DNA from: Blastocatellia bacterium
GTDB taxonomy: Bacteria > Acidobacteriota > Blastocatellia > Chloracidobacteriales > Chloracidobacteriaceae
NCBI GenBank assembly: GCA_019695185.1
Contig: JAIBAN010000012.1
Coordinates: 1 to 64,000 of the forward strand
Reading direction: 5' to 3'
Length of the DNA: 64,000 nucleotides
Shown: positions 1 to 64,000 of the stretch, in pieces
How the letters are laid out: each line of letters opens with the position of its first letter
How positions within the stretch are numbered: position 1 is the first letter of the stretch
The notes under the pieces: generated by a model
The model's database searches: none
What the model was told of the DNA's origin: nothing
What the model saw: only the letters and a program-made list of their open reading frames with translations
Position numbers and translations under genes: made by a program

Positions 1-1029
1 TTACGGCAACAACTGTTCCGACCGGCATTACCGTAACCGGCATTACAAATTCAAACGGCACCATCACCGCCACGGTCACCGCCGGCTGTACGGCAGCGGT
101 GGGCAACAACACGGTGGTGCTGACCGCGACCGACACCAACAACGCCACCGCCACGGCGAACCTGACTGTCACGGTGACGGCCAACACACAACCGACGCTG
201 ACCTACAATGCGGCTTCGGTGGCCCGGAATGGCAGCACGACGGTCAACCCGGCAACGGGACCGACCGACAACGGCAGTGTTTCGACGATTGTGGTGCAAA
301 GCCAGGGAACCTATACCGGGACAATTTCGGTCAATAACGGAACGGGCGCGGTTTCAATTTCAAACGCCACGCCAGTCGGAGTTCACACCATCACGATTCG
401 CGCCACTGACAACTGCGGCACAACGACGGATGCAACCTTCCAACTGACAGTCACGAATGCGGCACCGACCATCACGGCGGGAGCAGCCGTCACCCGACAG
501 CAAGGGAGCGCCGGCTCCACGGCCACGATTGCGACCGTCACCGATGACGCAGGGAACGGAACCGTAGGGGTTACGGCAACAACTGTTCCGACCGGCATTA
601 CCGTAACCGGCATTACAAATTCAAACGGCACCATCACCGCCACGGTCACCGCCGGCTGTACGGCAGCGGTGGGCAACAACACGGTGGTGCTGACCGCAAC
701 CGACACCAACAACGCCAACAACGCCACCGCCACGGCGAACCTGACTGTCACGGTGACGGCCAACACACAACCGACGCTGACCTACAATGCAGCTTCGGTG
801 GCTACCGGAGGCAGCACGACGGTCAACCCGGCAACGGGACCGACCGACAACGGCAGTGTCTCGACGATTGTGGTGCAAAGCCAGGGAACCTATACCGGGA
901 CAATTTCGGTCAATAACGGAACGGGCGCGGTTTCAATTTCAAACGCCACACCAGTCGGAGTTCACACCATCACGATTCGCGCCACTGACAACTGCGGCGC
1001 AACGACGGATGCAACCTTCCAACTGACGG
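1..1029 (+). repeat. Two near-identical 570-bp tandem coding repeats
   Basis: The sequence at 1 onward recurs at 571 onward with only about ten substitutions up to about 1029. Copy 2 has an in-frame 9-base duplication of AACAACGCC near 713. The unit is 190 codons and copy 1 begins at or before the window edge, so more copies may lie upstream. Confidence 0.9.
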
Positions 1030-1568
1030 TTTCGGCAGCGACACACACGGTCACTCAGTTTTATCCGATTGCCTCAACCACCGGAAAAACCATTACCATT
1101 ACGGGGACCGGCTTTGTGAATGGCGCAACCCAGGTTTTCTTTGGCGGAGCCAATCTGGTCCCAGCCACCACGGTTACCTTTGTCAATTCCACCTCGTTGC
1201 AAGTGGTGGTTCCGGTGTCCTCCAGCGGGGCTGGAAACATCAACGGCGTCGTTACCGTGCGGGTGAATGGATTTGACGTAAACACCTCCGGTCTGCCGCA
1301 AAATGCTTCCAACCCTGGTGACCCGACCGCCACGTTCCCTGAATTCGTGCTGTGGGGCGACACTACCGGAGATGGCACATTCGCAACCAGTGACGTAGCC
1401 CTGGCGCGTGGCTTCATTCTCTTTCAGGCCACCCCCACGGCCCGGCAACTGCTGGCAGCGGATGTGATACCGCTCAACGCCAATGGCAGTCGGGGCAACG
1501 GTGGGGCACTGACAGCGACCGACTTTTCCTTCCTGCGGGCAGTTTCGTTTGGGCAGGCAACCTTTTAA
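1..1568 (+). CDS. C-terminal part of a secreted repeat protein with TIG and dockerin-like ends (5' partial)
   Basis: The frame is open from base 3, so the gene starts before the window; 521 residues are visible. They contain two nearly identical Thr/Asn/Val-rich Ig-like/cadherin-like modules of 190 residues each. A TIG/IPT-like domain follows (about bases 1047-1300, starting VTQFYPIASTTGKTITITG). The C-terminus has two acidic loops (GDTTGDGTFATSDVALARG and a looser ADVIPLNANGSRG... copy) that resemble a type I dockerin-like pair of calcium loops. Very few charged residues and the repeat make-up indicate an extracellular or surface protein; adhesion is inference. A strong hairpin/T-tract terminator follows 22 bases after the stop. 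The product cannot be named without its N-terminus. Confidence 0.85.
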   Translation, partial: TATTVPTGITVTGITNSNGTITATVTAGCTAAVGNNTVVLTATDTNNATATANLTVTVTANTQPTLTYNAASVARNGSTTVNPATGPTDNGSVSTIVVQSQGTYTGTISVNNGTGAVSISNATPVGVHTITIRATDNCGTTTDATFQLTVTNAAPTITAGAAVTRQQGSAGSTATIATVTDDAGNGTVGVTATTVPTGITVTGITNSNGTITATVTAGCTAAVGNNTVVLTATDTNNANNATATANLTVTVTANTQPTLTYNAASVATGGSTTVNPATGPTDNGSVSTIVVQSQGTYTGTISVNNGTGAVSISNATPVGVHTITIRATDNCGATTDATFQLTVSAATHTVTQFYPIASTTGKTITITGTGFVNGATQVFFGGANLVPATTVTFVNSTSLQVVVPVSSSGAGNINGVVTVRVNGFDVNTSGLPQNASNPGDPTATFPEFVLWGDTTGDGTFATSDVALARGFILFQATPTARQLLAADVIPLNANGSRGNGGALTATDFSFLRAVSFGQATF

Positions 1569-1590
1569 CGCCCCCAGGTGATGCGGTCAG

Positions 1591-1636
1591 AAAAAAAGAG
1601 GGCGGGCAACTCCGGTTATCCTCCCTCTTTTTTTCT
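1591..1636 (+). terminator. Rho-independent terminator
   Basis: AAAAAAAGAGGG at 1591-1602 pairs with CCCTCTTTTTTT at about 1623-1634, giving a 12-bp stem ending in a T run. The A-tract on the 5' arm makes it potentially bidirectional. It closes the repeat-protein gene. From here to 1951 I see no gene or recognisable site. Confidence 0.8.
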
Positions 1637-1951
1637 CCGCGACCCTTTGGCTGGCTGGGTCAGACCTCAAACCGGATAATCCCTGCCCTGGGAAAAACTC
1701 TTATTTTCCTGGAACAAATACTCGACAATCATCATCAAATTGCAATACTCTTGGAGATGGATCCCCCACTCTAAAAATTCTAAAAAAACAAGGTACAGTT
1801 CCATAAAAGACGAAGTTCCTGCCCTCAGGAAAGCCCGTTCGTCTACTCTCGCGCTTCCATTTTCGCATCCGAAGCGACAACAGTCTCTGGCAATCACCTT
1901 AGAAGGTGAACCGGAACGCGGAGTTGTGTGTACCAAGTGAGTGAGGTCCAT

Positions 1952-3139
1952 ATGCAATTGCGCAAACGACTGAACGTTTTCGTGCTCTCTTTCCTGCTGG
2001 TATTTGGCACTTGGGTTGTTACCCCTTCGACACCTCCTGTCCAGGCTCTGAACCTCAACAAACAAATCATCATCAAGCTCAGCCCCGGAGTTTCCATCGG
2101 AACCATTACTTCGAGGTTTGGCTTAACCCTGGTTGATCAATTGGTTGATAAACAGGAATACCTGGTTGAAACCCCACTCCTTTCTAATATCAATGTTTTA
2201 ATTTCGTTAATCAGCGCCGTGCCGGGTGTGGAAAACGCCGGACCGAATCTCTTGATCTGGCCGCATCGCCGCCCACAAAGCTATGATGGCGACACTCCGC
2301 AGGTCTTGGGAACCGCTGCCACCACCTATCAAAACCAAACATTGATTTCATTTTTGCAGCTTGGAGCCGTTCAAGGAGTCTCTCAGGGTGGCAACATCAA
2401 AGTTGCCGTGGTGGATACCGGAGCAGACCTGGCCCATCCGGCTTTGGTAACCCGCCTGACCAATGACGGTTATGATTATGTTGACAGAGATACGGTTCCG
2501 GCTGATGTCACAGGTGGTTCCGCCTCAGGTCACGGCACCTTTGTAGCCGGACTGGTCGCCCTGCTTGCCCCCCAGGCGAAAATTCAACCGATTCGGGTTT
2601 TACGACCCGATGGAAGTGGTGATGCCTTCCATGTGGCTGCCGGAATTTATTATGCCGCCGATCATGGAGCCCAGGTCATCAACCTGAGCCTTGGAACGGA
2701 CCGGGATACCGGCATGATGAGCCGCTCGGTAACCTATGCCCAAAACCGGGGGGCCATTGTGGTGGCGGCCATGGGTAATGACAATCTCGATGCCAGTGAT
2801 GTCTATCCGGCTGCCTATGCCAATGTGATTGGGGTGGCTGCTACGAATTTCACCGATCAAAAAGCCAGTTTCTCAAATTATGGAGGGCTGGTTGACGTTT
2901 GCGCCCCTGGGGTCAGTCTGGTCAGTGCCTATCCGCAGGGTGCCTATGCCAGTTGGAGTGGCACTTCCTTCGCAGCTCCGTTGGTTTCTGCCGAAGCAGC
3001 TTTGTTACTGGCCCAAGGGAAAACTGTCTCCCTTACAACAGAAAACATTTTCAGGGCGGTTCAACCTGTTGTCAGTTCAGATAAAGGCTGGCTTGGGTCG
3101 GGTCGGATAGACCTCCTTGCCGCAGTCAACCAGCAATAA
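1952..3139 (+). CDS. Secreted subtilisin-like serine protease (S8 family)
   Basis: The 395-residue product is a peptidase S8 with the catalytic triad visible: Asp155 in VAVVDTGAD, His194 in SGHGTFVAG and Ser339 in SGTSFAAPLVS. AAMGND is the oxyanion Asn region. I chose ATG 1952 rather than the GTG at 1928 because it follows AGTGAGG and starts a classic signal peptide (MQLRKRLNVFVLSFLLVFG, cleavage near VQA, residue 32). Residues of about 35-105 look like a short I9-type propeptide. It is expected to act outside the cytoplasm. The propeller kinase starts 17 bases after the stop, so the two are probably cotranscribed; a proteolytic signal feeding the sensor is speculation. Confidence 0.93.
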   Translation: MQLRKRLNVFVLSFLLVFGTWVVTPSTPPVQALNLNKQIIIKLSPGVSIGTITSRFGLTLVDQLVDKQEYLVETPLLSNINVLISLISAVPGVENAGPNLLIWPHRRPQSYDGDTPQVLGTAATTYQNQTLISFLQLGAVQGVSQGGNIKVAVVDTGADLAHPALVTRLTNDGYDYVDRDTVPADVTGGSASGHGTFVAGLVALLAPQAKIQPIRVLRPDGSGDAFHVAAGIYYAADHGAQVINLSLGTDRDTGMMSRSVTYAQNRGAIVVAAMGNDNLDASDVYPAAYANVIGVAATNFTDQKASFSNYGGLVDVCAPGVSLVSAYPQGAYASWSGTSFAAPLVSAEAALLLAQGKTVSLTTENIFRAVQPVVSSDKGWLGSGRIDLLAAVNQQ

Positions 3140-3156
3140 ATTGCGGTGGTGCAGGA

Positions 3157-6100
3157 ATGTTTGATGCTTGTGTGAAGAGCAGGCAACGTACTCAAATCGT
3201 TGTCACCTTGCTCATCGCTTTTTTTCTGTTTGGCGCGCTTCCCTTGGTTCAGGCGGCGCGCCAAAATGCTCATGCCCCGGCTATTTCCAGCCCTTCCTTC
3301 CAACCTGTCAAACCATTTCAGCTTCCTGGCGGTAAACTGGCGTTTCGAACTTTTTCTGACCGCACAGGGCTTCCACAAAATTCAGTCAGCGCCATCACCA
3401 TGGATCAGCAAGGATATTTATGGGTGGGTACCCAGGAAGGAACCGCTTATTACAATGGCCGGGCCTGGGTAACAGTCAGTCTGCCGCCTCAAGCCCGTTC
3501 CAACTGGGTCCGGGCTCTGTACAGCAGTTCCGATGGCAGTATCTGGATCGGCACCAACGATGGCGGAGTCCTGCGCCGTGACCAACATCACTGGGAGGTT
3601 TTTGACACGCGCTCAGGGGCGTTGCCCAATGACCAGGTCCGTTGCCTATTGGAAACCCAAGCTCCGGACGGGACTCCGGTCATGTGGGTGGGTACGCGTG
3701 AAGGGATTGCCTGCCGGGTTCATCAAACCTGGGAAAAAATTGACACGGTGGGAGGGAAACTCCCTTCCAACCTGGTTCTCAGCCTTTTGGAAACCAAGTC
3801 CCCACAGGGCACATCCACCATTTGGGTGGGCACGGCGGGAGGTGGGCTGACCCGTTTCCAACAGGGGCAATGGAAGACGTATACAACGGCCTCAGGGTTA
3901 CCCAGTAATGTGGTGTGGAATCTGTTGGAAACCGTGACGGATGGTGCCGCTACACTCTGGATTGGCACTGAGGAAGGGGTTGCCACCCTGCGCCAGGAAA
4001 AAATCCAGACCTTTACCAACCGGGAAGGATTGCCTTCAAACAATGTCCGAAGCCTGTGTCGAACCAAATCCCATACCGGCCAGGAAACTATCTGGGCCGG
4101 AACCGATGGTGGATTGGCCCGGTTCTCCAACAACCGTTGGACCAGTCTGACCACCCGCACCGGGTTGCCCAACGATTTGGTTCTGAGCCTCTTCGCCACC
4201 AGGGACGACTCCCTGGATGCGACGCTCTGGGTAGGGACCAACGGCGGGGGTCTGGCCATGCTGCAACCGGGTCAATGGGAAACCTTTGACACTTCCAACG
4301 GACTGCCGGACAACGTGGTGAGCTGCCTGCTGGAACTTCATCAGACGGGAGAACCTGCACTCGCCATTGGAACAGACCAGGGACTGGCCAGATTTCACAA
4401 TCAGCAATGGACGACTGATACCATCCAGTCCGGCTTGCCCGATAATGTGGTGTATTGCCTCGCCGAATCCACCGGACCACGGGGAGCCCCGGCCCTGTGG
4501 GTGGGAACCAATAATGGGTTGGCCTGTCTGGAGGGCTCCCGCTGGACGGTTTTTCATCAGGGTGCGTCCCCCCTTCCTCACGAAACTATCTGGAATTTGC
4601 TGGACACGGTCACGGTTGAAGGAAAGCATGTGTTGTGGATTGGAACCGCTGCCGGTGGATTGGCCCGCTATGAACAGGGAACCTGGACCGTTTTCAACAC
4701 CGGTACCGGGCTTCCCAACAACCAAGTCACCTGTCTGGTGGAAACCGTCAGCGAACATGGACACCGAACCCTTTGGGTGGGAACCGAAGGCGGCGGAATT
4801 GCCGCTTTGCAGCAGGGTCAATGGAAAACCTATAACAGCCATGCCGGATTGCCCAGTGACGTTGTCTGGGGGCTCCGCCAGATAACCGGTCCGACTGGTC
4901 AGGCCCTGCTGTGGGCGGCCATTTCCAATAGCGGAATCGCGCAGTTTGACCTGGGGGCCCCGCAGAAGGGCTGGGTCATGCTGGATGAGTCGGTCAACCG
5001 GAAACTGCCCAACCGGACGGTCCAGCATATTCGGCAAACCGCTGATGGCCGCATCTATCTGTTTACCAACCACGGCATTGCCCGCCTGACCTCTCGTCAA
5101 CCGACGCCGGAAGACCCGGCACTCTATCAGGTCCGAACCTTTACGGTTGAGGATGGACTGCCCAGTAACGAATGTAATTTCGGAGCCTCGTTGATTGACC
5201 GGCAAGGCCGCATCTGGGCCGGCACCGTGGCCGGGGCAGCCTGTCTCGACCCACGGGAGGAAGAACCTGATACGCACCCCAAACAACTGCACTTTGAACG
5301 GGTTCTCATCAATGGAGCTGAAGCCCCTCAACCCAAACAGGCATTTCTGAAACCGGATGGGCTAGCCTATAACGAAAACAACTTTATCTTTGAATATGCC
5401 CTGGCCAGTTTTTCCCATGAAAGCGAGACCCGCTATCGGACCCAACTGGTCGGGCTGGACCAGGGTCCCTCAGAATGGTCAGCCTATTTCAAAAAAGAGT
5501 ACACCTCGCTCCCAGCCGGGTCTTATACCTTTCGACTCTGGGCCAAAGACGCCTGGGGCAATATCTCCGGCCCTAAAGAACTGACCTTTACCATCCGCCC
5601 GGCTCCCTGGCAGACGTGGTGGGCTTATGCCCTGTATCTGCTGGCTGGAGTCGGATTGCTGTATGGCACGGGACGCTGGCGGGTTGAAGCGTTACGGCAA
5701 CGGGCCCGGATGCTGGAGGCCAAAGTCGCGGAACGAACCTTCGAGCTTGACCGCAAAAATGAGGAACTGGCCAGCAATATCGAACAATTGCGCCTTGCCA
5801 AAGCCGAGGCGGAATCCAAAAACCACCAGTTGGACCGCAAAAACGAGGAGTTGGCCGAAAATCTGACCCGGCTCCGCCAAGCCAAAAATGAAGTTGAGCG
5901 GAACCATGAAGAACTGGCCAAAAAGAATCAGGAACTGGTGGCCTCACACAAACAGGCTCAATTGATTTTTTCGGCACTGGCCGATGTGCTGCCGGGTACG
6001 GTGCTGGACCGCAAATACCGCCTGGACGAAAAAATCGGAGCAGGCGGGTTTGGAGCCGTTTATCAGGGCACGCACCTGGGCCTGGGGCGCAAGGTCGCCA

Positions 6101-7104
6101 TCAAAGTGTTTCGCCCCTTGCCCGGTAACGACACGATTGAAAATCTGGAGCGCTTTCGCCTGGAAGGGATTTCAGCCTGCCGGATCCAACATCCAAATGC
6201 GGTCCAGGTGCTGGATTCCGGGGTTACGCCGGAAGGAATTGCCTATCTCGTCATGGAACTGTTGCATGGCCAGGCCTTGAGCGACATTCTGGAAACCGTG
6301 CCGGTTCTTTCCTTGAAACGGTGTGCGGAAATCATCATTCCGGTTTGCAACGTACTGGCCGAAGCACATCGCCGGGGCCTCATCCACCGGGACATCAAGC
6401 CGGAAAACATATTCCTCCATCAGTCAGAAACCGGAGAAGTCATCAAAGTGGTGGATTTTGGCATCGCCAAATTTCTGGGTGAACAGACAGCCACCGGCGC
6501 GGGCAACCTGACCGAAGCCGGAACTCTGGTGGGCACTCCCATCTATATGGCTCCGGAACGGCTGGGCTGCAACCCTTACGACGGTAAATCGGATGTCTAC
6601 AGTGTCGGTGTCATGCTCTATGAAATGCTGTGTGGCCGACAACCCTTTCAATTGACCAAGGAAGGCGTCCTGGCCCTGGCCATCCAGCATATGACACAGC
6701 CGCCGCCCCGCCTGCGAAGATTCAATCCGGATATTCCGGAAGATGTCGAAGCCGTGGTGCTTTCAGCGCTTGAAAAGAAACCCTACATGCGCCCGCAGGC
6801 CCACGAACTCGCCCAGGAACTGGCGGTCGTCTTCAACCGGCACATTGACGAGGCGTTTGACCTGACCATGCTGGTGAGCAGTGAACATATACGGGTGGCC
6901 ACCACTCCCACCCTCAATGAAAGCCTGCCAGGCAGCCTGGCACCGGCAACCGTTCCCCTCCTGGGAAGTGCCACCAACAGTGCCGGTCCCAAAGAGACGG
7001 AGAACAAAACGGTGGCGCGAACCAATCCCCACCTTCAGTCAGTGCGGACATTCCCCTCCAATACCCCCACTCAGGCATTCAACCCGGAAGACGACAGCCC
7101 GTAA
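3157..7104 (+). CDS. Propeller-Y_Y_Y transmembrane sensor fused to a Ser/Thr protein kinase
   Basis: The product has 1315 residues. The N-terminal signal segment is about residues 1-33. About ten repeats of the two-component-regulator propeller type (LWVGT.GGGL.R...W...GLP.N.V) follow at 60-700. A Y_Y_Y domain lies at about 745-815, one membrane segment (WWAYALYLLAGVGLLYG) at about 820-842, and a long coiled coil with repeated DRKNEELA blocks at about 845-935. The C-terminal eukaryote-like kinase has GAGGFG at 961-966, Lys983, HRD at 1077-1079 and DFG at 1100-1102. It is predicted to sense a periplasmic ligand and phosphorylate cytoplasmic Ser/Thr. This front end normally carries a histidine kinase, so the output swap is notable. 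The start has AGGA directly before ATG, so GTG 3172 is an alternative. The tail after the kinase is low in complexity. Confidence 0.92.
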   Translation: MFDACVKSRQRTQIVVTLLIAFFLFGALPLVQAARQNAHAPAISSPSFQPVKPFQLPGGKLAFRTFSDRTGLPQNSVSAITMDQQGYLWVGTQEGTAYYNGRAWVTVSLPPQARSNWVRALYSSSDGSIWIGTNDGGVLRRDQHHWEVFDTRSGALPNDQVRCLLETQAPDGTPVMWVGTREGIACRVHQTWEKIDTVGGKLPSNLVLSLLETKSPQGTSTIWVGTAGGGLTRFQQGQWKTYTTASGLPSNVVWNLLETVTDGAATLWIGTEEGVATLRQEKIQTFTNREGLPSNNVRSLCRTKSHTGQETIWAGTDGGLARFSNNRWTSLTTRTGLPNDLVLSLFATRDDSLDATLWVGTNGGGLAMLQPGQWETFDTSNGLPDNVVSCLLELHQTGEPALAIGTDQGLARFHNQQWTTDTIQSGLPDNVVYCLAESTGPRGAPALWVGTNNGLACLEGSRWTVFHQGASPLPHETIWNLLDTVTVEGKHVLWIGTAAGGLARYEQGTWTVFNTGTGLPNNQVTCLVETVSEHGHRTLWVGTEGGGIAALQQGQWKTYNSHAGLPSDVVWGLRQITGPTGQALLWAAISNSGIAQFDLGAPQKGWVMLDESVNRKLPNRTVQHIRQTADGRIYLFTNHGIARLTSRQPTPEDPALYQVRTFTVEDGLPSNECNFGASLIDRQGRIWAGTVAGAACLDPREEEPDTHPKQLHFERVLINGAEAPQPKQAFLKPDGLAYNENNFIFEYALASFSHESETRYRTQLVGLDQGPSEWSAYFKKEYTSLPAGSYTFRLWAKDAWGNISGPKELTFTIRPAPWQTWWAYALYLLAGVGLLYGTGRWRVEALRQRARMLEAKVAERTFELDRKNEELASNIEQLRLAKAEAESKNHQLDRKNEELAENLTRLRQAKNEVERNHEELAKKNQELVASHKQAQLIFSALADVLPGTVLDRKYRLDEKIGAGGFGAVYQGTHLGLGRKVAIKVFRPLPGNDTIENLERFRLEGISACRIQHPNAVQVLDSGVTPEGIAYLVMELLHGQALSDILETVPVLSLKRCAEIIIPVCNVLAEAHRRGLIHRDIKPENIFLHQSETGEVIKVVDFGIAKFLGEQTATGAGNLTEAGTLVGTPIYMAPERLGCNPYDGKSDVYSVGVMLYEMLCGRQPFQLTKEGVLALAIQHMTQPPPRLRRFNPDIPEDVEAVVLSALEKKPYMRPQAHELAQELAVVFNRHIDEAFDLTMLVSSEHIRVATTPTLNESLPGSLAPATVPLLGSATNSAGPKETENKTVARTNPHLQSVRTFPSNTPTQAFNPEDDSP

Positions 7105-7218
7105 CTTTTCCGTTTTCGGTTTTTGTTTCCCAGTGTAAAGTTTCTGTTACGTTTCCGGTCCTTTGCTGCCACTAATTTGCCAACCGTTTCACAATGGAAC
7201 CTCTGACAGAGCACACCT

Positions 7219-8739
7219 ATGGAGAAATTCTGGCTCAACGAAGCATTCTGGCTGACCATCATCGTGGTTCTCTCCGTGATGCTGATTGTCTGGCGCACCC
7301 AACATGAACGCCGGACCCTTCGTTTTGCCGGGCTTTCCTTCATTCTCTACTTCTTTGGATTACCGCTGGTTCTCTTGCTTCCGCCGGGAACTTCAACCGG
7401 GGTGCGGGTGGTTCACACCCTGGGGTTGGTTTTGTCCGGGGTGGCCCTGATTAACCTGGGGTCCCTGCTGGTTTTTGAAGTCCTGCTGCCGGTCATCCGG
7501 TTGAGCCTGCCACGAATTGTCCGGGATACGATTATTATCGCAGCCTATGGCATTGCGATTATGTCGCTGCTGACTTCGCTGGGGGTCAATATCACCAGCT
7601 TGATTGCGACTTCGGCCATTGTCACAGCAGTCATCGGGTTGTCGCTCCAGGATACCCTGGGAAACATCATGGCCGGGCTGTCCCTGCAACTGGAACAGGT
7701 GATTGAGGTGGGCGACTGGATTAAAGTGGACCAGCACGTGGGCTGTGTGCGGGAAATCCGTTGGCGGCAGACCTCAATTGAAACCCGAAACTGGGATACG
7801 GTGGTGATTCCCAACAGCCAGTTGATGAAAAGTCAGGTACTGATTTATGGACGGCGGCAAAATGCACCCTTGCAAACCCGTCAATGGGTGTATTTCAATG
7901 TTGATTTCCGCTATTCCCCCACCGAAGTGATTGAGTGCGTTAACCTTGCCCTGCAAAACAATCCGATTGAAAATGTCGCCCGCGACCCGCTCCCCCATAC
8001 CCTGGTGATTGATTTTAAGGAAAGCTATTGCCTCTATGCGGTTCGGTACTGGCTGACGGACCTGGCCTTGGATTCCCCGACTGATTCAACCGTCCGCACC
8101 CGGATATATTTTGCCCTCAAACGGGCTGGCATCCCGCTTTCCATTCCCGCCTACAGCGCCTTTATCACCGAAGAAACCCGCAAACGCAAAGAACGCAAGG
8201 AAGGTAAGGAAATGGAACATCGGCTGGGGGTCCTCCAGCGGATTGAACTGTTTCATACCCTCACCCGCGAGGAACTGGTCCAACTGACCCACCACATGCG
8301 CTATGCCCCATTCAGCAAAGGTGAAATTGTGACCCGTCAAGGCGCAGAAGGGCACTGGCTCTATATCATCAGCACCGGCCATGTCACGGTGCAGGTTGCC
8401 AGTGCTCCCAGAGATGGCTCGCCCTCAATCCAAAAAGAAGTAACCCAGCTTGGCCCCAACGATATTTTCGGCGAAATGTCGCTCATGACCGGCGAACCCC
8501 GTGCCGCCACCATCATTGCGCTGGATGAAGTGGAATGCTACCGGCTCGACAAAGAAGCATTTCAGGATATTATCGCCGCCCGCCCGCAACTGGCCGAGGA
8601 TTTCTCCCATATTCTGGCCAAGCGGCGCATTCAACTGGATGCCGTCCGGGAAGGCTTGAGTCACGAAACCCAGCGCATCCGGATAGGAGCCACCCAAAAC
8701 CACATGCTGGAATTGATTCGGGAGTTTTTTGGCTTGTAG
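7219..8739 (+). CDS. MscS-family channel with C-terminal cyclic-nucleotide-binding domain
   Basis: The product has 506 residues. Four hydrophobic segments occupy about residues 10-145. The MscS pore and upper beta-domain signature follows (ATSAIVTAVIGLSLQDTLGN, then EVGDWIKV) at about 130-180. A charged linker (TRKRKERKEGKE) precedes a CNB/Crp-like domain at about 350-480, whose phosphate-binding cassette reads FGEMSLMTGEPRAAT (residues 417-431, Arg428 for the phosphate). The architecture matches the bacterial cyclic-nucleotide-gated (bCNG) branch of the MscS superfamily, members of which generally respond weakly to mechanical stress. Ligand (cAMP or cGMP) and gating are inferred. The gene lies 114 bases after the propeller kinase on the same strand. 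No strong Shine-Dalgarno precedes ATG 7219. Confidence 0.93.
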   Translation: MEKFWLNEAFWLTIIVVLSVMLIVWRTQHERRTLRFAGLSFILYFFGLPLVLLLPPGTSTGVRVVHTLGLVLSGVALINLGSLLVFEVLLPVIRLSLPRIVRDTIIIAAYGIAIMSLLTSLGVNITSLIATSAIVTAVIGLSLQDTLGNIMAGLSLQLEQVIEVGDWIKVDQHVGCVREIRWRQTSIETRNWDTVVIPNSQLMKSQVLIYGRRQNAPLQTRQWVYFNVDFRYSPTEVIECVNLALQNNPIENVARDPLPHTLVIDFKESYCLYAVRYWLTDLALDSPTDSTVRTRIYFALKRAGIPLSIPAYSAFITEETRKRKERKEGKEMEHRLGVLQRIELFHTLTREELVQLTHHMRYAPFSKGEIVTRQGAEGHWLYIISTGHVTVQVASAPRDGSPSIQKEVTQLGPNDIFGEMSLMTGEPRAATIIALDEVECYRLDKEAFQDIIAARPQLAEDFSHILAKRRIQLDAVREGLSHETQRIRIGATQNHMLELIREFFGL

Positions 8740-9158
8740 GCTCGTCCCTGGAGCTGGTTCAGCCAGCGCCAATCATCCATCTCAGGGTGTTTGACGACTT
8801 GATTCGGTAATTCCGCACTCCGTGCATTACAACCCACGGCTGCAATCAGCGGCGGCGGCGCGACCGAATTACCAAAATAAGAAATCAACGACCATAAAGC
8901 GGTACGTCCACTGAACTTCCCACTCATTCAATCTATCTGACCGCTTGTCGAAAAAAACGGACTTTCCCTCCAAAATCTGGCACAATTCCAGGATTCCCAA
9001 AGAAGTGTGAAGCAGCTTTCAAAACTTTTCAAAAAAGCCCAGGCTCTAACGCCTCACCTTGTTTCAGCACTTTTTTCAAATCACACAAGAAACCGGGACC
9101 GCTCCTGACTTTCCCAGGGCCCACCTGGTTCCATCGGGGTTTTGCAAGAGTTACCACT
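8740..9158. other. Intergenic region, no gene; short inverted repeat
   Basis: No supported gene. GGTAATTC (about 8805-8812) and GAATTACC (about 8865-8872) form an 8-bp inverted pair around a GC-rich core with CATTACAACCCACGGCTGC. This could be a degenerate REP-like palindrome. A short minus-strand open frame across it has no family resemblance. Confidence 0.35.
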
Positions 9159-12100
9159 ATGAGAAATCAGTTCGCCGCATTTTTGTTGTCTCGCCAGCAC
9201 CTTCGCGCTGGTTTGAAAATCTTTCCACTGCTGGGGGTTTTTTGTCTGGCCTTGGTTTACAGCCGCTGGGTGGCAGCCTCCGGCCAGCCCCAGAACGAAC
9301 CGCCTCCAAGTGAGGCCACTGCCGCGGTCATTACCTCCGTCAAACTCAAGCCCACCAAATTGCAAGTCAGTGGAGCCGGATTCACCACGACTGACAAAAT
9401 CGAAGTTGACGGAAAGCTCTTCGCCGATACCAAAGCCAAGGGTGACCCGGTTAAATCCCTGCTTTCAAAAGAAGCCGCATCGCTTGGCACGGGAAGCTAC
9501 ATTGTGACCATCCGGGCTGCCGACCAAAGTCGCTCGGCCCCTTTTATTTTCGACAATTCAGTCACAAACGGAATTCCCAAGGTCACCGTGACGGTCACCC
9601 CGCCAACCATTCAGGTCACCAAAGGACAGCAGATTCAGTTGTCCGCCAAGGCGCTTGATGCGGCAGGCGGAGAACTGTCAGGCGTCACCTTTACCTGGGC
9701 CACCGACAATGCGACCCTTGCCACCGTGGACGCCACCGGCAAAGTGACGGCACTCGGAACCGGGACGGTTGGGGTCAGTGCCTCGACGCTTCGCAACAAG
9801 GGCAATGCGCAGGTTACCATCCAGGATGTGCAAACCAGCAAACCGGGCGTACAAATCACATCCGTCAGTCCGGTGGTCAACGAAGGCCAATCCCTGACGC
9901 TCCAGGCGGTTGTGCGCGACGCCAATGGACAGGTGCTTCCGAATGCCGTCATTACCTGGAAAACCGACAGCCCCGACATTGCCACCGTGGACGCCACCGG
10001 CAAAGTGCAGGGTGTCGTGCGGGGTTTTGCCACGATTCAGGCGTCCAGCACGGCAACCACAACCAATCAAACCGACAGCGTGGCCCTCACGGTGGCACGG
10101 GTCGAAACCAATGCGGAAACCGCCGGAACCGCAGCCGGAACCGGTTCGGTGACGGTGGATAACGCCAGCCGGGTCTATCAAACCGATTTCGCCCGCCAAA
10201 TTGTGCGGCGCGGGCCGTTTGGCCAGCCGCTGGAACTCTATGCCGGGCTGACCAACGCTCCCGGACGCATTGACGGAACCCGCACGGCTTCACGGTTTAA
10301 CAATCCTGACGGCATCAGTGTGGATAACGCTCAGGGGAATGTCTACATTGCCGACTCAACCAATCATTCAATTCGCTGCATTTCCGATGGTGGGGTCAAA
10401 ACCGTGGCCGGAACGGAAACCAGTGGCTCCGCCGATGGCCCCCTGGCACAGGCCCAATTCAAAGGGCCACGGGGAATTCTGGTGACCAGCACCGGTGATT
10501 TGTTTATCGCCGATACCGGCAACCATACGATTCGCTTTGTGGATATGAAAAAAGGGACGGTTCGGACCGTCGCGGGCAGTGCCGGCCAACCGGGAAAAAC
10601 CGACGGCACCGGCAGTGCCGCCCGATTCAACCAGCCGGTCGGATTGGCTTTTGACTCCGCCGGAAAAAATATTGTGGTGGCTGACAGCGGCAACAGTCTG
10701 GTCCGGCTGGTTTCCTCCAAAGGCGAGGTTCTGACCATAGGTGTCCTGGGGGCTGCCGCCGAACCTGCCGCACCGCCGGCAACCCGGCAGACCACCCCTC
10801 GCAATGACGAAGCGGGCGAGGATTTTCCGCCCGCGGCTCCCAAAGCCGTCAGCGTGGACGGCTTTGGCAACATCTATGTCGCCCAGCAAAATGGCGGCGT
10901 CCAGGTTCTGTTGCGCTCCCGTGGCAAATACATGCCCCCCATCAATGTTGCTCAGGCTGGCACATTTGCCAAAGCCGACTGTGTATCGGTCATTGCCACC
11001 AATATCTATGTGCTTGATTCAGGGAACCCGCAGCAATCGCTCAAACGGGTCACCCTGGCCCCGCCGGAAATCGCCAAAGTGGACCCGGCCAATGCCCAAC
11101 TGAGCGGGGGGATTGAAGTTCAGGTCAACGGACGGAACTTTGCGCCGGATACGGATGTGCTGCTGGATGGGCAGCCGGTTTCTGATTTGAAAATCCAAAG
11201 CACTTCCAAATTACAGTTTACCGCTCCGGCAGCGATTTCAAGCGGCGTCCGGACTCTCACCGTGCAGCACCGGGGCGGCATTGACCAGGCTCCGTTTTTC
11301 TATGACCCGCCCGACCTGAATCAAATTCCAATCGGCAGCATGACGAGCATTGCCGGGGGCAGTCAGTTTGCCGGAGACGGCGGACTCGCCCTGCGGGCCG
11401 TGCTGGCCGACCCACGCAGCGTGTCAGTGGATGCCAACGGCAATGTGTTTTTTGCTGATACATTGTTCAATCGGGTGCGGCGGGTGGACTTCCAAAGCCG
11501 AATCATTACGACAGTGGCTGGAACCGGACGGATTGGATTTTCCGGTGACGGGAAGCTGGCCACGGAGGCCGAATTCAGTTCTCCTGAATCCATTGCCGTG
11601 GACCCGGTGGGAAATATTTACATTGCGGACCGGTACAATGGCCGGATTCGCCGGGTTGATGCCGCCACCAACCTCATCACCACGGTGGCCGGGGGCGGCA
11701 ATCCGACCAACGGGATTGGAGACGGCCCGGCTTTACAAGCTCGCCTGGAACCGCGCTCCGTGGTTCTGGATGGCGAGGGGAATCTGCTCATTGCCGACCA
11801 GACCAACCGACGCATCCGCAAACTTGATTTTGCCACCGGTATGATTTCAACCATCGCCGGTGGCGGAACTCCGGCGGACAACATTGGGGACGGAGGTTCC
11901 CCGCTCGCCGCTGCCTTCCAGGAAACCAGTGCCGTTACCCTGGACCGGAAAGGGCGGATTCTGGTAGGTGATGCCACGGCCCGGCGGATTCGGGTGATAG
12001 ACCTGACGGCCAACCGGATTTCCAGCCTCAGTCTTTCCAGCAATGTGGAAAAGGACTTCATTCCTTACAGTCTGGAAGTCAATCCGCAAAACCAAATCAT

Positions 12101-13379
12101 CATCGGCACAACCGGCGGAAGGCTGATTCGGGTTGATACCGAAGCCGGAACCTCCGACAAGATTGAAATCAAAGGCCCCCAACTGGGCAACATCCGGGAT
12201 GTCACCACGGATGGGTTCGGCAACTTTTTTATTGCCGATGACGGCGACTATGGCGTGGACAAAGGACCAGGACGCATCCTGCGGGTGGATGGCACCACCA
12301 TGAACGCCACTACTTATGCCGGTGGCGGTGATTCGGTGGGTGATGGCCGCAATGCCACCGGGGCTTTTTTGCAACCGAACGACTGCACCGCCAACCGCCT
12401 GGGCGAATTGCTCATTTCCGACGGTTTCAACAACCGGGTGCGTAAAGTCAACCTCCTGAATGCAATTTCAACTGTGGCCGGGGGCGGTAAAAGCGAAAAA
12501 GGCAGCATCAACGACGGTGGACCGGCAACCAGCGGCGTTTTACGGGAACCGCAAGGACTGGCCTGTGATGCCCTGGGGAATTGTTACATTGCCGACGCCG
12601 CCAACCTGCGGATTCGGCAGGTAACCCCCGAAGGGCGCATTGTCACCCTGGCCGGAACCGGCGAATTTGGCACCAATGGCGACGGCGGACCCGCACTTCG
12701 CGCACAATTCACCACCCCAATTGGACTGGCGCTGGACCAGCGGAACCAGGTTCTGTTTGTCGTGGATGTTTCCCCTCTCGGCTCACGGATTCGGGCAATT
12801 GATTTGCGCAAAGGCGACATCAATACGATTGCCGGTTCAACCCCGCGCGGGTTTTCCGGCGACAACGGCCCGGCCCGGCAAGCCCAAATCAGCCGGGGTA
12901 CCAATGTGGCCGTGGATGGCGAGGGCAACATTTATTACGGTGACACCGACAATCACCGCGTCCGCCGGATTGACGCCAAAACCGGCGTTATAACCACAGT
13001 GGCGGGGTCGGGCGACATTGGCATTGGCAAAGGCGGCTTTAGTGGTGACGGAGGCCCCGCCAAATCCGCCCGGCTCAACGCCCCAACCGGCCTCACCCTG
13101 GATAATGACGGCAATCTCTTTATTGCCGACGCCGGTAATTACCGGATTCGCAAAGTTGACCCCAAAACCGGCATCATTACAACCGTGGCCGGAATTGGAT
13201 TTCCCGGTTTTGACGGAGACGGAAAACCTGCGCTCTCAGCCAAAATCGGAGTGGTTTTTAATCTGGTCACCGACTTGCGGGGCAATCTCTATCTGTGTGA
13301 TGTGCTGTTTGGTGTGGTGCGGGTCGTAAAAGGCGCGGCGGCTCCGCTTGGTATCAATCCGGGACCAGGACCAAAATGA
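9159..13379 (+). CDS. Secreted NHL-repeat giant with Big_2 and TIG domains
   Basis: The product has 1406 residues. An N-terminal signal or anchor segment is at about 18-41. It is followed by a TIG-like domain (about 50-130) and two bacterial Ig-like Big_2 domains (about 141-312, each with an ATVDATGKV turn). A first NHL propeller block lies at about 365-540, a second TIG at about 645-715, and a long NHL block runs from about 725 to the end. The recurring unit is GDGG.A..A.L..P..VA.D..GN.Y.AD..N.RIR..D. and TVAG. NHL propellers usually bind proteins or ligands; enzymatic activity is not indicated. A surface-exposed binding scaffold is inference. The stop is immediately followed by a GGACTGA heptamer array. 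Confidence 0.88.
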   Translation: MRNQFAAFLLSRQHLRAGLKIFPLLGVFCLALVYSRWVAASGQPQNEPPPSEATAAVITSVKLKPTKLQVSGAGFTTTDKIEVDGKLFADTKAKGDPVKSLLSKEAASLGTGSYIVTIRAADQSRSAPFIFDNSVTNGIPKVTVTVTPPTIQVTKGQQIQLSAKALDAAGGELSGVTFTWATDNATLATVDATGKVTALGTGTVGVSASTLRNKGNAQVTIQDVQTSKPGVQITSVSPVVNEGQSLTLQAVVRDANGQVLPNAVITWKTDSPDIATVDATGKVQGVVRGFATIQASSTATTTNQTDSVALTVARVETNAETAGTAAGTGSVTVDNASRVYQTDFARQIVRRGPFGQPLELYAGLTNAPGRIDGTRTASRFNNPDGISVDNAQGNVYIADSTNHSIRCISDGGVKTVAGTETSGSADGPLAQAQFKGPRGILVTSTGDLFIADTGNHTIRFVDMKKGTVRTVAGSAGQPGKTDGTGSAARFNQPVGLAFDSAGKNIVVADSGNSLVRLVSSKGEVLTIGVLGAAAEPAAPPATRQTTPRNDEAGEDFPPAAPKAVSVDGFGNIYVAQQNGGVQVLLRSRGKYMPPINVAQAGTFAKADCVSVIATNIYVLDSGNPQQSLKRVTLAPPEIAKVDPANAQLSGGIEVQVNGRNFAPDTDVLLDGQPVSDLKIQSTSKLQFTAPAAISSGVRTLTVQHRGGIDQAPFFYDPPDLNQIPIGSMTSIAGGSQFAGDGGLALRAVLADPRSVSVDANGNVFFADTLFNRVRRVDFQSRIITTVAGTGRIGFSGDGKLATEAEFSSPESIAVDPVGNIYIADRYNGRIRRVDAATNLITTVAGGGNPTNGIGDGPALQARLEPRSVVLDGEGNLLIADQTNRRIRKLDFATGMISTIAGGGTPADNIGDGGSPLAAAFQETSAVTLDRKGRILVGDATARRIRVIDLTANRISSLSLSSNVEKDFIPYSLEVNPQNQIIIGTTGGRLIRVDTEAGTSDKIEIKGPQLGNIRDVTTDGFGNFFIADDGDYGVDKGPGRILRVDGTTMNATTYAGGGDSVGDGRNATGAFLQPNDCTANRLGELLISDGFNNRVRKVNLLNAISTVAGGGKSEKGSINDGGPATSGVLREPQGLACDALGNCYIADAANLRIRQVTPEGRIVTLAGTGEFGTNGDGGPALRAQFTTPIGLALDQRNQVLFVVDVSPLGSRIRAIDLRKGDINTIAGSTPRGFSGDNGPARQAQISRGTNVAVDGEGNIYYGDTDNHRVRRIDAKTGVITTVAGSGDIGIGKGGFSGDGGPAKSARLNAPTGLTLDNDGNLFIADAGNYRIRKVDPKTGIITTVAGIGFPGFDGDGKPALSAKIGVVFNLVTDLRGNLYLCDVLFGVVRVVKGAAAPLGINPGPGPK

Positions 13380-13500
13380 AGGACTGAGGACTGAGGACTG
13401 AGGACTGAGTTTCAAATTCTGACTCCAAGGCAAAATCTGAGTATATGCCCTGCTCTCATCTACTCCTCAGTCCTCAGTCCTGGCGGGTCCTCAGTTCTGG
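13380..13500. repeat. Inverted heptamer element, AGGACTG family
   Basis: The left arm (13380-13409) has four copies of AGGACTG starting one base after the TGA stop. A unique core of about 53 bp follows. The right arm (13463-13500) carries CAGTCCT copies, partly degenerate. It fills the spacer between two convergent genes. Confidence 0.85.
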
Positions 13501-13503
13501 TTT

Positions 13504-13995
13504 TTACCGGAGCCAGCGTTCCATGTGAGGAAAGGGCTGAACGCCCCGCAGCTTGGCTGTCTGAGGTGAGAAAGCCATTTCAAATTTCTCAAGCAACGGA
13601 AGCCCTGGGGAGATTCCATTCTGAAAGCTGAAGATCAGCCCCAGGCTGTTTCCCCGATAACCGTCCGGATGAAACAATACATGCAGCGGCATTCCGATGG
13701 TCAAAGCCGCAGCATACGACCAGGAGATGGCGGCGACTTCAATCAGGTCAATTTCGGGATCCTCAAACACAGCTTCCTGGAGGGACCGGTTTGCCGGGGC
13801 AATCAAGGCCAAATGACCGGCTTCGTGAAGGATGTCCCCTGGTGACAAAAGCTGTGATTCCTGAACAATCATCCGACCAGACACAATCGCAATTCCAGGC
13901 AGAAAGGTTGTGTCAGTGACTGGCCCGGATTCTACGTTCAGCCCGATTTCATGCAGAAAAGCAGCAGTGCGATTGGTCAGTTCGTGGGTAAACAT
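13504..13995 (-). CDS. Small HEXXH-motif protein, unknown function
   Basis: The product has 163 residues, with no signal peptide or membrane segment. The only motif seen is ILHEAGHLAL with HEAGH at 57-61, the zinc-binding HEXXH of many metallopeptidases. A later acidic stretch (FEDPEIDLIEVAAISWSY) could hold a third ligand. The family is not recognised; a cytoplasmic zinc peptidase of the minimal gluzincin type is possible but unproven. It converges with the NHL gene and diverges from the BNR gene, whose start is about 190 bases away. Confidence 0.7.
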   Translation of the reverse strand: MFTHELTNRTAAFLHEIGLNVESGPVTDTTFLPGIAIVSGRMIVQESQLLSPGDILHEAGHLALIAPANRSLQEAVFEDPEIDLIEVAAISWSYAAALTIGMPLHVLFHPDGYRGNSLGLIFSFQNGISPGLPLLEKFEMAFSPQTAKLRGVQPFPHMERWLR

Positions 13996-14188
13996 CAGGG
14001 TATCTCAGGATTTTTGGGAAAGAATGGAAAATCAAGTCGTTTCTCTGGTTTTCCATCTTTGCAAATTTCCCGGCTTGTGTCAGATTTTTTTGTTCGAAGC
14101 ATGAAAGGTGGCTCCTGAACTTCCATCCCAACTTTTCCTCTTCGATTTGTTTATTTCAAATCCTGAAAGGCAATCTTGCAATAACTTT

Positions 14189-17100
14189 ATGAAGTACCCT
14201 CAACCGCGACTCCGGTCAGCGCTACGCCGCTGGTTCGTCTCGCTCTGCTGTGTCTTAGTATGCGTCAACGGGGCGGTTTTTGCCCTTTCGAATTCATCAT
14301 CCGCTCCCACCCCCAAAACCGGCGCAGCAACGCGCCGCACGACCAACAAACCCCAACGAAAACGCCCGCAACGCCCCCGTAACCGCATCGAAGAAGCGGA
14401 ACGGGAGCGCGAAAATCCTGCGGCACGGCAGGACTGGTTTACCATCCAGCGCTCATATCCGTCGGGCGTGATTCCGGCGGATGCCCGCCGGCGGGCCTGG
14501 GAAGCCCGTCCGCGCCAACGCTTTGAACCAAACGCCCCGGTTTTGACGTGGCGTTCCATCGGACCTTCTCCCACCCTGGCCACCGAGGACAATCGGGACC
14601 TGTGGGGTGACCTGAGCGGTCGCATCAATGCGGTGGCCGTTTCACCGGCTGACCCGAATCTGATTTTGGTGGGGGCTGCGACAGGCGGTGTCTGGCGTTC
14701 AACCGATGGTGGCGAGAACTTCACTGCCGTGACAGACAACCAGGTCGACCTGGCGGTTGGCTCGATTGCCTTTGCCCCTTCCAATCCGACCATTGTGTAT
14801 GTGGGGATGGGAGATTCAGCGGGCGGCTATTTCGGCAGCGGTATTTTGAAATCAACCGACGCCGGGCAGACCTTTAACCGGGTCAATGATGCTTCGATTC
14901 CGACCGTTGGGCAAATCGCCAAAATTGACGTGGACCCGAAAGACCCGAACCGGGTTTATGTGGCCCAATATGCCAGCCTTTCGGGAAACACCTCGTTTTC
15001 CGGCGGGCTTTATGTTTCCACTGACGGCGGCGTCAAATGGCAACGCACGCTGGCCGGTCTCTCCACCGATGTGGCGGTGCATCCGACACTTCCGGGCGTG
15101 GTGTATTCCACCTCGGCCCGTGTCTCAAGCGACGGCACTTCAGGGCTCTATAAGTCAACCGACGGCGGGCTGACCTGGGTGCGGGCCCGGAGCTTTTCCT
15201 TCAGCAGCGTGGTGGATGCACGGGTGGCTGTGACCCCGGCCAACCCGCAACTGGTGTACCTCTATGGCGGCAACGGCAGTGCGATTTCCTTGCAGGCCAG
15301 TACCGACGGAGGAAACACCTGGGGTTCGCGGAGCGTTCCGCCGGATGCGGATTTCCAATTCGGCTACAACACCTATCTGGTCGCCGACCCAACCAACGCC
15401 GATACGGTTTATGTGGGAACCACTGACGTTTTTCGCAGCACGGACGGCGGCAACACTTTTGCCAACCTGACCGATGTCTATGGCCGGGTTTCCCGCTCGC
15501 ACCCGGACCAGCACGCCCTGGCAGTTACCCGCGACGGCATTCTGATTGGGAATGACGGCGGACTTTTCAAACTGCCCACGGGCAGCAATCAGTTCCGTGC
15601 GCTAAACCGTTCGCTTACCTTGTCGCAGTTTGTCAGCCTGCAATTGCATCCGACCAACCCGAATATCAGCTACGGCGGAACCCAGGACAATGGGACCCAA
15701 CGCCGTCTGAGCAGCGGCGCATGGGAGGACTTTCCCGGCGGTGACGGCGGCAACTGCGTCATCAACGGAGCGGACCCCAGCATAGTCTTTACCTCCTATT
15801 ATTTCGCCCAACTGCTGCGCTGGCGTGACAATGGCAATGCCTTTGACCGGACCATCGGACGCAACTCGACCTTTGGAGAGTCCAACGGCAATCCCCGAAT
15901 GAGTTTCTATCCGCCTTTTGTCGGAAACGGCGTGGATGCCAACCTTTACCTCGGTACCTGGCGGCTCTTTATCAGCAAGGATGCGGGCAACACCTGGACG
16001 GCTCCGGCAGGAACCCTCGACATCACCCGTGGCACCGTCAACGGACGGCTGGATGTGCTGGAAGCCATCGGCGTCGGACGGTCCAATACCAATGTGATTT
16101 ATACCGGTTCGCGCTACGGACGGATTTCGCTTTCAACCGACGAAGGCAAAACCTGGAGCGATGTTACCGGAACCCTGCCCAACCGGTTTGTGACCGGCAT
16201 CCGGGTGGACCCGGTGACACCGGCCACGGCCTATGTGACGTTTTCCGGTTACGGCACCGGGCATGTCTTCCGCACCACGGATTCCGGCACGACCTGGGCC
16301 AATCTCAGTGCCAACCTGCCGGACGTTCCGGCCAACACCCTCCTGATTGACCCAAGAACTGCTGGAACGCTGTATCTCGGCACCGACATCGGCATCTTTC
16401 GCTCCACCAACAACGGGACTTCCTGGGAAGCTTTCAACAATGGGATGCCGCCGGTGATTGTCATGTCGCTGGCTGCTCAACCCAGCGGTTTGATTCAGGC
16501 GGGAACCTACGGGCGCGGTATTTATGAATTGCAACTGATTGATGTGCCGGATGACACCACGCCGCCGCAGGTAACGGTGTTGGCTCCCGCCGGAGGCGAA
16601 ACCCTGACACCGGGCAGCGCCTTTTCCATCACCTGGAAGTCAACCGACGACCGGGGCGTGACCGCGCATGACGTGGCACTTTCGCTCGACAACGGCGCGA
16701 CTTTCCCCACTGCAATCGCCACCGGACTGGCCGGAACCGCACAAAGCTTTGCCTGGACGGTTCCCACCACCGAGTCGAAAACCACTCAGGTCCGGGTCAC
16801 CGCCACCGATGCTGCCAAAAATCAGGGTCTGGGAACCAGCAAGACCTTTATTGTCGGCAAAGCGGCTGATACCAAAGCCCCCACCGTGACGGTCACTGCG
16901 CCAACCGCAGGCACGACCGTCGAGTCTGCCGAAGGAACCAAAATCAACGTCACCTGGACTTCAACGGACGATACCGGCGTCACCTCCCACGCAGTTTCCC
17001 TGGCGGGCAAACGCAACGGCACGTCATTTGAAACCCAGGTTGTGACGGGACTTCCCGGCACCGCCACCAGTTTCCAAATCACGGTCACCAAAAACGATGC

Positions 17101-17515
17101 CGTGACGGAAGCACAGGTGATTGTGGCAGCCAGTGATGCCGCCCAGAACGTGGGCAAAGGCCAGTCGGGAAGCTTTACGATTGTGGCCCCGAAACCTCCC
17201 GACACGGAAAAACCGGTGGTTTCAGCCGTGACCCTTTCCACCAAAAAAGTGAAACGGAAAGTTGACCCGAAACTGGTGATTTCCTGGAAATCAACCGATA
17301 ACGTGAGCGTTGCCAGCCAGGAAATCGTCTATGCCGACAACGGGCAGGTCTTTTCGCGGACCGTGGTTTCCGGCCTGCCGGGCGCGACTCAGACGTTTGA
17401 GTGGACGGTTTCCTCCAGCGTTCCGAAAACAACCAACGGACTGGTGAAAGTCATTGCCAAAGACGCTGCCGGCAACAGCGGCGAGGCCGTGAGCACACCG
17501 GTCACCATCAAATAA
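14189..17515 (+). CDS. Secreted BNR/sortilin-like beta-propeller protein with three Ig-like domains
   Basis: The product has 1108 residues from ATG 14189. That codon starts a typical signal peptide (RRWFVSLCCVLVCVNGAVFA); the longer open frame upstream adds 27 residues that do not suit a signal. Residues of about 110-770 are a chain of BNR/Asp-box repeats (RSTDGGENF, KSTDAGQTF, VSTDGGVKW, STDEGKTW), the fold of VPS10/sortilin-like and YCF48-like propellers. Three Ig-like modules follow at about 785-885, 890-1000 and 1005-1108, sharing ISWKSTD and GLPGTA turns. Asp-boxes are structural, so glycosidase activity is not implied. It is predicted to be extracellular. No known partner is adjacent. 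Confidence 0.87.
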   Translation: MKYPQPRLRSALRRWFVSLCCVLVCVNGAVFALSNSSSAPTPKTGAATRRTTNKPQRKRPQRPRNRIEEAERERENPAARQDWFTIQRSYPSGVIPADARRRAWEARPRQRFEPNAPVLTWRSIGPSPTLATEDNRDLWGDLSGRINAVAVSPADPNLILVGAATGGVWRSTDGGENFTAVTDNQVDLAVGSIAFAPSNPTIVYVGMGDSAGGYFGSGILKSTDAGQTFNRVNDASIPTVGQIAKIDVDPKDPNRVYVAQYASLSGNTSFSGGLYVSTDGGVKWQRTLAGLSTDVAVHPTLPGVVYSTSARVSSDGTSGLYKSTDGGLTWVRARSFSFSSVVDARVAVTPANPQLVYLYGGNGSAISLQASTDGGNTWGSRSVPPDADFQFGYNTYLVADPTNADTVYVGTTDVFRSTDGGNTFANLTDVYGRVSRSHPDQHALAVTRDGILIGNDGGLFKLPTGSNQFRALNRSLTLSQFVSLQLHPTNPNISYGGTQDNGTQRRLSSGAWEDFPGGDGGNCVINGADPSIVFTSYYFAQLLRWRDNGNAFDRTIGRNSTFGESNGNPRMSFYPPFVGNGVDANLYLGTWRLFISKDAGNTWTAPAGTLDITRGTVNGRLDVLEAIGVGRSNTNVIYTGSRYGRISLSTDEGKTWSDVTGTLPNRFVTGIRVDPVTPATAYVTFSGYGTGHVFRTTDSGTTWANLSANLPDVPANTLLIDPRTAGTLYLGTDIGIFRSTNNGTSWEAFNNGMPPVIVMSLAAQPSGLIQAGTYGRGIYELQLIDVPDDTTPPQVTVLAPAGGETLTPGSAFSITWKSTDDRGVTAHDVALSLDNGATFPTAIATGLAGTAQSFAWTVPTTESKTTQVRVTATDAAKNQGLGTSKTFIVGKAADTKAPTVTVTAPTAGTTVESAEGTKINVTWTSTDDTGVTSHAVSLAGKRNGTSFETQVVTGLPGTATSFQITVTKNDAVTEAQVIVAASDAAQNVGKGQSGSFTIVAPKPPDTEKPVVSAVTLSTKKVKRKVDPKLVISWKSTDNVSVASQEIVYADNGQVFSRTVVSGLPGATQTFEWTVSSSVPKTTNGLVKVIAKDAAGNSGEAVSTPVTIK

Positions 17516-17542
17516 GCAGGGCAGGAATAAAAACAGATTGAA

Positions 17543-17616
17543 AGCGCGAAACCCGCGAAATACGCAAAAAAGAAAAACAAAATTCTTTTTTGGTGTGTTT
17601 CGCGGGTTTCGCGGTT
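17543..17616. repeat. Inverted repeat of TTCGCGGG type
   Basis: GCGCGAAACCCGCGAAATACG (left, 17543-17563, imperfect) faces GTGTTTCGCGGGTTTCGCGG (right, about 17594-17613) across an A/T-rich loop of about 30 bases. It lies between convergent stops and may act as a bidirectional terminator or REP-like element. Confidence 0.7.
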
Positions 17617-17632
17617 TACCAAAGAAATCAAT

Positions 17633-20600
17633 CTATTTCCTGCCTGATTTGGGCAGGGATTCGATCACATCCAAAATCTCGTCAAACTGAAACCGGCGGG
17701 TGCGTTGCGCCAGGGCCAGTCCCAACGGCGCATCAAGTTCGGTAATCTGCCCCACCAGTCGGGTAACCCAATCCCCGTCCCCCAGATTCATTGCCTGTTC
17801 AAGTTCGGCCACCAAAGGTTCGGGCAGGGCGGCCAATCGTGAGGCTGGAATCAGTGAAAAATCGTCGGTGTTGGCTGGTTGTGTCTCAGGTTGGGCCGTC
17901 AGGAACCGGACATGCAGGTGTTTTTCAAGCGTGGAAAATATTTCCTCGTTCCGAAACGGCTTGGTCACATAGTCGTCGCAGCCGTTGGCCAGAATCGCCG
18001 CCCGGTCATGTTCAAAGGCGCTGGCCGTGAGGGCAATGATTTTGACCGGGTCCAGGGTCCAGGGTTCAGGGTTCAGGGTTCCTGTCTTCCCTGCACTTCC
18101 AGTTTCTGCCTGAAAAGATTTCAAAACAGGGGATTCAGCCGTATTTTGTAACCCTGGACCCTGAACCCTGGACCCTGAACCCTGCTTTTCCAACTCCCGA
18201 ATCCGGCGGGTCGCGTCATAGCCGTCCATGACCGGCATTCGCATATCCATCCAAATCAGGTGTGGGTGCCAGGTTTGCCAGAGGTCAACCGCTTCCTGCC
18301 CGTTGGCCGCCTCCCGGACTTCACATCCGATGGAACTCAGCAACCGGTTGAGCAAAAGGCGATTGGACGCATTGTCGTCCACCACCAGCAAGCGAACCGG
18401 CGGTTGGTCAGAAGCCAATCGCACCACTTGAGGCAGCGAGCCGGGTTCGGCAACCGGTGCTTCCGCTGCGGGCAAGGGCACCCGAATGTGAAAAACAGTT
18501 CCTTTGCCAAGCTGGCTGCGCACAGTGATTTCCCCACCCATGAGCCGGATGAAATTCTGGCTGAGGGCCAGCCCCAGCCCGGTTCCTTCGGTGGATTGCC
18601 GCCCGCTCTGGGTTTGCACAAACGGCTCAAACAGAGTTTCCAGTTCCTCGGCTGCAATGCCGAAGCCGGTGTCCTCAACTTCGAATTCGGCAATTCCCTC
18701 CACCCATTTGGCCCGCAAGGCAATGCCGCCCTGCGAAGTGAACTTGACGGCATTCCCCAAAAGATTGATGAGTACCTGCCGGAATTTGCCTTCATCGCCC
18801 TGCACGTAGCGCGGCACTTCCGGAGCCAAATCCACAATCAGGGTCAGGTTTTTGCCCGCCGCCCGCACCCGAATCATTTCTTCAATGCCTTTCAACAACC
18901 ACCGCACGTCAAAAGGCTGAGGGCTCAAGGTGATTTTCCCGGCTTCGATTTTGGAAATCGAAAGCACGTCGTTGATAAGCTGGAGCAGATGCTCGCCACT
19001 GCGCAGAATGAGGGACAGATTGTCGCGGTTGTCTCGGCTGAGAGCAGCGTCCCGCTCCATCAACTGGGCGAACCCCAGAACGGCATTGAGCGGGGTCCGT
19101 AGCTCATGGCTCATGCTCGACAGAAAAACGCTTTTGGCCAGATTCGCCGCCTGGGCTTTGTCGGCCAGTTCCAGGGCTTTCTGCTCGGATTCCTGCAATT
19201 GGGCCACGGTATTGGCCAGTTCGGCAGTCCGTTCCCGCACGTTCTGTTCCAACACGCGGGTCTGCTTCCGAAGCGTCCGCAACCGCCAGCGCACCCCACC
19301 GTAAATACAGCCCCCACCGGTCACCACATATAACAGATACGCCCACCACGTCCGCCACAGCGGAGGCTTGAGCCGAAACCGGTAGACGGCCCCGACCCGG
19401 TTCCATACACCGTCGTTGTTACAGGCAATCACCTGAAAGGTGTAATCCCCCGGAGCCAGATTGGTGAAATAGGCAACCCGGCGGGTCACGTCTTCCGACC
19501 AGTCCTGGTCCAGCCCTGTCAGCTTGAACCGGAACCGCACTTTCTCCGGAGCCAAAAAACTCAAGGCCGTGTAATGAAACTCAAATTTGGGACTGCCGGG
19601 GCCGAACACAGTGCGTTCGGCGGGCAAAAATGACTCCGTATCGGCCACCACCTTTTCCAGCCAGACTTCGGGCACCTGCTGGTTCGTCGTAATACGTTCC
19701 GGGTCAACCACCGTCACACCGGCTGTGGTGGGGAACCAGAGCCGCCCATCGCGGGTTTTCCACCCGGCAGGCTGCGAATTTCCATTGCACTGGTTGGTTC
19801 CCATGCCGTCCCCTTTGCCAAACACGGTACAGGGAATGGTCGGAATCGCTTTCCGGTCGTAGTTTTCCACGTCCGCCCGGTTGATGAAATAAATGCCCCG
19901 GTTGCAACTCATCCAAAGATTGTTGCGGTTGTCTTCCAGAATCTGAAACGCAAGGTCATCAAACAGTCCGTCTTTGGTCGTGTAGCAGGTGAATTTCCCA
20001 TTGCGAAACCGGCACAGGCCACCATTGGTGCCAATCCAAAGTGTACGGTCGCTGTCCTCGTAAAAAGTAAACGCCGAATCATTGGCAAGCCCATCTTTCA
20101 TGCCGTAATTTCGGAGAAATTTTCCATCCTGCCAGACTGAAATCCCTCCGTAGGTGCCCACCCATATCCGGCCTTCGCGGTCTTCATAGAGCGCCCGGAC
20201 ACTCTCATGCGGCAATCCGTCCTTGCCGGTAAAGTGCGTAAAGGTTCCGTTCCGATAGGTAAAAAGGCCGCTGCTGACCGTGCCAATCCAGACGGTTCCG
20301 CTCCGGTCCGTGCAGAGTGCCCGCATATTGTTGCCCGTAAAGCCGTCTTTGGCTCCAAACGTCGTAAACGTGCCGTCCTTGAAACGGCATAAATCACCAC
20401 CGGTGACGCCCACCCAAAGGTTTCCTTCGTGGTCTTCGCACAAGGTTTTGACCGAATTGTTGGAAAGCCCGTCTTTGGTTGTGTAGGTGGTGAACTTCCC
20501 GTTTTGCAAACAATTCAGTCCGCCGCTGTCCACTCCAATCCAGAGCCGGCCCCGGCTGTCTTCGCAAATCGTGCGGGCATAATCGAAGGAAAGCCCTTCT

Positions 20601-21604
20601 TTGGTAGTCAAGGAGGTGAATTTTCCATCCCGAAACCGGTTGAGCCCGCCATTGGTACCAGCCCAGAGACTGCCTTCGCGGTCTTCATAAATGGCACGCA
20701 CGGTATCGCTGGAAAGCCCATCCTTGACGGAATAGGCAGAAAAAACCCCATCCCGAAACCGGTACAGTCCGCCGTTCTCAGTTCCAATCCATAAATTACG
20801 GTCTTTGTCTTCCCGAATGGTCCAAATCAGCGTTCCAAGCTGTCCGGCAGCAATTGGATGATTGGTAAAAACCCCGTCCCGATAAGAACAAAGCCCGCCG
20901 CCAAATGTGCCAATCCACAATTGCCCGGCTGAATCTTCAAAAAGAGCGTTGATATTGTCATGGGGAAGTCCGTCTTTGGTGCTGTAGGCCGTCAGATTGC
21001 CATCCCGCAGGGCAAACAGCCCATTTGAAGTACCTACCCAAAGGACGCCCCGACTGTCTTCGAACATCGAATAGACTCTCAGGCTGGGCAATGGGGTTTT
21101 GAATGGGTGGGAATCAAATTTGCCGTCACGAAAAGCACAGACGCCTTTGTTGACGGTGGCAACCCAGACTGTTCCGTGGCGGTCTTCATACAAATACCCA
21201 ATGAAATTATGCGGCAGGCCGTCCTGAGTGGTGTAGGTGCGAAAAACCCCGTTGGAAAAACAGCCGAGGCCGCCGTCCAGCATGGCAATCCAGAGCCTGC
21301 CGGAGCGGTCCTCCAGCAGGGACAAAACGCTTTTCCCCTGCAACCCTTTGGTGTTGCTATTGCTGAAAACGGTGAACCGAACCCCGTCAAACCGGACCAG
21401 CCCTTCATACGTGCCCAGCCACAAATATCCGTCACGGGTCTGGGTTATGGCTGTCACCGTGTTTTGCGGCAGGCCGTCCTGCCACACGTCATGCACATAC
21501 TGTGTCACTGCCTTGGCCGGGTCGAGCGCCCACACCGGGGCTGCTCCGCACATCATCCACCAGCCAAGCAGTATCAGCCAAAATCGGGAAGTGAGGATGC
21601 GCAT
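17633..21604 (-). CDS. Hybrid sensor histidine kinase with propeller-Y_Y_Y sensor and receiver domain
   Basis: The product has 1323 residues. A signal peptide lies at 1-26. About thirteen propeller repeats (GL....V..L.ED..G.LWIGT.GGGL..FRDG.F) fill about 30-690. Y_Y_Y is at about 715-785 and one membrane segment at about 792-812. HisKA has MSHELRTPLN with His833. A HATPase follows (GTGLGLALSQNF), then a receiver whose phosphoacceptor is Asp1120 (WMDMRMPVMDG) and whose Lys is in YVTKPF. A helical C-terminal piece without an obvious HPt His ends it. The receiver carries an insert of about 45 residues (about 1141-1186) encoded by an inverted heptamer element. Membrane phosphorelay is the expected role; no DNA-binding partner is adjacent. 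Upstream DNA is a heptamer element. Confidence 0.93.
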   Translation of the reverse strand: MRILTSRFWLILLGWWMMCGAAPVWALDPAKAVTQYVHDVWQDGLPQNTVTAITQTRDGYLWLGTYEGLVRFDGVRFTVFSNSNTKGLQGKSVLSLLEDRSGRLWIAMLDGGLGCFSNGVFRTYTTQDGLPHNFIGYLYEDRHGTVWVATVNKGVCAFRDGKFDSHPFKTPLPSLRVYSMFEDSRGVLWVGTSNGLFALRDGNLTAYSTKDGLPHDNINALFEDSAGQLWIGTFGGGLCSYRDGVFTNHPIAAGQLGTLIWTIREDKDRNLWIGTENGGLYRFRDGVFSAYSVKDGLSSDTVRAIYEDREGSLWAGTNGGLNRFRDGKFTSLTTKEGLSFDYARTICEDSRGRLWIGVDSGGLNCLQNGKFTTYTTKDGLSNNSVKTLCEDHEGNLWVGVTGGDLCRFKDGTFTTFGAKDGFTGNNMRALCTDRSGTVWIGTVSSGLFTYRNGTFTHFTGKDGLPHESVRALYEDREGRIWVGTYGGISVWQDGKFLRNYGMKDGLANDSAFTFYEDSDRTLWIGTNGGLCRFRNGKFTCYTTKDGLFDDLAFQILEDNRNNLWMSCNRGIYFINRADVENYDRKAIPTIPCTVFGKGDGMGTNQCNGNSQPAGWKTRDGRLWFPTTAGVTVVDPERITTNQQVPEVWLEKVVADTESFLPAERTVFGPGSPKFEFHYTALSFLAPEKVRFRFKLTGLDQDWSEDVTRRVAYFTNLAPGDYTFQVIACNNDGVWNRVGAVYRFRLKPPLWRTWWAYLLYVVTGGGCIYGGVRWRLRTLRKQTRVLEQNVRERTAELANTVAQLQESEQKALELADKAQAANLAKSVFLSSMSHELRTPLNAVLGFAQLMERDAALSRDNRDNLSLILRSGEHLLQLINDVLSISKIEAGKITLSPQPFDVRWLLKGIEEMIRVRAAGKNLTLIVDLAPEVPRYVQGDEGKFRQVLINLLGNAVKFTSQGGIALRAKWVEGIAEFEVEDTGFGIAAEELETLFEPFVQTQSGRQSTEGTGLGLALSQNFIRLMGGEITVRSQLGKGTVFHIRVPLPAAEAPVAEPGSLPQVVRLASDQPPVRLLVVDDNASNRLLLNRLLSSIGCEVREAANGQEAVDLWQTWHPHLIWMDMRMPVMDGYDATRRIRELEKQGSGSRVQGPGLQNTAESPVLKSFQAETGSAGKTGTLNPEPWTLDPVKIIALTASAFEHDRAAILANGCDDYVTKPFRNEEIFSTLEKHLHVRFLTAQPETQPANTDDFSLIPASRLAALPEPLVAELEQAMNLGDGDWVTRLVGQITELDAPLGLALAQRTRRFQFDEILDVIESLPKSGRK
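18047..18184. repeat. Inverted heptamer element inside a coding sequence
   Basis: The left arm (18049-18082) consists of CAGGGTC/CAGGGTT units and the right arm (18150-18184) of AACCCTG/GACCCTG units, inverted, around a 67-bp core. It is read on the minus strand as about 45 in-frame residues between ..RELEKQ and VKIIALTAS of the receiver. The coding arm reads CCC TGG ACC, where an unmutated repeat would read CCC TGA ACC. Confidence 0.9.
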
Positions 21605-21619
21605 AACAAAATCAGTGAT

Positions 21620-21747
21620 GAGGACTGAGGACTGAGGACTGAGGACTGAAAATTCAGGACCGCGAGCTGAGTTTTCATCATTTACCTGAAAAATTGAAGT
21701 CAGCCAAGCTGATTTTCTCAGTCCTCAGTCCTCAGTCCTCAGTCCTG
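21620..21747. repeat. Inverted heptamer element, AGGACTG family
   Basis: The left arm (21620-21649) has four AGGACTG units. The core is about 67 bp. The right arm (21717-21747) has about four CAGTCCT units and ends 5 bases before the M28 gene stop. It occupies the whole spacer upstream of the hybrid kinase. Confidence 0.9.
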
Positions 21748-21751
21748 GAGG

Positions 21752-23158
21752 TCAGTCCCGTGGCAACGGTTCGGGTAAATCGGCCAGAATATAGGCCAGC
21801 ACGGCCAGTGCCGCCGTGTTTTGGGCCAAATCGTTCGGGTTGATTTTGTCGAGCGTGTCAGCGTGGGTGTGGTGAACGTCAAAATAATGCGTCCGGTCGG
21901 AATCCATGCCAAAGCTGGGCACTCCGGCACTGGTCAAGACCGAGATGTCAGCGCCGGTCCGGTCCTCGTGGCGAATCCGTTGGGCGTCAATACTTTTGAG
22001 AAGGGCGGCAATCTGTTGCACGATGGCCAGACTGCGGCCTTTGCCGGTGAAGGAAAATCCGACGGTTCGGCCAGCCCCCGAATCACACTCGACGGCGGCA
22101 ATATGTTTGTCAAATTCGGCTTTGTGGGCGGCGGCGTAGGCCCGTGCGCCACCCAGTCCGTTTTCCTCATTGGTAAAGAGCACCACCCGAATGGTCCTCC
22201 GTGGCTGGAGGTTCAGTTTCTTCAAAATCCGGGCGGCTTCCATTGCCATCACGCAACCGGCACCGTCGTCGCTCGCCCCGGTGCCCACGTCCCATGAATC
22301 AATGTGCCCGCCGATGACCACCACTTCATCCGGTTTTTCCCGCCCGCGAATCTCCCCAATCACATTGGCCGATTCAACATCGGGCAGCATATGTGCTTCC
22401 ATCATCAAGGTCACAGTTGGTTTCTGCCCGGCGGCACAGAGGCGGGCAAGCAGGTCGGCATCTTCGGTTGCCAAGGCTGCCGCCGGGATTGACGGAATTT
22501 CTGCCGTATAGCGGGTGGCCCCCGTATGAGCCGTGTTGAGGCTGCGGGTGGTGACGGAGCGAATCAGTACGGCGACCGCTCCCTGCTGGGCAGCGGCGGT
22601 GGGTCCCTGCCCGCGAAACTTTACGGCGTCGCCATAGGCTTCATCGGGTTCCAGGTCCTTGCGCATGGCGTAGCTGTACAACACGATTTTTCCTTTCACC
22701 GTGTCGCCCAGTTTTTTCAGTTCTTCAAAGTCATGCACCGCCACAACCTCCGCCGTGATGCCTGCTGCCGGAGTTCCCACCGAGTTTCCCAAACCCAGCA
22801 TGGTCAGTTTCTGCTTTTTCGGTGTGAGCAGGTCACAGCTTTCATTGCCGCGCACCCAGTGCGGCACCTTGGCCGGTTCGGTGGCAACCCGGTCCAGTTT
22901 GTCCGCCTGCATGGCGGTGACTGCCCATTGAATGGCCAAATCAAGTTGCGGCGAACCGCTTAATCGGTTGCCAATCCGGTCCGCCAGATATTCCAGTTTG
23001 GCAAAATCACCATGGTCAACCATAGCCGTTCCAATGATTTTGGCGGCTGCTTCGCGGTAGTTTTTTTCAATGTCGGTTACAGCCGAGGGGGTTTGAGCCA
23101 GTGATGGCGACGTTGCGCCAAGCAAACAACAACAACACAACAAAGCAATCAATCGCAT
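21752..23158 (-). CDS. Secreted M28-family zinc aminopeptidase
   Basis: The product has 468 residues from the ATG whose complement lies at 23156-23158. That start follows AAAGGA at good spacing and begins the signal peptide MRLIALLCCCCLLGATSPSLAQ; the longer frame to 23239 adds 27 unlikely residues. A PA-like insertion lies at about 130-260. The M28 co-catalytic metal residues are visible: His285 and Asp287 in GGHIDSWD, Asp297, Glu331/332 in NEENG, Asp359, and His430 in HHTHADT. It resembles bacterial carboxypeptidase-Q/M28 aminopeptidases acting on peptides in the periplasm or outside. The substrate is unknown. Confidence 0.93.
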   Translation of the reverse strand: MRLIALLCCCCLLGATSPSLAQTPSAVTDIEKNYREAAAKIIGTAMVDHGDFAKLEYLADRIGNRLSGSPQLDLAIQWAVTAMQADKLDRVATEPAKVPHWVRGNESCDLLTPKKQKLTMLGLGNSVGTPAAGITAEVVAVHDFEELKKLGDTVKGKIVLYSYAMRKDLEPDEAYGDAVKFRGQGPTAAAQQGAVAVLIRSVTTRSLNTAHTGATRYTAEIPSIPAAALATEDADLLARLCAAGQKPTVTLMMEAHMLPDVESANVIGEIRGREKPDEVVVIGGHIDSWDVGTGASDDGAGCVMAMEAARILKKLNLQPRRTIRVVLFTNEENGLGGARAYAAAHKAEFDKHIAAVECDSGAGRTVGFSFTGKGRSLAIVQQIAALLKSIDAQRIRHEDRTGADISVLTSAGVPSFGMDSDRTHYFDVHHTHADTLDKINPNDLAQNTAALAVLAYILADLPEPLPRD

Positions 23159-23205
23159 TGAGTCATGTCCTTTGGGGGAATGGAGCGGGATGTCGAAAAT
23201 GAAAA

Positions 23206-23219
23206 TGGTGTGTACACCA
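23206..23219. promoter_or_regulatory. Short palindrome TGGTGTGTACACCA upstream of the M28 gene
   Basis: Six-base arms TGGTGT/ACACCA around a 2-base centre lie about 50 bases upstream of the M28 start. They could be a repressor operator, but a single 6-bp inverted repeat is weak evidence. Confidence 0.25.
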
Positions 23220-23308
23220 ACAGACTCAATCTTTTCCACCGTCCTTACCGAAAAGAAACCGATTGCTTGCGTTGCTTTCCTACGGTGGGGTACAAATTTC
23301 GAGTCTTT

Positions 23309-23492
23309 CAGGGTTGAGGGTTGAGGGTTCAGAATTCAGAGTTCAGGACCTGGAGTTTTGAATTTTGAGATGTGCGTTTTACGTCAGAGGCAATTCGAAT
23401 TTTTCAAGATTTTGAGAATCGAAAACCCTGAACCCTGAACCCTGAACCCTGAACCCTGAACCCTGAACCCTGAACCCTGAATCCCGAACCCT
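23309..23492. repeat. Inverted heptamer element, CAGGGTT family
   Basis: The left arm (23309-23348) has AGGGTTG/AGGGTTC units that decay into AGAATTC-like copies. The core is about 75 bp. The right arm (23424-23492) carries about nine AACCCTG units. It ends about 9 bases before the AGGAGG Shine-Dalgarno of the next gene, in a divergent spacer that must also hold the promoters. I could not pick a convincing promoter here. Confidence 0.9.
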
Positions 23493-23514
23493 TTGCAGGA
23501 GGTCACCCAAAGTC

Positions 23515-24732
23515 ATGATTCAACCGGCTGCGCGGACACGCAACTATAACTATGCGATTCGAAACATTGTGGTGGAAGCCAAGAAAGTCGAAGCTTCCGG
23601 CAAAAAAATCACCTATCTCAACATTGGCGACCCGGTGATTTACGGCTTTCAACCGCCCGAATCGCTGATGAATGCCCTGGCGAAAGCGGTTCATGACGGA
23701 TTGAACGGCTATGCCCCTTCGGCTGGTACGGTCGAAGCCCGTGAGGCCATCGCCGCCGACTCTGAAAAATACGGCGTCCCGATTTCCCCTGACGATGTGA
23801 TTGTCACTTCCGGGGCGTCGGAAGCGGCGGATTTGGTGCTCAATGCCCTGCTCGAACCGGGCGACGACGTTTTAACGCCCTGCCCGACCTATCCGCTGTA
23901 TACGGCCATCACCGCCAAACTGGGAGCCACGGAAAATTCCTACAAACTGGATCCCAAAAATGGCTGGCTGCCTGACCCCGATGACATCAGACGACGCGTT
24001 ACTCCCCGAACCCGTGCCATTGTGATTATCAATCCGAACAATCCGTCCGGTGCGGTGTATCCCGAACCGGTTTTGCGTGAACTGCTGGCTGTGGCGGCTG
24101 AAAAAAACCTGCTGGTCATGGCCGACGATGTGTATCACCGCATGACCTACGGGCCGCACGCACCCCGACTAGCTTCCCTGGCACAGGATATGGACGTTCC
24201 GATTGTCAACCTGGAGAGCCTCTCGAAATCCCATTTGGTTCCCGGCTGGCGGGTCGGCTGGATGACTTTCACCAATAAGAAACAGATGGGTGATTTGATT
24301 CCGGCGGTCCGCAAAATAGCCGACGCCCGTTTGTGCAGCCCACTGCCCACTCAGGCGGTGATTCCGGCGGCGCTTGCGGACCTCTCGCATTTACCCGCTA
24401 CGATTGAGGCCATGAAAGTCCGGGCCGACATCAGCGTTGACATGCTCAACGCCATTCCGGGGATGAATTGCACCCGTCCGGAAGCCGCCTTTTATCTGAT
24501 GGCGCAGATGGAAAACCTGCACGGGGCGACCGACGAACAGTTTGTGCTGGAACTGCTGCGGGAGACCGGGATTTTATTTGTTTATGGCTCCGGGTTTGGA
24601 CTTGAACCGACGGACGGATATTTCCGTATCGTGTTCTTGCCTGAACCCGAAGTTCTCCGGGATGTCTATACCAGGCTGGGCAATTTCGTTGAATCCTGGC
24701 CGCACCGTGCGCGTCAGCAAGCAGCATCCTAG
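23515..24732 (+). CDS. PLP-dependent class I/II aminotransferase, alanine-transaminase-like
   Basis: The product has 405 residues and is a fold-type I enzyme. The Schiff-base Lys is 238 in ESLSKSHLVPGWRVGW, the phosphate-binding Arg is 246, Asn176 is in NPNNPSG and Asp204 in MADDVY. The N-terminal half (YLNIGDP, GYAPSAGTVEAREAIA, CPTYPLY) is closest in style to AlaA/YfbQ-like alanine-pyruvate transaminases, but substrate cannot be fixed by eye. ATG 23515 is preceded by CAGGAGGTCA, a strong Shine-Dalgarno. The TAG stop lies within the first unit of the following heptamer array. Confidence 0.9.
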   Translation: MIQPAARTRNYNYAIRNIVVEAKKVEASGKKITYLNIGDPVIYGFQPPESLMNALAKAVHDGLNGYAPSAGTVEAREAIAADSEKYGVPISPDDVIVTSGASEAADLVLNALLEPGDDVLTPCPTYPLYTAITAKLGATENSYKLDPKNGWLPDPDDIRRRVTPRTRAIVIINPNNPSGAVYPEPVLRELLAVAAEKNLLVMADDVYHRMTYGPHAPRLASLAQDMDVPIVNLESLSKSHLVPGWRVGWMTFTNKKQMGDLIPAVRKIADARLCSPLPTQAVIPAALADLSHLPATIEAMKVRADISVDMLNAIPGMNCTRPEAAFYLMAQMENLHGATDEQFVLELLRETGILFVYGSGFGLEPTDGYFRIVFLPEPEVLRDVYTRLGNFVESWPHRARQQAAS

Positions 24733-24850
24733 CTTTCAGCTTTCAGCTTTCAGCTTTCAGCTTTGCCGTTTGACCCCATCAACCATGGTTCTTCCTCAGA
24801 AATTCATGAGGATCCGGTAAAGAGCTGAAAGCTGAGTGCTGAACGCTCAC
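24731..24850. repeat. Inverted heptamer element, AGCTTTC family
   Basis: The left arm (24731-24765) has five AGCTTTC units beginning inside the stop codon. The core is about 55 bp. The right arm (about 24821-24850) carries GCTGAAA-like units, the inverted form, degenerating into GTGCTGAACGCTCA. Confidence 0.85.
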
Positions 24851-24875
24851 AGCCTCCAAAAAGGTAGTTTTCCCC

Positions 24876-26702
24876 ATGCGTGATTTCATTAAACAGACCC
24901 TCGCCGGGTTTACCGGCATGATTTTGTTCAGCGTTGTGGCAATTGTGGCAGTTGCCATGTTTTTTGGCGTCCTGCTGGCCGGTTTGACCGGTGGCAGCGG
25001 TGAGGTTGAGCCGGTGGTTGAAGATAAAACCGTCCTGGTGTTTGACCTGTCCACCAATATTTCCGACGCCAAACCTGGCGCGGACCCCTTTCATGCTTTC
25101 CAGGATGCCGCCTTTGGCAGCCGCCCCGACAGCATTTCCCTCAAGACCGTTCTTGACACATTGGACAAGGCCGCAAAAGACAAACGGATTGTGGGACTGT
25201 ATCTGCATGGCAACCTGCAACCGAATGGGTATGGTTCGGGGTTTGCCGCTTTGAAGGAAATCCGCGAAGCGCTGCAACGGTTCCGGGATGCAGGGAAAAC
25301 CATCACGGCCTACAACATGGGATATGGGGAACGGGAGTATTATCTGGCTTCGGTATCCAATAATGTGATACTCAACCCCTTTGGCATGATGGAAATGAAT
25401 GGTTTTGCCTCGCAGCCGATGTTTTATGCCGATGCGTTCAAAAAATACGGCATCGGAGTCCAGGTGACCCGCGTGGGCAAGTACAAATCGGCAGTTGAAC
25501 CCTACATTCTGAATAAAATGAGTCCGGAAAACCGGGAACAACTGGAAGCACTCTTTGGCGATATGTGGAAAGAGTTTTTGAGCGGAGTCAGTGCCAGCCG
25601 CAAAGTCAGCGCCGAGGAATTGCAAGCCAACACGGATGAAGGCGGACTCTTTATGGCTGACCAGGCCAAAGAAAAAAAACTGATTGACAAGACGGCCTAT
25701 TTTGACGAAGTGGTGGCTGACCTCAAGAAACTGACCGGCAGTGCCGATTCCGACCAGACCTTCCGGCAAATCAATTTGACCACCTACCAAAAGGTTTCAC
25801 GCAAATCGCTCGGATTGGAAAAAGACTCGAAAAATCAGGTGGCGGTGGTTTATGCCGAAGGCGAAATCGTGGATGGCGGCGGCAGTGAGGATTCAGTTGG
25901 CGGCGACCGATTGGCCCGCCAGTTGCGCACGCTCCGACTGGACCCGAACGTAAAGGCGATTGTGCTCCGGGTCAACAGTCCTGGCGGCAGTGCCACGGCC
26001 TCGGAAGTCATTCAACGGGAAGTTATCCTGACCAAAAAGACCAAGCCGGTTGTGATTTCCATGGGAACGGTGGCGGCTTCGGGCGGGTACTGGATTGCAA
26101 CCTACGGCGATAAGATTTTTGCCGAACCCAACACCATCACCGGCTCCATCGGGGTGTTTGGCATGCTCCCCAACGTGCAGGGGCTGGCCAACGAGCATGG
26201 CATCACCTGGGACACGGTCAAAACCGGCAAGTATGCCGACCTGGGCACCCTCACCCGGCCCAAGACCGACGAGGAACTGGCACTCATTCAACGCACGGTG
26301 GACCGGATTTATGACCAGTTTCTGACCAAGGTTTCCGAATCCCGTAACCTGCCCAAGGAAAAAGTGGCGGAAATCGCCCAGGGGCGGGTCTGGACCGGCA
26401 ATCAGGCCAAGGGACTGGGGTTGGTGGACGAAATCGGCGGCTTACAGACAGCCATCAAATTTGCTGCCGAAAAAGCCAAACTGGGAGCGGACTGGAAAAT
26501 TGAGGAATATCCGCGTCCGTCCACCACGGAAGACAAAATCAAGCAACTTTTGTCCGGGGATGATTCCCCCCGCCCGGTGGCCCGCCTCAACCCGTTGACC
26601 AAGCAGGTGCTTCAGGTCAAAGATGACTTGCAAATGCTCGGCGAAATGAACGACCCGATGCATGTTTATGCCCGCATGCCGTTCAATCTGAAGATTGACT
26701 AA
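24876..26702 (+). CDS. sppA: Signal peptide peptidase SppA, 67K type (S49)
   Basis: The product has 608 residues, the long double-domain SppA form. An N-terminal membrane anchor lies at about 12-35 (FTGMILFSVVAIVAVAMFFG). The catalytic dyad is visible by comparison with the E. coli enzyme: Lys204 in GKYKSAVEPY of the first half and Ser402 in TVAASGGYW of the second, with NSPGGSATASE before it. It degrades cleaved signal peptides in the inner membrane. AAAGGTAG lies upstream of ATG. The gene stands between two heptamer-type spacers, so it is probably transcribed alone or with the aminotransferase. Confidence 0.95.
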   Translation: MRDFIKQTLAGFTGMILFSVVAIVAVAMFFGVLLAGLTGGSGEVEPVVEDKTVLVFDLSTNISDAKPGADPFHAFQDAAFGSRPDSISLKTVLDTLDKAAKDKRIVGLYLHGNLQPNGYGSGFAALKEIREALQRFRDAGKTITAYNMGYGEREYYLASVSNNVILNPFGMMEMNGFASQPMFYADAFKKYGIGVQVTRVGKYKSAVEPYILNKMSPENREQLEALFGDMWKEFLSGVSASRKVSAEELQANTDEGGLFMADQAKEKKLIDKTAYFDEVVADLKKLTGSADSDQTFRQINLTTYQKVSRKSLGLEKDSKNQVAVVYAEGEIVDGGGSEDSVGGDRLARQLRTLRLDPNVKAIVLRVNSPGGSATASEVIQREVILTKKTKPVVISMGTVAASGGYWIATYGDKIFAEPNTITGSIGVFGMLPNVQGLANEHGITWDTVKTGKYADLGTLTRPKTDEELALIQRTVDRIYDQFLTKVSESRNLPKEKVAEIAQGRVWTGNQAKGLGLVDEIGGLQTAIKFAAEKAKLGADWKIEEYPRPSTTEDKIKQLLSGDDSPRPVARLNPLTKQVLQVKDDLQMLGEMNDPMHVYARMPFNLKID

Positions 26703-26732
26703 ATCAAACCACAGATGATGTGAACCAACTTT

Positions 26733-26808
26733 TCACCGCAGAGGCGCAGAGGAAACGCAGAGAAAAAACAGAAAAACTCTGCGAAAACTCTGCGCCTGCG
26801 GCGGTGAG
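26733..26808. repeat. Imperfect palindrome of CGCAGAG units
   Basis: The left arm (26733-26763) has CGCAGAGG/CGCAGAGA steps and the right arm (26776-26808) has CTCTGCG steps in inverted order, around an A-rich loop of about 12 bases. It starts about 30 bases after the sppA stop and could serve as its terminator-like hairpin. Confidence 0.75.
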
Positions 26809-26860
26809 AAAAAATTTGCAAAGTGTTCCAATGTTATGTGGACCGATTTAGAAAACCAAA

Positions 26861-27034
26861 GGACTGAGGATTGAGGACTGAGCCGACCAATCTTCCGATG
26901 ACTTTAGAATTCTTCACATAACTCTGCTTCCGCGTGGAAAGATTCCCATACAGAATTATGGAAATCTGCACCAAACTTCCTTAATATGGCTCTTGCTCAG
27001 TCCTCAGTCCTCAGTCCTCAGTCCTCAGTCCTCA
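26861..27034. repeat. Inverted heptamer element, GGACTGA family
   Basis: The left arm (26861-26883) has three units, one mutated to GGATTGA. The core is about 112 bp. The right arm (26996-27034) has five TCAGTCC units and ends 7 bases before the next ATG. There is therefore no room for a normal Shine-Dalgarno outside the repeat. Confidence 0.88.
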
Positions 27035-27041
27035 AAACAAC

Positions 27042-28121
27042 ATGAACCAGGTGGACCTTTTCCAAGCGAAAATTCTGATCATTGATGACTTAGACGTCAA
27101 TGTAACTTTTTTTGAAGCGCTGTTGCGGTCTGAAGGTTATGAAAACGTCTATGGTACCACCAGTCCCCGCAAAGGACTGGAACTCTATCGCACGATTCGC
27201 CCCGAACTGGTTCTGCTCGACTTGAATATGCCCCACATGGATGGCTTTCAAGTCATGGAAAAAATCAAAGAACTTGAGCATGATTCCTACCCTCCGATAC
27301 TGGTTCTGACCGGCCTTTCCGACCACGAAGTCCGCCTCCGGGCCCTGGAACATGGGGCTCGTGATTTCCTGTGCAAACCCTTTGAACAGGTTGAAGCGCT
27401 CGCGCGCATCCGGAACATGGTCGAGGTCCGCCTGCTCCACAACGCGGTGCGGGCCCAAAACCGGGAATTGGAAGCACGGGTCCATGAACGGACCCGCGAG
27501 TTGCGCGAAACTCAGCTTGAAATCATTCGCCGACTGGGCCGGGCGGCAGAATACCGGGACAATGAAACCGGCATGCATGTCATTCGCATGAGCCAATACT
27601 GTGCGCGCCTGGGCCGGGCAGTCGGACTTTCAGAAGAAGAATGTGAATTGCTGCTTTATGCCAGCCCCATGCATGACCTGGGAAAAATTGGGATTCCCGA
27701 CCGGATTCTGCTGAAACATGGACAACTTGAGGAAGAAGAGTGGGAAATCATGAAAACCCATACTCTGATTGGTGCGGATTTACTGGCTGGGCACAACTCG
27801 GAGCTCATGCAATTGGCCTCACTGCTGGCACTTTGTCACCACGAACGCTGGGATGGAACCGGATACCCTCGCCGATTGGCCGGGGAGGCGATTCCCATCC
27901 AGGCCCGGATTACGGCGTTGTGCGACGTCTTTGACGCCCTGACTTCGGAACGGCCCTATAAGCCGGCCTGGACAGTTGAGGCCACACTGGCTGAAATTGA
28001 CCGCCAAAAAGGTATCCATTTCGATCCCGAACTCGTGCGCCTGCTGCACAACATATTGCCGGAAATCCTTGAAATCAAAGCACGTTACTCAGATACCCCA
28101 AATAAGCCGGAACACCGCTGA
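27042..28121 (+). CDS. Response regulator with HD-GYP phosphodiesterase domain
   Basis: The product has 359 residues. The receiver domain (about 8-125) has phosphoacceptor Asp60 in LLDLNMPHMDG and Lys in FLCKPF. A short coiled-coil linker (about 130-165) leads to an HD-GYP domain (about 165-350) with His211-Asp212 (MHDLGKIG), HHERWDGTGYP (GYP at 274-276) and DVFDALTSERPYK. HD-GYP proteins of this sequence type hydrolyse cyclic di-GMP. The REC-STK gene starts 30 bases downstream, so both probably respond to one phosphorelay. The start lies directly after heptamer repeats with no clear ribosome-binding site. Confidence 0.93.
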   Translation: MNQVDLFQAKILIIDDLDVNVTFFEALLRSEGYENVYGTTSPRKGLELYRTIRPELVLLDLNMPHMDGFQVMEKIKELEHDSYPPILVLTGLSDHEVRLRALEHGARDFLCKPFEQVEALARIRNMVEVRLLHNAVRAQNRELEARVHERTRELRETQLEIIRRLGRAAEYRDNETGMHVIRMSQYCARLGRAVGLSEEECELLLYASPMHDLGKIGIPDRILLKHGQLEEEEWEIMKTHTLIGADLLAGHNSELMQLASLLALCHHERWDGTGYPRRLAGEAIPIQARITALCDVFDALTSERPYKPAWTVEATLAEIDRQKGIHFDPELVRLLHNILPEILEIKARYSDTPNKPEHR

Positions 28122-28151
28122 CGGTCAATCCCCCTGCAAGGACATTGTTTT

Positions 28152-29693
28152 ATGTTGGCCGGGACCCTCCTCATTGTTGACGACATTCCAAGCAATATTG
28201 ATGTGCTTGAGGAGATGTTGACCGAGCTTGGGTTTACGATTTTATCGGCCCCCAACGGTCAGCAGGCACTTGAAACGCTGCAGACGGCTCATCCCGATGT
28301 CATCCTGCTCGACATTGCCATGCCCGACCTGAATGGGTTCGAAGTCTGCCAGCAACTGAAAGCCAACCCGGCGACCGCAGAAATTCCGGTTATCTTTGTC
28401 ACGGCCATGGGGGACCCGGCTGACCAGATTCGGGGATTTGAAGTTGGTGGCGCAGACTACATCACGAAACCGTTCCACTGGAAGGAAGTCCTTGCCCGGA
28501 TTGAAAACCAATTACGGATTTCCCAGCTTCAGAGCGAACTGAAGCGGCGCAACCAGGAGCTTTCGTTGCGCAATGAAGAACTGGAACGGGCCCACCAACA
28601 GGCTGACCGTTATTTTTCGGTACTTTCGGAAACCCTGCAGGGAATGGTGCTTGATCACAAATATTTTCTGGAACACAAAATCGGCGAAGGCGGCTTTGGG
28701 GTTGTGTATCAGGCCCGGCATCTGGAGTTGCAATCACCGGTTGCGGTCAAAATCCTGCGCCCGGTTTCAGGAATTCCCAGTCACGATGAGTTGGAGCGGT
28801 TCCGCCGCGAAGGCATGGTCGCGTGCCACATCCATCACCCGAATGCAGTCAAGGTGCTGGATTCGAACATTTCAGACTCAGGGGTTCCCTATATCGTCAT
28901 GGAGCTGCTGACCGGGCACACGTTGCGGGACGAAATGAATGACAAAAGACGGCTTTCCTTCAACCGCTCGATTGAAATCATTGTCCCCGTCTGCATGGTT
29001 TTGGCCCGCGCTCACCAGACCGGGATCATTCACCGCGACATCAAACCCGAAAACATCTTTTTGCACGAGACGGATTCAGGTGAGGTCGTCAAAGTGCTTG
29101 ATTTTGGGATTGCCAAAGTGATTGGCGATTTAGCAGAACTGGCCACCGTCTATGTCACCCAGACCGCCTCCAGTGTGATCCAGGGAACCCCTACCTACAT
29201 GGCCCCTGAACGACTGGCAAACAAACCCTGCGGACCCAGTGCCGATGTTTATGGAATTGCTGCCGTGCTCTATGAAATGCTGGCCGGGTTCCCACCGTTT
29301 CACTCATCCAAACAGGATCTGACTTTGATGCTGGTGCAGCATCTGACCTGCCGCCCAGTTCCTCTTCGCACTTCCAATCCGGAAGTACCTGTCGAAATTG
29401 AATCCTTGATTGACCGGGCCCTGGCCAAAGAACCGGAAGAACGCCCCACTGCCCAGGGACTGGCTACCGCCCTGCAAAAATTGGTCGCCAGGGATTTGAA
29501 TGATTTTGTGTTGGATGAAACTGAACCACTCCAACTGGAACCGAACTCTTCCTACAATGCCAAAACACTCAAGTACGATTCACACTTGGAGCAGTTGTTT
29601 TACGACCAGTTGGACCGGAAACCCGATTCCGATGAAGAGGCAGGCAAGGAAGAAGTGGAAAGAGCGGATGAGGAAAAAAATGTGCGCCAGTAA
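28152..29693 (+). CDS. Receiver-domain Ser/Thr protein kinase (REC-STK fusion)
   Basis: The product has 513 residues. The receiver (about 5-122) has Asp54 in LLDIAMPDLNG and Lys in YITKPF. A coiled-coil linker (RRNQELSLRNEELERAHQQA) at about 125-160 precedes the kinase, which has GEGGFG at 178-183, Lys200, HRD at 294-296 and DFG at 317-319. The C-terminus is acidic (EEAGKEEVERADEEKN). Linker and kinase closely resemble the C-terminal part of the propeller kinase at 3157-7104 (..VLD.KY.L..KIG.GGFG.VYQ..HL.L). It probably converts a His-Asp phosphorelay signal to Ser/Thr phosphorylation. The last 94 bases overlap the end of the convergent glycosyltransferase gene. Confidence 0.92.
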   Translation: MLAGTLLIVDDIPSNIDVLEEMLTELGFTILSAPNGQQALETLQTAHPDVILLDIAMPDLNGFEVCQQLKANPATAEIPVIFVTAMGDPADQIRGFEVGGADYITKPFHWKEVLARIENQLRISQLQSELKRRNQELSLRNEELERAHQQADRYFSVLSETLQGMVLDHKYFLEHKIGEGGFGVVYQARHLELQSPVAVKILRPVSGIPSHDELERFRREGMVACHIHHPNAVKVLDSNISDSGVPYIVMELLTGHTLRDEMNDKRRLSFNRSIEIIVPVCMVLARAHQTGIIHRDIKPENIFLHETDSGEVVKVLDFGIAKVIGDLAELATVYVTQTASSVIQGTPTYMAPERLANKPCGPSADVYGIAAVLYEMLAGFPPFHSSKQDLTLMLVQHLTCRPVPLRTSNPEVPVEIESLIDRALAKEPEERPTAQGLATALQKLVARDLNDFVLDETEPLQLEPNSSYNAKTLKYDSHLEQLFYDQLDRKPDSDEEAGKEEVERADEEKNVRQ

Positions 29694-30388
29694 CCTCGTG
29701 CAATCAGCCAGCAAATCGTTGGCAATACCACCACCGGGTTGATGCCGGAGACCTCCCGGCCATAAATCGTCCGGACCGGCACACTCCCCAACCGAAGCCC
29801 CATTGCTGCCACGGAAAAGAGTAAATCGTTGGGAAAGCCGTAACGGGGAAATAAATCATCCAGGTTCAGACGGCGCAGCCCCGCTGTTCGGAAAGCGGTA
29901 AAGCCACATTGCGAATCAAGCGGCTCGGCCATGCCCAGCGCAGCCTGAGTCAGCCAACTGAAGACCCGGTTGCCAAAGTAACGAGTCCAGGGCATGGCGG
30001 AAATACTGGGGTGGGCAAACCGGTTTCCTTTTACAAAATCAAGCCGTTCATCAAGCAAGGCATCGAGCAGCCGGGGCACATCGTTTCCATCCATTTGCCC
30101 GTCGCCATCCATCAGAACCACCACCTCCGCCCGCGTCCGCAGCACATACCGATACCCGGTCACGGTTGCCGCCCCCACGCCACGATTTTCCGCGTGCCGG
30201 AGCACCGTCACCCGCCGGTCGGTCTGCATCTGAAGCTGTCCCAACACCCGTGGCGTGGCATCGGTGCTGGCGTCGTCCACCACGACGATTTCGTCAAACA
30301 ATGCGGGCAGTGCAGCCAGGGTTGCAGGTAACAGTTCAGCTTCGTTGTGAACGGGAAGAACAACAGCAGTGCGGAAATTTCGGTACAT
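29600..30388 (-). CDS. Family 2 glycosyltransferase, polyprenyl-phosphate sugar transferase type
   Basis: The product has 262 residues and a GT-A fold: VVLPVHNEAELLPATLAAL, VVVDDASTDAT and the metal-binding LMDGDGQMDGND. QCGFTAFR and YGFPNDLLF follow, resembling the DPM1/undecaprenyl-phosphate mannosyl- or glucosyl-transferase class. A short hydrophobic stretch near 225-245 may bind the membrane. The last 30 or so residues (Ser-rich) are encoded by DNA antisense to the acidic tail of the kinase, so they may be a recent extension without function. Sugar and acceptor are unknown. Confidence 0.87.
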   Translation of the reverse strand: MYRNFRTAVVLPVHNEAELLPATLAALPALFDEIVVVDDASTDATPRVLGQLQMQTDRRVTVLRHAENRGVGAATVTGYRYVLRTRAEVVVLMDGDGQMDGNDVPRLLDALLDERLDFVKGNRFAHPSISAMPWTRYFGNRVFSWLTQAALGMAEPLDSQCGFTAFRTAGLRRLNLDDLFPRYGFPNDLLFSVAAMGLRLGSVPVRTIYGREVSGINPVVVLPTICWLIARGYWRTFFSSSALSTSSLPASSSESGFRSNWS

Positions 30389-30611
30389 CAGGCGTGCTTC
30401 ACTTTGTGGTCTGGCTAAAAGTCGCGCACAGTATCACTTTTGTTGAGAAAATTGAACTGAACTGCTTCCAACCCGGTGACCGGTTCTCCGAATGGTTGCG
30501 CCTCAGTTGGCGGCAGTCAGCCTGGTCAGCACAGGTTTATGCCTACATTCTGGAATCTTTGACCAGTCGTCCGGCACCAGGATAAATTCATCTGGAAACT
30601 TGGCGGAGGCT

Positions 30612-30624
30612 TTTGCTATAGTCG
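30612..30624 (+). promoter_or_regulatory. Possible extended -10 promoter of tRNA-Arg
   Basis: TTTTGCTATAGTC contains TG-N-TATAGT (extended -10) at about 30615-30622, 22 bases before the tRNA. No good -35 is visible. The rest of the spacer from 30389 shows no gene. Confidence 0.4.
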
Positions 30625-30643
30625 CCGCCGCTTCAGTTTTTAT

Positions 30644-30931
30644 GCGCTCATAGCTCAGTTGGATAGAGCAACGGCCTTCTAAACACAATTGGACCTGTTG
30701 CGGAAACACCGGAACCGCAACAGTGGACGGCACTATATCGGTGAAACCTTCCCGGAAATTTTTCGGATGGCAATACCGAGGGAACCCCGGATTTTTTGGG
30801 GACTCCGTAGAGACTGCACGTGCCGCACCTGAGATGGTGAAGATACAGTCCAGACCACAAACCCGCCTGGGGTGGCGAAAGCCATAGTGGTACGAAGCCG
30901 TAGGTCGCAGGTTCGAGTCCTGCTGGGCGCA
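30644..30931 (+). tRNA. trnR: tRNA-Arg(UCU) interrupted by a group I intron
   Basis: The exons are 30644-30680 and 30895-30931. Joined, they give a canonical 74-nt tRNA. The acceptor GCGCTCA pairs with TGGGCGC (one G-U). The D arm is TAGCTCAGTTGGATAGAGC. The anticodon stem is ACGGC/GCCGT with loop CTTCTAA, anticodon UCU. The T arm is CGCAGGTTCGAGTCCTGC, and A is the discriminator. CCA is not encoded. The intron follows anticodon base 36, so the gene cannot be read without splicing. Confidence 0.95.
30681..30894 (+). ncRNA. Self-splicing group I intron, Azoarcus-like (IC3 type)
   Basis: The intron is 214 nt and has no ORF. The 5' exon ends in U30680 and the intron ends in G30894, as required. 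The internal guide GGA (30691-30693) can pair with UCU through a G-U wobble at the splice site. P2 is CTGTTGCGG/CCGCAACAG (30695-30703/30715-30723). P3 is CGGCAC/GTGCCG (30728-30733/30820-30825). P4 is TCGGT/ACCGA (30738-30742/30775-30779). P7 is GACTG/CAGTC (30812-30816/30846-30850). P8 is CACC...GGTG. P9 is a TGGC-GAAA-GCCA tetraloop hairpin (30873-30884). The 3-bp guide and small size match the Azoarcus tRNA-Ile intron plan. Confidence 0.93.
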
Positions 30932-30938
30932 TTTCTTA

Positions 30939-31027
30939 AGGACTGAGGACTGAGGACTGAGAGAAAAGTAAGCCCTCCCTTACGGTTGGGGTTCTGCTTC
31001 AGTCCTCAGTCCTCAGTCCTCAGTCCT
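30939..31027. repeat. Inverted heptamer element, AGGACTG family
   Basis: The left arm (30939-30963) has three AGGACTG units, 8 bases after the tRNA. The core is about 35 bp. The right arm (30999-31027) has four CAGTCCT units that run into the proS stop codon. It separates the convergent tRNA and proS. Confidence 0.9.
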
Positions 31028-32751
31028 TACCTCAGTTTGGCTTTTGCTTCCGCCACCACATTCCGGACATGTGCAACCACGCTGGCGAGGTCCAGGTCTT
31101 CGTTTGTCTTGGTGGAGCGGGTGAAGAACTCGACTTTGTTTTCCTTGAGTTTTTTCGGTCCGACCACAATCCGGAAGGGAATGCCCACCAGGTCGGCATC
31201 CTTGAATTTCACGCCCGGACGTTCGTCACGGTTGTCCAAAATGACATCCACACCGGCGGCCTTGAGTTCGCGGTAGATGGTTTCGGCTGCCGTCCGCATG
31301 GCTTCGTCAGTGAAGTTGACCGGCGTCACCACCACTTCAAACGGAGCAATCGAAACCGGCCAGCAGATACCGTCCGCATCGTGATAAAGCTCGACGGCGG
31401 CAGCCATAATCCGCTCAACGCCGATACCGTAGCTGCCCATCACAATCGGCACTTCCCTGCCGTCCTGCGTGAGCACGTTGGCTCCCATCGAAACACTGTA
31501 TTTGAGGCCGAGTTTGAAAATATGGCCGACTTCGATGGATTTGTTGACTTCGAGCGTCGCGTCACAGCGCGGACAGCCTTCCCCGGCTTTGACCGTGCGG
31601 AGCGAAGCCCATTTCGTGACCTTGATGTCACGTTCGACATTCACGCCGCGCAGGTGGAAATCGTTTTCGTTCGCGCCGGTCGTCATGCTGGTGCGCCCGC
31701 GCAGGGCCTCGTCAGCAATCACCGGATACGTGGTCACACCAACTGCGCCAAGACTGCCGGGATGCGCCCCCAGGGCTTCAAAGATTTCGTCGGGTTGAGC
31801 CGGACGGAAATCATTGGCTCCCACCGCATCTTTGATTTTGGTTTCGTTCAGTTCGTGGTCGCCGCGCAGGAGCGCCAGGGTCAGCTTGCCATCCAGCACG
31901 CAAACGTAGGTCTTGATTTGGTTGTGCGCCGCCGCACCCCCTTCAAAGGTCACCAGTGCTTCAATGGTGCGGATGCCAGGGGTGGCAAATTTTTCCGGTG
32001 CGTCGAGTCCCGAACCATCCGGAACCGGCTCCAGTCGGGAAACGGCCTTTTCCACGTTGGCCGCATATCCACAGGATGCGCAACTGGCAATCCAGTCCTC
32101 TCCGGCTTCCGAAGCCACCATAAACTCGTTTGAAGCGCTGCCGCCCATGGCACCGCTGCTGGCCTCGACCACCGCAAACCGGAGTCCACAGCGGGAATAA
32201 ATCCGGCGATAGGCTGCGTCGTGCAAATCAAAGCTCTTGTCCAGCCCATCCGTGTCGAGGTCAAAGGAATACGAGTCCTTCATGGTGAACTGCCGCACCC
32301 GCAGCACGCCCGACTTGGGCCGGGGTTCGTCGCGGAACTTGGTCTGAATCTGGTACCAGATTTGGGGCAGTTGTTTATAGGAACGCAATTCATTGCGGGC
32401 AATCGCCGTGAAGATTTCCTCGTGGGTCATCCCCAGGCACAACTCAGCGCCTTTGCGGTCCTTGAGGCGGAACATGTTGTCGCCCATCACGTCCCAACGA
32501 CCTGATTCGCGCCACACCGAAGCCGGGTTGAGCGCCGGGAGGTAAAATTCCTGTGCGCCGATGGCATTCATTTCCTCGCGCACGATGTCGGTGATTTTGA
32601 GGAGCGTTCGCTGGGCCAACGGGAGCATCGAGTACACACCTGCTGTCAATTGGCGGATAAAACCGCCGCGCACCAACAGTTTATGGCTGACCGCCTCGGC
32701 ATCAGCCGGATGTTCACGCAATGTGGGAACGAATAAGTTGTGCCAATACAT
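31027..32751 (-). CDS. proS: Prolyl-tRNA synthetase, bacterial type
   Basis: The product has 574 residues from the ATG whose complement is at 32749-32751, preceded by TAAGG. The longer frame adds 30 residues that do not match the family. The N-terminus [20 protein letters not shown] and motif 1-2 regions ([45 protein letters not shown]) are typical of bacterial ProRS. The central insertion is the YbaK-like editing domain against mischarged Ala-tRNA. The C-terminal anticodon-binding domain begins about [10 protein letters not shown]. It attaches proline to tRNA-Pro in the cytoplasm. Confidence 0.96.
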
Positions 32752-32831
32752 AAAGACCTTACGAGAATGGGAGTTTTGAGCAAACGAAGGTCGCAAGGGT
32801 AGGGTACAGGCGGAAAGGATGTCAACTGGAA

Positions 32832-32946
32832 TAGGGTTCACGGTTCAGGGTTCAGGGTTCTAGATTTTCGAATATCGGAAACTTGCGCTACAGATTGGAT
32901 TTCAAATCAAAAAACCTTGAACCCTGAACCCTGAACCCTGAACCCG
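32832..32946. repeat. Inverted heptamer element, CAGGGTT family
   Basis: The left arm (32832-32861) has CAGGGTT copies with one CACGGTT. The core is about 50 bp. The right arm (32912-32946) has four to five AACCCTG units. It lies in the divergent proS-lon spacer just upstream of the lon promoter. Confidence 0.88.
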
Positions 32947-32956
32947 AAAAGAGTGA

Positions 32957-32985
32957 TTGCGTCCCTTCGCGCTGCGGGCTATGCT
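32957..32985 (+). promoter_or_regulatory. Probable sigma-70 promoter of lon
   Basis: TTGCGT (32957-32962) and TATGCT (32980-32985) are separated by 17 bases, placing transcription start near 32992 and a 5' leader of about 40 bases. No CIRCE or other heat-shock operator was seen. Confidence 0.5.
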
Positions 32986-33032
32986 CGGCCTCTCTTCATA
33001 CGTGCATTGAAAAAGCTGGAGGATAAAAGCCT

Positions 33033-35396
33033 GTGAGTACAATACTCGCCGACCAGGATATGACGATGGATGCCGGGGATGAAACGATAAAAATACCCTC
33101 GGCCTTGCCGGTGTTGCCCTTACGCGACATTGTGATTTTTCCTTTTATGATTGTGCCGCTCTTTGTGCAGCGCGAAAAATCCATCCGCGCCATTGAGCAG
33201 GTGCTGACCGAAAACCGCCTCATTTTGCTGGTTGCCCAGCGGGATGGCGAAAAAGAGGAACCGCTGGCTGAAGACCTGTACGAGGTGGGAACCGTCGCGG
33301 CCATCATGCGCATGATGAAATTGCCCGACGGGCGTATTCGGGTGTTGGTCCAGGGGCTTTCGCGGGCCAAAGTAACCGGGATTGAAACCACATCCAACTT
33401 TTTGCGGGCCCAGATTGAACAATTAGCCGAACCCAAAGTTGAAAGCACGCTGGAACTGGAAGCCCTCCAACGCAATGTCAAAACCGCGATGGAAAAAGCC
33501 GTCACGCTGGGTAAAAATATTTCCCCCGAAGTGATGGCCATTACGGCCAGCCTGGACGACCCCGGACGACTGGCCGACCTGGGTGCTTCAAATTTGGAAC
33601 TGCGGGTGCAGGAAGCCCAGGGTGTCCTGGAACTGGTTGACCCGCAACAACGACTGTTCCGGGTCAATGAACTGCTGGCCCGTGAACTGAGCGTGCTCAA
33701 CGTTCAGCAGGAAATCAATTCACAGGCCAAAGGCGAGATTGACCGCTCCCAACGGGAGTTCTACTTACGCCAGCAACTCAAAGCGATTCAGCAGGAGTTG
33801 GGCGAAGGCAATGAATTGCTGGAAGAAATCAATACCTACCGGGAAAAAATTGCCGAGGCCGGCATGACGGAAAAAGTCGAAGAGGAGACGCTCCGGCAAC
33901 TGAAAAAACTGGAGCGGATGCACCCCGACACCGCCGAAGCTGCCACCTTGCGCAATTACCTGGACATCATGGTCAACCTGCCCTGGGCGAAATCCTCGAC
34001 TGACAATCTGGACCTGTTTCAGGCACAAAAGGTGCTTGATGAAGACCATTACGGTCTGGAAAAGGTCAAGGAACGGATTGTCGAAGCTCTGGCGGTACGC
34101 AAACTGAAAGGAAAAACCAAAGGTGCCCTGCTCTGCCTGGTTGGCCCTCCGGGGGTTGGAAAAACCAGCCTCGGACGTTCCGTCGCACGAGCACTGGGGC
34201 GGAAATTTGTCCGGATTTCTCTGGGTGGCATCCATGATGAAGCGGAAATTCGCGGCCACCGGCGAACGTATGTGGGTTCGATGCCGGGCCGCATCGTCCA
34301 GGCCATCCAGCAGGCGGGAACCAATAATCCGCTGATTATGCTCGACGAAATTGACAAGGTGAGTTCGGATTTTCGCGGCGACCCCAGTTCGGCCCTGCTC
34401 GAAGTGCTCGACCCGGAACAAAACCACGCCTTTCGGGACAACTATCTGGGCGTGCCGTTCGACTTGTCGAATTCCATGTTTATGATGACGGCCAATGTGC
34501 TCGAAACGATTCAACCGGCCTTGCGCGACCGGATGGAGGTGCTCCGGCTGTCAGGCTACACGGAAGAGGAAAAACTGGCCATTGTCCGCAAACATATCCT
34601 GACCAAACAGATGGAGGAAAACGGCATTACCGGAAAATATCTGACCGTGGCAGATTCAGCCGTGCGCTCCATCATCATGCAATACACCCGCGAATCGGGA
34701 CTGCGCCAACTGGAGCGGGAAATTGCCTCGGTATGCCGGAAAGTGGCCCGCCGGGTGGCGGAAGGCGACCTCAAACGGGTTACCGTCAGCGCCAAGAACA
34801 TTCATGAATTTCTGGGAACGCCCAAAATCCTGCCGGAAGAAAACCTCAAAAAAGACCAAGTTGGCGTGGCCACCGGACTGGCCTGGACCCCGGTGGGCGG
34901 CGATATCCTCTTTATCGAGGCCCTGCTCACCAAAGGCAAAGGCCACCTCATGCTGACGGGGAAACTGGGCGATGTCATGAAGGAATCGGCCCAGGCAGCA
35001 CTGTCCTATGCCAAATCCCGCGCCAAGGAACTGGGCATTGACGAAGCTGCCTTCTCAAGCAACGACATCCACATCCATATTCCCGAAGGGGCGATTCCGA
35101 AAGACGGGCCTTCCGCCGGAATCACCATGGCAACCGCGATGATTTCAGCCTTTTCCAACCGTCCCATCCATCGGACGTTAGCCATGACGGGTGAAATTAC
35201 CCTCCGTGGAAACGTTTTGGCCATCGGCGGCGTCAAGGAGAAAGTGCTGGCTGCGCGACGGGCCAAAATCAAAACGGTCATTCTGCCGCACTACAATCGC
35301 AAGGATGTCGAGGAAATGCCACAAGACCTGATTGAACATATGTCATTTATCTATGTTGACCATGTGAAACAGGTGATTAAGGCGGCCCTGATCTAA
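33033..35396 (+). CDS. lon: ATP-dependent protease Lon
   Basis: The product has 787 residues with the full LonA layout. The N-terminal substrate domain ([21 protein letters not shown]) is followed by a coiled coil, the AAA+ module with Walker A GPPGVGKT at 371-378 and [20 protein letters not shown], and the C-terminal protease with Ser694 in KDGPSAG and Lys737 in GGVKEK. It degrades misfolded and regulatory proteins in the cytoplasm. The start is GTG, set by the strong CTGGAGGA upstream. It stands as a single gene between inverted-repeat spacers. Confidence 0.97.
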
Positions 35397-35406
35397 ATGA
35401 AAATGG

Positions 35407-35551
35407 AGTTGCGCGTTTACGCGGCAGTTCGGAGTTCCACCATCAGGTGGCGGTTGGGAAAAAAGGTTCCAAATTGTCATTTGGTAAGGAAAGGGAAAAA
35501 TCCTGCCGCGTAAAGGCGGAACTCGGAACCGCCCTCTGAAGGCGGAACTCA
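35407..35551. repeat. Long imperfect inverted repeat after lon
   Basis: CGCGTTTACGCGGCAG (from about 35414) faces CTGCCGCGTAAAGGCG (about 35503-35518). The shared GGAACTC step recurs, twice as GGCGGAACTC, on the right side. It has the same two-arm plan as the heptamer elements but a longer, less regular unit. Confidence 0.65.
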
Positions 35552-35576
35552 AAACATTTCGAAGGACATTCCGGTC

Positions 35577-36236
35577 ATGAAAAAACTGTTTTTAATCTGT
35601 GCAGCCGTGCTGCTCTTGGGAATGAATGTGATGGCTCAGGAAGAAGAACACGAATACGCCCCGATTGAGGAAAAACCGCTTGCTTATAAAGACTGGACCT
35701 ATAAAAACCTGAAAGCCGATGGTCCGCAAATCAATCTGCGGCAGTGGGCCAAGGGGAAAAAACTGGTGCTGGTGGTCTATTACGCCCCCTGGTGCGGCAA
35801 CTGGAAAAATGAGTCTCCGGTGCTCAACCGGCTCTTTGAAAAGTACAAAGACAAAGGATTTGATGTGATTGCCGTCAACGAATACGGCACTGCCGACGAG
35901 GCCCGCGCTTTTTTTGGAGCCAAAGGCGCGCCGTTTCCGGTCGTGATTGAGTCTGACAACCAAAGCCAGCGCGACAAGACCACCCATTTTGCCTATCGGC
36001 AGGCAACCGGCGACGGGCGGACCTATGGGTCCCCCTACAATGTTTTTTTGGAGCCGGGTAAACTCAACCCCGAAGGTGAAACCGTGATTGCCAAAACCTG
36101 GATTGCCAACGGCGAGTTAATTGAAACCGAAGCTGAGGCATTCATCCGCACCCGCTTGGGTCTGGAAGCTGACAAAACGGAAAAGAAGGCGGAACCTGAA
36201 AAGGAAAAATCCGTATCCCCAACCAGCAAACAATAG
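35577..36236 (+). CDS. Secreted thioredoxin-fold protein with a single active-site Cys
   Basis: The product has 219 residues. A signal peptide lies at 1-20 (LFLICAAVLLLGMNVMA). A TlpA/AhpC-like thioredoxin fold follows, with the active-site region YYAPWCGNWKNE where Cys73 is kept but the second Cys of CXXC is Trp76. The cis-Pro region reads GAPFPVVIE. A charged Lys/Glu tail ends it. The missing resolving Cys argues against dithiol oxidoreductase activity and suggests a monothiol, peroxidase-like or binding role. It is expected in the periplasm. Confidence 0.82.
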   Translation: MKKLFLICAAVLLLGMNVMAQEEEHEYAPIEEKPLAYKDWTYKNLKADGPQINLRQWAKGKKLVLVVYYAPWCGNWKNESPVLNRLFEKYKDKGFDVIAVNEYGTADEARAFFGAKGAPFPVVIESDNQSQRDKTTHFAYRQATGDGRTYGSPYNVFLEPGKLNPEGETVIAKTWIANGELIETEAEAFIRTRLGLEADKTEKKAEPEKEKSVSPTSKQ

Positions 36237-36399
36237 TCATCCGGCAGGCAGCACATCATTCATTCCCCAAAATTCGAATTCACCCCCTTTTCATGTTCCC
36301 ACGGTGTGTGCCTGCCGTCCCTGTCAAACTCTGAAACCAAATTGCACAAAACCGGTTTTCGGACTACATTTCACTTTACCCTGGACGGCACCCCAAACT

Positions 36400-36681
36400 A
36401 TGGCATTGACACGTGAGCAGGCAATTGAAAAAGCAGTCGCCGATTTGTCGAAACGGCGGAATGTTGCACCGGGCGACATCACCGTTCTTTCCCAGGATGA
36501 CGCACAGTTTCCCAACGGCGTTCTGGGCGCACCGCTGGACGGCGAAATCTCGATGATGATGATTACCAAAGGCTGGCGGCTGGTTTTGCAGACCAAAAAC
36601 GACGGCGAACGGTTTGAATATCGCGCTAACCCACAACAAGTTCGACTCTTTCAATATCAGGGCTCGAACTTCAAGCTTTAA
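36400..36681 (+). CDS. Small conserved-looking protein, unknown
   Basis: The product has 93 residues starting MALTREQAIEKAVADLSKRRNVAPGDITV. ATG 36400 is chosen because the in-frame extension back to 36121 is the frame-shifted end of the thioredoxin-like gene and reads as low-quality Pro/Asn-rich sequence. The fold may be alpha-beta; the ending KGWRLVLQTKNDGERFEYRANPQQVRLF is reminiscent of small PepSY-like or inhibitor-like proteins, but I cannot assign it. No good Shine-Dalgarno is visible. It precedes a subtilase by about 50 bases, so a protease-inhibitor role is conceivable but unsupported. Confidence 0.6.
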   Translation: MALTREQAIEKAVADLSKRRNVAPGDITVLSQDDAQFPNGVLGAPLDGEISMMMITKGWRLVLQTKNDGERFEYRANPQQVRLFQYQGSNFKL

Positions 36682-36732
36682 CCCTTACTTTTCACAATTT
36701 GATTCCACCCCACCGGGCAGGAGGCATGACCC

Positions 36733-38139
36733 ATGAGACGTTCACCACTTTTTCACATTGTCGCAGGCTTGATGGTGGTCATGGTCGCATTTTGGTCGGG
36801 GATGATTCGACGCTGGGAAATTCAGCGGCGCGCCATTCAAAAAACGGTCTGTCATCGCAGCACCGACGACCAGTTGCAATCGGAAACCACACCCAAGGTT
36901 GCCTACAATCGTCCCGACAGTGAACTTGGCTTTATTGTCAAATTCAAAAGCGGGGCTTCAAAAAGCGCCATTTCGCTCCTGCTGGAACGACTCGGAGCCC
37001 ACGAAATCACCACCTACAAACACCTGCCTGGGTTTTCCTTCGAATCCGTCAGCAGTTCCGAAAGCGTGAACGACATTCTGGCCAAGTACAAAGCCGACCC
37101 GAACGTGGAATTTGTCGAACCGAATTTTGTCTATCACACGGACGACATCTGGCCGAACGACCCTGGTTTTAACGAACAATGGGGCCATTACAACACAGGC
37201 CAGCCGATTAACGGCGGAACAGGCGGCAAGTCGGGGGTTGACATTGGGGCAGTGGCCGCCTGGAACATCACCACCGGCAGCGAAGATGTGGTGGTGGGCG
37301 TGATTGATACGGGCATTGACTATACTCACACGGATTTGGCCGCCAATATGTGGGTCAATGAAAAGGAAATTCCCGACAACGGAATTGACGATGACGGCAA
37401 CGGCGTGGTGGATGATGTTTTCGGCTACAACGCAATTGATGACAGTGGCGACCCGATGGACGACAATCGGCACGGCACTCATTGCGCGGGCATCATCGGT
37501 GCAGTCGGAGACAATGACGAAGGCGTGACCGGCGTCAACTGGAAAGTCAAACTGATGGCGCTCAAGTTCCTTTCGGGCAGCGGCGGCGGTCAATTGAACG
37601 ATGCACTGGAATGCATCAACTACGCTTTGGAAATGAAGGCACGCGGCGTCAACCTCCGCGTTCTGTCCAATAGCTGGGGCGGTGGCGGATATTCGAAAGC
37701 TCTGGAAGAAGCCATCAAAGATGCCAACGAAGCAGGGATTCTCTTCGTCGCGGCAGCCGGCAACGACAATGCCAACAACGACCGCGACCCGCATTATCCG
37801 TCCAACTACGATGTGCCGAATGTGATTTCCGTGGCGGCACTCGACCGCAACGACAAGCTTGCCTCCTTCTCAAACTTTGGCGAAAAAACGGTGCATATCG
37901 CCGCGCCGGGAGTGGATGTCTACAGCACGGTGCTGGATGGCGAATACGAACACCTTTCCGGAACCTCGATGGCAACCCCCTATGTCTCAGGTGTGGCTGC
38001 ATTGGTTCTGGCCAAGGAACCCAAACTGAAAGTCACCAAACTCAAGGAACAGATTCTTGGTTCAGCCGTGCCGGTGGAAGCCTTGAAAGGCAAAACCGCC
38101 ACCGGTGGTCGCCTGAATGCCGAACGGGCCCTGAAGTAA
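36733..38139 (+). CDS. Subtilisin-like serine protease (S8), thermitase/fervidolysin style
   Basis: The product has 468 residues. An N-terminal hydrophobic anchor or signal lies at about 5-24. A propeptide at about 60-135 (GFIVKFKSGASKSAISLLLERLG, ending VEFVEPNFVY) is followed by the S8 domain. The triad is Asp192 (GVIDTGIDYTHTDL), His247 (RHGTHCAG) and Ser412 (SGTSMATPYVSG), with Asn in AAAGNDNANN. The insert NGIDDDGNGVVDDVFGYN is a typical calcium-binding loop of this subgroup. The start has AGGAGG just upstream. It is unlike the subtilase at 1952-3139 in propeptide and calcium loop, so the two are not recent duplicates. Confidence 0.95.
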   Translation: MRRSPLFHIVAGLMVVMVAFWSGMIRRWEIQRRAIQKTVCHRSTDDQLQSETTPKVAYNRPDSELGFIVKFKSGASKSAISLLLERLGAHEITTYKHLPGFSFESVSSSESVNDILAKYKADPNVEFVEPNFVYHTDDIWPNDPGFNEQWGHYNTGQPINGGTGGKSGVDIGAVAAWNITTGSEDVVVGVIDTGIDYTHTDLAANMWVNEKEIPDNGIDDDGNGVVDDVFGYNAIDDSGDPMDDNRHGTHCAGIIGAVGDNDEGVTGVNWKVKLMALKFLSGSGGGQLNDALECINYALEMKARGVNLRVLSNSWGGGGYSKALEEAIKDANEAGILFVAAAGNDNANNDRDPHYPSNYDVPNVISVAALDRNDKLASFSNFGEKTVHIAAPGVDVYSTVLDGEYEHLSGTSMATPYVSGVAALVLAKEPKLKVTKLKEQILGSAVPVEALKGKTATGGRLNAERALK

Positions 38140-38176
38140 GTTGTAAGTTCTGAATTTTGAATTTTGAGTTCTGAAA

Positions 38177-38216
38177 AAAGCCCGAAGTTGAGTGAATCAA
38201 CTTCGGGCTTTTGGCT
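38177..38216. terminator. Bidirectional rho-independent terminator
   Basis: AAGCCCGAAGTTGA (38178-38191) pairs with TCAACTTCGGGCTT (38198-38211), flanked by A-run and T-run on either side, between convergent genes. Heptamer-like GAATTTT copies (38150-38170) lie before it. Confidence 0.85.
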
Positions 38217-38260
38217 TTTCGGAGCAATGGCAAATGGCAAACGGACATTTGCAAATGCTG

Positions 38261-38953
38261 TTAACGTCTTTTCTCATCAGCCAGCAGGTTATGCCGGATG
38301 GTGGCTTCGACTTCGCGGACGTTGGGAATTCCGACAAAACCGACTTTTTCCGTTTGATTGTTTTGGGTCCGTAATTCGTCGAAAAAGAGAGAACCGCTGC
38401 CGTCGCTTACCTGTTCCCGGTCAAGCCGTTTGATTTGGTCCGCCGTGTAGGAAACAACTGTTTGTTTTTTTCCTGTACCCAAAATCATCAGCCGTTGGCT
38501 GGTCACCGCGTAGCAAGTATTTTGTGAGAACCACCACTCCTTGCCAAATAAGCCAAGGAGCCCCACCACTAATAAACTCATTGGTATAAGCAGAAAATAG
38601 TTAAATTCTCCCCTAAACCCAAAAGGAACCAAAAACATAAAAAACAAAAGAGGCACCATAACAATTAGAACTTGCCAAGAGGGTTTTATTTTGTGCAGAG
38701 CAAATTTGAAATTATGAGGTGTCCCTACCCACAGCAACCGCTCATGGGGGTCTAACTCACTGGCAATTGTGCGCCGGAAACGTTCGGGAACAGGTGCGCT
38801 TTGCGGGTCAATTCGAAATGGAGCCAATGTTTCGGCCACCGGTTGGCAACGGCGGCAGATACCTGTTTGTGGGTCGAAAAGGTCAGCCTGATGACAGATT
38901 TCGCAGCGTTCAGGCACGCCTTGATGGCGGATGACAAGTGCTGGTTCAGCCAT
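38261..38953 (-). CDS. Zinc-ribbon plus bacterial-PH-like membrane protein
   Basis: The product has 230 residues from the ATG whose complement is at 38951-38953, preceded by GGAGG; the longer frame runs through the upstream paralogue's end. An N-terminal zinc-ribbon-like CEICHQ...GICRRC lies at about 18-37. Two membrane helices (VLIVMVPLLFFMFLVPFG and FLLIPMSLLVVGLLGLF) lie at about 95-145. A C-terminal PH-like domain has YAVTSQRLMILGTG...VSYTADQIKRLDR. The family is membrane-associated with unknown function. It is 28 bases after a paralogous gene and surely cotranscribed with it. Local A/T-rich codon use in the helix region differs from its surroundings. Confidence 0.82.
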   Translation of the reverse strand: MAEPALVIRHQGVPERCEICHQADLFDPQTGICRRCQPVAETLAPFRIDPQSAPVPERFRRTIASELDPHERLLWVGTPHNFKFALHKIKPSWQVLIVMVPLLFFMFLVPFGFRGEFNYFLLIPMSLLVVGLLGLFGKEWWFSQNTCYAVTSQRLMILGTGKKQTVVSYTADQIKRLDREQVSDGSGSLFFDELRTQNNQTEKVGFVGIPNVREVEATIRHNLLADEKRR

Positions 38954-38981
38954 AACACCTCCAGGGTTTCCGGAAAGAACA

Positions 38982-39602
38982 TTATTGTTTAGAAGCCAAA
39001 ATATGGTCACGGATGAGATTTTCGACCATGAGCACGTCCTTGATGCCATACATCCCGACTTTTGGTTTACGCGTGCTGCTGTCGGTTGGGCGGTCATCTT
39101 TTTCCGCGAAATAAAGATTGCCGGAACCGTCTTCCTTTTCACTTCGGGAAAGCCCCACGATTTGCTCACGGGTGTAAGAGGTGACGTTGAGTTGCCAGCC
39201 CTTTTCAAAAATAATGATGCGTTGACTGGTCACCGCATACAGCGTCTTGAGCGCCTTGCGCCAAGCCCACAACGGACTGGTCAGCATTCCCAGCCCAATC
39301 AAAATAAAAGGAATTCCCCAGAGCGGAAACAAGAGGTGCACCCAGCCGCGCGACAGGTCCGGAATCCGGAATCCGGCTGCCCCGGCAGTCCAAAACAAGG
39401 CGAACCCGGTCCAGGGAATGCCAAACAAGACCAGCGGAATGGTTGGCAGCAGGTGGGCTAGCGGAGCGGCGTTCCCGACCCACAAAAGCTGCTCGCCAGG
39501 GCGCATTTCGCGGGCCACAGCAGAGCGAAGCTGGTCCGGTATGCGAAAATCACGATGGGGGTCAAGCGCGGTCAGGTAAGGGTTTACAGGCGTCCAGGAC
39601 AT
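38982..39602 (-). CDS. Bacterial-PH-like two-helix membrane protein
   Basis: The product has 206 residues. It shares the core of the gene downstream: R..AREMRPGEQLLWVG, two membrane helices at about 50-75 and 90-112, then LYAVTSQRIIIFEKGWQLNVTSYTREQIVGLSRSEK.DGSGNLYF. It lacks the N-terminal zinc ribbon. The pair likely arose by duplication and may form a membrane complex; function is unknown. The spacer upstream (39603-39721) is shared divergently with coaD. Confidence 0.82.
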   Translation of the reverse strand: MSWTPVNPYLTALDPHRDFRIPDQLRSAVAREMRPGEQLLWVGNAAPLAHLLPTIPLVLFGIPWTGFALFWTAGAAGFRIPDLSRGWVHLLFPLWGIPFILIGLGMLTSPLWAWRKALKTLYAVTSQRIIIFEKGWQLNVTSYTREQIVGLSRSEKEDGSGNLYFAEKDDRPTDSSTRKPKVGMYGIKDVLMVENLIRDHILASKQ

Positions 39603-39721
39603 ATTCCGACTCCTTTGCGGTTGGTAAAGTAGTTGGTGGAGCTTGCCCCACTATGCTAGCATCGCGGGCCTCGCCTGAAGGATAGAAACACACCATTTCA
39701 TTTTTGTTACGAGGTTTGATT

Positions 39722-40201
39722 GTGACACGCGCAGTCTTTCCAGGTTCGTTTGATCCTTTAACCAATGGTCATCTCGACATTATTCAACGGTCCTGCCGGT
39801 TATTTGACGAAATGATTGTGGCGATTTTAGTCAATCCGGAAAAAAATCCGCTCTTTTCAGTGGAAGAACGGCTGGAGATGATCCGTGAGGTCGTTGCCCC
39901 GTTTTCCAATGTTCGGGTGGACCAATTCAACGGATTGCTGGTCAATTATGCCGCTGCGCAACGGGCCGACTGCATCGTGCGTGGCATTCGGGCAGTGGCC
40001 GATTACGAATATGAACTCCAAATGGCCTTGATGAACCGCCGGATGCAGCCCGACGTGGAAACCCTGTTTCTGATGTCGGCTGACACCTACAGCTATGTCA
40101 GCTCCCGGCTGGTCAAGGAAGTTTTTATGCTTGGCCGCGATGTCACCGGATTGGTGCCTCCGACAATTGAAGTGCGGATGCGGCAGAAACTGCAAAGATA
40201 G
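39722..40201 (+). CDS. coaD: Phosphopantetheine adenylyltransferase
   Basis: The product has 159 residues from GTG 39722, the standard CoaD length; the open frame six codons longer starts with TTG and lacks a Shine-Dalgarno, whereas GAGG precedes the GTG. The nucleotidyltransferase signature AVFPGSFDPLTNGHLDII, NPEKNPLFSVEERLEMI, CIVRGIRAVADYEYELQMA and the SSRLVKEV variant of the second signature are present. It transfers AMP to 4'-phosphopantetheine, the fourth step from pantothenate to CoA. A TATGCT -10-like box lies at about 39652-39657 without a clear -35. Confidence 0.96.
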   Translation: MTRAVFPGSFDPLTNGHLDIIQRSCRLFDEMIVAILVNPEKNPLFSVEERLEMIREVVAPFSNVRVDQFNGLLVNYAAAQRADCIVRGIRAVADYEYELQMALMNRRMQPDVETLFLMSADTYSYVSSRLVKEVFMLGRDVTGLVPPTIEVRMRQKLQR

Positions 40202-40202
40202 C

Positions 40203-40350
40203 GTTCAGGGTTCAGGGTTCAGGGTTCAGGGTTTTCAAGTTTTGAGAAATCAGTAGGTGTCGGGCAGTCAATCAAGCCTTTCTCAATTCCAGAGTTCTCA
40301 ATTCTCAATTATAAAAACCCTGAACCCTGAACCCTGAACCCTGAACCCTT
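40203..40350. repeat. Inverted heptamer element, CAGGGTT family
   Basis: The left arm (40203-40234) has four TTCAGGG units, one base after the coaD stop. The core is about 79 bp. The right arm (40314-40350) has four to five AACCCTG units running straight into the GAAAGGAA Shine-Dalgarno of the next gene. Confidence 0.9.
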
Positions 40351-40362
40351 GAAAGGAACGTT

Positions 40363-41556
40363 ATGTCAGTCACTTTTTCACGCGCCGAGCGCGTTGATGC
40401 AATGCAATCCTCGTCAACCATGGCTGCCACACAAGCCGCTGCCCGGCTGCGTGCGGCTGGACACGATGTGGTTGATTTGGGAGCCGGAGAACCTGATTTC
40501 ACAACTCCGGAAAATATCCGCGAAGCTGCCAAGCGGGCGCTCGACAGCGGCAAGACCAAATACACCCCGGCAGCCGGAACCGCAGAACTGAAGAACGCCA
40601 TCATCGGCTATATCGAACGGGAAACCGGGACCAAGTATGAGCCTTCACAGGTCATCGTCTCGGCTGGGGGCAAGCAGGTGCTCTTCAACGGAATTACGAC
40701 ACTCATCAATCCCGCCGACGAAGTGATTATCCCGGCCCCGTACTGGGTCACCTTTCCGGAGATTGTCACTTTTTGTGGCGGGAAATCGGTTTTTGTGGAT
40801 ACCGAAAGCAATGGATTTCAATTGACGGCCAAAATGGTGGCGGATGCCGTCACCCCTAAAACCAAGCTGATTATCGTCAATTCGCCCAGCAATCCGTCAG
40901 GCCGTATCATGGCCCCGGAAGAATTCCGGGCCGTGGCCGAACTGGTGGCCGAACGCGGTTTGTGGATGATTTCGGACGAATGCTATTACCGGTTTACCTA
41001 CCCGCCCTACCAACCGTTGAGTGCCGCCAGTTTACCGGCTGAATTGCGTGAACGGGTTTTGATTTCAGGATCGTTCTCGAAAACCTATGCCATGACCGGC
41101 TGGCGCATCGGCTATGCCCTGGCACATCGTGACTGGGTGACGGAAATGTCAAAGGTGCAAAGTCATTCGACCTCCAATCCGACTTCGTTTGCCCAATGGG
41201 GCGCAGTGGAAGCTGCCCAGGGAGACCAGTCCTCCATTGATGGAATGCTGGCCGAGTACCAGAAACGCCGCGACTGGCTGATTCCAGCCCTGAATGAAAT
41301 TCCGGGAGTTTCCTGCGCCATGCCGGAAGGTGCATTTTATGCCTTCCCTTCCATCAAAGGCGTGCTGGCCAAAGCTTCGGTCAAAACGGATTCCGAATTT
41401 TCAGACCTCTTGCTCAATGAAGCCCATGTGGTGGTCACCCCAGGCTCAGCCTTTGGCATGCCGGGGTATTTGCGGATTTCCTACGCCAATTCACTGGAAG
41501 CCATCCAACGGGGGGTAGACCGGATGCGGCAGGTGATTGAAAAGGTGACTCGTTAG
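40363..41556 (+). CDS. aspC: Aspartate aminotransferase, class Ib type
   Basis: The product has 397 residues. The PLP Lys is 240 in SGSFSKTYAMTGWRIGY, the phosphate Arg is 248, Asn177 is in NSPSNPSG and Asp205/Tyr208 in SDECYY. The N-terminus (AGEPDFTTPENIREAAKRAL, TKYTPAAGTAELK) is the hallmark of subgroup Ib AspATs, some of which also accept prephenate. It interconverts aspartate and oxaloacetate with glutamate. The start is set by GAAAGGAA. The TAG stop is part of the following TTTTGAG array. Confidence 0.92.
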   Translation: MSVTFSRAERVDAMQSSSTMAATQAAARLRAAGHDVVDLGAGEPDFTTPENIREAAKRALDSGKTKYTPAAGTAELKNAIIGYIERETGTKYEPSQVIVSAGGKQVLFNGITTLINPADEVIIPAPYWVTFPEIVTFCGGKSVFVDTESNGFQLTAKMVADAVTPKTKLIIVNSPSNPSGRIMAPEEFRAVAELVAERGLWMISDECYYRFTYPPYQPLSAASLPAELRERVLISGSFSKTYAMTGWRIGYALAHRDWVTEMSKVQSHSTSNPTSFAQWGAVEAAQGDQSSIDGMLAEYQKRRDWLIPALNEIPGVSCAMPEGAFYAFPSIKGVLAKASVKTDSEFSDLLLNEAHVVVTPGSAFGMPGYLRISYANSLEAIQRGVDRMRQVIEKVTR

Positions 41557-41661
41557 AGTTTTGAGTTTTGAGTCTTGAGTTTTGAGTTTTGAGTTTTTGT
41601 CACTAGTAAACTTCAGACGGGTGCCGCCACTCAAAATTCAAAATTCATCACTTCAAACTTC
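41556..41661. repeat. Inverted heptamer element, TTTTGAG family
   Basis: The left arm (41556-41598) has five to six TTTTGAG units beginning at the stop codon. The core is about 30 bp. The right arm (41629-41661) has CTCAAAA-like and TTCAAAATTC units, inverted and degenerate. Confidence 0.85.
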
Positions 41662-41663
41662 AC

Positions 41664-41765
41664 AAAAAAAAGCCCGCCTCTTGGGGGAGAGACGGACCTG
41701 CCATGCGCTTGGGGCGCCAGTGAGTGAGACATCGGGTCGTTTTCTCAGGCCGGGCACGCCAAATT
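41664..41765 (-). ncRNA. Candidate small RNA ending in a strong terminator
   Basis: Read on the minus strand, GTCCGTCTCT pairs with AGAGGCGGGC over ten base pairs (two or three G-U) around a CCCCCA loop and is followed by eight T residues (41664-41671). About 95 bases upstream a GATAAT box lies near 41774-41779. The RNA would start GGCGTGCCCGGCC and contain GGCGCCCCAAGCGC. No protein-coding frame fits and no known family (6S, SRP, tmRNA) matches. It could instead be the distant terminator of the 609-aa gene 480 bases upstream. The remainder up to 42147 holds no supported gene. Confidence 0.5.
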
Positions 41766-42147
41766 TCTTATTATCGAGGATGAGCCCGGTTTAGTTTGGA
41801 CAAGAAAACGAAAAAATGATTGCCGGCAACGGGTTCAGCCTCAGGAGTGTTCCGGAAAGCTCAGACAGGCGACAAAACCGCTCAACGCAAAAAGTCACAG
41901 AAGTGTCATTAAGGAGAGAGCAGGCTGCCCGTGCCAGCAAGTTTATCAAAATGAAAAAAACGTTGTACTGCCATCAATCCATTGTCTTGGGAAACTTCAC
42001 CCTAGCGTACTTGCTCGGCTCTGAAAAGCGGTTGGAAGCAGTTTTCCCCGCCTGCATTTTATTGCTTGACCAACGATTGAAAACAAAGAGGTTGCACAGC
42101 AAACTCCGCCGGTTTTGAGCTTACTTCCGTCAGTTTTGAGTTGCGTT

Positions 42148-43977
42148 TCAGGCTTTGTGTTTTTGATTTTTTTCAGCCGTCCAGGCAAGTTTGGCAATTA
42201 CCTTGGCAGCTTCCTCTTTCGGACGAATGTCAAGCTGCTGGCTATGCAGCCAGACATCCTGCCAACCCTGACGAGAGTCGGTGACCTTGGTTCGTTCCAG
42301 GTACGAACCGATCACACCGGCACCTTTCAATTTTTTGATGGCGGCATTCCAATATTCACGAGCCCGGCCCGGTTTGTCACTCCGGAGAATGGCTTCCACC
42401 CACGGCTCAGAACGAAACAGACTGAGCAGTTCCATCCGGGTAAAGGGTTCAAATTCAACTGAAACAGAACGCGGTGCCGTTATGGTGGCGGCCTCTCCGG
42501 TTGGGCGGATAACGGCTTGGGCAGCTCGTTCGCGCCACAATTGATTGAGGGCCAGGCCAATACTTTGAGCCCAGGAGCCACTGGGCTTGCCGGAAGCAAT
42601 TCCGGCAATTTTCTGAATGTCGCCAAAGTGTTGCAACACGCTGGAGTTGCCGCGAAACCGTTCCAGCCAGGGTCCGGCCACCCAGGTGACCTCAATCGGA
42701 ATCCGGCTTTGGTCGCCGATACCAAACCGTCTTCCCACAATTTTGATGAGTGCATCCTCCGAAGTCAGGTCCACTGCCTGGCGGGTTTTCGGATCCAGGT
42801 ATTTACCCGGTCGTTTTCCCCAGACGGTCATGGTGTCAAACGCCTGCAACCATTCCCACAGTTTGCCGCGCATCAAGCGCCGTTCTTCCGTGCTGCGCGG
42901 GGTCCAGCCAATGGCTTTGATTAAATCATCAAGTAACAGCCCTTCCCGCTCGTGCTGGAGTACCCATCCAATCGCCACGTTCAACAGCAGCACGGTTGAC
43001 AGATTAAACCCTTGAATCCGGGTGACCAGTTGGTCATACGTGGCATGAAAATCCGGGTTTGCCGCCGGTGAAAACCGAACCTGAAGCGGTTTATCCTCAA
43101 TCCGGTGGGCCAGAGCGCCCTCCGGCTGAATCTGTTTCCACCGTTTGAGAAACGGGCCGTCGGCAATCGCAATCGCCAGATTCCGGGCTTCCATAAAGGT
43201 AAATTGCGGCAAATGACGGGGAAACGAAGCCCGCCGATGCGGGTTGATGACAATTTCATCAAGTCCAGCACGCAATTCGTCCAACGATTCAACGCTGCCC
43301 AGATGCAATTCCAAAATGGCGTTGGTGGTTAATTTGTGTGCGTAGGCAAAAACAAAATCAATGGCGCGGGATTTTAGTTCAATCCGTTTCGGACGGTCCT
43401 CCACGGTGTATTGCTGGACCAGCAGACGCCATTTTTCCAACGGCAGTGTAGCGGCAAAAACCGGGTCAAAATCTTCCTCGACCAACCGTCGGACCCAGGC
43501 CAGGATTTGCCGTTCCAGCCACTGTAAAAAATTGGGCTCCAGGCACCGGCTGACAGCTTCGATGGTGGTTATCAATTGCTGGCGGACTGGACTCCCTTGC
43601 TCTGCCAGCAAAGCCCGCCAGACGGCGATGCGTTTCTGAAGAAAGGCCAGCGACTCGGTTTCAAAGCGAAAGTGAACCTGTTGTTCCCATTCCGTCAGGT
43701 ATGTGGCAACCCAGGGAATCCGCAGGTGCTCGGCTTGGACGCGGGCCCATTGAACCCGAAGACAAGCGTCGTCCAACAGTTTCTGAATCTGATTGCCGTC
43801 GCCGCCAGTTGCTTCCAGTTCACTATCCAGCAGAACGATGGTATCCGCCGGACGGTCACTCCCAACAGCCCCTGTCGTATAGAGAAAGTATCGTGCCGGG
43901 TCAATCACATGGCCCAACTCATAGACTTCCGTCAAAACTTCCACCAAAATGTCGTTTGTTTGATAATGCGTTCGCAT
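42148..43977 (-). CDS. Uncharacterised 609-residue cytoplasmic protein
   Basis: The start is placed at the ATG whose complement is 43975-43977 (MRTHYQTNDILVEVLTEVYELGHVIDP). The longer frame to 44220 would overlap the divergent M20 gene head-on and reads as its antisense. The product is soluble, rich in Trp and Arg/Glu, without signal peptide, membrane helix or known catalytic motif. Its C-terminal third (SIGLALNQLWRERAA, MELLSLFRSEPWVEAIL, YWNAAIKKLKGAGVIGSYLE) could be winged-helix-like, vaguely recalling replication-initiator or transcription-factor folds. I do not recognise the family and assign no function. It is divergent from the peptidase gene with about 110 bases between starts. Confidence 0.75.
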   Translation of the reverse strand: MRTHYQTNDILVEVLTEVYELGHVIDPARYFLYTTGAVGSDRPADTIVLLDSELEATGGDGNQIQKLLDDACLRVQWARVQAEHLRIPWVATYLTEWEQQVHFRFETESLAFLQKRIAVWRALLAEQGSPVRQQLITTIEAVSRCLEPNFLQWLERQILAWVRRLVEEDFDPVFAATLPLEKWRLLVQQYTVEDRPKRIELKSRAIDFVFAYAHKLTTNAILELHLGSVESLDELRAGLDEIVINPHRRASFPRHLPQFTFMEARNLAIAIADGPFLKRWKQIQPEGALAHRIEDKPLQVRFSPAANPDFHATYDQLVTRIQGFNLSTVLLLNVAIGWVLQHEREGLLLDDLIKAIGWTPRSTEERRLMRGKLWEWLQAFDTMTVWGKRPGKYLDPKTRQAVDLTSEDALIKIVGRRFGIGDQSRIPIEVTWVAGPWLERFRGNSSVLQHFGDIQKIAGIASGKPSGSWAQSIGLALNQLWRERAAQAVIRPTGEAATITAPRSVSVEFEPFTRMELLSLFRSEPWVEAILRSDKPGRAREYWNAAIKKLKGAGVIGSYLERTKVTDSRQGWQDVWLHSQQLDIRPKEEAAKVIAKLAWTAEKNQKHKA

Positions 43978-44089
43978 CACAATTGACACCGCCGCCAAAA
44001 TAACCGCAGGACAGGTCCCACCTGGAATCGTTGCAGCAGTGTCGCAAAAATCCGTTGGTTTTTCCATCGTGCCGCTTGAGAAAACGACT

Positions 44090-45553
44090 GTGAAAAAAAT
44101 CGTAAAAACCGTGCTCGGCATCAGCTTGGGCATCCTGTTACTGCTGGCGGTGGTAATTGCCGTGCGAACCGCTCGGTTTTCCTCCCACCAGGTCCCAGCG
44201 GAACGGCCCACGGCAGTCACCGGAGATATGCAAGCTGCCGCCAGTCATCTGGCCCAGGCTTTGACGTTTCCCACCATTTCCTACGATTCCAAGGAGCGAA
44301 TCAGTGCCGAAGCGTTTCGCAACCTCCATCAGTTTCTGGAAACGACCTATCCCCGCACTCACGAGGTTTTGACCAAAGAAACCGTCAACGAATATAGCCT
44401 GCTCTATACTTGGAAAGGGCGCGACCCACAACTCAAGCCGATTTTGCTCATGGCCCATTTGGATGTGGTTCCGGTTGAAACCGGAGGAGCCTGGCACCAA
44501 CCACCGTTTGGCGGCGTCATTGCCGATGGATTTATCTGGGGACGAGGTGCCTGGGATGACAAGTCAGGGGTGATTGGAATTCTGGAGGCAGTGGAACTGC
44601 TTCTGCAACAAGGGTTTCAACCCCGCCAAACAGTCTATCTGGCGTTTGGTCATGATGAGGAAATCGGAGGTCTCAATGGAGCGGCAGCCATCGCCCGCCT
44701 GTTGGCCCAACGAAACGTCAGATTGGAATGCGTGCTGGACGAAGGCCATCTGGTAAGCGACGGAATCATGCCCGGCGTCAAAGTGCCCGTTGCCTTCATC
44801 GGCGTAGCCGAAAAAGGTTCACTGACCCTTGAACTGCGAGCCGACAGCGAGGGCGGGCATTCCTCAATGCCGCCACGGCATACAGCAATTGGCATTTTGG
44901 CGGCAGCACTGGCCCGGTTGGACGAGCATCCGATGCCGGGCGGCCTGACCAATGTGACCCGGAGCATGTTTGAGGTGATTGGTCCGGAAATGCCGCTCAC
45001 CAACAAAATCGTCCTGGCCAACCTGTGGCTGTTTCAACCCTTGCTGGAACGACAACTGGCGGCCAGCCCTTCAACCGATGCCGTCCTGCGCACCACCACT
45101 GCTCCAACCATGCTCGAAGGCAGTCAAAAGGAGAACGTGCTGCCTATTACCGCCAAAGCGATTGTCAATTTCCGGATTCGCCCCGGAGATACAATTGCCA
45201 GTGTCTGCGCCCATGTTCAAAAGACCGTGGCGGATGACCGCATCAAAATCCGGACTCTGGATGGCACCGAGCCGTCTCCCGAATCGCCCATTGACTCGCG
45301 GGGCTTTCGCCAGATTGAACGCTCCATCCGGCAGATTTTCCCAACCGCACTGGTGTCACCGGGATTGGTGGTCGGGGCCACTGATTCCAAACACTTCGCC
45401 AAAATCAGCGATGGCACCTATCGGTTTTTGCCAGTGGTGGCCACGGCGGCAGACCTGCCACGCTTTCATGGCACCAATGAACGGATTTCCGTGACAAACT
45501 TCGGGCAGGTGGTTCGGTTTTACGCACAGCTTTTGCAAAACCTCGACCAATAA
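44090..45553 (+). CDS. Membrane-anchored M20 zinc peptidase, PM20D1/carboxypeptidase-S-like
   Basis: The product has 487 residues if started at GTG 44090, which opens directly on the anchor VKKIVKTVLGISLGILLLLAV; GTG 44072 or 44039 are alternatives and none has a convincing Shine-Dalgarno. The M20 metal site is intact: His123 in MAHLDVVP, bridging Asp156 in GRGAWDDKSG, and catalytic Glu190 plus ligand Glu191 in GHDEEIGG. GHSSMPPRHTAIG lies in the dimerisation domain. The overall pattern resembles yeast Cps1 and animal PM20D1, which cleave or form N-acyl amino acids. It is predicted to face the periplasm. Confidence 0.9.
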   Translation: MKKIVKTVLGISLGILLLLAVVIAVRTARFSSHQVPAERPTAVTGDMQAAASHLAQALTFPTISYDSKERISAEAFRNLHQFLETTYPRTHEVLTKETVNEYSLLYTWKGRDPQLKPILLMAHLDVVPVETGGAWHQPPFGGVIADGFIWGRGAWDDKSGVIGILEAVELLLQQGFQPRQTVYLAFGHDEEIGGLNGAAAIARLLAQRNVRLECVLDEGHLVSDGIMPGVKVPVAFIGVAEKGSLTLELRADSEGGHSSMPPRHTAIGILAAALARLDEHPMPGGLTNVTRSMFEVIGPEMPLTNKIVLANLWLFQPLLERQLAASPSTDAVLRTTTAPTMLEGSQKENVLPITAKAIVNFRIRPGDTIASVCAHVQKTVADDRIKIRTLDGTEPSPESPIDSRGFRQIERSIRQIFPTALVSPGLVVGATDSKHFAKISDGTYRFLPVVATAADLPRFHGTNERISVTNFGQVVRFYAQLLQNLDQ

Positions 45554-45554
45554 C

Positions 45555-45641
45555 AAGTTTTGAGTTTTGAGTTTTTGCTTTGGTGAGCAACCTTCCAGCA
45601 GGACCTACCTCCGATTTTTGGATAAAAACTCAAAACTTCAC
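45555..45641. repeat. Inverted heptamer element, TTTTGAG family
   Basis: The left arm (45555-45577) has three GTTTTGA units directly after the stop. The core is about 46 bp. The right arm (45624-45641) has AACTCAAAAC, overlapping the stop codon of the opposing gene. It lies between convergent genes. Confidence 0.8.
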
Positions 45642-46534
45642 CGTGTGTTCCGGCTCTGTTCAGGAAGCCGCACCGGTTGGGCTTCCAACAGTTCCGTTGT
45701 GTTTTCGGTGACGGAAGGAAACACCGATTCAACCGGCTCGGCCTCGGTTCCGGCAGGTAAAACTGATTGCCTGGAAGGCAAGGACAGTCGGGTTGTCAGG
45801 CGGGATTCGGATTGCTCTTTGGAACGGTGAATGGATTCAAACAGGTAGCGCATTCCAGCCACCACCCATATCCAGCCAAGCCCCAGAATGGAAGCAAAAA
45901 TCCAGCAGGCGACCACCGCTTTGGGTTTCTGAATCAGATTTGGCAGGCTCGCCAGCAACATCAATCCAAAAGAGCTCAAACCTGTTATCAATCCCCACAA
46001 AATCGAATCAAACGCCGCACTGCTCTTGGCCGTCATGCGCAGAATTTCCAACTCGGCCACAGCGGGCTCGGCCAACGGAGCGCCGCACCGCCGACAAAAG
46101 CGGGAGTCCAGGGTCCGCAGGGTGCCGCAAGCCGCACATGCCTCAGCCACTTCACGCTGCCGGGCCAGGGCGCACAGAGCTTGAACTTCCCGGTTGAGCG
46201 TTTGCTTGTCACCTTTCCCCAAAAACGGAAACTCAATCCGGTAGGAAAAACGGGCCAACGTGGCTCCCTGGTTTGACGCCTTCAACCCGATATGGAGCCT
46301 GGACTGGTAATCCAAAATATCTGAGGACATGTAACAAGTTGCCGCTCCCTGTGCCTCGCGCCGGGCCAGGAAGGGCTGTTCTTCAAGAACCGTATAGCCC
46401 AGACGTTCCAAGCTTTGCACCAGCCGAGTCCGGACTTGGTCCACCTCGCCCGGCAAGGTCACGACCACCTCATGCGAGGAAGTTCCCTGTCCGCCGGTTT
46501 CGCTGCCTATGAATGACCAAAGCTCTGCCGTCAT
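45638..46534 (-). CDS. Zinc-ribbon two-helix membrane protein, unknown
   Basis: The product has 298 residues from the ATG whose complement is 46532-46534; the extension to 46693 reads as noise. The N-terminal half (VVVTLPGEVDQVRTRLVQSLERLGYTVLEEQPF) looks like a small alpha-beta domain. A zinc ribbon (CAACGTLRTLDSRFCRRCGAPL) lies at about 138-160. Two membrane helices (SILWGLITGLSSFGLMLLA and ACWIFASILGLGWIWVVAG) and a charged cytosolic tail follow. Function is unknown. It is divergent from the STK-FGE kinase with a 307-base spacer; a role linked to that kinase is possible but unsupported. Confidence 0.75.
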   Translation of the reverse strand: MTAELWSFIGSETGGQGTSSHEVVVTLPGEVDQVRTRLVQSLERLGYTVLEEQPFLARREAQGAATCYMSSDILDYQSRLHIGLKASNQGATLARFSYRIEFPFLGKGDKQTLNREVQALCALARQREVAEACAACGTLRTLDSRFCRRCGAPLAEPAVAELEILRMTAKSSAAFDSILWGLITGLSSFGLMLLASLPNLIQKPKAVVACWIFASILGLGWIWVVAGMRYLFESIHRSKEQSESRLTTRLSLPSRQSVLPAGTEAEPVESVFPSVTENTTELLEAQPVRLPEQSRNTR

Positions 46535-46704
46535 AAATTTTGAGTGTTTGAAATTTCTGGATTGGGGATGAACCCCTATACGTTTTTCCCCAAGTCGGTT
46601 GTTTCCTCCCTGGAAAAAAACAAACCCGCCCCAACAGGAAGACTGGCGGTTTTCTATTGTCGCTGTTCCGTTGTCGGCTGTCCATAGGCCCACGACCTAA
46701 AACT

Positions 46705-46733
46705 TTGACAGTGCTGGTGATTCCAGCGATAAT
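46705..46733 (+). promoter_or_regulatory. Near-consensus sigma-70 promoter of the STK-FGE operon
   Basis: TTGACA (46705-46710), a 17-base spacer, then GATAAT (46728-46733). This predicts transcription from about 46740 and a leader of about 100 bases. It is the best promoter in the window. Confidence 0.75.
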
Positions 46734-46841
46734 CCGACCACCGTCCGGAAACTCGCAAAACACCCCAAAACTTTGCCGGCTCAGGTTTGCCAATGGCCAC
46801 ATTTGAACCCTCGGGCCTGCTTCTTGATTTGTGTGAATCCC

Positions 46842-49031
46842 ATGTCGAACGAAGAACCTCTTTCCAATCCCACACCGTCGCAACCCGGAGTGACCGCCCA
46901 GATTGACCCCCTTTTAGGCACTCTGTTTGAAGCCAAATACAAGATTGTTGCCAAGCTGGGAGAAGGCGGCATGGGAGCGGTGTATCGGGCTCACCACATT
47001 CACATGGACCTGGATGTGGCCATCAAATTTTTGCACGAATCCATGACCAGTGACCCGCAAATTCTGGAGCGTTTCAAACGCGAGGCCAAGGCTGCCGGGC
47101 GCATCAGCCATCCCAATGCCACGCAGGTGATGGATTTTGGGGTTTTGGGCAACAACACCGCCTATCTGGTCATGGAATACCTGGAAGGCGAGTCTTTGCG
47201 GGAACGCCTGTACCGGCAGAAATTACCCCTTAAAGAGGCAGTCGGCATTTTGTCCCAAGCCTGTGCCGCAGTTGACGCAGCGCACAAAAAAGGTGTGATT
47301 CACCGCGACCTGAAACCCGATAACATCTTTCTGAAACGACAGGAGGAAGGACACGAAACCGTCAAGGTGCTGGACTTTGGCATTGCCAAACTGCGGGATA
47401 TAAGCGGGGAAAACCAAAGTACCAACCTGACTGAAGCCGGCATGCTGATTGGGACCCCGCACTATATGTCACCGGAACAATGCCACGGCCATGAGCTTGA
47501 CCCCAGTTCCGACATTTACAGCCTGGGTGTGATTGCCTATGAGATGTTCGCCGGGGAATTGCCGTTTCGGGCACCGACCTCGCTGGGGATTGTTCTCAAA
47601 CACATCAATGAGGAGCCGCCGCCGCTCTATCTGGCCAACCCGCAAATTCCGCGCGAGGTTGAAAAAGTGGTCCTCCGGGCGCTCTCCAAAAATCCAACCC
47701 GCCGCCCCGAAACCGCAGCCCAGTTCGCCCGTGAACTCGAAGCCGCAGCCGCAGGCAACGACATCATCAGCACCAATCAACTGGATGGGGCTGCCGCCCC
47801 GTTTCGAACCTCAATGCTGGCCAGCCAATCCATGGCAGCAGACCTGGTACAGACCAGAGAGGATGCTCCGGCACTTTCAACTTCGATGATGAGCAGCCCG
47901 CTCACGGGCGGCTCCACCACGGCTGAGACAGCCCGGTTTGATACCGGTGACGGACCCAACCGGCGAACCTTGCTCAATCGTTCGGTCGCCCCCCGACCAA
48001 CCACCCCATCCGGTACTGAAAATCCGACCCTGCTGCCGCCAACCAATACCCCGTCCAGTTCCAAACGGGCTGTAACTCCAGTCGAAATGGAAATGCCTTT
48101 TCCCGGCGGTACCCGCAAGATGGTTTCCGATGCCCCACCCTATTCCAATCTGCCTGCGGTCAAGCCAGCCGGTTCCCTGGCTTTCAAGGCTGGGCTGGCA
48201 ACCGTGGCGCTGTTGGCGGTGGGAGCCGTGGGATATGCGATTTACCCCAAAAAGGCCGGAACCGGTGCCCCGGCGACCATCAAAGTGGTGGAAAACGTTC
48301 CCCCTGCAGGTCCTAAAATTCCCGAAGGCATGGTTTTGATTGAGGGAGGCACCTTTACCATGGGCCGGGACTCCGGACCAGGTACTTCGCCTGATGAAAC
48401 ACCTGCCCATGAAGTACCGGTCAAGACGTTTACCATCGGAAAATATGAGGTCACCTGCAAAGAATATGCTGAATTTGTCAAAGCAGCCAATTACCCGGCT
48501 CCGAAAGATTGGCAAGGCGGCACCTATCCAGCAGGCAAAGACCAATATCCGGTGGTCAATGTTTCGTGGGAAGATGCAGCGGCTTATTGCAAATGGCTGA
48601 AGGAGAAAACAGGGTTGCCCTATCGATTGGCTACCGAGGCCGAGTGGGAGTATGCCGCCCGTGGGAAAGACAAACGCATCTATCCTTGGGGTGATTATTT
48701 TGACCCGCGTTTTGCCAATTTGAAAGAAGCACAGGTGACCCTGCCGGTGGCGGTGGACAGTGTTTCACAGGCACAGGACCTGAGTCCGTTCAAAATCGTC
48801 GGCATGGCTGGAAATGTCTCTGAATGGACAGGTTCCGATTATGATTTGTATCCCAATAGTCAGGCCAAACCCGATGACAACAAAGGAAAAAAAGTTTTGA
48901 AAATCGGACGTGGGGGAAATTTTGCCTCAAAAAAGGAAACTTCCACGACAACCTATCGGCAATGGTACGAACCTACCGAAAAATACGAATTTTTTGGTTT
49001 TCGCACAGCGTTGGATGTATCTGACAAATAA
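46842..49031 (+). CDS. Ser/Thr protein kinase with C-terminal FGE-sulfatase (formylglycine-enzyme-like) domain
   Basis: The product has 729 residues from ATG 46842; the 23-residue upstream extension is not kinase-like. The kinase (about 32-300) has GEGGMG, Lys62, HRD at 154-156 (HRDLKPDN) and DFG at 178-180. A Pro/Thr-rich linker of about 140 residues leads to one membrane helix (about 445-468). The FGE-sulfatase domain follows at about 493-725 (EGMVLIEGGTFTMGRDSG, YPVVNVSWEDAAAYCKWL, RLATEAEWEYAARG, GMAGNVSEWTGSDYDLYPN). The catalytic Cys pair of true FGE is not evident, so a C-type-lectin-like ligand-binding role outside the membrane is more likely. The layout recalls Pkn1-type kinases. Confidence 0.92.
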   Translation: MSNEEPLSNPTPSQPGVTAQIDPLLGTLFEAKYKIVAKLGEGGMGAVYRAHHIHMDLDVAIKFLHESMTSDPQILERFKREAKAAGRISHPNATQVMDFGVLGNNTAYLVMEYLEGESLRERLYRQKLPLKEAVGILSQACAAVDAAHKKGVIHRDLKPDNIFLKRQEEGHETVKVLDFGIAKLRDISGENQSTNLTEAGMLIGTPHYMSPEQCHGHELDPSSDIYSLGVIAYEMFAGELPFRAPTSLGIVLKHINEEPPPLYLANPQIPREVEKVVLRALSKNPTRRPETAAQFARELEAAAAGNDIISTNQLDGAAAPFRTSMLASQSMAADLVQTREDAPALSTSMMSSPLTGGSTTAETARFDTGDGPNRRTLLNRSVAPRPTTPSGTENPTLLPPTNTPSSSKRAVTPVEMEMPFPGGTRKMVSDAPPYSNLPAVKPAGSLAFKAGLATVALLAVGAVGYAIYPKKAGTGAPATIKVVENVPPAGPKIPEGMVLIEGGTFTMGRDSGPGTSPDETPAHEVPVKTFTIGKYEVTCKEYAEFVKAANYPAPKDWQGGTYPAGKDQYPVVNVSWEDAAAYCKWLKEKTGLPYRLATEAEWEYAARGKDKRIYPWGDYFDPRFANLKEAQVTLPVAVDSVSQAQDLSPFKIVGMAGNVSEWTGSDYDLYPNSQAKPDDNKGKKVLKIGRGGNFASKKETSTTTYRQWYEPTEKYEFFGFRTALDVSDK

Positions 49032-49097
49032 GTGCCGGTTGGTCAGGTCCGACAATCTGAGGCACCAAATCCATACTTGGGTTTATTACCAACAGTT

Positions 49098-50468
49098 ATG
49101 AAAAACTGTCTCTTTATTTTATTGGGGTGTCTGTTTCTGGTCTGCCTGCCGGTACCGGCCTGGGGGCAAAAACGCATCCCGGTTTTTATGGGTCGGACAA
49201 ACGCCCCGCCGCCCAAACCACGGGTTGGGAAAGGTAATTTGGCCATTCTCACCACTCCCGCCGGGGCTGAAGTTTTTATTGACGGAAAGAGTCTGGGACG
49301 GACGGACGAAAACGGGTCCATGGTGCTGGAATTTACCCCTGGCTCCCCCCACAAGGTCGAAGTCAAAGCCGAAGACTACGAAGGATTTACCACCACCTAC
49401 AAACCGGTTTCCGACAAAACCGAGCCAATTGTGGCCCGGCTGGTGGCGAAATATGCCAATCTGGTTTTGGCTGGCATTCCGGAAAAGTCCGCTATCTTTC
49501 TGGACGGCGCTCCCCCGCCGCTGGACCGAATGGTGGTGGAAGGCAAGCAAATCACCATCAATCGGGTGCCAACCGGAGCGCATACTGTCCGCATTGAACA
49601 TCCGGACTGGATGCTTTGGGAAGGCAAGACCGAGGTGAAACCCGATGCACCGGACGGCAACGTGGTCACCCCGCCACTGGTGCTGGCCGTGGTCAAAGTG
49701 ACCATCGACTCAACGGTTGGGGCAACGGTCTATGTTGACGATGTGGACCGGGGAACCGTAACACCTGACGGCAAACTGGTCATCCCGAACGTGCGTCCCG
49801 GAATGCGCACGGTGCGGGTGGTCAAAGACGATTATGAAGACTGGAAAAACACCGACACTTTTACTGTTGGAATTGAAAAAACGATTAAAGCCGAGCTGAC
49901 CCCGATACCGGCTTCGGCTGAATTCAATGACCGCTTCACTGCTGGGCTGGGAAAATGGGATGCCCCTGCCGGTTGGTCCGCCGTCAAGGGGTTGACCGTC
50001 AAAGGCGAAGGAACCGGGTTGCCCCACGACAAGGTGTATCGTGATTTTGATGTGGATTTTGACCTTCAGCTTTTGAACGGCAAAGGGGCGGTGTGGGTAC
50101 TTCGGACCCGCAACGGCAAAGGCTATCTGTTTTACCTGGGAGGACCAGCCGGCAAATACAAAAATGTCTTTCGCGGCTATTTGTTGGAAAACAATCAGTT
50201 TGACCCGGAAAAACCGGTGGATGACCAACCGGTGCTGACCAATTTGCAGGCCAACATTTACTATCACGTCCACATTGAAGTCCGAGGCAACAAGTTCTCC
50301 CAATTGCTGATTCCAAGCAGTGGTCCAGATGCCGGAAAAGAAATTCCGCTCACCTTTTATGAAGACCCCAGGAACTCGGTTCGGCTCGGCAATGTCGGGT
50401 TCCGGACCCTCTCCGGTGAGGAATTTCAGGTCAATGCCTTTTTCATCAAACCGCAGGACAGGAAATAG
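49098..50468 (+). CDS. Secreted PEGA-domain protein with C-terminal LamG/DUF1080-like domain
   Basis: The product has 456 residues from ATG 49098, which starts the signal peptide MKNCLFILLGCLFLVCLPVPAWG; the frame from 49032 is the tail of the intergenic DNA. Three PEGA-like repeats follow (NLAILTTPAGAEVFIDGKSLG; ANLVLAGIPEKSAIFLDG; KVTIDSTVGATVYVDDVDRG) at about 45-275. The last 170 residues (EFNDRFTAGLGKWDAPAGWSAVKG ... VWVLRTRNGKGYLFYLGGP) look like a concanavalin-type sugar-binding fold. PEGA domains are common beside bacterial STKs. It lies 66 bases after the STK-FGE gene, so it is likely cotranscribed and may act with its outer domain. The stop is inside a heptamer arm. Confidence 0.88.
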   Translation: MKNCLFILLGCLFLVCLPVPAWGQKRIPVFMGRTNAPPPKPRVGKGNLAILTTPAGAEVFIDGKSLGRTDENGSMVLEFTPGSPHKVEVKAEDYEGFTTTYKPVSDKTEPIVARLVAKYANLVLAGIPEKSAIFLDGAPPPLDRMVVEGKQITINRVPTGAHTVRIEHPDWMLWEGKTEVKPDAPDGNVVTPPLVLAVVKVTIDSTVGATVYVDDVDRGTVTPDGKLVIPNVRPGMRTVRVVKDDYEDWKNTDTFTVGIEKTIKAELTPIPASAEFNDRFTAGLGKWDAPAGWSAVKGLTVKGEGTGLPHDKVYRDFDVDFDLQLLNGKGAVWVLRTRNGKGYLFYLGGPAGKYKNVFRGYLLENNQFDPEKPVDDQPVLTNLQANIYYHVHIEVRGNKFSQLLIPSSGPDAGKEIPLTFYEDPRNSVRLGNVGFRTLSGEEFQVNAFFIKPQDRK

Positions 50469-50616
50469 GGTTCAGGGTTCAGGGTCTTTTGAATTGAGAA
50501 TTGACAATTGACAATTGACAAGTAAAACCCATTGAGAACTTCAAATCTCCTGATATTCGAAAACCCTGAACCCTGAACCCTGAACCCTGAACCCTGAACC
50601 CTGAACCCTGAACCCT
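50467..50616. repeat. Inverted heptamer element, CAGGGTT family
   Basis: The left arm (50467-50486) has nearly three GGGTTCA units overlapping the TAG stop. The core is about 74 bp and includes three copies of TTGACAA. The right arm (50561-50616) has eight AACCCTG units, the last overlapping the TAG stop of the opposite gene. Confidence 0.92.
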
Positions 50617-53224
50617 ATTGCTTCGCTTTCAACTGCGCCTTTGCTTCCTCAATCAGTTTGGCACAGCGTTCCGCTTTGTTTCCTTCCTGTTGGGAGCGTT
50701 GAAAAAGAAAGGCTGCCTGGCCAAATTCCTTCCGTTGAAAGGCCATTAGCCCTTTCAAATAGGTTATTTTGTCCGGAGTGGCTTCCGTCAAACGGGGCAG
50801 TTCCGGATACCGATTGGTTTCAAGCAGGTACATGTTGGTCATCAAGGAATAATAGAGTTGATTGCCACGCGGGGTTGTATATTCCAGGACCGGATGCCAG
50901 TCACTGCTGACATCAACCACTGGCTGGCGGGAAAGAAAACCAGCCAACTGATCTTCATACAGGTACAGTCCGCTCAAAACCGTCAACAGGTCTCCTCCAA
51001 TTAAATCTGCATTGGCCATGGTTTGCATCACTTTGGGATCCTGACTGAGTGCTTCCATCCGGGCAAAATCAACTGCCAGAGGTTCTTGCGAACCAATTAA
51101 AATGCCTTGCCCACCCCGCACAAAAAAAGCTGAATGGGGAAATACCTGATGCATGGTATTGATGACGGTCAGCAGGTCAACCGGGTCAATGTGGTGAATC
51201 TGGATCCATTGTTGCAAAACTCCGCCGGATGTCAGTCGGGCCTTGCAAAGCTGATAGAAGTCCTTACTGTACAGGCTGGCGGCTCCGGCAAACCAGACAT
51301 TACTGAGTTCGATGGTGATCAGGTCATATTGTTTCGGTGAGAGCAGTACAAAATTGCGGCCATCCGTCACATGCACCTTGACTCGTGGGTCTTTCAACAC
51401 CTCGCCATTGATGTGGTTGAAATAGTCGTGAGCAGCTTCCACAATCCCTGGAGCAATTTCCGCAATATCTATCTCGGAAAAAGGAAATGCCGCGACCGCA
51501 CTGGCCGTAACTCCGGTTCCCAACCCAATGACCAATGCTGTTTCCTGTTTCTTTGTGAATATCAAAGGAACCAGGGCAAAGTTTTTTTGGGCTGGCATTT
51601 CACCGGTGTCGTTCCCCATGAACTTGGCATTGGTGAGCAGCGTCCGGGTGTAAGAATCCTGCACCACACTGGTCACACCGCCCAACACATCTTCGTGGTA
51701 ATAGAGAATGGCCAGTGGGCGGGAGGGAAAAGCTCCATACAAATGCGCTCCGGTATTCAGTTTCTGTAAATCCCATTTTGGCACTACGAAAAACCCGACC
51801 AACACGAGCGCCAACCCCACGACCTCAACCCGGAGGCGAAACTGTTTTTGACCTGTCACGAGCGTCAAAACCACCACTACTCCCAGGAGGATATTCAGTG
51901 CCGCTGCAACCCGGAACGTCATTTCCGAACCCAACCGGGGCAGAATAAAAAAGCCAGTCACAGTTGAGCCAAAAATGCACCCGATGGTATTAAAAAAGTA
52001 GACCATCCCCAATTCTTCAGCCAGCTTTGGCAATTGCCGTGTCCGCACCCGAATAATCAGCGGAAAACTCATCCCAATCAATAAAGCCGGCAGAAACATC
52101 ACCCCAAAACAACCAAGAAACCGCATGGCTTCGACCATCTCAAAACTGGGACGGACATATTTCATAAGCTTGAACACCAGCGGGACTTTGTCCCAAACCG
52201 GCAGGAGTGCCAGCACCACAGCTCCCAGCAAAATTTGAGTCAGGGCCAAATTGGCTTCTGCATGTTTCATTTTCCGGATGGTTGCCCCTAGTATTTGACT
52301 TCCCAGGGCAATCCCCAAAAGCATGGTGGTCAGCATGGTCCCAAAGGCATACACACTGGTTCCAATGGTTTGGGCTAGAACATGGGTCCAAGTCACCTCA
52401 TAAACAAAAGAAAGCAATCCTGAAGCAAAAGCAAATCCATACAGCCAGCGTGCAGCAAGTTTGGGAGAAACCTCAGGCTCGGTTCCTGCCTGAGCAGCGT
52501 CAAGACCCAGGCGCACCGCCAACCGGTCCAGCCAGGTTGAGTCGGAGACTGGCTCTGCTTCAGGGGAAGCTGCAACCTCAACCAAGGGTTCTGCAACAAC
52601 TGTATCCACTCTTCGAAGCCGGTTCACCAGCAAAAAAATCACCAGGTTTCCCACAATTGCCAACCCCAGCGTGCCGTAAATCCCCAGGCTGCCCAAAATG
52701 AAGTAGGTTACACTAAAAACCCCAAAGGCTGCCCCATAAGTATTGACTGCATACAGGCTGCTGATACGGGTTCCAATTTGACCGGCTTCTGTCACAACAA
52801 ACTTGGCCAGGGCCGGCAAGGTCCCTCCCATCAACAAAGTGGGAGGGAGGACCAAAATGGAAGACAGCACAAACCGCACCACGGTCAAAGCAGAGAAAGA
52901 AACTCCCCAACTGCGATACAGGCTGACATAAACCGGTTCAATCGCCAGAAACAAAACCGGAACCAAGGCGCAATACAGTCCAATTCCCAATTCCAGCCAG
53001 GCATAGAGCTTTAAGCCATCTTTGCCCCGCTCGACATAGCGGCCAAAGAAAAAACTTCCGGCTGCCAATCCCCCCATGAAGGCAGCCAGAATGGTGCTGA
53101 CAGCATAGGTGGTACTGCCAAAAACATAGCCCAGCAATTTGACAAACACAGTTTCGTAGGCGAGTGAAGTGGCCCCGGAAAGAAAAAATAAAAACAGGAG
53201 TTGACGATAAGTCCGGTGGTTCAT
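50615..53224 (-). CDS. Fused MFS-like membrane / spermidine-synthase-like protein
   Basis: The product has 869 residues from the ATG whose complement is 53222-53224 (MNHRTYRQLLFLFFLSGATSLAYE). About twelve or more hydrophobic segments occupy the first 530 residues, interrupted by a cytosolic loop. A Rossmann methyltransferase-like spermidine synthase domain follows (ALVIGLGTGVTASAVAAFPF, DIAEIAPGIVEAAHDYF, VHVTDGRNFV, DLITIELSNVWFAGAASLYSKDFY). The polyamine-site Asp pattern is altered (ELSN rather than D-S-[TS]-DP), so true aminopropyl transfer is doubtful. A short alpha-helical TPR-like end follows. These fusions are frequent in environmental bacteria and unassigned. It follows the permease gene by 37 bases. 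Confidence 0.88.
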   Translation of the reverse strand: MNHRTYRQLLFLFFLSGATSLAYETVFVKLLGYVFGSTTYAVSTILAAFMGGLAAGSFFFGRYVERGKDGLKLYAWLELGIGLYCALVPVLFLAIEPVYVSLYRSWGVSFSALTVVRFVLSSILVLPPTLLMGGTLPALAKFVVTEAGQIGTRISSLYAVNTYGAAFGVFSVTYFILGSLGIYGTLGLAIVGNLVIFLLVNRLRRVDTVVAEPLVEVAASPEAEPVSDSTWLDRLAVRLGLDAAQAGTEPEVSPKLAARWLYGFAFASGLLSFVYEVTWTHVLAQTIGTSVYAFGTMLTTMLLGIALGSQILGATIRKMKHAEANLALTQILLGAVVLALLPVWDKVPLVFKLMKYVRPSFEMVEAMRFLGCFGVMFLPALLIGMSFPLIIRVRTRQLPKLAEELGMVYFFNTIGCIFGSTVTGFFILPRLGSEMTFRVAAALNILLGVVVVLTLVTGQKQFRLRVEVVGLALVLVGFFVVPKWDLQKLNTGAHLYGAFPSRPLAILYYHEDVLGGVTSVVQDSYTRTLLTNAKFMGNDTGEMPAQKNFALVPLIFTKKQETALVIGLGTGVTASAVAAFPFSEIDIAEIAPGIVEAAHDYFNHINGEVLKDPRVKVHVTDGRNFVLLSPKQYDLITIELSNVWFAGAASLYSKDFYQLCKARLTSGGVLQQWIQIHHIDPVDLLTVINTMHQVFPHSAFFVRGGQGILIGSQEPLAVDFARMEALSQDPKVMQTMANADLIGGDLLTVLSGLYLYEDQLAGFLSRQPVVDVSSDWHPVLEYTTPRGNQLYYSLMTNMYLLETNRYPELPRLTEATPDKITYLKGLMAFQRKEFGQAAFLFQRSQQEGNKAERCAKLIEEAKAQLKAKQ

Positions 53225-53261
53225 AAGCAGTCTTGAGGTCTGAGGTTTGAGGTTGAAGCGT

Positions 53262-54242
53262 TCAGGTAACCTTGATACGGGGGTCAAAGAGACGATAAAG
53301 AACGTCGGTCACAGTATTGACCAACACATAGGTGAGTGCAATTACCAGCAGGTTCCCCTGAACCTGCTGATATTCACGTTCATTGATGGCTTTAATGGTC
53401 AAATCACCCAATCCCGGCCAGGCAAAAATGGTTTCTGTAATAATGGCACCGGTGAGCAGAATCCCAAACTGCAACCCAATGATGGTAATCACTGGAATCA
53501 TGCCGTTTTTGAGAATGTGCTTGTACAGCACCACCCGTTCCGGCAATCCTTTGGCACGGGCAGTTCGCACATAATCCTCACGCAGTTCTTCAAGCACACT
53601 GGAGCGAACCAGCCGGGTCAAAATCGCCGCCATCGCCGTTCCCAAAGTACAGGCTGGCAAAACCAGATGCTCCCAGCTTTCCATGCCCGAAACCGGCAAC
53701 CAGCCCAGGTAAACCGAGAACACAATGATGGCCAGCGGTCCCAGCACAAAATTCGGCAAGGCGATTCCCAAAAGTGAAACGGCTGAAATCAGACCGTCCA
53801 GCCAAGTTCCTTTGCGCACTGCCGAGGTAACCCCCAAGGGAATGGCAATCAGAATGGCCACAATCATGGCGGCAAAGGCCAGCTCCAAAGTGGCCGGATA
53901 GCGTTCCAAAATCTGCCGGGTGACATTTTTACCACCGAACGTTTCCCCAAAATCACCGCGCAAGAGGCCCCGACTGCGGTCAACCACTCCATCCGGACCA
54001 GGAGTAGGGTTGGAAGCTCCCAGCCACAAACGGAAATATTGTCGCCCCAGTGACAAATCAAGTCCATGCTGTCGCCGAATGCGTTGAATTTCCTCCGGTT
54101 TGGCATTGTCACCCAAATACATTTGCACCGGATCACCCGGAATCAGGTGGATGAGCACAAACACCAAAGTCACCACAGCCCACATGACAGGCAGTGCCAG
54201 CAAAAGTCGTTTGACAAACGTCAGAAAAAAAATTTTCACCAT
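53262..54242 (-). CDS. ABC transporter permease, DppB/OppB family
   Basis: The product has 326 residues. The signature N-terminal helix (RLLLALPVMWAVVTLVFVLIHLIPGDPV), a periplasmic loop ending GDFGETF, five further helices and the EAA loop (EELREDYVRTARAKGLPERVVLYKHILKNGMIPV) match dipeptide/oligopeptide/nickel permease subunit B. It would import peptides with a DppC partner, two ATPases and a binding protein. None of these is in the window, so its partners are elsewhere or lost. It probably forms a transcription unit with the MFS/spermidine-synthase gene. Confidence 0.93.
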   Translation of the reverse strand: MVKIFFLTFVKRLLLALPVMWAVVTLVFVLIHLIPGDPVQMYLGDNAKPEEIQRIRRQHGLDLSLGRQYFRLWLGASNPTPGPDGVVDRSRGLLRGDFGETFGGKNVTRQILERYPATLELAFAAMIVAILIAIPLGVTSAVRKGTWLDGLISAVSLLGIALPNFVLGPLAIIVFSVYLGWLPVSGMESWEHLVLPACTLGTAMAAILTRLVRSSVLEELREDYVRTARAKGLPERVVLYKHILKNGMIPVITIIGLQFGILLTGAIITETIFAWPGLGDLTIKAINEREYQQVQGNLLVIALTYVLVNTVTDVLYRLFDPRIKVT

Positions 54243-54395
54243 GGAGGCAGAACTGCATTCGGTGGCCGCTTACTTTTGACAGTTGCCGAGCAACTTTGGC
54301 CATTGCATGATAGGATTTAACGTCACACTCATCTTTCACTGAACAGGGCCCAAAAATCAACTCCCAATCAGCAGCGGGCACGTGACGAACAATGT

Positions 54396-54424
54396 TTGAC
54401 AGCCTGCCGGTGCCTGATTAGAGT
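54396..54424 (+). promoter_or_regulatory. Probable sigma-70 promoter of the DUF4388-J-domain gene
   Basis: TTGACA (54396-54401), a 17-base spacer and TAGAGT (54419-54424). The start of transcription would be near 54431, about 45 bases before the ATG. Confidence 0.6.
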
Positions 54425-54475
54425 CTTCATTCCTAACCTGCTGGACTGCCTCATTTTTGGTTGGACTCAACCTGT

Positions 54476-56650
54476 ATGAACGGATTGTTGAATCGGATTG
54501 CCTTTGCGGATGTTATTCGTGAGCTGCATCTCACCCGACGCACCGGATTGTTACGCCTGGTTCAAGGAAAAACCCTGCGAGCAATTTTTGTTGAAGAAGG
54601 AAAACTGGTCTTCGCGCTTTCCAACCTCCCTTCGGAACGGTTGGGCGATCTGTTGCTGCGGGAAAACCGGATTGCCAGGGAGCAATACGATGAATGCCTG
54701 CAGGATCCAAACAGCAAGCAGCGGATGGGCAAAGTACTGGTTGAAAAAGGCATTCTGACGAATGAGGAAGCCGACTTTTACACCAAAAAGCAAATCACTG
54801 AAATCATTCTGACAGCTTTTACCTGGACCGAAGGTGAGTTCGCCTTTGAAGAAAACACCAAGGCAGCCCACGATGTCAAACTGGACCTGCTCACCCCCAA
54901 TATCATTTTGATGGGAGTTCGTTCCTACGCCGATGAGTTGCTCATTCGAAATGCACTTGGCCCCACCACCCAGCGGATTCAAATGTCGGTGGATGCTCCC
55001 CTGCAAATGATGCAGGCGACATTGGATGGAACTGAAGGTTTTGTGCTCTCCCGCATTTCGGACTCACTTTCGATTGATGAATTGGTGCTCATGTGCGGGG
55101 TTCCGGAAATCATGATTCTCCGGGTGGTGTATGCCTTGCTCTGTTCCGGAATTTTAGTGAGCGACCATCCCCGCCCAATGATGTCAGGTGGGGTCAGCAA
55201 TGCCACAGGTGCCTTTCGCGCGGCCCCTGCGGCGGCCCAACCGGCGCGGCCCACTCCCAAAGTTGGCCAGACTCCGGCCTCAAGCCCCCCGGTCACCCCC
55301 ACAGGCAGTCAACCAAAACAATCCCAGACTGGCTCCCAGCCGATTCAATCCACTCCGCCCACCGGGGCACAATCAATCCAGGCTCCGCCGGAGGTCCAGG
55401 AACAGACCGAACAGGAAGCCCGGAATGAAGTAAGGAATTTTCTTTACCAATATTCCCAAAAAAGTGCGACCTACTATTCCATTTTGGGAGTTGACCCGTC
55501 CGCCAGCGACGGTGACATTAAAAAAGCCTATTACGCTCTTGCCAAGAAACGACACCCGGATCGTTTTCGCCAGTATGGAGCGGCTGATATTTTAACGGAT
55601 GCCGAACAGGTTTTTGCCAAAATCAGCGATGCTTATGAAAAGCTGAAAGACCCTGACACTCGCAAACGCTACGACGATTATATCGGGGTCAAATCCCAAC
55701 CAGCACCGACTCCGCCGCCAGCACCACCGGCAACACCAGCGTCACGCCCGGCAGCGGCAACACCGCCGCCGCCGCCACCACAGCGTCCAGCACCGACGGC
55801 ACCGCCACCACAGCGTCCGGCAGTCACGCAGCCGCCACCACGTCCGGTGGCGACCCCACCTCCATCGGTAACTCAACCACGCCCGGTGGTGCCTCCTCCG
55901 GCCCCACCTGTTCAACCGCGCCCGACCCCACCTGCCGTTTCTTCCCCAATGGGATCAACCACACAGGGGTTCACAGCTCCTCAAGGAGGCATGACACCAC
56001 CGGCAGATGCCAGCCGAGTTGGGTTCAGCACAGGTTCAGGCACGAACGAAGTTGGTAAAGCCACTGGCAATCTTGGCCGAACTGGAAATCTCAATAATAC
56101 GGTGGGAACTCCGGTCAATGCTGCAAACGTTGGCTCGGTTTCCGGCTCAAGCGCGTCATCGGCCCCCATGTCCAATCTGGAGATTGCCCAGCGGAATTTC
56201 CAATATGGTCGGGCCGGATTGGACCGCAAAGACTTTTTGTTGGCAGCCCGCTATTTTCGGGAGGCAGTCAAATACGCCCCGGACAACATCAATTACCGGA
56301 TGTTTTTGGCTCAGGTTTGTTCGCAAAACCCTAAACTCCGCAAAGAAGCTGAAGAAAGCCTGCTGCATGTGGTCAAACTGGACCCCAAAAACATCGATGC
56401 GCTTTTGATGTTGGGGAAAATTTATAAGATCGGTGGGCTTGAAAAGAGCGCCAAAATCCAATACGAAGCGGTCTTGAAACTTCAACCCAACCACCGCGAG
56501 GCATTGCTTGGCATTGGCAAAGACCCTGACAACCCTGAACCGGAACCACCCAAGGAACAACAACCGGCTGCGACTGCCAAACCCGCCGAGAAAATACCTG
56601 AAAAAGCTAAGGAAACCGGTGGCTTTTTAAGCCGGTTTTTTAAGAAATAG
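54476..56650 (+). CDS. DUF4388 (PATAN-like) / J-domain / TPR protein
   Basis: The product has 724 residues from ATG 54476; a TTG five codons earlier is less likely. The N-terminal DUF4388 module (FADVIRELHLTRRTGLLRLV...) at about 5-210 is typical of signalling proteins in delta-proteobacteria and Acidobacteriota. A low-complexity linker follows. The J domain lies at about 337-405 with HPD at 360-362, so it should stimulate an Hsp70. A long Pro/Ala/Thr-rich linker of about 130 residues leads to TPR repeats at about 565-690. It is a cytoplasmic hub linking a chaperone to a signalling module; the partner is unknown. Confidence 0.9.
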   Translation: MNGLLNRIAFADVIRELHLTRRTGLLRLVQGKTLRAIFVEEGKLVFALSNLPSERLGDLLLRENRIAREQYDECLQDPNSKQRMGKVLVEKGILTNEEADFYTKKQITEIILTAFTWTEGEFAFEENTKAAHDVKLDLLTPNIILMGVRSYADELLIRNALGPTTQRIQMSVDAPLQMMQATLDGTEGFVLSRISDSLSIDELVLMCGVPEIMILRVVYALLCSGILVSDHPRPMMSGGVSNATGAFRAAPAAAQPARPTPKVGQTPASSPPVTPTGSQPKQSQTGSQPIQSTPPTGAQSIQAPPEVQEQTEQEARNEVRNFLYQYSQKSATYYSILGVDPSASDGDIKKAYYALAKKRHPDRFRQYGAADILTDAEQVFAKISDAYEKLKDPDTRKRYDDYIGVKSQPAPTPPPAPPATPASRPAAATPPPPPPQRPAPTAPPPQRPAVTQPPPRPVATPPPSVTQPRPVVPPPAPPVQPRPTPPAVSSPMGSTTQGFTAPQGGMTPPADASRVGFSTGSGTNEVGKATGNLGRTGNLNNTVGTPVNAANVGSVSGSSASSAPMSNLEIAQRNFQYGRAGLDRKDFLLAARYFREAVKYAPDNINYRMFLAQVCSQNPKLRKEAEESLLHVVKLDPKNIDALLMLGKIYKIGGLEKSAKIQYEAVLKLQPNHREALLGIGKDPDNPEPEPPKEQQPAATAKPAEKIPEKAKETGGFLSRFFKK
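56613..56640 (+). terminator. Terminator-like hairpin inside the gene end
   Basis: AAACCGG (56613-56619) and CCGGTTT (56632-56638) plus T run overlap the last codons (..GGFLSRFFKK) of the DUF4388 gene. Confidence 0.45.
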
Positions 56651-56723
56651 GTCTGGACCTCAAAGAGATTTGAAGTTTGAGTTGAACCCCGCCTACATTT
56701 CAGGTTTCCGGTATTTGAAGACT

Positions 56724-56757
56724 TTGAACCCTGAACCCTGAACCCTGAACCCTGGAG
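56724..56757. repeat. One-armed heptamer array, AACCCTG family
   Basis: Four AACCCTG units end in CCCTGGAGCTGAC-ATG, so the last unit supplies the GGAG Shine-Dalgarno of the next gene. A left arm is not recognisable. Confidence 0.85.
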
Positions 56758-56762
56758 CTGAC

Positions 56763-57731
56763 ATGCACGCCATGATTTTGGCAGCCGGCTTTGGCACTCG
56801 CCTCTGGCCGCTGACCATTGACCGTACCAAACCGGCAATTCCGGTCCTCAACCGTCCCTTGATTACCTACTCAGTTGATTACCTGCGCAAATTCGGCATT
56901 CGGGACGTGGTAGTCAACCTGCATCATCAGGGAGAATCCGTGGCGACTGCTTTGGGGGATGGCAGCCAATTTGACTGCCATCTCACCTACAGTCATGAAG
57001 CAGACCAAATTCTGGGCACTTCCGGCGCGCTCGACCATGCCCGCGCTTACCTTGAACATGGTTCGTTTGTCGTCATGAACGGCAAGGTCATTACGTCCAT
57101 TGACCTGGCGGCAGCCATTGAAACCCATCGCCGCCACCAGGCGCTGGCCACGCTGGTTTTGCAGCCGAATACAAACCGTGAGCGCTTTAGCATGGTCGAA
57201 GTTGATTCACACAGTCGGATTACCCGTTTCGCCGGATTTCCAACCGCCCAGGAAACCGGCGAATGCCTGATGTTTACCGGGATTCAGATTCTGGAGCCGG
57301 AGATTTTTAACTTTATTCCGCGCGGGGTTTTCTCCCACTCAACAACCGATGTGTACCCCAAGGCCATTGCTGCGGGGCGTCCAGTAGTTGCCCATATCGC
57401 ACGCGGTCCAAATGAACACTGGTACGAATTCAGTACCCTGCGGCGGTATCTGGATTTAAGTCTTTTTCTGCGTGGACAAAGCCTGGAGAGTGTCATTGGT
57501 GATGGCTGTCGGATTGCCCCGGATGCCAAAGTAGTTGATTCGGTCCTTTGGGAACGGGTTCACGTTTCAGCCGGTGTGACGCTCCAACGTGTGATTGTCG
57601 GAGATGATGTGATGATTCCCCCCGGAACCAACCTGGAAAATGCAGTTGTGGTTCGGGCGGATAAGCTGCCATCTGGGCAGGTGCCGGAACGGGGGCAAAT
57701 TATCGGAGAGAATCTGGTAGTGGAAATTTAG
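56763..57731 (+). CDS. NDP-sugar nucleotidyltransferase with left-handed-helix tail
   Basis: The product has 322 residues. The nucleotide-binding signature AAGFGTRLWPLTIDRTKPAIPV lies at 7-28. Sugar-site motifs (NLHHQGE, DQILGTSGAL, VVMNGKVI) follow. A short left-handed beta-helix (DGCRIAPDAKVVDSVLWERVHVSAGVTLQRVIVGDDVMIPPGT) lies at about 240-300. It resembles mannose-1-phosphate guanylyltransferase or glucose-1-phosphate thymidylyl/uridylyltransferase-like enzymes that activate sugars for cell-surface glycans. The base cannot be decided, and the usual N.D before the metal is NGKVI here. The Shine-Dalgarno comes from the upstream heptamer array. Confidence 0.88.
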   Translation: MHAMILAAGFGTRLWPLTIDRTKPAIPVLNRPLITYSVDYLRKFGIRDVVVNLHHQGESVATALGDGSQFDCHLTYSHEADQILGTSGALDHARAYLEHGSFVVMNGKVITSIDLAAAIETHRRHQALATLVLQPNTNRERFSMVEVDSHSRITRFAGFPTAQETGECLMFTGIQILEPEIFNFIPRGVFSHSTTDVYPKAIAAGRPVVAHIARGPNEHWYEFSTLRRYLDLSLFLRGQSLESVIGDGCRIAPDAKVVDSVLWERVHVSAGVTLQRVIVGDDVMIPPGTNLENAVVVRADKLPSGQVPERGQIIGENLVVEI

Positions 57732-57732
57732 G

Positions 57733-57913
57733 CATTTGCCATTTGCCATTTGCCATTTGCCATTTGCCATTTGCCATTTGCCATTTGCCATTTGCCATTT
57801 GGAAAACAGTTGTTCTTTGGTGACACATTGTCAAGGGGCAAACCATACTGAAATATGCACATAGCCATTTGAGTGGGTTCAATTTGCAAATCACAAATGG
57901 CAAATCGCAAATG
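57733..57913. repeat. Inverted heptamer element, CATTTGC family
   Basis: The left arm (57733-57801) is almost ten perfect CATTTGC units starting two bases after the stop. The core is about 81 bp. The right arm (57883-57913) has GCAAATG/GCAAATC units, inverted and degenerate, ending 4 bases before the opposing gene's stop. The left arm is the longest perfect array in the window. Confidence 0.93.
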
Positions 57914-57916
57914 ATT

Positions 57917-60373
57917 TCAGGTTTTGGCTGTAAACAAAAGATACAGCCCTCCAACGCTAAAGAGCATATTCGGCCCCCAGGCCGCCCAAAACGCCGGCAG
58001 CATTTCATACCGTCCCAACTGGTCAAACACGCCAATCGTCCCCCAAAAAACAATGGCAATGGCAATCCCCACCCCGACCCCGAACAGCGCCCCCCGTCGG
58101 CCCACCGTAAAGGAAAAAGGCAGAGCCACGAGCGCCATGACCAGACAGGTCAAGGGATTGGCAAATTTCCCCTGCAAGGCAATCCGCAGGCTCAGGACAT
58201 CGACGCCGTTGTGTTGCAGCTCGGCAATCTGGTCCCACAATTGGCGGATGCTCATAATGCTGACTTCCGGGACTTCCTGTTTGAAATAGTTCGGTCCTTC
58301 GGCAATCCGAAGCCGTTCTTCTTTGATTTCCGTGCGGTCAAGTGTGCGCCCATCGGCTCCGAAAGTCCGCCGCCAGCCTTTGGAGAGCACCCATTCGGAG
58401 GTTTTGGCGTCCCAGACAGCTTGCCGGGCGTAGAGCCGACTCACCAAACCCGATGTTTGAGGGTTGATTTCATAGACGGCAAGCCCAAAGAACTCGTTTT
58501 TTTCGCTGTCGAAATGCCGGAAGTTAAACATCCGGTTTTCCTGTCCGCGCAGCCATTTGCGATTGGCCTGATAGAAGGTCTGGGGTGGTTGTTGACCACC
58601 TTTGATGAGATAGCGCAAATATCCTTGGGCCCGGTTGGTAAAAGGCAGGATGTATTCCTGCGAAACAAGCATAAACCCACCGGTCAGAATGGCACCTGCC
58701 AAAATCGGGACAGTCAGGCGATAGAGGCTTTGCCCGCTGCTGTTGAGCGCAATCAACTGAGAGGTTTTTCCATACAGGCCAAAGGTCACCATGACTGCGA
58801 CCAGCACGGCAAAAGGGAGCATGTAATTGATCGTCTGTGGTGCCAGAAAGAGCAGATACTCAGCTACCAGTCCGATTTTGACCTGGTTCTGAACAATGTG
58901 ATTGATCAGGTCAAACAGCGTGAAAATCAGGAAAATACCGCTCAGACCAGCCAGCACAAAAAGAAAATGGCGAGCCGCCTCCTGGAAAATCATCCGGTCA
59001 ATAATGCGGGGAAAACCTATTGCCGGTAATTTCTGGGCCTGAATCGTCATTCCGTTTTCCAGCTCGATGACATAGCTTCCCGCTCCGCCGGAGCGCCGCC
59101 GCTTGATACGGGTGGCCAGGCTGGTTTCGGTGATTTCACGACGCGCCCGCACCCACTCCACCAGGGGAATCACCGTTGCCTGCCAGATTTTCCAGAAAAA
59201 CCCTGCCACCGGAGTACGGCCCAGCTTTGACGGACCATCGGTGAAGAGCCACAAGCTAACGGCCCCAAGCAGCAAATCAGGTCCCCACATACCCAGCAGA
59301 ACCGGCCAGGCTCCCTGTCGTGCGGCTTTTTCCCCGCCTAAAAACATCAAATAGAACAGAAGAGTTACCGCCAACCCCATCATCAACCCGGTTGAGCGTC
59401 CGCTGCGGGAGACGGTAATCCCCAAAGCCACTCCAATAAAAGCAAAAAACAGACAGGTGACCGGCAACGCCAGCCGTTTTTGAATTTCAACCGCGTAGGA
59501 CCGCTCTTTCCCGGCTTCGGGGACTGCCGCCCAAAGCTGGGGCAGCGTCATCAGTTCCGGACCGGTTGGCTGAACCGTCAATTCCGAGCCATTCTCCGGG
59601 CTGTCGTTGCCTTTGCCCCCCAGGTCAAACCGGATGACCGAGTTTTGCGCGTAGGTTGCCGGATAGTTCTTCTGGTTTTTGAATTTGCGCGCCTCGGCCT
59701 CATACATATAACTCTCGTCGAGTTGCAGTTCCGTTTGGTCAAGCGACTGCCCCAACACCAAATGACCGGCTTGCGCTGTGTAAATTCGGGGTTCCTTGTT
59801 TTCCTGGTCTTCGTTTTGCTCGGCAATGAAAATTTTGTCCCAGGTGTCGGTGGTGCGGTCACTGCGGCCAATATAGAGCACCCGATTGGGCAGATTTTCG
59901 GTAAAGCTGCCCGGCTGGATTTGGGTGGTGATGCTTTGCACCACAATCTGGCTGCGCTTTTTCTTGAGTTGGTTGAGAGAATTGACTGCTGTGGGAAGCA
60001 GGTAAAATGTGTTGTACGCGGTCAGCCCCATGACCGTGGCGGCCACAATCATGACCGGGCGGACCAGTTGCCACGAACTGACCCCGCCTGCCCGCATGAC
60101 AATGATTTCACTGTCACCGGACAGCCGGCCAAAAGCCAGCAACACACTGAGCAGAAATGAAATCGGCAGGGTAAAGACAAAAATGCTTGGCAGGAGCGAA
60201 ATAATCAGCAACAGGAGCGGCGCACTGGATAACCCGCGTTGCGAAAAAATAATAAAAAGTTCGGAAAAGCGATTGGCTTCGTGAACAAAAATAATCGAGG
60301 TCAGCAAAAAAAAGCTGAGCAGAAAATATGGAATGATTTCCCGGATGATATAGCGGTCGAGCTGGCGAAACAT
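57917..60373 (-). CDS. lptF-lptG: LptF-LptG fusion, LPS export permease
   Basis: The product has 818 residues and contains two YjgP/YjgQ permease units in one chain. Unit 1 (about 1-365) begins DRYIIREIIPYFLLSFFLL, has the periplasmic beta-jellyroll and ends with the last helices near TLLFYLMFLGGEKAA. Unit 2 (about 430-818) begins IGFPRIIDRMIFQEAARHFLFVLAG, contains QTINYMLPFAVLVAVMVTFG and ends ALPFSFTVGRRGALFGVGVGIAIAIVFW. Separate LptF and LptG normally pair with the ATPase LptB to extract lipopolysaccharide from the inner membrane. Here both halves are present, suggesting a one-chain LptFG. No lptB, lptA or lptC is in the window. Confidence 0.93.
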   Translation of the reverse strand: MFRQLDRYIIREIIPYFLLSFFLLTSIIFVHEANRFSELFIIFSQRGLSSAPLLLLIISLLPSIFVFTLPISFLLSVLLAFGRLSGDSEIIVMRAGGVSSWQLVRPVMIVAATVMGLTAYNTFYLLPTAVNSLNQLKKKRSQIVVQSITTQIQPGSFTENLPNRVLYIGRSDRTTDTWDKIFIAEQNEDQENKEPRIYTAQAGHLVLGQSLDQTELQLDESYMYEAEARKFKNQKNYPATYAQNSVIRFDLGGKGNDSPENGSELTVQPTGPELMTLPQLWAAVPEAGKERSYAVEIQKRLALPVTCLFFAFIGVALGITVSRSGRSTGLMMGLAVTLLFYLMFLGGEKAARQGAWPVLLGMWGPDLLLGAVSLWLFTDGPSKLGRTPVAGFFWKIWQATVIPLVEWVRARREITETSLATRIKRRRSGGAGSYVIELENGMTIQAQKLPAIGFPRIIDRMIFQEAARHFLFVLAGLSGIFLIFTLFDLINHIVQNQVKIGLVAEYLLFLAPQTINYMLPFAVLVAVMVTFGLYGKTSQLIALNSSGQSLYRLTVPILAGAILTGGFMLVSQEYILPFTNRAQGYLRYLIKGGQQPPQTFYQANRKWLRGQENRMFNFRHFDSEKNEFFGLAVYEINPQTSGLVSRLYARQAVWDAKTSEWVLSKGWRRTFGADGRTLDRTEIKEERLRIAEGPNYFKQEVPEVSIMSIRQLWDQIAELQHNGVDVLSLRIALQGKFANPLTCLVMALVALPFSFTVGRRGALFGVGVGIAIAIVFWGTIGVFDQLGRYEMLPAFWAAWGPNMLFSVGGLYLLFTAKT

Positions 60374-60378
60374 CTTTT

Positions 60379-60514
60379 TCAGGGTTCAGGGTTCAGGGTT
60401 CAGGGTTCAGGGTTCAGGGTTTAAAGATTTTTAGGACAACGGCCAAACGAATGAAACTTTCTTCCAATCCGTTTCCCAAATTCCAAAACCCTGAACCCTG
60501 AACCCTGAACCCTG
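60379..60514. repeat. Inverted heptamer element, CAGGGTT family
   Basis: The left arm (60379-60422) has six CAGGGTT units about 6 bases upstream of the lptFG start codon. The core is about 63 bp. The right arm (60486-60514) has four AACCCTG units just after the M16 gene stop. Confidence 0.92.
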
Positions 60515-60518
60515 TTTT

Positions 60519-63320
60519 TTATTTGGCTGCCGGTTTGGCAGCGCTTTTGGCAAAATCACCCGCCTTGATGATGGTGATTTTGGCCGGGTCAATATGTTTG
60601 CGCATGGCCGCCAGGATTTGTTCCGGGGTCAAGGCGTTGATTTTGGCTTCGAAATCAACATCCCAAGCCATGGTTCGGTTGAGAAAGGCATAGTTGCTCA
60701 AACGTCCGGCCAGTTCCCGGTCTTGCGAGCGGGAGACTTTGCGGGATTGCAGATAACCGGATTTGGCCGCCGCCACTTCCTCGGCAGTAAATCCGTCTTT
60801 GAGCGCCCGCCGGATTTCCTCCAGAAAGGCTGCTTCCAGCCGTTTGACATTTTCCGGGGCGTAGATGGCGGTTGCCCCAAAGGAACCTGTTTTGTCCAAC
60901 GAACTGGCGAAAACAAACGAACCGACATCATAACTGATGCCTTCCTTTTGGCGAATCCGGACTGCCAGCCGCGAGTTCAAAAACCCACCACCCAGGATGT
61001 AATTTCCCAATACCAAAGCCGGGTAATCGGGGTCCCCATCACTGATATTAAGCGGTTGGGCAGCCTCAAAATTGGCATTGGCTTTGTCAGGCGTTTCAAA
61101 CGACTTGTTCAGCGGCTGGGGAGCAAAAAACTGTTCCGGAATCCGCTCGTAAGGGATTTTGCCCTTCCAGCTTCCCAACAGTTGCGTGGTCAGCGGTTCA
61201 ATCTCTTTTGGGTCGAAATCGCCAATCACCGTGATTTCGCCGGTGGTAGCCCCATAAAAGTCAGCGTAGAATTTTTTGACATCTTCCAGTTTGAGCGCCT
61301 TGATTTCGGCAATTTCCTCATCAATGGTCCCAACATAACTGGGATGCCCTTTTTTGTACGGACTCAGATAGCGGCTTAATTCCAAACTGGCAATGGTTTC
61401 CGGTTCACTCCGGCCCTGTTCCAGTCCGGTCAGGGTTTCCTTTTTCAGCTTTTCAAATTCCTCAGCCGAGAAAGCAGGTTCTTTGAGCACCTCTGCCATC
61501 AGTTTCAACACTTCCGGCAAGGTTTCGCGTTTGGCCAGAATGGAACCGCCGATGGCGGTTGCCCCACCGCCGATGAACATGGAAGCCTTGAGTTTGTCGA
61601 GTTCCAGTTGGAGTTGCTCGCGCGTATGTTTGGCCGTTCCGCGCATCAGCAAATCACCGGCAAAGCTGCCAGCCTGCGACCGGTTCAGCAAACTCTTTTC
61701 CGAGCCAATCCGCAGGGACAGATTGTAAATCACCGTATTGCCCCTGGTTTTCTTGGGCAGGAAGGTCAGTTTGAGTCCGCCCTTGGTGGTCCGAATCGTC
61801 CGGGCGTCAATGTTGGCGGGAGCCGGGTCAAAAGCTTCACCTTCGGCAATCGTTTCGCTGCCTTTGTAGTTTTCCACCAGTTTGGCAACATCCGGAACCG
61901 GCGGAATTTCCGCCCTGACTGGTTTGTCAGTCGGGATAAACAGTCCGAGGGTGCGGTTGCTGGAAACCAGATAGGTATTGGCCACCCGCTGAACATCAGC
62001 CAGTTTGACATCTTTAATCCGGTCCCGATGGAGAAAATACAACCGCCAGTCACCATTGCCAATCCAGTCGCTCAAACCTTTCGCCAGGTTTTCCGAGGAC
62101 GAAGCGGCCAGTTCATACCCTTTGAGCAGTTTGGTCTTGGAGCGGGAAACTTCTTCTTCGGTAATGGGTGTGGCCGCAGTTTCCTCCACGGTGGAAAGCA
62201 GAATATTCTGGACTTCGGTTAATGCCTGCTCTTTGGGGCAAAAGGCACCAAAAATGAGCAGTCCCGGTTCTTTCTGCTGAAGGGGAAACGCCAGCGCGAA
62301 AGCGGCTTTTTTCGAATCCACCAACCCCTTGTGCAAGCGGCCCGACGGAGTGTCGCCCAAAATCGTGGCCAGGACGGACAAAGCCGCAAAATCCTCATGC
62401 GAGCTGGCCGGAACATGATAGGCGGCAGCGGCCACCTGGGCGTCTCCGACCCGGCGCACCGTCACCATCCGCTCTCCATCCTGAACCGGGTCCAGCGTGT
62501 AGGTTTTTTGCAACTGCCGGGTTGGTTTGGGGATTTTGCTGAAATATTCGTTGATGAGTTCCAGGGTGCGGGCTTCGTTGATTTTCCCCGCCACCATGAG
62601 CACTGCGTTGTCCGGTTGGTAATAGGTCCGGTAAAACGCCTGCAATCGCTCAATCGGCACATTTTCCAGGTCTTCACGGGCTCCAATGGTTGAATTTCCA
62701 TAGTTGTGCCACATGAAGGCCGTCGCCTGAAGCCGTTTCAGAATCACACCAAAGGGACTGTTTTCCCCGCTTTCAAACTCGTTGCGGACGACCGTCATTT
62801 CAGAGTCCAGGTCTTTTTTGGCAATAAAACTGTTGACCATCCGGTCGGCTTCCAGGTCCAGTGCCCACTTCAGATTGTCTTCCGTGGCCTGAAAGGTTTC
62901 ATAATAATTGGTGCGGTCAAGCCAGGTCGTGCCGTTCGGACGGGTGCCATGTTCGGTCAGTTCCTGGGGAATGTTGGGATGTTTGGGCGTGCCCTTGAAA
63001 ACCATGTGTTCAAGCAGGTGCGCCATCCCGGTTTCGCCGTAGTTTTCATGGCGCGAACCGACCATGTAGGTAATGTTGACAGTAATGGTTTCCTTGGATT
63101 GATCGGGAAACAACAAAATTCTGAGGCCGTTGGCCGGCATTCGATATTCGGTGATGCCTTCGACGGTGGTGACCCGTTCAATTCCGGCAGGCAGAGCCGG
63201 AGCGGTCTGAACTGTCAGTTTGTCAGCCACAGGCGGAAGCGTGGAGGTCACCGGCCCAGCCCAAACTGAAGTGAGGAGAAGGGCACAGGCAAGGGGAAAA
63301 CGATTTTTCGAAAACTGCAT
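60519..63320 (-). CDS. Secreted M16 (pitrilysin-type) double-domain zinc peptidase
   Basis: The product has 933 residues. A signal peptide lies at about 1-25. The N-terminal half holds the inverted zinc motif HLLEH at 101-105 (Glu104 as base, His101/His105) with third ligand Glu181 in RNEFESGEN. The C-terminal half is a second M16 unit lacking HXXEH, starting about residue 500 (ANIDARTIRTTKGGLKLTFLPKKT) and keeping the ..GGGFLNSRLAVRIRQKEGISYDVGS substrate-binding region. This is the fused two-domain M16B plan of periplasmic peptidases in many bacteria. It probably degrades short peptides. Confidence 0.94.
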   Translation of the reverse strand: MQFSKNRFPLACALLLTSVWAGPVTSTLPPVADKLTVQTAPALPAGIERVTTVEGITEYRMPANGLRILLFPDQSKETITVNITYMVGSRHENYGETGMAHLLEHMVFKGTPKHPNIPQELTEHGTRPNGTTWLDRTNYYETFQATEDNLKWALDLEADRMVNSFIAKKDLDSEMTVVRNEFESGENSPFGVILKRLQATAFMWHNYGNSTIGAREDLENVPIERLQAFYRTYYQPDNAVLMVAGKINEARTLELINEYFSKIPKPTRQLQKTYTLDPVQDGERMVTVRRVGDAQVAAAAYHVPASSHEDFAALSVLATILGDTPSGRLHKGLVDSKKAAFALAFPLQQKEPGLLIFGAFCPKEQALTEVQNILLSTVEETAATPITEEEVSRSKTKLLKGYELAASSSENLAKGLSDWIGNGDWRLYFLHRDRIKDVKLADVQRVANTYLVSSNRTLGLFIPTDKPVRAEIPPVPDVAKLVENYKGSETIAEGEAFDPAPANIDARTIRTTKGGLKLTFLPKKTRGNTVIYNLSLRIGSEKSLLNRSQAGSFAGDLLMRGTAKHTREQLQLELDKLKASMFIGGGATAIGGSILAKRETLPEVLKLMAEVLKEPAFSAEEFEKLKKETLTGLEQGRSEPETIASLELSRYLSPYKKGHPSYVGTIDEEIAEIKALKLEDVKKFYADFYGATTGEITVIGDFDPKEIEPLTTQLLGSWKGKIPYERIPEQFFAPQPLNKSFETPDKANANFEAAQPLNISDGDPDYPALVLGNYILGGGFLNSRLAVRIRQKEGISYDVGSFVFASSLDKTGSFGATAIYAPENVKRLEAAFLEEIRRALKDGFTAEEVAAAKSGYLQSRKVSRSQDRELAGRLSNYAFLNRTMAWDVDFEAKINALTPEQILAAMRKHIDPAKITIIKAGDFAKSAAKPAAK

Positions 63321-63531
63321 AAACCTCTTTCTGGAAGGGTGGAAAAATAATCAGGCTGCCTTGAAGCAATCTCTGGTGCCAAGTGCCACATGCACAAGTG
63401 AGGGGTGGCGGCAGGCGCGGTTCTTACTTTCCAAATGGCACATGGCTATAGTCAATGGTCAGTGACGAGAAGGGCGAGTCTAGCACTCCCTCCAGAGTGG
63501 AACAAGCAGCCTTCAGAAGCAACGAAATCGG

Positions 63532-64000
63532 TTAGGGGAGCCGGGAGCCGCTCAGGGCCACCACGGAATCACCGGTTGGGTCCACATATTTTTGCGCCAC
63601 AATCTGACGCACAATGTCGGAGGTGACATAGCGAAAATGCGGTGTCTCGGCAGTGGCGGCCTCCACAATCACCTTGCCAATGTCATCTCCGGTTTGCCCG
63701 ATGGTGGCAAAAGCCTGCCGGGTTCCATTGAGATAGGCTTCCAGCATCGGCCCGTAATCGGCCCGGATTGATTCCGTGGGTGCATGCATTCCTTTTTGAA
63801 CCGTGGCCACAAATTCCGTATTGACCGGCCCCGGTTCAATCAACGAAACATGAATGCCCAGGCGTTTGGCGACCGGAGCCAGGCTTTCCATTGCCCCTTC
63901 CACTGCAAATTTGGCGGCACAATAGGCATCGTTAAAGGGTTGGGCCAAGAGTCCCCCGACACTGGTCACAGACAGAATCCGGCCTGACCGCCGGACCCGC
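63532..64000 (-). CDS. Short-chain dehydrogenase/reductase, C-terminal part (5' partial)
   Basis: The frame stays open to the window end, so the N-terminus with the nucleotide-binding Gly motif is missing; about 155 residues are visible. They include RILSVTSVGGLLAQPFNDAYCAAKFAVEGAMESLAPVAKRLGIHVSLIEPGPVNTEF. That gives the catalytic Ser/Tyr/Lys set (YCAAK) and the PGPVNTEF loop of the classical SDR family. The substrate is unknown. A 210-base spacer with no gene separates it from the M16 gene. Confidence 0.88.
   Translation of the reverse strand, partial: RVRRSGRILSVTSVGGLLAQPFNDAYCAAKFAVEGAMESLAPVAKRLGIHVSLIEPGPVNTEFVATVQKGMHAPTESIRADYGPMLEAYLNGTRQAFATIGQTGDDIGKVIVEAATAETPHFRYVTSDIVRQIVAQKYVDPTGDSVVALSGSRLP

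Follow-up and report, generated by a model that had tools for sequence, protein, structure and literature searches.

Inverted heptamer-array elements read in frame in the receiver loop of hybrid histidine kinases from a Blastocatellia bacterium

How can non-coding repeat DNA become part of a folded protein domain without destroying it? This question is raised by a hybrid histidine kinase, P0001, encoded in the window, that is, the whole stretch of 64,000 nucleotides analysed, which comes from contig C78 of genome G000 (8.33 Mb, 222 contigs). P0001 is an open frame of 1323 amino acids on the reverse strand (17633-21604), in which a Pfam scan identified a Reg_prop propeller, Y_Y_Y, HisKA, HATPase_c and a receiver. 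The original prediction was that about 45 extra residues, located at 1141-1186 between the helix ending in RELEKQ and the strand IIALTAS, interrupt the receiver, and that their DNA is an inverted CAGGGTT element of the intergenic plan. The extra residues are indeed present, but alignment with 20 homologous receivers places their boundaries at 1142-1187 (18044-18181, reverse strand). The insert thus comprises 46 amino acids in the alpha3-beta4 loop, flanked by ...RELEKQ and KIIALTAS. The spacing of 73 residues from Asp1120 to the conserved Thr is as predicted, the Thr being T1193. In 27 homologous receivers of other phyla the corresponding loop most often has 17 residues, and the same count gives 60 in P0001.

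The receiver occupies approximately residues 1070-1230 (17915-18397, reverse strand). The match to PF00072 (Response_reg) covers residues 1073-1141 (E 4.4e-22 for the protein) and ends where the insert starts, which cuts it short. Asp1120, Thr1193 and Lys1215 are all retained, so that both the Pfam match and the conserved residues assign the domain to the receivers. Modelling of the receiver, which the original prediction had proposed, was performed by AlphaFold2 with the P0001 receiver and 19 relatives as input. The receiver fold was kept with high confidence despite the insert, and the insert was disordered, with block-mean pLDDT values of 42-53 at its centre (model residues 81-110). The closest PDB structure to the model was the GacS D1 receiver (7qz2), with a target-normalised TM value of 0.91. 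The model and this match show the (beta-alpha)5 fold of receivers.

The ends of the insert are two facing arrays of about five heptamers each. In the reading direction, the 5' arm consists of five CAGGGTT/CAGGGTC units (18150-18184, reverse strand) and is open in every frame, and the 3' arm consists of AACCCTG/GACCCTG units (18048-18081, reverse strand). The arms pair at 94% across 33 nt, and the RNA of the insert is predicted to fold into a long hairpin, at -83.2 kcal/mol and with a z of -7.4 relative to 200 shuffles. Thus, the insert is a genuine in-frame copy with the plan and units of the intergenic elements, as had been claimed. The spacer between the arms (18082-18149, reverse strand) is single copy in G000, and a search for its donor in G000, G001 and G003 found none; this exact element is therefore untraceable to a donor. 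Neither an Rfam search of the window nor phage records gave a match to the element.

Elements of this plan are dispersed in the window (they are given here without strand). Intergenic inverted elements of the CAGGGTT/AACCCTG family lie at 23310-23492, 32835-32945, 40203-40349 and 60378-60514, and those of an AGGACTG family lie at 13380-13481, 30939-31027 and 21619-21746, the last of which adjoins the start of P0001. A composite element with outer CAGGGTT and inner AATTGAC-type arrays is located at 50467-50616. At 57733-57913, ten copies of CATTTGC form an array opposite a shorter one of GCAAATG type, and this pair represents another heptamer family of the same plan. Single arrays with no detected partner arm occur at 24731-24764 (AGCTTTC) and 26996-27034 (CTCAGTC).

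The array statistics of G000 are based on about 2 Mb sampled out of 8.33 Mb. A sample of 1.2 Mb, made up of contiguous pieces of seven large contigs that were neither random nor chosen for kinases, contained 499 arrays. The period was seven in 395 of these, a tandem repeat in many copies as in heptamer simple sequence repeats, and nine in 58. Another sample of 805 kb, which includes kinase-rich stretches and overlaps the former by 400 kb, contained 346 short arrays. Shuffling of the sampled genome at the mononucleotide level yielded zero arrays. Runs of three AACCCTG units were abundant in G000 and in G003, a genome of the same family and another genus, and a search of eight further genomes of this family found none. 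Small samples of two of these, G002 and G005, had no arrays of any unit, and G001 had arrays of other units, including the nonamer AAGACTCCC.

The arrays of the AGGACTG family have a fixed form. In this family 110 of 149 arrays begin in one register. The arm length seen most often is 30 nt, which corresponds to four units plus AG. Convergent pairs number 74, and no pair has the reverse arrangement. At unrelated sites, three pairs of elements were found whose members are homologous along both the arms and the spacer, with two of the pairs in inverted relative orientation; beyond the outer array edges the likeness ceases. In two families a composite core is conserved, and one of these families includes the element at 50467-50616. 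The majority of spacers are dissimilar from one another. These results show that the inverted arrays are discrete dispersed elements and not the product of slippage alone; the dispersal holds for the intergenic families tested.

Arrays were found at the same receiver loop in other kinases. In G000 they are present in the kinases on C78 (the window), C108 and C34 as AACCCTG heptamers and in those on C180 and C41 as the nonamer AAGACTCCC, and a kinase on C54 of G003 has a one-arm remnant there. The inserts differ between kinases outside the arms. In a tree built from the kinase core and neighbouring residues with the loop excluded, the six array-bearing rows need six changes. The C180, C41 and C108 kinases are sisters of the G003 kinases L063 (98/88), L069 (99/97) and L077 (93/74), respectively, none of which has arrays; this orthology is based on the tree, not on synteny. 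The grouping of the window and C108 kinases as a single clade was rejected (p 2e-59). The relatives were also searched for an unrelated but conserved loop of equal length, and none was found: the length of the alpha3-beta4 loop ranges between 17 and about 100 residues, and the short form is common among them. It is well supported that at least four further G000 kinases received related elements in this loop after those kinases had diverged. The prediction that such arrays can enter genes is confirmed, with repeated entry into one loop of sister kinases.

Long loops are also found in cyanobacteria. Two kinases of Microseira wollei have repeat-derived inserts at the same loop; one contains a doubled unit with a palindrome that occurs 20 times in that genome, and the other contains an 8-nt array. 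Among the Microseira kinases, L321 (G039:C200) has a loop 57 residues long, in which an 8-nt GACGCGGC-type array occurs together with a doubled unit that encodes SAWEPH. The Microseira inserts indicate, in a sample of two genes, that the hotspot is not limited to one phylum. Two Nostoc kinases (L330 and L331) share a homologous insert of 101 residues in this loop that is not array-like, and this is an older, conserved insert.

How, then, do such elements avoid the stop codons of their own sequence? A perfect AACCCTG array translates as NPEP*TL whichever frame is used, and its complement, CAGGGTT, translates as QGSGFRV and is free of stops in all three frames. The claim that a perfect AACCCTG array always meets TGA is therefore correct, with the refinement that the opposite reading, CAGGGTT, does not, and only one arm required a stop-free variant. 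The predicted CCCTGGA variant is present: the frame of P0001 is open because its one in-frame TGA is TGG (Trp1182, 18059-18061, reverse strand). The stop is avoided in all four coding right arms, by TGG in the window and C108 and by CGA in C34 and in C54 of G003.

Among the AACCCTG junctions sampled between genes in G000, 172 of 209 were TGAA, 22 were TGGA and one was CGA; the junctions of G003 were TGAA in 127 of 145 and CGAA in 15. The readable variant thus matches the pool of its own genome in three of the four cases, namely, the window and C108 (TGG) and C54 of G003 (CGA). The exception is the C34 copy, whose CGA is rare in the G000 pool. The original prediction held that the element either was recent and had lost its stops through changes or had been selected for readability. 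The two are not true alternatives, since TGG-type junctions already exist between genes; a readable copy could have come ready-made, and only readable copies survive. Because stop avoidance is needed for survival, these data show filtering and not a separate adaptation.

We then asked how often arrays lie inside genes. Genes were called by our own open-frame scoring, and arrays near gene starts were left out of the insertion count in the 805 kb sample. In 1.2 Mb of G000 about 6-8 heptamer or nonamer array loci lay within genes, which extrapolates to roughly 40-55 in the whole genome. Five of these are in a single loop within a group of about a dozen kinases, far above even placement. Other arrays within genes were located in a TPR-CHAT linker, an HTH-TPR linker and propeller segments of two kinases; those whose frame was inspected were in an open reading or were nonamers. 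A locus on C86 (L057, 10058-10166) has heptamer and nonamer arrays within the HATPase_c of another hybrid kinase, a position more surprising than a linker. An open frame of 3356 residues on C72 (about 197528-200762; L234, L235) carries three array insertions, with AAGACTCCC, ACTGCGG and AACCCTG units.

In receivers generally, the loops that lead from an alpha helix to a beta strand face away from the active site. The excess in this loop is explicable by tolerance without targeting, because the length of the loop is naturally variable and it belongs to these loops. We think it probable that hairpin repeat elements have been domesticated in frame, and recurrently, in a permissive receiver loop. 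The source would be short hairpin elements resident in the genome, in which a spacer of about 30-140 nt separates inverted tandem arrays of heptamers or nonamers. A copy that entered the alpha3-beta4 loop of such a receiver without breaking the frame would be translated as a disordered surface loop of the hybrid kinase, while the conserved Asp, Thr and Lys remain. The main reason for the loop being a hotspot may be its position on the face of the receiver away from the phosphorylation site, where insertions would be tolerated and readable ones would survive. Since similar elements entered the loops of sister genes several times, the loop can be regarded as a hotspot for repeat DNA becoming protein. 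It is rather improbable that the loop is actively favoured as a landing site, through machinery of the elements or conversion among paralogues, with the elements generating diversity of sensor-kinase loops in more than one phylum.

Independent and fairly recent arrival is the simplest account of the copies, and gene conversion is possible for the window and C108 pair. The 3' junctions of the window, C108 and C34 are identical (AAC or GAC, CCN, GTN) and have the same reading frame, and the window and C108 copies closely resemble each other over 20-40 nt at their junctions, as would be expected if one or two insertions had been followed by gene conversion among paralogous receivers. We nevertheless consider this course unlikely as a whole: the flanking receiver halves of the window and C108 are just 67-69% identical in a codon alignment, so that there was no long conversion tract, and the heptamer and nonamer copies still require separate arrivals. 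One insertion in an ancestor of the kinase family, kept repeat-like by slippage and repair and lost where the loop is short, is quite improbable. Several members do have long loops without arrays at the same place (L050 and L071, which share theirs, and L040 on C213, whose loop contains LNPEP and could mean an older ancestral insert), and parsimony alone cannot separate gain from loss. Against this, the array-bearing rows are scattered, mostly beside an array-free row, their units differ (7 versus 9 nt), and the window and C108 do not form one clade. Moreover, the right arms of these two differ at 2 of 38 bases (compared by eye), whereas their coding DNA in kinase and receiver is 61-69% identical; the preservation of near-identical arms in such genes is implausible.

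Two further explanations concern what the insert might do. If the array were a switch of phase variation, gain or loss of heptamers would shift the frame and remove the end of the receiver. Adding or removing one or two heptamers in one arm or the other would indeed introduce a stop, at a point between residues 1152 and 1211, and the frame would survive the loss of three. Against such a switch, the imperfect units (alternation of TT and TC) damp slippage and nonamer copies are unable to shift the frame, and it would have very little probability. The clustering of the insertions in one receiver subfamily rich in paralogues would suit a loop that evolved as a functional device, for example, one that insulates a phosphorelay from its paralogues. 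This is very unlikely, given that the loop sequence is not conserved among paralogues and is predicted to be disordered. Recurrent domestication thus remains the explanation that we prefer.

How the elements move was examined with the intergenic families. In 56 elements of the AGGACTG family no target-site duplication of at least 3 bases was found (shuffles gave 0.6 at 3 bases). The transposase search, which covered Y1_Tnp, yielded no enzyme assignable to the elements. A RAYT (Y1_Tnp) as the mover was rejected, because Y1_Tnp is present in 16 of 16 genomes searched, even those without AACCCTG arrays, and its neighbourhoods are mostly array-free. A heptamer array lay within 1 kb of Y1_Tnp at one of eight loci examined in G000 and at one of seven in G003. 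That is, the elements do not flank a RAYT-type Y1 transposase gene as REPs and REPINs do.

The locus offers a clean natural case in which non-coding repeat DNA became protein. This happened more than once at the same structural position in sister genes, and the problem of the stop codon was solved in two ways, by TGG and by CGA. Heptamer arrays are commonly classed as simple repeats that arise by slippage; the present results show that they can also form the arms of elements that are discrete and dispersed, so that their mode of movement becomes testable.

Several known repeats resemble these elements in part. MITEs and REPINs are likewise short and non-coding, with inverted ends and many dispersed copies (PMC10969869, PMC3116915). 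The MITE-like combination of inverted ends with several copies that have sharp edges and lie at unrelated sites is shown for our intergenic families rather than for the window copy; unlike MITEs and REPINs, our elements had no target-site duplication and, in the Y1_Tnp search, no linked RAYT-type transposase. The cyanobacterial heptamer repeats (STRR) and the TAACTGA repeat of Beggiatoaceae have a period of seven, many copies and a preference for intergenic regions, and one strand has stops in all frames while the other is open, as here (PMC4679880). TAACTGA differs in that it forms direct repeats with one indirect case, and its copies in genes are mostly at protein ends (PMC4679880). The GGGAATC repeats of Xanthomonas are heptamer arrays, mainly intergenic and with 70-75 cases of two facing arrays, which resembles our case; their unit is different, and the available part of that source discusses G-quadruplexes rather than mobility (PMC4692102). 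In G000 many units coexist, the register and arm length of one family are fixed, and copies with homologous spacers show dispersal.

The closest parallel is found in the Rickettsia palindromic elements, palindromes of about 150 bp that occur in frame in unrelated protein genes and are apparently compatible with the protein fold, as described in a review (Ogata et al. 2000, 2002; PMC10969869). The P0001 insert is likewise a palindromic element in frame in a protein gene. The Rickettsia families have a conserved sequence and encode a conserved peptide (PMC10969869). Here, no such conservation extends over the whole length: the arms alone are shared and are tandem heptamers or nonamers, the spacer differs and is single copy in P0001, the inserts differ outside the arms, and the same loop is hit repeatedly. 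The P0001 element thus resembles the Rickettsia palindromic elements in its working but is not a member of them. What is new relative to the known coding palindromic elements is the combination of heptamer-array arms with a recurrent landing loop.

Follow-up and report, generated by a model that had tools for sequence, protein, structure and literature searches.

A group I intron between U36 and A37 of tRNA-Arg(UCU) in a Blastocatellia bacterium, with related introns two bases away in the same tRNA

In the window, the whole 64,000-nucleotide stretch of Blastocatellia DNA that we analyzed, a tRNA-Arg(UCU) gene at 30644-30931 on the forward strand is interrupted between U36 and A37 of its anticodon loop. 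We conclude, with a probability of roughly 0.93, that a bacterial tRNA-type group I ribozyme interrupts this gene and would splice itself out to leave a functional tRNA; as judged from the sequence, it is a real and probably active intron with no ORF. Its closest relatives are predicted to splice two bases away in the same tRNA, which is a new observation.

The 5′ exon (30644-30680) ends in CTTCT at U36, with the anticodon complete. The intron (30681-30894; 214 nt) ends in G, the omega G at 30894, and the 3′ exon (30895-30931) runs from A37 to the discriminator A73, with CCA not encoded. The joined exons, GCGCTCATAGCTCAGTTGGATAGAGCAACGGCCTTCTAAGCCGTAGGTCGCAGGTTCGAGTCCTGCTGGGCGCA, form a perfect cloverleaf. 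When introns were allowed, ARAGORN called a tRNA-Arg(tct) at this locus with i(39,214); without introns, it found no tRNA in the window. An independent cloverleaf search with the rule of a U before the intron and a G at its end gave the identical split. Thus the position, the 214-nt length and the joining of the exons, as proposed in a sequence-only reading of this DNA, were correct. Because the 5′ side is CTTCT and the 3′ side is CGAAGCC, the splice site is unambiguous: it is 36/37 and not 34/35. A likely promoter at 30593-30622 on the same strand (TGGAAA, 18 nt, and TATAGT with a preceding TG) is a match to the consensus only. An upstream block of the gene, CTGGAAAC and TTTTGCTATAGTCGC, was also found upstream in G003, a genome of another genus in the same family.

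Close to the gene, between convergent genes, lies a perfect 25-bp inverted repeat (30937-31029) of tandem heptamers, (GGACTGA)n / (TCAGTCC)n. Heptamer repeats were also seen at 13381-13480, 21622-21745 and 26996-27031 of the window and at 2792-2859 of another locus, L274; the window holds 17 exact 15-mers of its own repeat, with none expected. The orthologous site in G003 has the same hairpin architecture with a different heptamer (TTAGTGG / CCACTAA).

With the helices placed by hand, P1, P2, P3, P4, P5, P6, P7, P8, P9.0 and P9 were all located in the intron, which is the full group I layout; all lie on the forward strand. P1 (30678-30693) pairs the anticodon UCU (30678-30680) with the guide GGA (30691-30693), with a U36-G30691 wobble at the splice site. 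P2 (30697-30721) pairs 30697-30703 with 30715-30721 and shows three double compensatory changes relative to the G003 intron. P3 (30728-30825; 30728-30733 with 30820-30825), which is supported by covariation, encloses P4-P6. Inside it are P4 (30738-30779; 30738-30742 with 30775-30779), seen both in the minimum free energy fold and by covariation, P5 (30747-30752 with 30765-30770, within the P4 span), P6 (30780-30806; 30780-30781 with 30805-30806), supported by covariation, and, within the P6 span, P6a (30785-30788 with 30798-30801). P7, the guanosine-site helix (30812-30850), pairs 30812-30816 with 30846-30850, and 100% of its cells were paired in the alignment described below. P8 (30826-30839; 30826-30829 with 30836-30839) was again seen in the fold and by covariation. 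The span 30854-30891 holds P9.0 (30854-30858 with 30887-30891), P9a (30862-30864 with 30869-30871) and P9 (30873-30876 with 30881-30884), the last with a GAAA loop. An endonuclease ORF is absent from the intron, for which 214 nt leaves no room, as the sequence-only reading had stated.

The insertion in the anticodon loop and the arrangement of P9.0 and P9, common to Leu and Arg introns, fit the bacterial tRNA (IC3-type) introns. The tRNA-Ile(CAU) intron of Azoarcus, also IC3, has a similar size and layout and a site beside the anticodon, but its guide suits CAU and its L2 is unlike that of the window intron. In the window intron L2 is a loop of 11 bases, and the short GNRA-type loop, usual but not universal in IC3-type introns, is missing. 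An enlarged L2 was also found in the G003 intron and in Arg(UCU) introns inserted at 34/35, whereas L2 in Leu, Lys and Arg(CCU) introns is mostly a short GNRA-type loop. P6 is GG/CC in the window intron, in contrast to the GC/GU-type P6 of Leu, Lys and Arg(CCU) introns.

The minimum free energy structure of the unspliced RNA contained the tRNA arms together with P2, P3, P4, P5, P6, P8 and P9 (z = -3.68; 1 of 200 shuffles folded equally well). For covariation, 16 introns from tRNA-Arg(UCU), Arg(CCU), Leu(UAA) and Lys(CUU) were aligned over 53 pairs. The fraction of paired cells was 84.4% (72.8 ± 0.9 in shuffles), the number of double-change cells was 104 (41 ± 5), and 34 pairs had both sides changed (22.7); on every measure the real structure was unmatched by any shuffle. 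When the partners were slid by 1-3 columns, pairing fell to 31-46%, in a test that somewhat favors the real structure over the slid versions because it was drawn from the window sequence. P1, P4, P6, P7, P8 and P9 were paired in all 16 introns (100%), and P9.0 in 97.5%. Two pairs of P1 showed double changes across hosts, and the guide tracked the 5′ exon from host to host (GGA/UCU, GGG/CCU and GAG/CUU). These results bear out the earlier assignment to group I introns of the Azoarcus-like tRNA type. The P2, P3, P4, P7, P8 and P9 pairings proposed then were all placed and are supported by covariation, and the U at the 5′ splice site, the G at the 3′ end and the 3-bp guide (UCU with GGA) were confirmed.

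A check with an Infernal group I model, which the same reading had suggested, gave a weak match. The Rfam model Intron_gpI (RF00028) matched 30631-30875 at 23.9 bits (E = 8e-4 for 801 bases), below its gathering score of 50, which is a curated search threshold and not a defining structural feature. No match at or above this threshold was obtained, so that standard annotation would miss the intron. The Arg(UCU) relatives were also weak with this model (29.5-40.8 bits, or no match). tRNAscan-SE 2.0 is not designed for detecting such introns, according to its paper (PMC8450103).

If the intron acts as its structure predicts, the split gene would be transcribed as a single precursor, in which the intron would fold into the P4-P6 and P3-P8 domains and its GGA would pair with the anticodon UCU. 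The first attack, after U36, would come from an external guanosine in the P7 binding site, the freed 3′-OH of U36 would then attack after the last G of the intron, and ligation of the exons would give a 74-nt tRNA reading AGA (and AGG). Alternatively, the RNA might be unable to splice alone and might depend on a protein cofactor, for example an RNA chaperone or a synthetase active in splicing. Some group I introns do require proteins (reviewed in PMC3984707), and the window intron has a short P6 and an L2 without the short loop of related introns. We consider this unlikely, however, in view of the tight pairing of the 214-nt core and the GAAA loop of P9. Bacterial tRNA introns of about this size self-splice in known cases, as in Azoarcus and Anabaena.

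The 162 genomes of the class were searched with a pattern that joined the Arg(UCU) 5′ half to a 36/37-type guide, and only the window's genome and G003 matched. The G003 intron (L055) is 302 nt long and has a larger P6 loop, in which tblastn found nothing convincing as an endonuclease remnant. The two introns share a locus, with a GT2 glycosyltransferase gene on one side (64% identity between the genomes) and proS on the other (77%), and are themselves 78% identical. Pairing is kept at six pairs in which both partners differ and at two in which one partner differs, while two pairs, both in P5, are broken. The compensatory changes point to selection since the two lineages split. A chance or repeat artefact is excluded by the covariation and by the conservation in G003. 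Extending the pattern to the phylum (396 genomes) added only one genome, G265, and this match (L273, G265:C24:5962) was rejected: it is the 5′ half of a tRNA-Arg(UCU) gene, and neither a 3′ half close by nor an intron was found. An integrated element has probably cut the tRNA here, leaving this 5′ half at its edge.

According to the sequence-only reading, the split gene would be a pseudogene if it failed to splice and a second intact tRNA-Arg(UCU) gene existed in the genome. One extra intact copy was indeed found, in a tRNA array on contig C101 of the window's genome, so the split gene may be dispensable in that one species. The codon AGA is also rare (1.0 per 1000 codons in the window ORFs), as might be expected if the split gene were decaying while the array copy did the work. 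We nevertheless regard such decay as very improbable, because the cloverleaf is perfect, every catalytic helix is intact, there are compensatory changes relative to the G003 intron, and G003 itself shows no intact copy. A pattern for the intact gene matched 106 of the 162 genomes of the class but found none in G003, which is 99% complete. Since the genes of G003 use AGA codons, its tRNA-Arg(UCU) probably comes from the split gene alone. That the intron is conserved at this locus in a genome with no intact match suggests that the window intron is probably functional and not part of a pseudogene.

The array on C101 comprises about 30 genes covering most amino acids (4850-9037 of L033, G000:C101:5500-15500). 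Its flanks look chromosomal, and heptamer repeats separate the tRNAs. Another contig of this genome carries an ordinary-looking tRNA with a CTA (amber) anticodon (L034, 100-173, G000:C62), labeled Pyl by ARAGORN.

Trees built from the core sequences joined the introns of the window and of G003 to a sister clade, the Arg(UCU) introns of their own class that are inserted at 34/35, with support of 98-99. The core has only about 190-200 aligned columns, and the deep branches are therefore weak. Thirteen further Arg(UCU) 34/35 introns were found, some of ~235-275 nt and some of ~650 nt. The closest to the window intron are L113, L115, L116, L278-L283 and L286-L290, and the more distant are L117, L146, L150-L152, L284 and L285. 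These introns resemble the window intron in host tRNA, core, J3/4, P6 and P8; the shared traits, identified by eye, are CTATATCGGTGAA, the GG/CC of P6 and a short P8 loop. They differ in their predicted splicing after U34 with the guide GAG, whereas the window intron would splice after U36 with the guide GGA and has no ORF. The three long introns examined (L113, L115 and L116; ~650 nt) each encode a PD-(D/E)XK endonuclease (PDDEXK_5, PF11645; E = 2e-39 to 3e-41). The earlier suggestion of old vertical inheritance or ORF loss is partly supported on both counts, because the locus is shared with G003 and relatives in the class bear ORFs.

The Arg(CCU) introns of Methylobacterium, cyanobacteria and others share the U36 splice site, a similar 5′ end and the core with the window intron, but have the anticodon CCU and the guide GGG and form a separate clade. 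At least 105 were found in a scan of named genomes, all inserted after U36, an arrangement that the search pattern required. The window intron might belong to this family and have hopped to Arg(UCU) through a guide change from GGG to GGA, as the identical insertion site and the similar 5′ end (AATTGGGC / AATTGGAC in Methylobacterium Arg(CCU) introns) could suggest. This origin is quite improbable given the grouping in the trees and the traits shared with the 34/35 introns, and it was rejected as monophyly of all 36/37 introns (AU p = 0.005 and 0.014). Monophyly of all Arg(UCU) introns was not rejected (p = 0.17 and 0.06). The tRNA-Leu(UAA) introns resemble the window intron in their core and GNRA-type P9 loop, but they are inserted at 34/35 with the guide GAG and fall in a different clade.

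Group I introns in tRNA genes are common across the class, with Asn, Lys, Leu, CAU and Arg tRNAs among the hosts. RF00028 matched in 62 of the 162 genomes, and the host tRNAs at the loci examined were Asn(GUU) and Lys(CUU), both interrupted after U35, Leu(UAA) and Arg(UCU), both after U34, and a CAU tRNA, after U33. The window's own genome also carries a Leu(UAA) intron. The Asn(GUU) introns after U35 were seen in many genomes, with Rfam scores of up to 108 bits, beside Lys(CUU) introns after U35 (Asn(GUU) / Lys(CUU) loci: L084-L101; L104, L109, L110, L112, L122-L124, L127, L128 and L138). No report of tRNA-Asn as a host of a group I intron was found in the literature that we looked at. The CAU tRNAs interrupted after U33 (L102, L105, L106, L111, L114, L118, L119 and others) are elongator Met or Ile2 tRNAs, and their site differs from that of the Azoarcus Ile(CAU) intron.

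In a 2014 review, the tRNA group I introns listed are confined to cyanobacteria, alphaproteobacteria and betaproteobacteria (PMC4033280), and among the papers searched none combined Acidobacteriota with tRNA genes and group I introns. The earlier view of tRNA-Arg(UCU) as a new or little-noticed host was only partly right: it is not new, since a paper on Beggiatoaceae had already reported tRNA-Arg-TCT and tRNA-Leu-TAA as hosts of putative group I introns (PMC4853749). These bacteria share the host tRNA with the window and, like the window's genome, also have a tRNA-Leu-TAA intron; unlike the window's host they are Gammaproteobacteria.

Taken together, the core trees and the splice positions indicate that related introns occupy two sites, two bases from each other, in one anticodon loop. 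In the 34/35 introns the guide region, GGAG, holds both guides: GAG matches C32-U33-U34, and GGA matches U34-C35-U36. A register shift of one base could thus have relocated the intron. Such a shift might have occurred through reverse splicing or repair, leaving the tRNA product unchanged. The plain alternative is that the two sites arose by separate insertions of related introns. We tentatively propose, at somewhat less than even odds, that a single intron lineage has used both sites, after U34 and after U36, and that a one-base shift of the guide moved the intron, perhaps to a form resistant to the endonuclease. If this is true, the 36/37 form might escape the endonuclease of the 34/35 form. 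The adjacent splice sites, with a guide that fits both, would provide a natural test of intron movement by re-registration of the guide.
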